From Bacillota bacterium (GTDB lineage Bacteria; Bacillota_C; Negativicutes; JAEYSJ01), in assembly GCA_023434855.1 (NCBI GenBank), contig JAEYSJ010000268.1, positions 1 through 23,554 on the forward strand: a DNA stretch of 23,554 bases, given 5' to 3'. The notes beneath the pieces were generated by a model. The model ran no database searches, had not been told where the DNA came from, and saw only the letters and a list, made by a program, of their open reading frames with translations. The position numbers were made by a program, and so were the translations under genes. Shown here piece by piece: positions 1-23,554 of the stretch; within the stretch, counting starts at the first letter, position 1; every line of letters begins with the position of its first letter.

Positions 1-150
1 ATCTATATCAACCGGGTTATCGGTGTCCAAAACCCGGCGGATAATCCGTTCCACTAAAACAGAAGTCTTACCTGATCCGGCCGCCGCTGCTACCAATAAA
101 TTCTTTTGCCTGGTTTCAATTGCTTGCATTTGCTGTATTGACCAGCTCAT
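1..150 (-). CDS. addA: AddA helicase-nuclease, N-terminal fragment (gene leaves the window)
   Basis: The minus-strand ATG at 148-150 opens a frame of 50 codons that is still open at the window edge. It begins [12 protein letters not shown] and contains a Walker A loop of the UvrD/AddA helicase type, [10 protein letters not shown], near residues 21-30, followed by VLVERIIRR. AddA is the UvrD-like helicase and second nuclease subunit of the AddAB complex, which resects double-strand breaks to a Chi site and loads RecA (family knowledge). The start codon overlaps the addB stop codon in an ATGA arrangement, so the two subunits are translationally coupled. Only the N-terminus is visible, so integrity of the rest cannot be judged. 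Confidence 0.93.
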
Positions 151-3100
151 GGCTCCTGCTCCCCTTTCCCGGTCAACCCCGCCATAATAGCCGTATCATT
201 CGTTTTCGCCAGCCGATGGTAGTCATTTTCCGGCAACAACCGGTCAAACTGGCATACCGGTCTATAGGGGCAATAACTGCATGGCGTCTGCTGTTCCAGC
301 ATGTACGGTCTGATGGCGACATCACCAGATATTATCTCACAGCCTGTCTTTATAAGTGTTTGTCCTACATGGTCCAGCAGCAGGCTGAATTCTTCCGCTG
401 TCTTAATATATGCCTGACAATTACGCCAAAAAGTATTGTCTTTACTAAGTGCTATTTTGAGAAATTCTGAACGGCCTTCAATGGAACTGTCAAGCAGGCG
501 GACAACATCAGGTTCAGCCAATGCCCAGCCAGGCATCTTCAGCATACTGTTGAGTCTTTGAACAACTTGTTCCGGGCTTAGCGGTAATTCAGAAGATATG
601 CTGGGATTTTTAATAAAATAATACAACACACCTGCTGCCTGACAATCAGTCTGGCCCACAAGCTCTATCGCCAGGTTTTGCGCCACCAGCAAATATGTCA
701 ACAATTGCAGCTTAAGACCATGATAAACTTCCGGCAGTCTAAGCCAGGCTCCGCCTGACTTGTAGTCAATAATTAGCAGATATTTCCGTCCATTAAACTC
801 AGCTACATCCAGCCGGTCAATCTGGCCGCCCAATTCAAGAGTTATACCATTTTCCAGTCCGTAAGCCAGTGGTGGCAGCGCATCCTTGCCCCAGCCGAAA
901 GCTTTTTCCATCGCCAAAGGCTTAAACCGGCTTACCCGGTCAAATTCCGCCAGCCGGGTTACAGCACGGACAATTGTATGTTCCAGCCGCCTGGACATAT
1001 GCTGGTATTGGGCAGAACTTAACAAGATTTCATTCTGCAGCCTTGGAGCCAATTCTCCGGCAATTTCACTGCAAATTTCCCCAAGTTCCCCCGGTGTGAC
1101 ACTGCCCCACTCCCGTCCTTCAGACCGCATCCGTTCACCAAAATCTTTCATAGCAGCATGCAGGAATTGTCCCAAATCAGGCGCCTGCAGACGAAAAACC
1201 TGTCGTTCTTTCAAACTGAGACCATAACAGGCAAAATGTTTGAACGGACACGCCCGAAAGCTTTCAAAACGGGTAACACTGCCTTTAAGCCTGTCACTAC
1301 GTGTATATAGGCGGCAGGCCAGCTCCTTAGGCAAATTTTCCACAATATTTTTATGAAACAAACCGGCCAGACACTGCTGCAGATACCTGGTAAGCCCTGG
1401 CTGCCGCAGCGCCCAGTTGTATACATCCCACCAGGCCTGGCTAATATCCTTGCCGCTCTTGTAAAGGCGCATTCCGGCGGCTAATGCGGAAATACTGCGG
1501 CGGGGATGAACCAAATACTCCTGTTCGGCACCCGGAGCCGGTTCGGCCGGCAGCGATTTGACGACTGCCCCACCTGCCAGTTCTTTTAGCCTGTCAATAA
1601 TCAGGGAAGGACTAAGTCCTTTCCCTTCCTCATCAGCCAGCGGGTAACTCACCCATAGGTAATTGCTCGCTCTGGTTAAAGCAGTATAAATTAAAAACTG
1701 TTCAGCAAAAGAATCAGCTGCCGACCCGGGAGCCAGTTCCAGCCCTTGTGCCGCTATCTGACTTCTTTCGGCGTCGGTGAGTATTCCCTCACCCCGGCCA
1801 TGCATTGGTAATACGCCGTCATTGACACCTGGAACATAAACACCCCGTAGGTTGGCAATCGTTGTTTGTTCAAGAGGTGATACCGTAACATAGTCAAGGC
1901 CAGGTGGTATGAGACTAAGCTTTAAGCCTTCCAGGCCGTCATTGATAATAGCCGCATAGTCTGGCAAATCCAGTGCCTGGTCCCCGCATGTTTCTACCAC
2001 TTGTTCCAAAAGCTGTACTACACTGCTCCATATTTGTTTATGTTCCCGTGCCTGCGCCAAATCACCGGCCTGTTCAGCTTTTATTGCCCATTCTTCCAGT
2101 TTTTCCGGTACTTGAAGTTCTGTCAGCAGATCATATAAAGCAACCGTTATTCCGCGGGCATTTTCGGCGCTAACAGCTTTTTGCTCAAAGGAAATTAGCG
2201 GTGCAGTCGCTGTAAAGCGTATATCGTTAATCGCAGCAAGCTGTAACTGCCGCGTCTCGTCTAGTTCCTGTTCCTCTCCTAATGACCAGCGGCGCACAAA
2301 AGACCAATGCTGGGGGTTCGTCCAGCGGAATCCATGGATACCAAACTCTACCACATAGTTCTCCAATTGGTCAATTTCATCCCTCTGTACTGGAAATAAA
2401 TCTGTTTTTAAACAACGAAAAACCGGCTCATAACTCCAGTGCTCGGTTACCACTTCCAATGCCGAACGCAACAATTCCGCCAACGGGTGGTGCACCGGCT
2501 GCCGTTGCTGATCGCTAAAATAAGGTATGTCAAAATCGGCCAATACTGTTTCCACAACATCGGCGTAAGCTGCCGTATCCCTTATTAAAATAGCAATATC
2601 CCGCCAACGATAACCCTTATCGCGACACAGACTGATTATATCCCTGGCCATGCCCTCAACTTCTACCCGGCGATTTGCCGCTTCCACTATCACCAGTCCC
2701 TGCGGGTCATACTTCCACCCAAGCGGCGGAAAAATAAAAAACTGCCGCTCAAGATGCTGCAGCAACCCACTATCCGCAAATCGCCAGCACTCGCGCAACT
2801 CAGTTTCCTGTACTTCCAACGAAACCTGAGCAGCCAGATCCAACAGCTTACGGCGGGTATCCCACTGGCGGTGAAAAAGGTCTGTCTCGTAACTGTGCTC
2901 CGGGGCATCCGCTTCAGTTAAACACAGCGTAATATTCACTGCTGCCGCCGTGTGCATAATTTCCTGCAATACCGCAAATTCGCGGGGATTAAACCAACTA
3001 AAACCATCTACCCAGACTTCCGCTCCTTGTATAAGGGTAGACTGAGAAATTTTATCCACCAATAGATTTAGATAATCTTCCGGGTCAGTGTAGCGAAATT

Positions 3101-3608
3101 GCAAAAAGCTTTCAAATTCATGATACAACAAATACAAATCATGTAGTTTATCCGAAAGCGAGGCATTGTCAACTTGGGACCTTACTGCCATCAGTTTTTC
3201 CGGAGATATGGCGTAGGTTTTAAATTCCCGGATCATGCCTGCCAATGTATCGGCGAAACTGCGCTGCTTAGCTGCCCGGTGAAACATTCTTAGCTCTTCC
3301 TGCCGTTGAATCAACAGACGGCTCAGTACCAGCCGTTTGCCCAGTTCAGTAATATGAGGCCGTACTGCACCGCCTGTTTCCAGCAATACCCGGTGGGCCA
3401 GCCGTCTAAACCCAAATACATTCGCTCTGGCAAAACCGCTGATTTCTGGTGTGGCGGCCAATTCCCGCTCTATTTGGAAAGTGGCATGCTCCGGCAAAAT
3501 AAGAATCAGCGGCGGTCCTTCGGGAGAAGTTAACAGCCGTTCACGAATTTCATCCAGACAGTGGTGGGTCTTTCCTGTGCCGGCCCGGCCCAGTATTAGT
3601 TTAAGCAT
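147..3608 (-). CDS. addB: AddB helicase-nuclease subunit with Fe-S cluster
   Basis: A 1153-residue protein, full length for AddB/RexB (about 1150-1170). The N-terminus has a Walker A loop GRAGTGKT at residues 7-14. The C-terminal RecB-family nuclease shows GGQIDRLD followed by IIDYKSG with Asp948 and Lys950. The four cysteines of the family's 4Fe-4S staple are present: Cys787 alone, then Cys1110, Cys1113 and Cys1119 (CxxC-x5-C), the spacing expected of AddB. The enzyme works with AddA at double-strand ends in the cytoplasm. The start is supported by GGAAGGAG 10 nt upstream of the ATG. It lies 16 nt after the TPR-protein gene and overlaps addA by 4 nt, so all belong to one operon. No frameshift or missing catalytic residue was seen. 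Confidence 0.97.
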
Positions 3609-3624
3609 TACCGGTACTCCTTCC

Positions 3625-4773
3625 CTACCTACGCCGTTTCTTTTTATCTTTTTTCTTCTGGGGAGCTTGCTTATTTACCTGGGCCAGCGGCCTCAGCGCA
3701 CTGCGGTTGAGTACCATTGCCTGTTCACTTAAAGACCACAGCTTAAGCTCACGCTTAGCTTGGGGTATTTCTTCCCTTCTTTTGCCCATGTATAGTTCTG
3801 CTGCCGCCAGAAGGGTATTCGGTTTATCCGGATAAATATTGAGAGCAACCATCCTGTCAACCGCCAGGCTGGTATTCTTATCTAATCCCGGTTCCCTGGC
3901 GGCTGCCAATTCTTCTTCTAAAGGAATAACAGGCACACTTTTGCCTGTTTGAACATTTATTTCAAACAACATTTGCATCCCGCTGACCAGCATATTCCTT
4001 AAAGCATCGGCCGGCATATGCTGATAACGGTGAGCACAGGCCAATGCCTGGCGAAGGTGCAGGGCGGCAGTCTCCAATTGCCCAATTTCAAATAAAATGC
4101 CCCCTAAAGAATAATGTGACTCCAACTGACCGCTGTCGATTGTCACTGCCTGCTCAAAAGCCGTTGCCGCTAAGTCGGCACGCTTGCCTTTTAAATAGGC
4201 ATTTCCCAGCCTGTTCCAAATAAATGCCTCCTGTGGTGTTTGCGACAGCTTTTTTAGATAGTGCTCTTCAGCATCTGTACCCCATTGGGGACAATAACCG
4301 CCATCGATAAGAATGTTCCCCACCATAAACCGCTGCGCCGTATTCTCCAATCCGATGGAGGGGGCGATCATTGCTGTTGTGAAGCCCATCATCAGCATGT
4401 TTTTCCCTGCTCCGACGAACTCCCAACCAGCCGCAGCATTACAATGTTTACAGCGGAAATAGCCGCTTATTTGAATGAAATCTGCTATATCTACCCGTGC
4501 CGCATTCTGTGAGGAATGTTCATAATATTGTTTTACGTCCATCACCGCTGTGCCCAAATCATAATCACCGGCTTTGCCGCAGGTGGTACAGCGAAGACGA
4601 TAAATATTTTTGGGAACCCGTTCAATAACCTTATCCATATTTTTCGCCACAATCTTGCCATATGTCCCAGGCAGGGCACCAGCATTAGGCCGCGGCGAAA
4701 CCTCCTTAACATCCTGCCCGGTAATGATACTTATCAATAACGGATTAATGCCGTATTTTTGATATTGTGCCAT
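3625..4773 (-). CDS. TPR protein with two CxxC pairs, embedded in the sbcDC-addBA operon
   Basis: A 382-residue protein that I cannot assign to a named family. Two Cys pairs, Cys62/Cys65 (RCTTCG) and Cys108/Cys111 (FRCKHCN), would suit one zinc site formed by two knuckles. Residues 183-250 hold two clear TPR units (FIWNRLGNAYLKGKRADLAATAFEQAV and the next, LESHYSLGGILFEIGQ). The last ten residues are almost all Lys/Arg (KKKDKKKRRR), suggesting nucleic-acid or acidic-surface contact. There is no signal peptide; residues 122-140 are hydrophobic but short. The ribosome site AAAGGA precedes the ATG. It starts 36 nt after sbcC and ends 16 nt before addB, so it is co-transcribed with both break-processing nucleases. 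A scaffold or accessory role in end processing is inference from context only. Confidence 0.85.
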   Translation of the reverse strand: MAQYQKYGINPLLISIITGQDVKEVSPRPNAGALPGTYGKIVAKNMDKVIERVPKNIYRLRCTTCGKAGDYDLGTAVMDVKQYYEHSSQNAARVDIADFIQISGYFRCKHCNAAAGWEFVGAGKNMLMMGFTTAMIAPSIGLENTAQRFMVGNILIDGGYCPQWGTDAEEHYLKKLSQTPQEAFIWNRLGNAYLKGKRADLAATAFEQAVTIDSGQLESHYSLGGILFEIGQLETAALHLRQALACAHRYQHMPADALRNMLVSGMQMLFEINVQTGKSVPVIPLEEELAAAREPGLDKNTSLAVDRMVALNIYPDKPNTLLAAAELYMGKRREEIPQAKRELKLWSLSEQAMVLNRSALRPLAQVNKQAPQKKKDKKKRRR

Positions 4774-4809
4774 CTGTTTTCATTCCTTTGCGTTTTTTAA
4801 CAGCCTTCT

Positions 4810-7800
4810 TCAGCCGACTTTGAACTCGGCCTTACTCCCCCGCCCAATCTGTATTACTTCCAATCGGGCGTCAATTCGTTCTTTAAGCTCAGGCACATGG
4901 GAGATTATTCCCACTAAACGGCCGCCCTGCTGTAAATCGATGAGTGCCTTAATAGCAAAATCAAGGGTTTCCGGATCAAGTGTGCCAAAGCCTTCATCAA
5001 CAAAAATAGTATCAAGTCTGGTGCCACCGGCATAAGACTGAACAACATCGGCCAGACCCAGCGCCAGTGACAGAGATGCCAGGAAGGTTTCTCCGCCTGA
5101 TAGTGTTCCCACACCACGTGCTGCGCCGGTAAAATTGTCGAACACTTCCAGTTCCAGACCACCTGCCGAGTTTTTGCGGGCACGTTCCATCGTCCTTTGC
5201 AGATGGTAACGGCCCCGGCTCATCATTTTAAGACGTTCGTTGGCTGCCTCAGCTACATCATCTAAAAGAGCGGCAAGGACAAAACGCTGGAAAGTAAGCT
5301 TATATTCATTACTGCCATTGGCTACTTCTGCTAATAAACCAACGACCCGGTATTTTCCGGCAAGCTTATCAGTGCTTTCGGTTAACAGGGTTAACCTGTC
5401 CTGCCAGTGTTTTTCCTGTTCTACTTGTGACGTTAGTTTGGTATGCTGGGCCAGCACCTCATCGTGCCTGGCCTGGACCTTTAGTTGATACTCCTCAAGT
5501 CCGGCCATATCAGGAACAGTTAGTCCCTTTACAGCCTCCTCCGCTCGCTGGGCGCGTATAATGTTGCCATTTAGATCCCGATCAAAAGCACTTATTTGTT
5601 CGGCTAACTTTTGCACATAGGCAGGCGCTTTCTTAGCACGGTCATAATCCTGCCGGTCCATAAAACCTGCTGCCGTCAGCCTGCCGGCAAATTTCTCCTT
5701 TTCTTGCAGGTACCGTTCTTGTATGACCCGTAAATTTTCACCGGCATTATCCAAGGCCGTTTGGCTTTTGGCCAATTCCCGGGCTGCGCTTTGCGCCGTC
5801 TCCTGGGCCTGCTCCCAGGCGGCCTTCAACTGTCCATGCCATTCTTCCGCCTTTATTATCGCCCTTGCTAACATATCCGGCTGCTGAAATTCAGCCGGAA
5901 TGACCGACCGGCGTTCACTGGCCACCGCTTCCGCCGCTTTTACCATACTGTTGGCCTGCTGCCAATCCAGCTCTGCCTGTTCCGTTTGTTCAATCAGGAG
6001 CCTTTGTTCTTCTTCCAGCACTGCCAGTTGTTCTTTTACAACCCTAACCTGCTTCTCAGCGGAGCATCCCTGGTCATATAAAGCCTGGGCCTCCCTGACG
6101 GCAAGCTGCAGTTTAGCTTGTTCCATACAGGCATATTCACCCAAATCCTGTTCTAAATCGCCGGCTTTATTAAGCAATGTATCCCTATTGGTTTGCAGCT
6201 TGGCAAGGCCCTCGCGGCAACGCTCCAATTCCTTCTCAAGCTGATCCCGGCGGACCTGCTGATTTTTAATCTGGCTTTCAGTAGGCAAATGGCCGCTCTT
6301 GGCGGCAGGCCGGGGATGGTCGGTTGAACCACATACCGGACAAGGTGCGCCGTCAGCCAGACTTGCCGCCATAATTGCAGCCTGGCCTTTGACCCAGGCT
6401 TCCTGCAGATCATTGAGCTGTTCTTTAACTGCCAGGTACTGCTGCTCGATTTCGTTTGTAACTTGCCGGTTTTCAGCCAGTCTGGCCTGAACCGACTGTA
6501 AGTCCGTTCTGGTATCATCAAGCAACTGCCGTCTTGCGACAATCCGTTTTTTTTCCCCTAAGTCCAACTGCAGTTTGCCGGTCTCCGCCGCCAATTCTGC
6601 ATACCGCTGATGCTCTGCCATCTTTTCCTGAGCACTATTGCTAATACTGTTAAGTTTGCCGTTCACTGCTGTCTTATGGTCAAAAGCCTGACCGGCCTTG
6701 AGCTGACAATCATGTACCTGCTGCATGGCTGATGTCAAAGCCGTCATTTTGCCGCTTATTTCGTTTAAAAAAATAATCTCCCTGGCAACGGCTTCCCGCT
6801 CACCTTCCCTGGCTTTTTCACTGGCCAGCTGCCTTTCGGCCACAGCCTGTTTCTCCCTGACGACGGCAAGATCCTGTTCACGCTGTTGGAGCAACTTCTG
6901 TGCAGTTGCCTCATCTGTGGCAAGCTGTTCGACCATGGCGTCCACATCTGCCAAAGCTGCAGCCTGCTGTGCTCTGGCCAGTTCGAGACGCTTCTCTTCC
7001 ACCACAGAGGCTTGAACTTTTAACTCTGCCAGCATTCTTTCAGCCTGTAGCTTTTCATTAAATTTTTCCTGAATAAGCCGTCCGGCAGTAATCGCCTCCT
7101 GCGAGGCAGCTAATTCAGCACCAGCCGCAGCCAGTTGGTCGATGATACTTTGTAATTGACATTGGTTTTGCCGCAAACGTTCGGCCAGAATCTCCGGCGA
7201 ACCTGCAGCTGCTTCCTGAAGCACCCATTGGTGCTCCTTATTCAGCTCATCAAAGGACTTTTTTAGGTCCTGGGCATTATTTTTCAGTTTTTCTTCAATA
7301 TTGCGATACAGTTCGGTTTTAAACAAAATCTGCATTATCTCTTGCCGCTCAGTGGAATTGGCTGTTAATAATTTGCGAAATTCCCCCTGGGGCAATAGTA
7401 CTACCTGTCGAAACTGGGCACTCTTAAACCCCAATAAAGTTTCCACCTTTTCCGTAACCTTGCTCCAGCCACTGGCCAGCAATTCCTGGCTGTCAAACCC
7501 ATTCAGCCGCCACAGTTCCGCTTCAGCAGGCATTTGCGTCAGACCGTCACCCCGCTTCTTAGGCCGATGCTGTTCAGGGCTGCGTTTAATACGGTATTTA
7601 TCCGCCCCAATGACGAATTCAAAATCTACTTCGGTAGCTATCGCTTGTTCGGCATGGTCGCTGCGCATGTTTTTGCCGTCTCGCAGAGCTACGCTGGTAT
7701 CGCCGTACAAGGCAAAACACATGGCGTCAAGGATAGTGGTCTTACCGGCACCTGTCGGGCCATGAATAAGAAAAAAAGAACGACCCTGCAACTGGGAAAA

Positions 7801-7863
7801 ATCGATTACCTGACGAACTGCGTAAGGCCCAAAGGCGCTCATGGTCAAACATACGGGTTTCAC
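4810..7863 (-). CDS. sbcC: SbcC, SMC-like ATPase of the SbcCD (Rad50-Mre11) nuclease
   Basis: A 1017-residue Rad50-type ATPase. The N-terminal head has Walker A GPTGAGKT at residues 35-42. The protein then runs as long Gln/Glu/Ala-rich coiled coil, interrupted in the middle by a zinc hook CPVC (Cys508, Cys511), and ends with the ABC signature LSGGETFLASL and Walker B FVDEGFGTLD. SbcC tethers DNA ends and gates SbcD, which opens hairpins and protein-blocked ends (family knowledge). Its ATG overlaps the sbcD stop by 4 nt. Length and motif order are normal for Firmicute SbcC. Confidence 0.97.
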   Translation of the reverse strand: MKPVCLTMSAFGPYAVRQVIDFSQLQGRSFFLIHGPTGAGKTTILDAMCFALYGDTSVALRDGKNMRSDHAEQAIATEVDFEFVIGADKYRIKRSPEQHRPKKRGDGLTQMPAEAELWRLNGFDSQELLASGWSKVTEKVETLLGFKSAQFRQVVLLPQGEFRKLLTANSTERQEIMQILFKTELYRNIEEKLKNNAQDLKKSFDELNKEHQWVLQEAAAGSPEILAERLRQNQCQLQSIIDQLAAAGAELAASQEAITAGRLIQEKFNEKLQAERMLAELKVQASVVEEKRLELARAQQAAALADVDAMVEQLATDEATAQKLLQQREQDLAVVREKQAVAERQLASEKAREGEREAVAREIIFLNEISGKMTALTSAMQQVHDCQLKAGQAFDHKTAVNGKLNSISNSAQEKMAEHQRYAELAAETGKLQLDLGEKKRIVARRQLLDDTRTDLQSVQARLAENRQVTNEIEQQYLAVKEQLNDLQEAWVKGQAAIMAASLADGAPCPVCGSTDHPRPAAKSGHLPTESQIKNQQVRRDQLEKELERCREGLAKLQTNRDTLLNKAGDLEQDLGEYACMEQAKLQLAVREAQALYDQGCSAEKQVRVVKEQLAVLEEEQRLLIEQTEQAELDWQQANSMVKAAEAVASERRSVIPAEFQQPDMLARAIIKAEEWHGQLKAAWEQAQETAQSAARELAKSQTALDNAGENLRVIQERYLQEKEKFAGRLTAAGFMDRQDYDRAKKAPAYVQKLAEQISAFDRDLNGNIIRAQRAEEAVKGLTVPDMAGLEEYQLKVQARHDEVLAQHTKLTSQVEQEKHWQDRLTLLTESTDKLAGKYRVVGLLAEVANGSNEYKLTFQRFVLAALLDDVAEAANERLKMMSRGRYHLQRTMERARKNSAGGLELEVFDNFTGAARGVGTLSGGETFLASLSLALGLADVVQSYAGGTRLDTIFVDEGFGTLDPETLDFAIKALIDLQQGGRLVGIISHVPELKERIDARLEVIQIGRGSKAEFKVG

Positions 7864-9014
7864 ATCCTAACCTCCCTGTCCTCACGGTACAACTCGTCCA
7901 CGGTCTTGGCAAACTCAGCTGCCTGCTCACCTGTCAAAACTTGTCCGGTCATCTGTTCAAAAAATGACGCAAACAACTCCTTCTCAGTCAACTTGCGGTG
8001 GTCTGTTTCGGGACCACGCAGTTCGCCGCTCCTCTTTAGTCTGGAATAGTCAAAGTCCAGTACATTAGGATAGACCTCTTTGAGCCGTATTCTGGCATCA
8101 ATAACCGGCTGGTCATCCTCTAAAGTCACCATAATATAGTCATCCCTATTTTCACCCAACTGGGGACCAAGAATAAGATCTTTAAAATTGCCGCGCAGAC
8201 AACGCACATCCCGGCAAGGTGTGAGCTTTACCACCTCTACCGTAGCCTTACCTTGTCCGTCAAGTTCTACCAGATTTATTCCCTTCTGCTGGTCTGACTC
8301 AGCAAAAGAATATTTCAATAGCGAGCCGGAATAGCAGATATTTTTGCCGCCTGCCTGCTGCGAATTATGCAAATGCCCTAATGCCGTATAGTTAAAAGAC
8401 TGGAAATTCGCCGCATTCACCATACCGCTGCCACCTACTGACAACGGCCGTTCTGATTCGCTTTCCAATCCGCCGGCAATAAACGCGTGAGCTATTGCCA
8501 CTTTGCGCCCATCTGCAGGAATTTTATGTAATACATGTTCTACCATAACCCGCATTGCCTGATCGTGATCAACTGCCTCAACCTCAAGCCAACGGTCCCG
8601 GACTAATGCAGGCTCCGCATAAGTAAGGGGGGCAAAATATACCGGTCCATATGCATCATGTAAAACAACAGGTCCAAGTTCGCCGGCCAGTGCTGCCACA
8701 ACATAGAGTCCCTGCCGTTCCAGCAGCCTGTTGCCAAAACCCAGTCTTTCAGGACTGTCATGATTACCGGCAATAATAATTACAGGTGTTTGATAATCCA
8801 GTAAAATTCGTGACAATGTTTCATCAAGCAACTTTACTGCCTCAGTAGGCGGCACCGACCTGTCATAGATGTCACCGGCCACCACCACAGCATCCGGTCT
8901 GGTATCAGATACCAGTTTGACAAACTGCTCCAATACAAAGGCCTGGTCATCAATTAAATGTACACCATGGAAAATGCGCCCTAAATGCCAGTCTGAAGTA
9001 TGCAAGAACCGCAT
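7860..9014 (-). CDS. sbcD: SbcD, Mre11-type nuclease
   Basis: A 384-residue calcineurin-like phosphoesterase. Metal-binding motifs occur in the family order: SDWHLG (Asp8, His10), GDIYDRS, GNHDSPERL, an AHAFIAGG block and GHLHNS. These bind the two Mn ions used for 3'-5' exonuclease and hairpin endonuclease activity with SbcC (family knowledge). The C-terminal cap domain follows. It is the first gene of the sbcDC-TPR-addBA operon. The upstream gap (9015-9415) holds a dispersed repeat; I could not pick a convincing promoter there and saw no LexA box directly before the gene. Confidence 0.96.
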   Translation of the reverse strand: MRFLHTSDWHLGRIFHGVHLIDDQAFVLEQFVKLVSDTRPDAVVVAGDIYDRSVPPTEAVKLLDETLSRILLDYQTPVIIIAGNHDSPERLGFGNRLLERQGLYVVAALAGELGPVVLHDAYGPVYFAPLTYAEPALVRDRWLEVEAVDHDQAMRVMVEHVLHKIPADGRKVAIAHAFIAGGLESESERPLSVGGSGMVNAANFQSFNYTALGHLHNSQQAGGKNICYSGSLLKYSFAESDQQKGINLVELDGQGKATVEVVKLTPCRDVRCLRGNFKDLILGPQLGENRDDYIMVTLEDDQPVIDARIRLKEVYPNVLDFDYSRLKRSGELRGPETDHRKLTEKELFASFFEQMTGQVLTGEQAAEFAKTVDELYREDREVRM

Positions 9015-9123
9015 TATTTTTCCCCCTGTCTTTTATCCTGCTTTCTTCGTTATGACTTAGCAAAAATCCTACATTTTACCCGCAATTTTCTCTACAAAAG
9101 GCTTGCAAGTAAAAAAACGCCAG

Positions 9124-9353
9124 GAGATACGGCTAACCAGAGGGATTATTATTAAATTCTTTATCGCCCGTGATATATACCAGGCTGTTCTACGCCATAT
9201 CCTCGACACACTCCCCCCGGTTCAAAAAATGTAGCATAAACTTGCAGATTGCAATACTTCATATTTCTTGCGAGATGTAAATCGAGCCGTCCCACTCTGT
9301 GTCCTCTGTGTCCTCTGTGGTTCAAAAACTCAGCTCCTACCTTCTGCCCGAGA
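9124..9353 (+). repeat. Dispersed palindromic repeat, copy 1 (degenerate)
   Basis: The intact right arm at 9292-9322 is built of CTCTGTGTC-like units ending in GTGGTTCAAAAA. It is preceded by a small hairpin at 9270-9287 (GCGAGAT / loop GTAA / ATCGAGC). The left arm is reduced: GATACGGCTAACC at about 9126-9138 joins directly to AGAGGGATTATTATT, missing roughly 20 bases found in copies 2-4. A second GGTTCAAAAA-like end at about 9219-9228 looks like the remnant of another right arm, so this site may be a composite. This repeat explains most of the 400-base gap between the 64-aa gene and sbcD. Strand is arbitrary; all four copies read the same way. Confidence 0.8.
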
Positions 9354-9374
9354 ATTTATATTATCCAGTAAATA

Positions 9375-9409
9375 AGCCTGCAACACAGCACACAGCTGCG
9401 TTGCAGGCT
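9375..9409 (-). terminator. Terminator-like hairpin after the 64-aa gene
   Basis: A 10-bp perfect stem, AGCCTGCAAC with GTTGCAGGCT, lies 7 bases beyond the stop codon of the small gene. Reading on the minus strand it is followed by TTATTTACTGG, a weak U-tract. It probably ends transcription of the small gene before the repeat. Confidence 0.6.
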
Positions 9410-9415
9410 CTAGTA

Positions 9416-9610
9416 TTACATTGTTTCGTTTGATGTAATTTGCACTTTATAGTCCCCATGGGCAGTTTTTTTAATAACCGCCTTTTTCCCTGAACCATCG
9501 TCAATTGTAATGGATTGCAGGTTATGCCCGATCAGAAAGTTCAACACATCACCTTTTACAAACCCTTCCCAGTTTTCTTTAGTCTTAATTGCATCCTGTT
9601 CAATATCCAT
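9416..9610 (-). CDS. Small hypothetical protein, 64 aa
   Basis: A 64-residue soluble, mixed-charge protein starting MDIEQDAIKTKENWEGFVKG that I do not recognise. Strong evidence that it is real: GGAGAG sits about 7 nt before the ATG, and a hairpin terminator follows the stop. The middle (LQSITIDDGSGKKAVIKKTA) alternates hydrophobic and polar residues as in a small beta-sheet; there is no cysteine, signal peptide or membrane segment. It follows the yneA-like gene by 163 bases on the same strand, and whether it shares that SOS promoter cannot be decided from sequence. Function unknown. Confidence 0.7.
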   Translation of the reverse strand: MDIEQDAIKTKENWEGFVKGDVLNFLIGHNLQSITIDDGSGKKAVIKKTAHGDYKVQITSNETM

Positions 9611-9773
9611 ATTACGATCTCTCCTTCATTATTTTGCACATCTCTTCGAGTCTGTATTAACAATCTATATTTCGCTGTATTATCCCATATTCCTGCCGTT
9701 AGATGAAACTTTAAGCCGACTTCCCCTGACTGGATCAAGACGGCCGGCAACAATCCGACCGGCAGACTGTTTG

Positions 9774-10043
9774 CTAATTTCCCGGTTTTACAGGTACTTT
9801 CAGGGCCTGTCCCGGATACACTTGCGCATTACTGTTCAGTTGATTTACTTCACGAATAGCCATAATTAAGTTTCGAATATCATCTTTATCACTAACATAC
9901 CTGCCGGCAATTCCCCATACTGTATCACCTGTTTTCACCTGAACCACCTCGAAAGCATTGCTGCTCATATACCCATTGGAATTAGTAGTCATGCAGCTAA
10001 ACCATAAAACAGCCAAAGTAAAAATCACTACAATTAATCTCAT
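9774..10043 (-). CDS. yneA: LysM-domain membrane protein, YneA-like SOS cell-division suppressor
   Basis: An 89-residue protein with an N-terminal hydrophobic segment (MRLIVVIFTLAVLWFSC) followed by one LysM domain, from VVQVKTGDTVWGIAGRY to VYPGQALKVPV. This is the layout of YneA/SosA, the small protein that delays cell division during the SOS response in Bacillus and relatives (family knowledge). The start at 10043 gives GAGGTG a 7-nt spacing; an ATG two codons upstream would be too close to it. Identity rests on three lines: size, the TM-plus-LysM layout, and a promoter surrounded by three LexA-type boxes. A generic LysM cell-wall protein is the alternative, but the LexA sites make it less likely. 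Confidence 0.82.
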   Translation of the reverse strand: MRLIVVIFTLAVLWFSCMTTNSNGYMSSNAFEVVQVKTGDTVWGIAGRYVSDKDDIRNLIMAIREVNQLNSNAQVYPGQALKVPVKPGN

Positions 10044-10060
10044 AACCATTCACCTCTTAT

Positions 10061-10072
10061 GAACATATGTTT
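10061..10072. promoter_or_regulatory. LexA (SOS) box 1
   Basis: GAACATATGTTT matches the Firmicute LexA half-site pair GAAC-N4-GTTC with one mismatch. It lies just downstream of the predicted start of transcription, between promoter and ribosome site. Confidence 0.75.
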
Positions 10073-10082
10073 GCTTTAACTT

Positions 10083-10112
10083 ATTTTACCACAGTACATA
10101 TGTTCTATTCAA
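10083..10112 (-). promoter_or_regulatory. Sigma-A promoter of the yneA-like gene
   Basis: On the minus strand, -35 TTGAAT (10112-10107) and -10 TAAAAT (10088-10083) are separated by 18 bp. The spacer contains LexA box 2, so bound LexA would block RNA polymerase. Confidence 0.7.
10094..10105. promoter_or_regulatory. LexA (SOS) box 2, inside the promoter spacer
   Basis: GTACATATGTTC is one mismatch from GAAC-N4-GTTC and shares the ATAT centre with box 1. It lies between the -35 and -10 elements. Confidence 0.75.
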
Positions 10113-10131
10113 GGGGTTGGAACAAAAAATA

Positions 10132-10143
10132 GAACTTTTGTTC
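10132..10143. promoter_or_regulatory. LexA (SOS) box 3, perfect half-sites
   Basis: GAACTTTTGTTC, followed by G, has two perfect LexA half-sites. It lies about 20 bp upstream of the -35 element, on the side facing the small hydrophobic-peptide gene. Confidence 0.72.
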
Positions 10144-10171
10144 GCTAAGATTTCAAACAAACAATCATTTG

Positions 10172-10207
10172 AAAAAGTAAAACTCCCACTTAATTTGAAG
10201 TGAGAGT
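10172..10207 (-). terminator. Rho-independent terminator of the small hydrophobic-peptide gene
   Basis: The minus-strand RNA forms a 10-bp stem, ACTCTCACTT with AAGTGGGAGT (one G-U pair), followed by TTTTACTTTTTC. It lies about 35 bases beyond the stop codon at 10243 and separates that gene from the SOS promoter. Confidence 0.8.
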
Positions 10208-10242
10208 CTAAAAAGTAAGGGCAGTACCTGCCAAACGCGCCA

Positions 10243-10335
10243 TCACCATTCTTTTTTGAATACGGAAAAGTATACAACGAGAGCCACATACACTATACCA
10301 AAAGTAATTGCAATCAAATCAAGTGTGTCAAACAT
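10243..10335 (-). CDS. Very small membrane peptide, possible type I toxin-like peptide
   Basis: A 30-codon frame, MFDTLDLIAITFGIVYVALV then VYFSVFKKEW, is a single hydrophobic helix with a short acidic N-terminus and a basic tail. GGAAGTGAT sits 6 nt before this ATG. An in-frame ATG five codons upstream (10350) would give 35 aa, but its GGAGG is 15 nt away. A matching terminator 35 bases downstream and a candidate promoter at 10407-10434 make a complete mini-gene. The layout resembles TxpA/BsrG or 'holin-like' toxin peptides (aromatic-acidic-x-Leu start, one TM helix, Lys tail), but the match is by pattern only and no antisense RNA promoter is proven. It could equally be a small membrane regulator. 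Confidence 0.6.
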   Translation of the reverse strand: MFDTLDLIAITFGIVYVALVVYFSVFKKEW

Positions 10336-10406
10336 TGATATCACTTCCATATAATTCTATTTAAACCTCCGAGCATTGAAAAAAAATTACTACTATCGGA
10401 CGAATA

Positions 10407-10434
10407 CCTATATTTTAACCAGTACCTGTGACAA
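10407..10434 (-). promoter_or_regulatory. Candidate promoter of the small hydrophobic-peptide gene
   Basis: Minus-strand -35 TTGTCA (10434-10429), 16-bp spacer, -10 TATAGG (10412-10407). The -10 is only a 4/6 match. The stretch 10435-10598 upstream holds no gene I can support. Confidence 0.35.
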
Positions 10435-10593
10435 AACAATGACACTTCGTAAATCAGGGTCAATTTTAAATTGCGTCCCGACCATAACTTGCTCTAATAA
10501 CCGCCATTTGTTGCGACCTTATTTTACAGTATACCATAAAATTCAGCAAAAAAACACCACTACTTTCCAAATATGGAGCAATAAGAAAACTAA

Positions 10594-10625
10594 AATAAAG
10601 CCCTGCGCTAAGGCAGGGATTTATT
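10594..10625. terminator. Bidirectional terminator after the 61-aa gene
   Basis: CCCTGC (10601-10606) pairs with GCAGGG (10613-10618), extended outward by AAATAAA with TTTATTT. On the minus strand the stem is followed by CTTTATTTTAG, right after the 61-aa gene's stop. Confidence 0.8.
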
Positions 10626-10628
10626 TCT

Positions 10629-10814
10629 CTACGATATTGTTTCCTTGCTTTTCTCTATAATTTGCGCGGAGTTTCTTTCCATTTTTTCTATGCTACCGGC
10701 AATACTCTTAAGTGACTTAGAAATACTATATAGTAAGCAAAGCACGCCGACAATTACAACAACATGAATTCCGCTGAACAATATCATTCCAAACGGAAAA
10801 TGACCATACGGCAT
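10629..10814 (-). CDS. Small single-span membrane protein, 61 aa
   Basis: The ribosome site AAAGGAGG and a downstream terminator show this is a real gene. The protein begins MPYGHFPFGMILFSGIHVVV, continues as one membrane helix to about residue 30 (IVGVLCLLYSI), then has a short amphipathic helix with heptad-like spacing (SKSLKSIAGSIEKMERNSAQ). This suggests a membrane-anchored coiled-coil peptide. I do not recognise a family. It stands alone between two terminators, so it is a single-gene unit. Function unknown. Confidence 0.75.
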   Translation of the reverse strand: MPYGHFPFGMILFSGIHVVVIVGVLCLLYSISKSLKSIAGSIEKMERNSAQIIEKSKETIS

Positions 10815-10870
10815 ATTTTTCCCCTCCTTTGTTAATCTAATTATCGCAAATTTGTGTGACTAAATTATGA

Positions 10871-10908
10871 CAAAAACCTGCTTAGGTAATATACCAAGCA
10901 GGTTTTTC
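10871..10908. terminator. Terminator at the end of the tryptophan ECF operon
   Basis: AAAAACCTGCTT (10872-10883) pairs with AAGCAGGTTTTT (10896-10907), with an inner GGT/ACC helix. There is a T5 tract on either side. It lies about 30 bases past the trpP stop and also faces the 61-aa gene. Confidence 0.85.
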
Positions 10909-10936
10909 GAAATTAAAAGCCTTTTAAATATTCCTC

Positions 10937-11521
10937 TTACTTATTCTCCTCATTTCCCGGTGCGTCTTGCTCATTAGCAAAGATTTTATATGCCGGAAAG
11001 TAGAGCAACTGAGTTATAGCCGTATTAATCACCGCTACTGTACCAACTACCGGCAGCATGCCATATAAGTAAACAGTATTAGGCAGGGAAAGCACCAGTT
11101 TAGCTATTGTGGTAAAGGTCAGGCCGCTGGCCAGTGTGCTTATCAGTGCGCAAATGGCAGGTTTTAAGTTTACCGTCCCAAACTTGAAGCTGACAGACAT
11201 GTTAACCAACAGCGCACAAGCTACTGCACCGACTGTTTCACTTATAAGATTGCCGTAAGGGAAAATTGACTTGGAAGTCGCCAGACTCACCGCACCGGCC
11301 ACTAAACCAATGCCGGCCGCCCGTCCTAAAGAGGGTTTGGTCAAAATAATTGACAGGCAATACATGGCAATAATCCAGTTAGGTGAAATACCGGCAATGC
11401 TTGGACTGACGAGCCGCAAAATGGCACCAATCGCCAGCAGCATGGCTGTAACGGCCGCCCAGCGGAATTGGCCTCCTTTACCCTTTATAACAGTTGTTCC
11501 CGGTTTTTCCATCGAATCCAT
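10937..11521 (-). CDS. trpP: TrpP-like tryptophan substrate-binding (S) component of an ECF importer
   Basis: A 194-residue integral membrane protein with about five or six hydrophobic segments (WAAVTAMLLAIGAILRLV; NWIIAMYCLSIIL; GIGLVAGAVSLATS; ISETVGAVACALLV; AICALISTLASGL; MLPVVGTVAVINTAITQLL). The order and small-residue pattern resemble YhaG/TrpP of Bacillus. It sits at the end of an operon with two ECF ATPases and EcfT, as group I S components do, behind a T-box whose specifier codon reads UGG (Trp). Tryptophan as substrate therefore rests on family likeness plus regulation. The start has GGGGAGG 8 nt upstream. A repeat copy separates it from ecfT by 307 bases, so read-through or a separate promoter is needed. 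Confidence 0.8.
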   Translation of the reverse strand: MDSMEKPGTTVIKGKGGQFRWAAVTAMLLAIGAILRLVSPSIAGISPNWIIAMYCLSIILTKPSLGRAAGIGLVAGAVSLATSKSIFPYGNLISETVGAVACALLVNMSVSFKFGTVNLKPAICALISTLASGLTFTTIAKLVLSLPNTVYLYGMLPVVGTVAVINTAITQLLYFPAYKIFANEQDAPGNEENK

Positions 11522-11588
11522 TGATCATTCCTCCCCTTTTTAAATTGTTCCTATTAAAAGATAAATTTGCAAAATATCGCGAGCTTCA

Positions 11589-11797
11589 GGGATACGACTA
11601 ACCGCAGAGGTCACAGAGGACACAGAGGGTTTTATTATTACTTTATTCCCAAGCTATGTTCCTAACCCACTGTTTTTCACTTTATCTCAATCATATTCTT
11701 ACGCGATGGATATCGCGTCGTGCCACTCCGTGTCCTCTGTGTCCTCTGTGGTTCAAAAACAATAGTCCCAAACAACCTACAGCCCGAAAAATCCATA
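11589..11797 (+). repeat. Dispersed palindromic repeat, copy 2
   Basis: Left arm 11600-11629 (AACCGCAGAGG...) and right arm 11723-11753 (ends CTCTGTGGTT) are inverted, with about three mismatches. A perfect small hairpin at 11701-11718 (ACGCGAT / GGAT / ATCGCGT) precedes the right arm. The left flank GATACGACTAACC and right flank TTCAAAAAC match the other copies. It fills the gap between ecfT and trpP. Confidence 0.88.
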
Positions 11798-11828
11798 CCT
11801 TCTGGTACTGCAATAGGCCTGAACTATT

Positions 11829-12512
11829 TTATATGTAAAATCGAGTCAGCAATAAACCCGTGGTTGCGAGGACAGTCCCTGCCAGAACCACATAGTCACA
11901 AACCGCCAGTGCCACGTCGCCACAAAACGCATGTTGCCGCACACTGCCGCCAAAACCCCGGAGTTCAAGACTCATGGACATCGTTTCCGACCGTCTGACT
12001 GCTTTAAGCACCAAAGGCTCGACAATTGCCAGATATCCTGTCATTCGTTTTATCACATTACCCCGCGGCGCGTAGCCACGGCATGCCTGAGCCTCCCGCA
12101 CCACCTTACTTTCAGCCAGGAAGTCTGGAATAAACCGTAAAGCGGCCGTAAACATAAAAGCATATTCCGGAGGGATATTACACTGATTTACTAGCGCTGC
12201 CGACAAATCCTGCGCCCGTGTGGCCGCCAGCAGCATAACAAAGGGCATGGTCATGGCTATCATCCTGATACCGCCTGCTATAGCCAGATTCAGGTCCATG
12301 CCCAGAACATATTGCAGGCCAACCATGGATAATGCTACAATCCCCAGGCTTAATGCCGCTTTATATGTCTTTCGTTGCACCCCGGTTAATAAAACTGCCA
12401 CAAATTGACCGAATACCAATAAAGCTAGTGCAGGGATGGACTGCAGCAGCAATCCCCAGGCTGATATGACCAGCGTCAATATCAATTTAGTTAGCGGTGC
12501 AATCCTCAGCAT
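11829..12512 (-). CDS. EcfT/CbiQ-type transmembrane coupling protein
   Basis: A 227-residue CbiQ-family protein. The start chosen is the ATG at 12512 (MLRIAPLTKLILTLVISAWG), which has AAGGAGGT 7 nt upstream; a longer reading from 12584 lacks such a site and would intrude further into the upstream ATPase. The N-terminal half is hydrophobic (ALALLVFGQFVAVLL; GIVALSMVGLQYVL; TMPFVMLLAAT). The C-terminal coupling region carries the two Arg motifs that dock on the ATPases, AQACRGYAPRG and LELRGFG. It overlaps the second ATPase gene by 26 nt. It links the ATPase pair to the S component in the cytoplasmic membrane. Confidence 0.93.
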   Translation of the reverse strand: MLRIAPLTKLILTLVISAWGLLLQSIPALALLVFGQFVAVLLTGVQRKTYKAALSLGIVALSMVGLQYVLGMDLNLAIAGGIRMIAMTMPFVMLLAATRAQDLSAALVNQCNIPPEYAFMFTAALRFIPDFLAESKVVREAQACRGYAPRGNVIKRMTGYLAIVEPLVLKAVRRSETMSMSLELRGFGGSVRQHAFCGDVALAVCDYVVLAGTVLATTGLLLTRFYI

Positions 12513-13332
12513 TAATTTTACCTCCTTGCAAAATTCCAGCCAAACACTGGCATAATTCCTCAATTTGCAGTGTTGGCGGCACATTATATTTCGCCATTTC
12601 CCGGGAAATTCTGACCGGTACCGGTTCTACAAGTCCCCAGCCGTCAATAAGCCGGCCACCGGCAAACAACTCACTTACTTGACCGTCAAAAACTTTGCTA
12701 CCTTCGGCCATAACAATTACCCGGGGCACATACCGGACCAGTATATCCATATCATGAGTTATCAGAATGATTGTCATGCCCTGGGCATTCAGATCAACCA
12801 GCAGGTTTAAAAGTTTTTCCCGTTCCCTGGCATCCTGACCGCTGGTCGGCTCATCCAGTATCAGCATTTCCGGTTGCATTGCCAAAGCAGATGCAATTGC
12901 TACCCGCTGTTTCTGGCCTTTAGATAAAGCCCGCGGGTAAGCCTCTGCCAATCCGGTTAGTCCGGTATGGGCCAACGCCAGTTCTACAGCCTGCGCCTTT
13001 TGTACAGCTGTAAAACCTAATTGTTCAGGGCCGTAAGCCACCTCTTGAGCTACCGTGTCGCGAAATATCTGCCTGTCAGGATTCTGAAAAACATACCCGA
13101 TATGCCTGGCGATATCCGCAACAGTATGTTTTTTAGTATTAACCCCATTAAATATAATCTGACCCTCTGCCGGTTTTAGCAAAGACATGGCCAGTTTAGT
13201 AAGCGTAGTCTTACCGCTGCCGTTACGCCCAACTATTGCTACAAATTCACCCTTTTGAACCTTAAGGGAAACATTTTTTAAAATTGGTCTGCCTGGCGAA
13301 TAATTAAAACTGACTTCCGCAAATTCAAGCAC
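12487..13332 (-). CDS. ECF transporter ATPase, second copy
   Basis: A 281-residue ABC ATPase. A GTG at 13332 is the preferred start, with GGAGG 9 nt upstream; it overlaps the first ATPase's stop by 8 nt. It shows Walker A GRNGSGKTT, Q-loop YVFQNPDRQIF, signature LSKGQKQRVAIA (Lys replacing the usual Gly), Walker B MLILDEPTSG and the H-loop LITHD. The C-terminal extension after residue ~215 is typical of EcfA proteins. It forms a heterodimer with the first ATPase and drives substrate release by the S component (family knowledge). Confidence 0.94.
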   Translation of the reverse strand: MLEFAEVSFNYSPGRPILKNVSLKVQKGEFVAIVGRNGSGKTTLTKLAMSLLKPAEGQIIFNGVNTKKHTVADIARHIGYVFQNPDRQIFRDTVAQEVAYGPEQLGFTAVQKAQAVELALAHTGLTGLAEAYPRALSKGQKQRVAIASALAMQPEMLILDEPTSGQDAREREKLLNLLVDLNAQGMTIILITHDMDILVRYVPRVIVMAEGSKVFDGQVSELFAGGRLIDGWGLVEPVPVRISREMAKYNVPPTLQIEELCQCLAGILQGGKINAEDCTAN

Positions 13333-14197
13333 TTTTATCAGCCTCCGTTTCTTTCCGGGACAAATGTCGCCGCAACTCACTTATTGCCTCCTCTTCATTC
13401 TTCCAGTCGGCGAACTCAACTCCATTAGCTGCCTCCAGGGATAGCTTCAATTGCCATAATGGCGGCATGGCCTCGTAAAAGATTTGCTGCTGCCACATAA
13501 ACCGTAAAACTTCACCTGGTGTTCCTTCTTTGGCCAGCCTGCCGTCAGATAACAAGATGAATTGATCGGCATAGGCTAACACTTTTGCCAAGTGATGCTC
13601 TACCACAATAACAGTCATACCATATTGCCTGTTAAGATCTCCCAGCAAAGCATAAAGTGATGCGGCCCCTTCCGGATCAAGAGCCGAAGACGGTTCATCC
13701 AATACCAGGATGTCCGGCCTTACTGCCAGCGCACCGGCAATAGCCAAACGCTGTTTCTGCCCGCCGGACAAAGCGGAAGTCTCGGACTTTTCCAACCCGC
13801 TAAGACCGGTCATCTCCAATGCTGCTTTGACCCGCTGGACAATTTCGTCAACAGGCATATCCCTGGTTTCCAGGCCAAAGGCAATCTCTTCTTCAACTGT
13901 CATCGCCACTAGCTGGCTTTCATAATCTTCCAGAACAGTACCCACTTTCATCGCCAGTTGGCTCATACTGCTTTCCAATATATTTATTCTGTCCACCGTC
14001 ACTGTTCCGCCCATCCTGCCGCCGAAATAGTGGGGGACAACCCCGGCAACAGCCATGCACAACGTAGTTTTACCTGCTCCGCCCGGCCCGGCAACAACCG
14101 CGAAAGCACCTCTGTTGATGACTAAATTTATTCCAGTGAGCGCTTCGCCTTTTTGTGGATACGCGTAAGAAAAATCGCGAAAAATTACCGCTGCCAT
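13325..14197 (-). CDS. ECF transporter ATPase, first copy
   Basis: A 290-residue ABC ATPase, the first gene of the ECF operon. Start ATG at 14197 with GGGAGGG 7 nt upstream. It has Walker A GPGGAGKTT, signature ALSGGQKQRLAIAGALA, Walker B ILVLDEPSSALD and H-loop VVEHHL. The Q-loop reads VLEDYESQL, where the usual Gln is Glu. The C-terminal part (from about residue 225) is the EcfA-specific extension. It is divergent from the second ATPase, as expected of a heterodimeric pair. The leader upstream contains repeat copy 3 and the T-box. Confidence 0.94.
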   Translation of the reverse strand: MAAVIFRDFSYAYPQKGEALTGINLVINRGAFAVVAGPGGAGKTTLCMAVAGVVPHYFGGRMGGTVTVDRINILESSMSQLAMKVGTVLEDYESQLVAMTVEEEIAFGLETRDMPVDEIVQRVKAALEMTGLSGLEKSETSALSGGQKQRLAIAGALAVRPDILVLDEPSSALDPEGAASLYALLGDLNRQYGMTVIVVEHHLAKVLAYADQFILLSDGRLAKEGTPGEVLRFMWQQQIFYEAMPPLWQLKLSLEAANGVEFADWKNEEEAISELRRHLSRKETEADKSA

Positions 14198-14283
14198 GCT
14201 TTGCCCTCCCAGTAGTTATTTCAAGAAGCTGGTTCAAAATGCTCTCAATTAGAGAAATGTTACCGTGTCTTTAAACATTAAAA

Positions 14284-14505
14284 CATTCTAACCGCGGAGT
14301 ACACGGAGGACACGGAGGGATTTTATTAATATTCTTTTATCCCCTCTATGTCCTTAACTTAACGTTACCTTTATTCAGAGTCATTACCAATAATTCCATT
14401 GTGCGAATGTATATTCGCACCGTTCCACTCTGTGTACTCCGTGTACTCCGCGGTTCAAAAAACACTAGCCTAAGCTACCGATTACCAAACAACTTATACT
14501 TTTAA
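14284..14505 (+). repeat. Dispersed palindromic repeat, copy 3
   Basis: Left arm 14290-14319 and right arm 14425-14455 are inverted; the outer 19 bases (AACCGCGGAGTACACGGAG) pair perfectly. A perfect 8-bp hairpin, GTGCGAAT / GTAT / ATTCGCAC, occupies 14401-14420. The right flank ends with AACTTATACTTT, shared with copy 4. It lies between the T-box terminator and the first ATPase gene, so it is transcribed in the operon leader. Confidence 0.9.
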
Positions 14506-14520
14506 GACTCCAAAATAATA

Positions 14521-14824
14521 AAAACCCCTCATCCCTATATGTAGGGACGAGGGGTTAACCCGCGGTGCCACCCTGCTTGACTGCCAAGGCAGTCCTGCTT
14601 GACAAGGCACGGGATGAAAAACATTATCCGATGCCTGCTTCCTGATAACGGCGGAAGATCCCCGACAGTTCCTACCCCTGTTTGTCATTAACAGGCTCAG
14701 GCTGTATCTCCCAGGCCCATTCCACATACTGAGCAATGCCAAACTCCCACTGTCATTGGCTCGCTGTAAATCTCTGGCTATGTGTACTCTTCCTGGTCAT
14801 TGACGATAAAAATATGGTAAATTT
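14521..14824 (-). promoter_or_regulatory. T-box riboswitch, predicted tRNA-Trp sensing
   Basis: On the minus strand the T-box core AGGGTGGCACCGCG is present in full at 14574-14561. Stem I is seen at the 5' end: CCAGG closes with CCTGG, the loop side AAGAGTA faces GAATGG, and CACATA pairs with TATGTG. The specifier position after GAA reads TGG (14719-14717), i.e. tryptophan, followed by a purine. The acceptor-pairing base in TGGC is C, which suits a G73 discriminator as in tRNA-Trp. A terminator of about 14 bp (AACCCCTC... with ...GAGGGGTT) ending in TTTTTATTATTTT lies at 14521-14556. Uncharged tRNA-Trp should favour antitermination and expression of the ECF genes. Confidence 0.95.
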
Positions 14825-14830
14825 GTATAG

Positions 14831-14860
14831 AGTATATCAAATTATAAGAACATTTGTCAA
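14831..14860 (-). promoter_or_regulatory. Sigma-A promoter of the T-box/ECF operon
   Basis: Perfect -35 TTGACA (14860-14855), 18-bp spacer, -10 TATACT (14836-14831) on the minus strand. Transcription would start near 14824, just before stem I. Confidence 0.85.
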
Positions 14861-14975
14861 TTAGCAAATCAAATTTTTAAATATTTTTCCATGTTTGGGG
14901 CATATATAACTTTAGTGGGTATATTCCAAAAATAAAACAACAGGCTTTATTAACAGCCTTTAGGGGGTACAAAAA

Positions 14976-15365
14976 ATGGACGGTGTAGTTTGTAATACCT
15001 GCCACACCTGGCTGCCGCTGGATTTATCCAACTGTCCGGGATGCAATTCCAATATTGTCCTTGACGGTGAAAGCAAAAACGTAATTGACCGCATTCAACC
15101 CAACTGTCTTATCCACCGTTATGAGGGTTCAGACCTCCTTGAATCCGCCGTTGTTATCAAAGAAGGCAAGGCCAACATAAAAGTGGCCACAAAGCTTAAA
15201 GAATATGCAAAACCTGTAACTATTCCCAAACAGAAAGTATTCACTTTTAACCAAAACCTGCTTAGTTCTATCCAGGCATTGCGTAATGAACGTACAGCTA
15301 CCATCAATCGCTTCGATAGACTTATTCAGTCACATTGGCAGAATCTGAAACCATATAAATCATAA
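14976..15365 (+). CDS. Small zinc-ribbon protein, function unknown
   Basis: A 129-residue protein whose first 24 residues hold two Cys pairs (CNTC at 6-9 and CPGC at 20-23), a classic zinc ribbon. The remaining ~100 residues are charged with no membrane segment (IRYEGSDLLESAVVIKEGKA-like strand region, then a helical basic C-terminus ending QSHWQNLKPYKS). The start is supported by GGGGG 8 nt upstream of the ATG. It is a single plus-strand gene between two minus-strand units and converges on the deacetylase with 5 bases between stops. I do not recognise a family; a nucleic-acid or protein adaptor role is only suggested by the ribbon. Confidence 0.82.
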   Translation: MDGVVCNTCHTWLPLDLSNCPGCNSNIVLDGESKNVIDRIQPNCLIHRYEGSDLLESAVVIKEGKANIKVATKLKEYAKPVTIPKQKVFTFNQNLLSSIQALRNERTATINRFDRLIQSHWQNLKPYKS

Positions 15366-15370
15366 TACTG

Positions 15371-16072
15371 TTATTGCCGCACTTCATAATATTGCAATAG
15401 CTCGCTTACTGTTACCAATGTATAACCTTCTTCCCGTAAACGATCAATTATTATTCCGATAGCATCAGGCGTAGGCAGGGGATACTGCCCGTCATGAAGC
15501 AGCACGATACTGCCGGGTTTTATACTGGCCATTACTGAATTGACGACTTGGTCAACACTGGGACGACGCCAGTCTCCCGGGTCAACCGACCACAATATCG
15601 GCGTATATCCCCGTTTGCGAGCCGCTTCTAGCACGCCGTCATTATATGCTCCGCCCGGCGGGCGAAATATAGTCGGCTTAGGAGCAACAGTGACAATTAT
15701 TTTTTCCGCTTTGTCAAGCTCAGTATTATATTCGGCGCTTGTCATCTTATTTAACAGTTTGTGACTATACGCATGGCTGCCTATTTCATGACCGTCCGCG
15801 ACCGCCTGCGCTATTATTTCAGGATGCTGTTCCGCATTTTGCCCTAAAATAAACAATGTTACTTTGGCTCGTTTTTCTCTCAGCACCGCCAGTATTTGCG
15901 GCGTTGTCTTGTAATGCGGGCCGTCGTCCACGGTAAGAGCCACTACTTTGTGAGTAGTGGGAATTTTTTTTACTACCTTAACATCGTCAGCTATTATACC
16001 TTGAACTACATTTACTATTGCTACCATTAAGAAAGCTACGGCCCCCCAGACTCCCCAACGGTAGATTCTCAT
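15371..16072 (-). CDS. Membrane-anchored polysaccharide deacetylase (CE4, PdaB-like)
   Basis: A 233-residue protein with an N-terminal membrane anchor (WGVWGAVAFLMVAIVNVV) and an extracellular NodB domain. The CE4 motifs appear in order: TVDDGP (Asp base and metal Asp), SHAYSH (metal His pair), RPPGG, DPGDWRRP and LLHDG. The metal-dependent enzyme removes N-acetyl groups from peptidoglycan-type sugars (family knowledge); PdaB-like members act in spore cortex assembly. The start at 16072 is chosen over 16093 because GGGAGG lies 9 nt before it. It is divergent from the D,D-carboxypeptidase gene, consistent with a cell-wall or cortex pair. Substrate is not shown by the sequence. Confidence 0.92.
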   Translation of the reverse strand: MRIYRWGVWGAVAFLMVAIVNVVQGIIADDVKVVKKIPTTHKVVALTVDDGPHYKTTPQILAVLREKRAKVTLFILGQNAEQHPEIIAQAVADGHEIGSHAYSHKLLNKMTSAEYNTELDKAEKIIVTVAPKPTIFRPPGGAYNDGVLEAARKRGYTPILWSVDPGDWRRPSVDQVVNSVMASIKPGSIVLLHDGQYPLPTPDAIGIIIDRLREEGYTLVTVSELLQYYEVRQ

Positions 16073-16177
16073 TTCCAGCCGCCTCCCATGCATGGTTCAT
16101 CTTTTCTACGATACTACGCGCTAAAAGTAAAAGTTATGCAGGGGGTATATTCGACAATACACGCAATATAATCTAAT

Positions 16178-16302
16178 AAGACTGTTTATAAACGCCCATC
16201 TGCTTCGTTATTCTTGCGGTTTCTTGCTTGCGTACCAACTACCGTACGCGGCGCGGCGAAATCCTCATCACGCCTCGCATCTGAGCATTTCTAAACAGTC
16301 TT
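16178..16302. repeat. Palindromic ~125-bp element in the divergent promoter region
   Basis: Perfect 10-bp inverted ends, AAGACTGTTT (16178-16187) and AAACAGTCTT (16293-16302), enclose an imperfect palindrome with a central hairpin GCGTAC...GTACGC (about 16234-16252). GC-rich stretches such as GCGGCGCGGCGAAATCC contrast with the AT-rich flanks. It is unrelated to the four other repeats. It resembles non-autonomous dispersed elements; no ORF lies inside. Confidence 0.7.
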
Positions 16303-16327
16303 TTTGACTGTAGGGAGGGTTTTAACA

Positions 16328-17494
16328 TTGCTGAAATTCAAAATCAGCCCATTTGTTTTCTGTCTGCTGCTGTACGTACTATTAGCGGCTCAAGCTGCTG
16401 CCCAGAATGCACCACCTCAGCTAACCAAGGTCAGGGCTGCTATACTGATGGATGCGAAAACAGGTCAGGTATTATATAACAAAAATATGGATACACGCAG
16501 CGCCCCTGCCAGCACCACCAAAATTTTGACAGCTATCATCGCCATTGAGAGCGGTCACCTGGACGATGAAGTAAAAGTAAGCGCACGCGCCGCCGCTACA
16601 CCCGGCTCTTCCATGCATCTCTATGCCGGACAAATTATTTCCTTGCGTGAATTAGTTACCGGCTTAATGCTGCGTTCAGGCAATGATGCGGCGGTGGCCA
16701 TTGCCGAACACCTTGCCGGTTCAGTTGACGAGTTTGTCAATTTAATGAACCATAAAGCCCAGCTGCTGGGTGCTTTACACAGCAGCTTCCGCAATCCTAA
16801 TGGTCTGTCCGCTGCCGGGCATTATTCCACTGCTTTTGATTTAGCATGGATTGCCCGTTATGCATTGACCAACCCCGTTTTTGCCGAAATAGTTAATACA
16901 AAAGAAACAACCATTGACTGGCAGGACAGAAGTGGCCGCGAGCAGGACAGAAATCTCAGGAATACTAATAAATTGCTATGGATGCTGGAAGATGCCGATG
17001 GCGTAAAAACAGGAACCACCGATGAAGCAGGTCCCTGCTTGGTATCAAGTGCCACCCGCGGCAATCAAAAGTTAATTGCAGTTGTCCTTCATGACCATTC
17101 ACGATGGTATAATTCAATGCAACTATTAAAATATGGCTTTGATTCCTACGACTTATATGATTACGCCGATGAAAGCACAATCTTGTCATCTGTTCCTGTG
17201 GAAAATGGCATGATTGATATGGTTGATGCTGTCATATCCGCCCAAGCCTCTATAGTGGTTAAAGCTGAAGACTATTCCAGCGTAACAGTCGAAGTAGATA
17301 TACCGGAAAAAATTAAAGCCCCGGTGTACCAGGGCCAAAAAGTCGGTGAAATTATTTTTTTTGTGCGGGACAAAGCGGTTAAAGCCGTTGACGTAGTTGC
17401 CGCGAAAGATATCGAAGAACATACCTACAGCAGGATTTTCATGGGGCATTTATTACAGATGTTCCGGGCACTTTCCGGATGGGGTGTACTATAA
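16328..17494 (+). CDS. dacF: D-alanyl-D-alanine carboxypeptidase, DacF/PBP5 type
   Basis: A 388-residue serine peptidase of family S11. The TTG at 16328 is the likely start: GGGAGG lies 9 nt upstream and it yields a clean signal peptide, MLKFKISPFVFCLLLYVLLA followed by AQAAAQ. The active site has Ser62-x-x-Lys65 (STTK), Ser117-Gly-Asn119 and Lys227-Thr-Gly229. The C-terminal beta domain follows and the last ~20 residues (FMGHLLQMFRALSGWGVL) form an amphipathic membrane-attachment helix. The enzyme trims the terminal D-Ala of peptidoglycan stem peptides outside the cell. The DacF assignment (sporulation) over vegetative DacA is inferred from the neighbouring deacetylase and spore genes. Confidence 0.92.
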   Translation: MLKFKISPFVFCLLLYVLLAAQAAAQNAPPQLTKVRAAILMDAKTGQVLYNKNMDTRSAPASTTKILTAIIAIESGHLDDEVKVSARAAATPGSSMHLYAGQIISLRELVTGLMLRSGNDAAVAIAEHLAGSVDEFVNLMNHKAQLLGALHSSFRNPNGLSAAGHYSTAFDLAWIARYALTNPVFAEIVNTKETTIDWQDRSGREQDRNLRNTNKLLWMLEDADGVKTGTTDEAGPCLVSSATRGNQKLIAVVLHDHSRWYNSMQLLKYGFDSYDLYDYADESTILSSVPVENGMIDMVDAVISAQASIVVKAEDYSSVTVEVDIPEKIKAPVYQGQKVGEIIFFVRDKAVKAVDVVAAKDIEEHTYSRIFMGHLLQMFRALSGWGVL

Positions 17495-17510
17495 TAGAAA
17501 TTGTCCTTAG

Positions 17511-18287
17511 TTATGGCTTCCGGTAGAAAAATGGCAAATAGTGCTGAAAACCAATTTCCCGGAAATTCAAAATAGCTTCAGTGCCGCCGACAAATAACAC
17601 GCCGCCCGGTTTCAGCGCCGCCAGGAAGCGGCGATAGAGAACATCTTTAGCTTCCTCGGTAAAATAAATTACTACATTACGGCACAAGATTAAGTCAAAA
17701 CCTGTTTCAAACTTATCCAGCAACAGGTTATGCCGCTGAAATTCAACCCTGGATTTTATATCTTCGCTGATAGTATAGGTACCCTCAGCCTGTTTAAAAT
17801 ATTTCGATTCTCTGGAAGAGGGAATATTTTTAAACTCGTTGGCGGTATAAATTCCTTTTTTGGCTTTGGCCAGCATTTCTACATCCAGGTCGGTAGCTAA
17901 GATGCGATGCCTGATATTTGGCGTCAGGTCATTTAAAATCATTGCCAGTGAATATGGTTCGGCGCCAATTGAACAACCGGCACTCCAAATATTTAATTTA
18001 GGACTTTTAGCCAGCAATTCAGGTAATACTTTGGTCTCAAGCTCAACAAACTTTTCCGGTGTCCGGAAAAACTCAGTGACGTTAATTGTCAAATAGTCGA
18101 TAAAATCCTTATACAACTGCGAGTTACTGTCAATTAACTGAAAGAATCCCATAAAGGTATTCACCCCGTGACGAGTCATCAGATTATTGATCCGACGCTG
18201 CATCTGGGCCGGTTTATAATCATTCAGATTTATTCCTGATTTGGCATTTAATTTTTGCTTAAACGTCTCCCAGTCCGCATCATTCAT
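17511..18287 (-). CDS. cheR: CheR-type protein-glutamate O-methyltransferase
   Basis: A 258-residue protein with the CheR two-domain layout. The N-terminal all-helical domain (MNDADWETFKQKLNAKSGIN to the NVTEFFR motif) is followed by the SAM-binding fold with WSAGCSIGAEPYSLAM, ATDLD, and the LCRNVVIYF motif. It methylates glutamates on chemoreceptor cytoplasmic domains using S-adenosylmethionine. The start has GGAGGT 8 nt upstream. No other chemotaxis gene is near, so this is an orphan cheR between a carboxypeptidase and ald. It converges on dacF with 16 bases between stops and no visible terminator. Confidence 0.95.
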   Translation of the reverse strand: MNDADWETFKQKLNAKSGINLNDYKPAQMQRRINNLMTRHGVNTFMGFFQLIDSNSQLYKDFIDYLTINVTEFFRTPEKFVELETKVLPELLAKSPKLNIWSAGCSIGAEPYSLAMILNDLTPNIRHRILATDLDVEMLAKAKKGIYTANEFKNIPSSRESKYFKQAEGTYTISEDIKSRVEFQRHNLLLDKFETGFDLILCRNVVIYFTEEAKDVLYRRFLAALKPGGVLFVGGTEAILNFREIGFQHYLPFFYRKP

Positions 18288-18365
18288 CTATAGTGACCTC
18301 CAATTCAGTAAATCATTCTGTATACTATATCGTTATATTCGACAGTGATATTTAAATCTCCTACA

Positions 18366-18402
18366 AAAAAAACACCTAAGTCTTTTAACTTAGGTGTTTT
18401 TT
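18366..18402. terminator. Bidirectional terminator between ald and cheR
   Basis: AACACCTAAGT (18371-18381) pairs with ACTTAGGTGTT (18388-18398), an 11-bp stem with U-tracts on both sides (T8 on the minus strand). It ends the ald transcript. Confidence 0.92.
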
Positions 18403-18417
18403 CGACAAAATTTTCTA

Positions 18418-19533
18418 TTATATAAGTTTTCCTAACTCCGTATATTCCATATTTAGTGCTTCAGCAACTGCTTGGAAAGTCAGTTTGCCATCAAGCACAT
18501 TAATGCCTTTGGCGAGGCCGGGGTCATCTTTAATGGCTTGCCGCCATCCTTTGTTCGCTATATTGAGTGCATAAGGCAAAGTTGCATTGGTAAGAGCAAA
18601 AGTTGAGGTGCGGGCAACAGCGCCAGGCATGTTGGCTACCGAATAATGTACTACCCCATATTTAGTATAAGTTGGTTCGCTGTGAGTAGTTACACGGTCA
18701 ATAGTAGCAATCGAGCCGCCTTGGTCGATGGCAACATCAACGATAACAGAGCCTGGTTCCATAGCTTTAACCATTTCTTCAGTCACCAGTTTAGGTGTTT
18801 TCGCGCCAGGCACTAACACAGCTCCTATTAACAAGTCGGCCTTTTTTACCCAACTGGCAATATTATAACTGTTGGACATAATAGTCACTACTCTGCCGCC
18901 GAAAATATCATCAAGATAAACGAGACGTTCCTGTGACTTATCAATAATAGTAACACATGCCCCCATGCCGACAGCCATTTTGGCAGCATTAGTACCAACA
19001 ATTCCGCCACCGATAATAACTACTTGGGCCGGCTCCACACCGGGCACGCCTCCTAGCAAAATCCCTTTGCCGCCTTCGGGTTTTTCAAGAAACTGAGCAC
19101 CGATTTGCACTGCCATGCGGCCGGCCACTTCGCTCATGGGAGCCAGGAGCGGCAGAGTGTCGTGAGGCCCTACAATGGTTTCATAAGCAATACCTACAAC
19201 TTTTTTCGCCAGCAAAGCCCTGGTCAGTTCAGGTTCCGGAGCAAGGTGCAAATAGGTAAACAAAATTTGTCCCTCATGAAACATATCGTATTCAGGAGCC
19301 AGCGGTTCTTTCACTTTAATAATCATTTCGGACTTATCAAACAGTTCTTGTTTATTACAGATAATTGTACCGCCAGCTTTTGCATAACTTTCGTCAGAAA
19401 AACCACTGCCTATGCCGGCACTTTTTTCAACAAGCACGGTATGCCCTGCCTTGCTCAACGCCTCTGTACCCGCCGGAGTCAGACCAACCCGGTTTTCGTT
19501 ATTCTTAATCTCCTTTATCACGCCAATAATCAT
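18418..19533 (-). CDS. ald: Alanine dehydrogenase
   Basis: A 371-residue NAD-dependent L-alanine dehydrogenase, standard family length. Substrate residues Arg15 (NENRVG), Lys75 (KVKEPL) and His96 (YLHLAP) are at the family positions. The Rossmann motif [17 protein letters not shown] lies in the middle, and the C-terminal [10 protein letters not shown] block is intact. It converts L-alanine to pyruvate and ammonium in the cytoplasm. GGGAGG lies 9 nt before the ATG. It is a single gene with its own terminator. In spore formers alanine turnover affects sporulation and germinant levels, and alr lies just upstream; that link is context, not proof. Confidence 0.97.
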
Positions 19534-19647
19534 AGCAAAATACCTCCCAAAATTTATTTTATATTATGTAATAGTTTATGATCCTGTAACTACTTAATGC
19601 AATTGGCGTGCCAAAGATTAAAAAGACAACACTAAAAGATAAAAAAT

Positions 19648-19812
19648 GGATACGGCTAACCACGGAGTACGCGGAGGACACAGAGGGTTATTATCAATAC
19701 TCTTATTCCCCGCGAGATAAATATCGAGCCGTTCCACTCCGTGTACTCCGCGTACTCCGTGGTTCAAAAATACTAGCACCAACTGGCTACGACTAAGAAC
19801 TTATACTTTCCG
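19648..19812 (+). repeat. Dispersed palindromic repeat, copy 4 (compact form)
   Basis: Left arm 19658-19687 and right arm 19734-19764 are inverted; the outer 19 bases (AACCACGGAGTACGCGGAG) pair perfectly. The small hairpin at 19712-19729 (GCGAGAT / AAAT / ATCGAGC) follows the left arm almost directly, so the internal spacer of copies 2 and 3 is absent. Flanks GGATACGGCTAACC and AACTTATACTTT mark the ends. It lies between ald and the alr terminator. Confidence 0.9.
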
Positions 19813-19821
19813 ATATTATAA

Positions 19822-19853
19822 AAAAAAGCCTCCAAAATCAGATTTTGGAAACT
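19822..19853 (-). terminator. Terminator of alr
   Basis: On the minus strand an 11-bp stem, AGTTTCCAAAA with TTTTGGAGGCT (two G-U pairs), has a 5-base loop and is followed by T8. It lies about 45 bases past the alr stop. Confidence 0.88.
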
Positions 19854-19897
19854 TTTATTTACATTCTTGGTTGTTTTGGTTTCCGTCTGGAAACTTT

Positions 19898-21007
19898 TCA
19901 TTCCATATATAAGCGTGGCACCCTTTTGCCAACCATGCAGACAATTTCATAATTAATTGTCCCCATATGGGCGGCCACTTCTTCCACCGGCAGTTCCGGT
20001 CCGCCAAACAAAAGCGCCTGATCGCCCGGCACCACGCCCGGGATATGAGTGACATCAGCCATACATTGATCCATGCATACTCGCCCGACAAGCGGCGCAC
20101 GCTCCCCCCGTATCAGTACATCGGCTTTGCCAGCCATCAGGCGTGTCCATCCATCAGCGTACCCAACCGGCAAAGTGGCAATACGGCTATATTTGTTGGT
20201 AAAATAAGTCCGTCCATAACTAATAGGTACTTCCGGCGGCACTTCCTTCACATAACCCACCTGCGCCTTAAATTTCATTACCGGCCGAAGTTCTATTCTT
20301 TTCTCGACTTCTTCCGAAGGCCACAAGCCATACAAAATAATACCTGGCCGCACCATATCCAAATGCATGTGCGGCAATTCAACAGTTGCGGCACTGTTGG
20401 CGATATGGCGGATGGGAACCTTTATACCTCGTTGGGCAATACTGGCCAGTGCTTCTTGAAAACGGTCAAACTGTTCATAAGTAAAGGTTTTATCACGACT
20501 ATCCGCAGTAGCAAAGTGAGAAAAAACTCCTTCTATTTCTATACCCGGAAGGGCGGCAACTGCTGCGGCAAATTGACCGGCATCTTCAGGACTAATGCCA
20601 ATTCTGCCCATTCCTGTATCTATTTTCAGATGTACTTTTACTATTCGTCCCGCCGTTGTTGCCGCCTGGGACAAAGCTTGAGCCGTATCCATGGAGAATA
20701 TTGTCTGGGTTACATTATGGGCCACAACTAAAGCGGCCTGTTCCGGCGGAGTAAAACCTAAAATGAGGACAGGTATAGTAAAACCAGCTTTTCTAAGCTC
20801 TATTGCCTCGTTCATAATAGCTACCGCCAACCGGTCAGCGCCAGACTGCAAAGCTGTTCTGGCTACAGGCAACACCCCATGTCCGTAAGCATCCGCCTTG
20901 ACCGCGGCACAAAAGCTGACTCCAGGTTGTAAAAGTCCTTTAATCTGACGGACGTTATGAGCTAATGCCGCTAAATCAATTTCCGCCCATACCGGTCGTT
21001 CAAACAT
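19898..21007 (-). CDS. alr: Alanine racemase
   Basis: A 369-residue PLP enzyme. The start at 21007 (MFERPVWAEIDLAALAHNVR) has AGGAGG 8 nt upstream; an in-frame codon six positions earlier has no such site. The PLP lysine is Lys37 in AVKADAYGHG, and the catalytic Tyr264 lies in ISYGRTY. The TIM barrel and C-terminal beta domain (VGRVCMDQCMADVT; INYEIVCMVGKRVPRLY) are complete. It interconverts L- and D-alanine for peptidoglycan; in spore formers it can also blunt L-Ala-triggered germination. It is separated from the hyp genes by a hairpin terminator. Confidence 0.97.
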   Translation of the reverse strand: MFERPVWAEIDLAALAHNVRQIKGLLQPGVSFCAAVKADAYGHGVLPVARTALQSGADRLAVAIMNEAIELRKAGFTIPVLILGFTPPEQAALVVAHNVTQTIFSMDTAQALSQAATTAGRIVKVHLKIDTGMGRIGISPEDAGQFAAAVAALPGIEIEGVFSHFATADSRDKTFTYEQFDRFQEALASIAQRGIKVPIRHIANSAATVELPHMHLDMVRPGIILYGLWPSEEVEKRIELRPVMKFKAQVGYVKEVPPEVPISYGRTYFTNKYSRIATLPVGYADGWTRLMAGKADVLIRGERAPLVGRVCMDQCMADVTHIPGVVPGDQALLFGGPELPVEEVAAHMGTINYEIVCMVGKRVPRLYME

Positions 21008-21059
21008 GCGAATTCCTCCTGTCAATCAACAGTTCCGTTTAAGTAAAAAGCTAAATACA

Positions 21060-21090
21060 GTAAAATAAGTGGCACTTTTTATGCCACTAT
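21060..21090 (-). terminator. Terminator-like hairpin after the hypAB-spo0E unit
   Basis: AGTGGCA (21068-21074) pairs with TGCCACT (21082-21088); on the minus strand it is followed by TATTTTAC. The U-tract is imperfect. Confidence 0.6.
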
Positions 21091-21104
21091 CATAGTGTAT
21101 TCCG

Positions 21105-21293
21105 CTAAGGTGCAGCTTGCACCATTTTTCTTTCGGCCTTAGCACGTTCATATTCAACAATCAATCTATCAAGACACGTACTGAGTTCAGCCACCTCAAG
21201 ATCAGCTAAATTCCCACGCTTTTCCAGAACAAGTTGGTGCAATCGAGTGCGCAATTGTTCAATTTCCCACCGTCTTTGATCAAAGTCGGACAT
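21105..21293 (-). CDS. Spo0E-like sporulation regulatory protein
   Basis: A 62-residue protein forming two helices with the Spo0E pattern: IEQLRTRLHQLVLEK, a short turn, then DLEVAELSTCLDRLIVEYERA. The LSxxLDxLIxxY motif (usual SQELD) is the family signature; here it reads STCLD. Members dephosphorylate Spo0A-P and delay sporulation (family knowledge). The start has AAAGGAG 8 nt upstream. It begins 1 base after the hypB stop codon and so is almost certainly co-translated with hypB. A neutral alternative is that it is a small helical protein with chance similarity, but size and motif fit well. Confidence 0.85.
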   Translation of the reverse strand: MSDFDQRRWEIEQLRTRLHQLVLEKRGNLADLEVAELSTCLDRLIVEYERAKAERKMVQAAP

Positions 21294-21294
21294 T

Positions 21295-21960
21295 TTAAAT
21301 CTCCTTTGTTCTTTTCTTAGTTATTTGTGCCTTAAGCCAGTCAAACCACAAATCAAGTCCCTCGCCTGTACGGCAGGAAGCCTCGATCAGTATAATCTGC
21401 GGATTAATGCTCTGAATATCATTGACTGCAGCAACCATATCAAAACCGGTATATGGCAGCAAATCAACCTTATTTAAAATTGCAACACCCGATTCTTTAA
21501 ATATCAGCGGGTACTTTAACGGCTTATCCTCACCTTCGGTGATGCTCAACACGACAGCCTTTGCGTCTTCACCGATATCGAATTCAGCAGGACAGACCAA
21601 ATTGCCCACATTCTCAATGATCAGCAAGTCCAGCTCAGTCAGCGGTAAACTACTAAGGGCATTATATACCATATTGGCGTCAAGATGACAACCCCCGGCG
21701 GTATTTATCTGTACAACAGGTACACCATGTTGCTCGATACGTTCAGCATCTTTGGAGGTAAATAAATCGCCCTCGATTACTGCCATCCGGATATCATTGC
21801 GCAAGGCACTGATAGTGCGCTCCAGTACTGACGTTTTTCCCGAGCCCGGAGATCCCAGCATATTTAAAGCAAATACTTTATGATATGCCAGTTTTTCCTT
21901 TACCTGACAGGCAATCTGACTGTTTCTATCCAAAATATTAGTCATAACCTTAACTTCCAT
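21295..21960 (-). CDS. hypB: HypB, GTPase for nickel insertion into [NiFe] hydrogenase
   Basis: A 221-residue SIMIBI-class GTPase. It has Walker A GSPGSGKTS at residues 36-44, the switch/metal residues Cys90-His91 (GGCHLD) and Cys122 (NLVCPAEFDIGE), and the guanine motif NKVD at 162-165. There is no His-rich N-terminus or CxxCGC high-affinity nickel site, so it is the short form without nickel storage. The start at 21960 is uncertain: GGAGGT lies 13 nt away, and an ATG five codons in (MTNILDRN) is possible. It follows hypA closely and is followed at 1 base by the Spo0E-like gene. HypC-F are not in the window. Confidence 0.95.
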   Translation of the reverse strand: MEVKVMTNILDRNSQIACQVKEKLAYHKVFALNMLGSPGSGKTSVLERTISALRNDIRMAVIEGDLFTSKDAERIEQHGVPVVQINTAGGCHLDANMVYNALSSLPLTELDLLIIENVGNLVCPAEFDIGEDAKAVVLSITEGEDKPLKYPLIFKESGVAILNKVDLLPYTGFDMVAAVNDIQSINPQIILIEASCRTGEGLDLWFDWLKAQITKKRTKEI

Positions 21961-21966
21961 GGATAT

Positions 21967-22308
21967 TCATTCCACCTCCAGATGTTCCACCATAAGTTCC
22001 CGTCCGGATAATATTTCAACACCCGGGGATCCGCATAATGGACATACAAAACAAAACTGCTGAATGCTAAATTCGTGACCGCAACCATTACATCGCCCCG
22101 TCAGCGGTACAATAGTAACATCCAGTTTAGCCCCATCAGCCGGTGATCCGGCAGCCAGCGCGCTAAAACAAAAGGCTAATGATTCAGGTTCCACTTGCGT
22201 CATCCGACCTACCAGTAGTTTTATGCTCAGTACTTTGGCAGCGTTGTGCCTTATGGCAGCATCCACAGCAATATCTAAAATACCTTGAGCAATAGCCATT
22301 TCATGCAT
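21967..22308 (-). CDS. hypA: HypA, nickel metallochaperone
   Basis: A 113-residue HypA. The start at 22308 is set by the invariant MHEMAIAQ N-terminus, in which His2 binds nickel; an upstream in-frame start would bury it. GGGGTGG lies about 5 nt before the ATG. The zinc site is CNGC (Cys73, Cys76) with CPLC (Cys89, Cys92). It hands nickel to HypB for hydrogenase large-subunit maturation (or urease in some bacteria). It is the first gene of the hypA-hypB-spo0E-like unit. Confidence 0.96.
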   Translation of the reverse strand: MHEMAIAQGILDIAVDAAIRHNAAKVLSIKLLVGRMTQVEPESLAFCFSALAAGSPADGAKLDVTIVPLTGRCNGCGHEFSIQQFCFVCPLCGSPGVEILSGRELMVEHLEVE

Positions 22309-22379
22309 GCACGCCACCCCGTTGAATATAACCATAGGCAGCAAGTATATCCCTCTACCGCAAGCCAATGGTAATTACT

Positions 22380-22454
22380 GTGTTTCTAAACACATTCTGA
22401 TATGGGAATTCCTTCCGATTCATGTATATATTATTTTCGTTTAGAATTCCATAT
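22380..22454. promoter_or_regulatory. Inverted repeats upstream of hypA, possible operators
   Basis: GTGTTTCTAAACAC (22380-22393) is a 6-bp inverted repeat with a 2-base centre. Beyond it, ATATGGGAATTC (22400-22411) is inverted against GAATTCCATAT (22444-22454) with one extra G. TTTCTAAA recurs near 22474 and 22503. They lie in the 290-base divergent region between hypA and the SASP gene. The binding protein, if any, is unknown. Confidence 0.35.
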
Positions 22455-22538
22455 TTCCTGCCGGGAATAATCATTTCTAAAATTTCTATTTCTTAAAATT
22501 TCTTTCTAAACATCCCACTATTTAACATAACTATATAA

Positions 22539-22568
22539 GCATAAGTGTTTCCTATTTTGCTGATAATA
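22539..22568 (+). promoter_or_regulatory. Candidate sigma-G promoter of the SASP gene
   Basis: -35 GCATA (22539-22543), exactly 18 bp, then GATAATA (22562-22568), close to the forespore sigma-G pattern GHATR-N18-CATNHTA (one mismatch in the -10). It places the RNA start about 25 bases before the GTG. Confidence 0.62.
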
Positions 22569-22599
22569 TTAACACCACAACATCAAGGAGGTGATAATT

Positions 22600-22854
22600 G
22601 TGGCCAGAAGTAATAAACCGGTAAATCCGGCAGCTGAGAATGCTCTTGACCGTATGAAATTTGAAATAGCGTCTGAGTTGGGCATTGCCGAAACAGTACG
22701 CAATCAAGGGTGGGCAACCATGACCTCCGCTGACTGCGGTCGCGTAGGCGGACACATGGTTCGCAGAATGATTGAGCAGTATGAATCCGGCCTAAGCGGC
22801 ACTACAACCGCCACCGCTACTACTGCTACCATTACCGGCAGCACTATGCAATAA
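22600..22854 (+). CDS. Alpha/beta-type small acid-soluble spore protein
   Basis: An 84-residue SASP. The GTG at 22600 has AAGGAGGTG 6 nt upstream and gives MARSNKPVNPAAENALDRMK. The GPR protease site FEIASE (cut after Glu22) is followed by LGI, then the DNA-binding half TSADCGRVGGHMVRRMIEQYE. These proteins coat spore DNA and protect it from UV damage. The C-terminal ~17 residues are almost all Thr, Ala and Ile (TTTATATTATITGSTMQ), a low-complexity tail not needed for the fold. It has its own promoter and terminator and is transcribed in the forespore by inference. Confidence 0.95.
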   Translation: MARSNKPVNPAAENALDRMKFEIASELGIAETVRNQGWATMTSADCGRVGGHMVRRMIEQYESGLSGTTTATATTATITGSTMQ

Positions 22855-22865
22855 CCTTCTGAATC

Positions 22866-22893
22866 CCGGGGCGGCTCTGCCGCCCCTTTTTAT
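22866..22893 (+). terminator. Terminator of the SASP gene
   Basis: GGGGCGG pairs with CCGCCCC around a short loop and is followed by TTTTTAT. It lies 13 bases after the stop codon. Confidence 0.93.
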
Positions 22894-22920
22894 CGTTTGA
22901 TCAGAATTTATAATATATTT

Positions 22921-23554
22921 CTAGATCTTATTACGTTTACGTCCTAATAACTCCCTTAACTCGTCAATATCACGGGTATTAACAATATTCTGCGCAGCCA
23001 GCCAGCCTTTACGGGCCACAGCAATTCCATAACGCATATACTCCAGCTCGTTTTCCGTATGAGCATCAGGATTGATTGCAAAAAGCACCCCTCTGTCCCT
23101 TGCTATACGGCACCAGCGCCAATCAAGATCCAGCCGGTATGGGCTGGCATTTATTTCTATGATAGTGCCTGTGTCTGCTGCCGCCTGAATTATTGCCTGC
23201 ATATCCACGGCATAGCCATCTCTGGCAAGTAAAATGCGTCCCGTTGGATGGCCTAGGATGCTTACATAAGGATTTTGCATCGCCTTAATCATGCGGCGCG
23301 TTTTTTCAGTCTTACTTTGACGAAAAGCGGAATGTACCGAAGCAATTACGAAATCAAACCGGGCAAGTATTTCGTCAGGATAGTCCAGGGAACCGTCAGG
23401 CAAAATATCGCTTTCTATGCCTGATAAAATAGCAACACCGGTATCAACTGAATTTAAACGGTCTATTTCCCTTTGCTGCTTAATTATCTGCTCCGGTTTC
23501 AGTCCTCTAGCATACACTGCCGTCTGGCTATGGTCAGTAATACCAAGATACCCC
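22921..23554 (-). CDS. polX: PolX-type DNA polymerase/3'-5' exonuclease, C-terminal PHP domain (5' end outside window)
   Basis: The frame is open to the right edge; residues before the internal GTG read GYLGITDHSQTAVYARGLKP, so the annotated-looking GTG start at 23517 is internal. The visible ~210 residues are a PHP domain with the metal motifs GITDHS, GIESDILPDGSLDY, ASVHSAF, GHPTGR, EINASPYRLDLDW and NPDAH. In PolX this domain gives Mn-dependent 3'-5' exonuclease and AP-endonuclease activity for base-excision repair (family knowledge). The polymerase domain would lie beyond the window. A stand-alone PHP phosphatase is less likely given the YARGL and DLDWRW features. Confidence 0.88.
   Translation of the reverse strand, partial: GYLGITDHSQTAVYARGLKPEQIIKQQREIDRLNSVDTGVAILSGIESDILPDGSLDYPDEILARFDFVIASVHSAFRQSKTEKTRRMIKAMQNPYVSILGHPTGRILLARDGYAVDMQAIIQAAADTGTIIEINASPYRLDLDWRWCRIARDRGVLFAINPDAHTENELEYMRYGIAVARKGWLAAQNIVNTRDIDELRELLGRKRNKI

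Follow-up and report, generated by a model that had tools for sequence, protein, structure and literature searches.

The minus strand of the stretch of DNA analysed here (contig JAEYSJ010000268.1 of a Bacillota bacterium, 23,554 nucleotides, hereafter the window) carries an operon that very probably encodes a tRNA-Trp-controlled ABC importer for tryptophan, of the ECF type with a dedicated module (group I). We infer the response to tRNA, the transport and tryptophan as the substrate, and the importer would probably be made only when tRNA-Trp runs empty. The operon lies entirely on this strand, where the sequence-only reading had placed it, and its features are, in the order of transcription:

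14831..14860, minus strand: σA-type promoter, TTGACA-18-TATACT, with TG ahead of the -10 box
14540..14809, minus strand: T-box leader, RF00230, 96 bits (gathering score 93), model positions 1-219 complete
14717..14719, minus strand: specifier codon UGG (Trp) in the context GAA-UGG-G-CC, from the covariance alignment
14567..14570, minus strand: UGGC in the bulge of the antiterminator, able to pair with G73-C-C-A of tRNA-Trp
14523..14556, minus strand: intrinsic terminator, overlapping and competing with the antiterminator
14280..14462, minus strand: inverted-repeat (MITE-like) element between the T-box terminator and ecfA1
13325..14197, minus strand: ecfA1 (ECF ATPase), PF00005, 86.1 bits (cut-off 25)
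12487..13332, minus strand: ecfA2 (ECF ATPase), ABC_tran, 122.9 bits (cut-off 25)
11829..12512, minus strand: ecfT (transmembrane coupling subunit), CbiQ/EcfT PF02361, 66.2 bits (cut-off 25)
11590..11760, minus strand: inverted-repeat (MITE-like) element between ecfT and trpP, -63.4 kcal/mol, z -5.9
10937..11521, minus strand: trpP (S component, TrpP family), PF17099, 43.1 bits (cut-off 27.2)
10872..10904, minus strand: stem-loop and T run past trpP, found by eye and without a listing in the terminator scan; likely the operon terminator

Leader RNA and gene content

The promoter boxes, TTGACA at 14860-14855 and TATACT at 14836-14831, are separated by a spacer of 18 nt and would mark the transcription start of the operon. 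This promoter had been called perfect, and a strong promoter is indeed present, but with 11 of the 12 consensus bases it is near-perfect. The T-box that had been read into the leader is borne out by covariance, being the only Rfam match above its gathering score in the whole window (cmscan; 14809-14540, E 3.1e-20, 96.0 bits) and spanning the full model. Since the alignment puts GAA-UGG-G-CC at the 3' side of the specifier loop, the specifier codon is UGG, as had been proposed, and the candidate of a different codon in the loop was rejected. The C of UGGC had likewise been said to suit the discriminator base of tRNA-Trp, and G73 is found in 19/19 tRNA-Trp genes from 10 related genomes. The terminator at 14556-14523 folds with -27.2 kcal/mol (z -6.3), a value equalled by none of 200 shuffles. 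The leader is thus called a T-box on a complete covariance match, a specifier and a UGGN that fit one tRNA, and a competing terminator. With ample charged tRNA-Trp, such a leader would form the terminator and transcription would stop; once uncharged tRNA-Trp rises, its CCA anticodon would pair with UGG and its G73-CCA end with UGGC, and both pairings would lead to the antiterminator and to the production of the importer.

When considered from the point of view of gene content, the group I ECF set is present in one operon, with two EcfA, one EcfT and one S component, trpP being the only S gene seen and, as the sequence-only reading had it, the last of four genes whose products all exceed their Pfam cut-offs. 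Two of the starts were chosen by eye: the open reading frame of ecfA2 opens at 13380, its likelier start being the GTG at 13332 after GGAGG, and that of ecfT opens mechanically at 12584, the ATG at 12512 having been picked. The S component matches the TrpP profile best, with no vitamin family beside it, so the resemblance to YhaG/TrpP claimed from the letters holds; the candidate of a vitamin-specific S component was rejected, since no such profile matched in Pfam or NCBIfam. In NCBIfam, TrpP is without any match and the ECF models for ecfA1, ecfA2 and ecfT stay below their cut-offs among the matches listed, and a phmmer search of PDB sequences with TrpP gave no match. The predicted model of the protein nevertheless has the six-helix fold of an S component, and it carries in A26-MLL-A30 the AxxxA motif that characterises helix 1 of ECF S components (PMC11109136). 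Over 133 distinct TrpP domains, position 30 is Ala in 129, and position 26 is Ala in 69, Thr in 58, Ser in 4 and Val in 2. In the working importer, EcfA1 and EcfA2 would hydrolyse ATP, EcfT would couple this to transport and TrpP would bind tryptophan within the membrane.

The two inverted-repeat elements inside the operon raise the question of whether the T-box and the genes, though real, belong to an operon that is defunct here, and the very stable fold predicted for the element in the ecfT-trpP gap speaks for this. Four of the four reading frames are open, however, and inspection by eye finds nothing unusual in the ATPase motifs; moreover, elements of this kind are common local repeats, because the window has a third one and a partial copy in other places. 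A defunct operon is accordingly extremely unlikely.

TrpP and its ECF partners across the class

The proposal that TrpP-like proteins are tied to an ECF module was followed into the class of Sporomusa ovata, where a PF17099 search over 200 genomes matched 136 of them, 135 above the cut-off. (The window's alanine dehydrogenase, a separate observation, has at most 84% identity to genes of this class, with 91 of the 200 genomes matched.) The survey set comprises the 140 loci above the cut-off out of 142 PF17099 rows, the 2 below it being left out, with flanks of up to 5 kb per side as the contig permitted; ECF genes were counted as beside trpP when they lay on the same strand with gaps of less than 700 bases. 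By this measure ECF genes adjoin or are fused to trpP in 128/140 loci, and the proposal is upheld; EcfA1, EcfA2 and EcfT are all present in 125 of those 128. The 140 loci divide into 78 adjacent, 50 fused and 12 solo, two of the solo loci (L083 and L118) lying at contig ends, which leaves 10 clear cases. Because the arrangement is conserved in relatives, chance is an unlikely explanation for it, and this comparison of sequences makes a strong case that TrpP and the ECF module would be functionally linked.

With the window included, the T-box antiterminator motif lies upstream at 87/141 loci (L059 among them, its T-box having UGG), and every one of the 87 has GAATGG correctly placed; 65 of them have C as the acceptor-pairing base and 22 have U. 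Without the window, the motif is found at 47 of the 78 adjacent, 28 of the 50 fused and 11 of the 12 solo loci. The remaining 54/141 loci are without it: an Rfam scan of 6 of these gave no family, and six group alignments, which together cover the upstream regions of 34 of these 54, showed no common regulatory motif that could be named. As a control, S. ovata has 30 reported T-boxes; GAATGG occurs in 4 of them, which lie before ecfA1A2T, trpP, trpD and a TrpB-like gene, the T-box of the last having GAATGG but not the strict specifier context.

That control also bears on a different substrate, since the importer might move a precursor or relative of tryptophan, such as indole, anthranilate or another aromatic compound, with the T-box only placing it in the tryptophan-starvation regulon. 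A T-box reports a need and not a substrate, and anthranilate or indole would be used by the enzymes of two genes, trpD and a TrpB-like one, that lie behind GAATGG T-boxes in S. ovata. Against this stands the Bacillus subtilis family member, the deletion of which gives resistance to 5-fluorotryptophan and makes strain 168 grow more slowly when tryptophan is limiting, although it did not slow an auxotroph of strain 3610 (PMC13170310). On balance we regard a substrate other than tryptophan as unlikely.

Split and fused forms of the module

In some cases the module is divided between two loci. A search of genome contigs with the single TrpP protein brought up five Sporomusa species (L001-L005) with 60-68% identity, and a T-box lies directly before trpP above the Rfam cut-off in four of them, the fifth reaching 85.2 bits; no relatives of the window's ECF proteins were found within the 7-kb flanks of trpP in L001-L005. 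Six genomes with a solo trpP (G001, G003, G004, G005, G137 and G054) nevertheless keep an ecfA1-ecfA2-ecfT operon that has no S gene next to it. In all six this operon has its own UGG/UGGC T-box, above the Rfam cut-off in four (G001, G003, G004, G137), at 91.9 bits just under it in G005 and as a motif only in G054, and the solo trpP likewise has its own UGG T-box. In five of the six, the S-less operon and trpP share a strand and are about 9 to 19 kb apart; in G054 they are far from each other. Four further genomes (G002, G039, G064 and G088) have a solo trpP in addition to a trpP-ecfA1A2T operon. As the S-less motor keeps its tryptophan-tRNA control, its persistence is best explained by its acting in trans with solo TrpP.

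It could be argued from the same genomes that TrpP is powered by a shared (group II) ECF module, or works alone, and that the ECF genes next to trpP have a different S component as their partner. Solo trpP genes do exist, 10 clear cases in 140; B. subtilis TrpP has been grouped with the S proteins of the general ECF subunits (PMC11487621); and S. silvacetica (G003) has a second module between rplQ and truA (L265, L268), the ATPases of which exceed the NCBIfam ECF_ATPase_1 and _2 cut-offs. High-scoring ATPases matching that of the rplQ-truA module also occur in G137 and G002. This module brought down another idea, namely that the tryptophan module is the only non-cobalt module of Sporomusa and hence shared; that idea had been based on low EcfT counts, 3 each in G002, G003 and G137, and on the presence of other S families. 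The ECF genes beside 128 of 140 trpP genes, 50 of them with a fusion to EcfA1, the UGG T-box that the S-less module has for itself in 6/6 split genomes and the lack of any other S gene seen in the window's operon make such an arrangement highly unlikely here.

The window's TrpP, though encoded in an ECF operon, is sister to the 10 solo TrpP of the Sporomusa group (FastTree 0.91), a placement that received SH-aLRT 91.9 and UFBoot 88 in an IQ-TREE tree of 44 sequences chosen from the 133 distinct ones. Its ATPases and EcfT, on long branches, have their closest counterparts in operons that begin with trpP: EcfA2 groups with L074 (0.975) and EcfT with L073, L074 and L109 (0.93), while EcfA1 groups with the EcfA1 of other TrpP operons, its sister support being just 0.199. 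These trees, with their long branches, only partly support a scenario in which a first-position trpP would have been lost and a solo trpP captured. The leader itself, with identities of 80-86%, leaves an ECF-type and a trpP-type ancestry undecided.

Another form is the fusion, in which a single protein of 424-552 residues begins with the TrpP domain and continues as EcfA1 (50/140 loci). Among the distinct fused sequences, 44 of 45 form one clade (support 0.93), L044 being a further case. The protein database contains many such fusions: the TrpP part of one of them as query found 260 proteins; among the matches listed, 120/120 have both PF17099 and PF00005, and the named sources include Veillonella and Megasphaera. 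An alignment of 24 fusions shows full conservation of the Walker A lysine, the SGGQ signature and DEP in Walker B, and the predicted structure of a fusion (mean pLDDT 84.3) has six helices and a strand-rich ATPase part joined by a low-confidence linker at about 185-205.

Relation to known systems and significance

The sequence-only reading took TrpP of Bacillus to be usually considered alone, which is out of date. In B. subtilis, trpP is one of six S-protein genes, all of which have been deleted, and tryptophan is counted among the ECF substrates (PMC11487621); tryptophan, with TrpP, is also placed under ECF class transporters in a B. subtilis strain (PMC12733254), and an annotation table has the entry 'Substrate-specific component TrpP of tryptophan ECF transporter' (PMC12021177). 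B. subtilis TrpP (YhaG) belongs to the same family, scoring above the PF17099 cut-off as a control, and is treated as an ECF S protein for tryptophan import, but its gene is under TRAP control (PMC13170310), whereas that of the window lies behind a T-box, and its ECF subunits are described as general and serving several S proteins (PMC11487621), whereas the window's module would be dedicated. A T-box also precedes CD1988 of Clostridioides difficile, a 'putative tryptophan transport protein' whose row in Table 2 of PMC11477304 names no ECF genes. TrpX of Streptococcus suis serves tryptophan uptake under a T-box as well, though as a putative substrate-binding protein and not as a membrane S component (PMC9382623). 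Conversely, the group I system YkoEDC resembles the window's operon in that its S component has a dedicated module and both lie behind an RNA switch, but it concerns thiamine and a THI-box, and its two ATPases are fused to each other rather than S to ATPase (PMC5037267). Finally, the shared-type rplQ-ecfA1-ecfA2-ecfT-truA arrangement has the same kinds of subunits as the window but forms a separate locus in S. silvacetica, and its ATPases pass the NCBIfam ECF_ATPase_1/_2 cut-offs below which those of the window fall.

The novelty claimed earlier was therefore overstated: the kind of system is already known, because papers place Bacillus TrpP in ECF and a T-box before a putative tryptophan transporter, and the T-box-controlled TrpP operon, probably with a dedicated module, adds a member to it. 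The dedicated T-box-controlled ecfA1A2T module, the split form and the TrpP-EcfA1 fusions were not found in titles and abstract openings of mostly non-subscription literature, among the matches listed. Since ECF subunits are said to be 'sometimes fused into multidomain proteins' (PMC12075633) and most subscription literature lay outside this search, the fusions may have been mentioned before.

Competing models of ECF transport differ at heart over a fixed or a dynamic subunit composition, and a comparison with group I has been named as of interest by the study that found ATP-driven dissociation in a group II system (PMC12075633). Association and dissociation have been called essential in group II (PMC7755397), and a different model has been noted for the group I biotin system (PMC10368641). 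The fusions touch the question of whether transport requires an S component to detach from the motor: an S component fused to EcfA1 cannot fully dissociate from it, and therefore transport by a fusion, if shown, would decide the matter for the TrpP family. The chances are about even that this family spans all of a general module (as in Bacillus), a dedicated operon (as in the window), a split arrangement of S-less module and solo S component linked through their matching UGG T-boxes (as in Sporomusa), and a fusion with EcfA1. With tryptophan predicted as the substrate from the RNA as well as from the protein, the operon would offer a clear, testable case of amino acid import by a vitamin-type ECF machine under direct tRNA control, and the naturally tethered S components of its relatives make the question of fixed versus dynamic composition directly testable.

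Gene fusions in TrpP operons

In 50 of the 140 TrpP loci collected from the class of Sporomusa ovata (L044-L183; for example L044, L108, L113 and L172), EcfA1 carries TrpP fused at its N-terminal side, and the same TrpP-EcfA1 fusion occurs in all 120 proteins listed (P0121-P0240) among 260 matches to the TrpP part of one fusion. Other mergers affect the energising genes: at L059 a single ATPase ORF of 575 aa (2493-4220) replaces the two ecfA genes, and at L073 a 475-aa ORF matches both EcfT and EcfA2. Several plain TrpP proteins are labelled by one source as ECF ATP-binding proteins, a naming that perhaps stems from the existence of TrpP-EcfA1 fusions.

Operons lacking an S gene

Six ecfA1-ecfA2-ecfT operons (L184-L188 and L192) contain no S gene, and each is preceded by its own UGG T-box. 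A solo trpP, likewise with a UGG T-box of its own, lies 9-19 kb from the operon in L184-L188; in G054, the genome holding L192, the two are far apart.

The probable importer operon of the window

The TrpP of the window (10937-11521) gives a weak additional match to DUF975 (PF06161), under the cut-off of that profile. The window also harbours a family of MITE-like inverted-repeat elements with 28-nt arms, two copies of which reside within the tryptophan importer operon:

MITE-like inverted-repeat elements of the window
14280-14462, within the importer operon
11590-11760, within the importer operon, between ecfT and trpP; predicted fold very stable
19648-19771, elsewhere in the window
9265-9329, partial copy

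The acceptor-pairing base of the T-boxes

No T-box motif was found upstream at 54 of the loci L044-L183. In one genome, that of S. ovata, the T-boxes of transporter genes (L205, L212) read UGGC, giving a C-G73 pair, whereas those of trpD and a TrpB-like gene (L215, L220) read UGGU, giving a U-G73 wobble; U is likewise present in 22 of the 87 transporter T-boxes class-wide. The difference between UGGC and UGGU in S. ovata might lead to graded induction.
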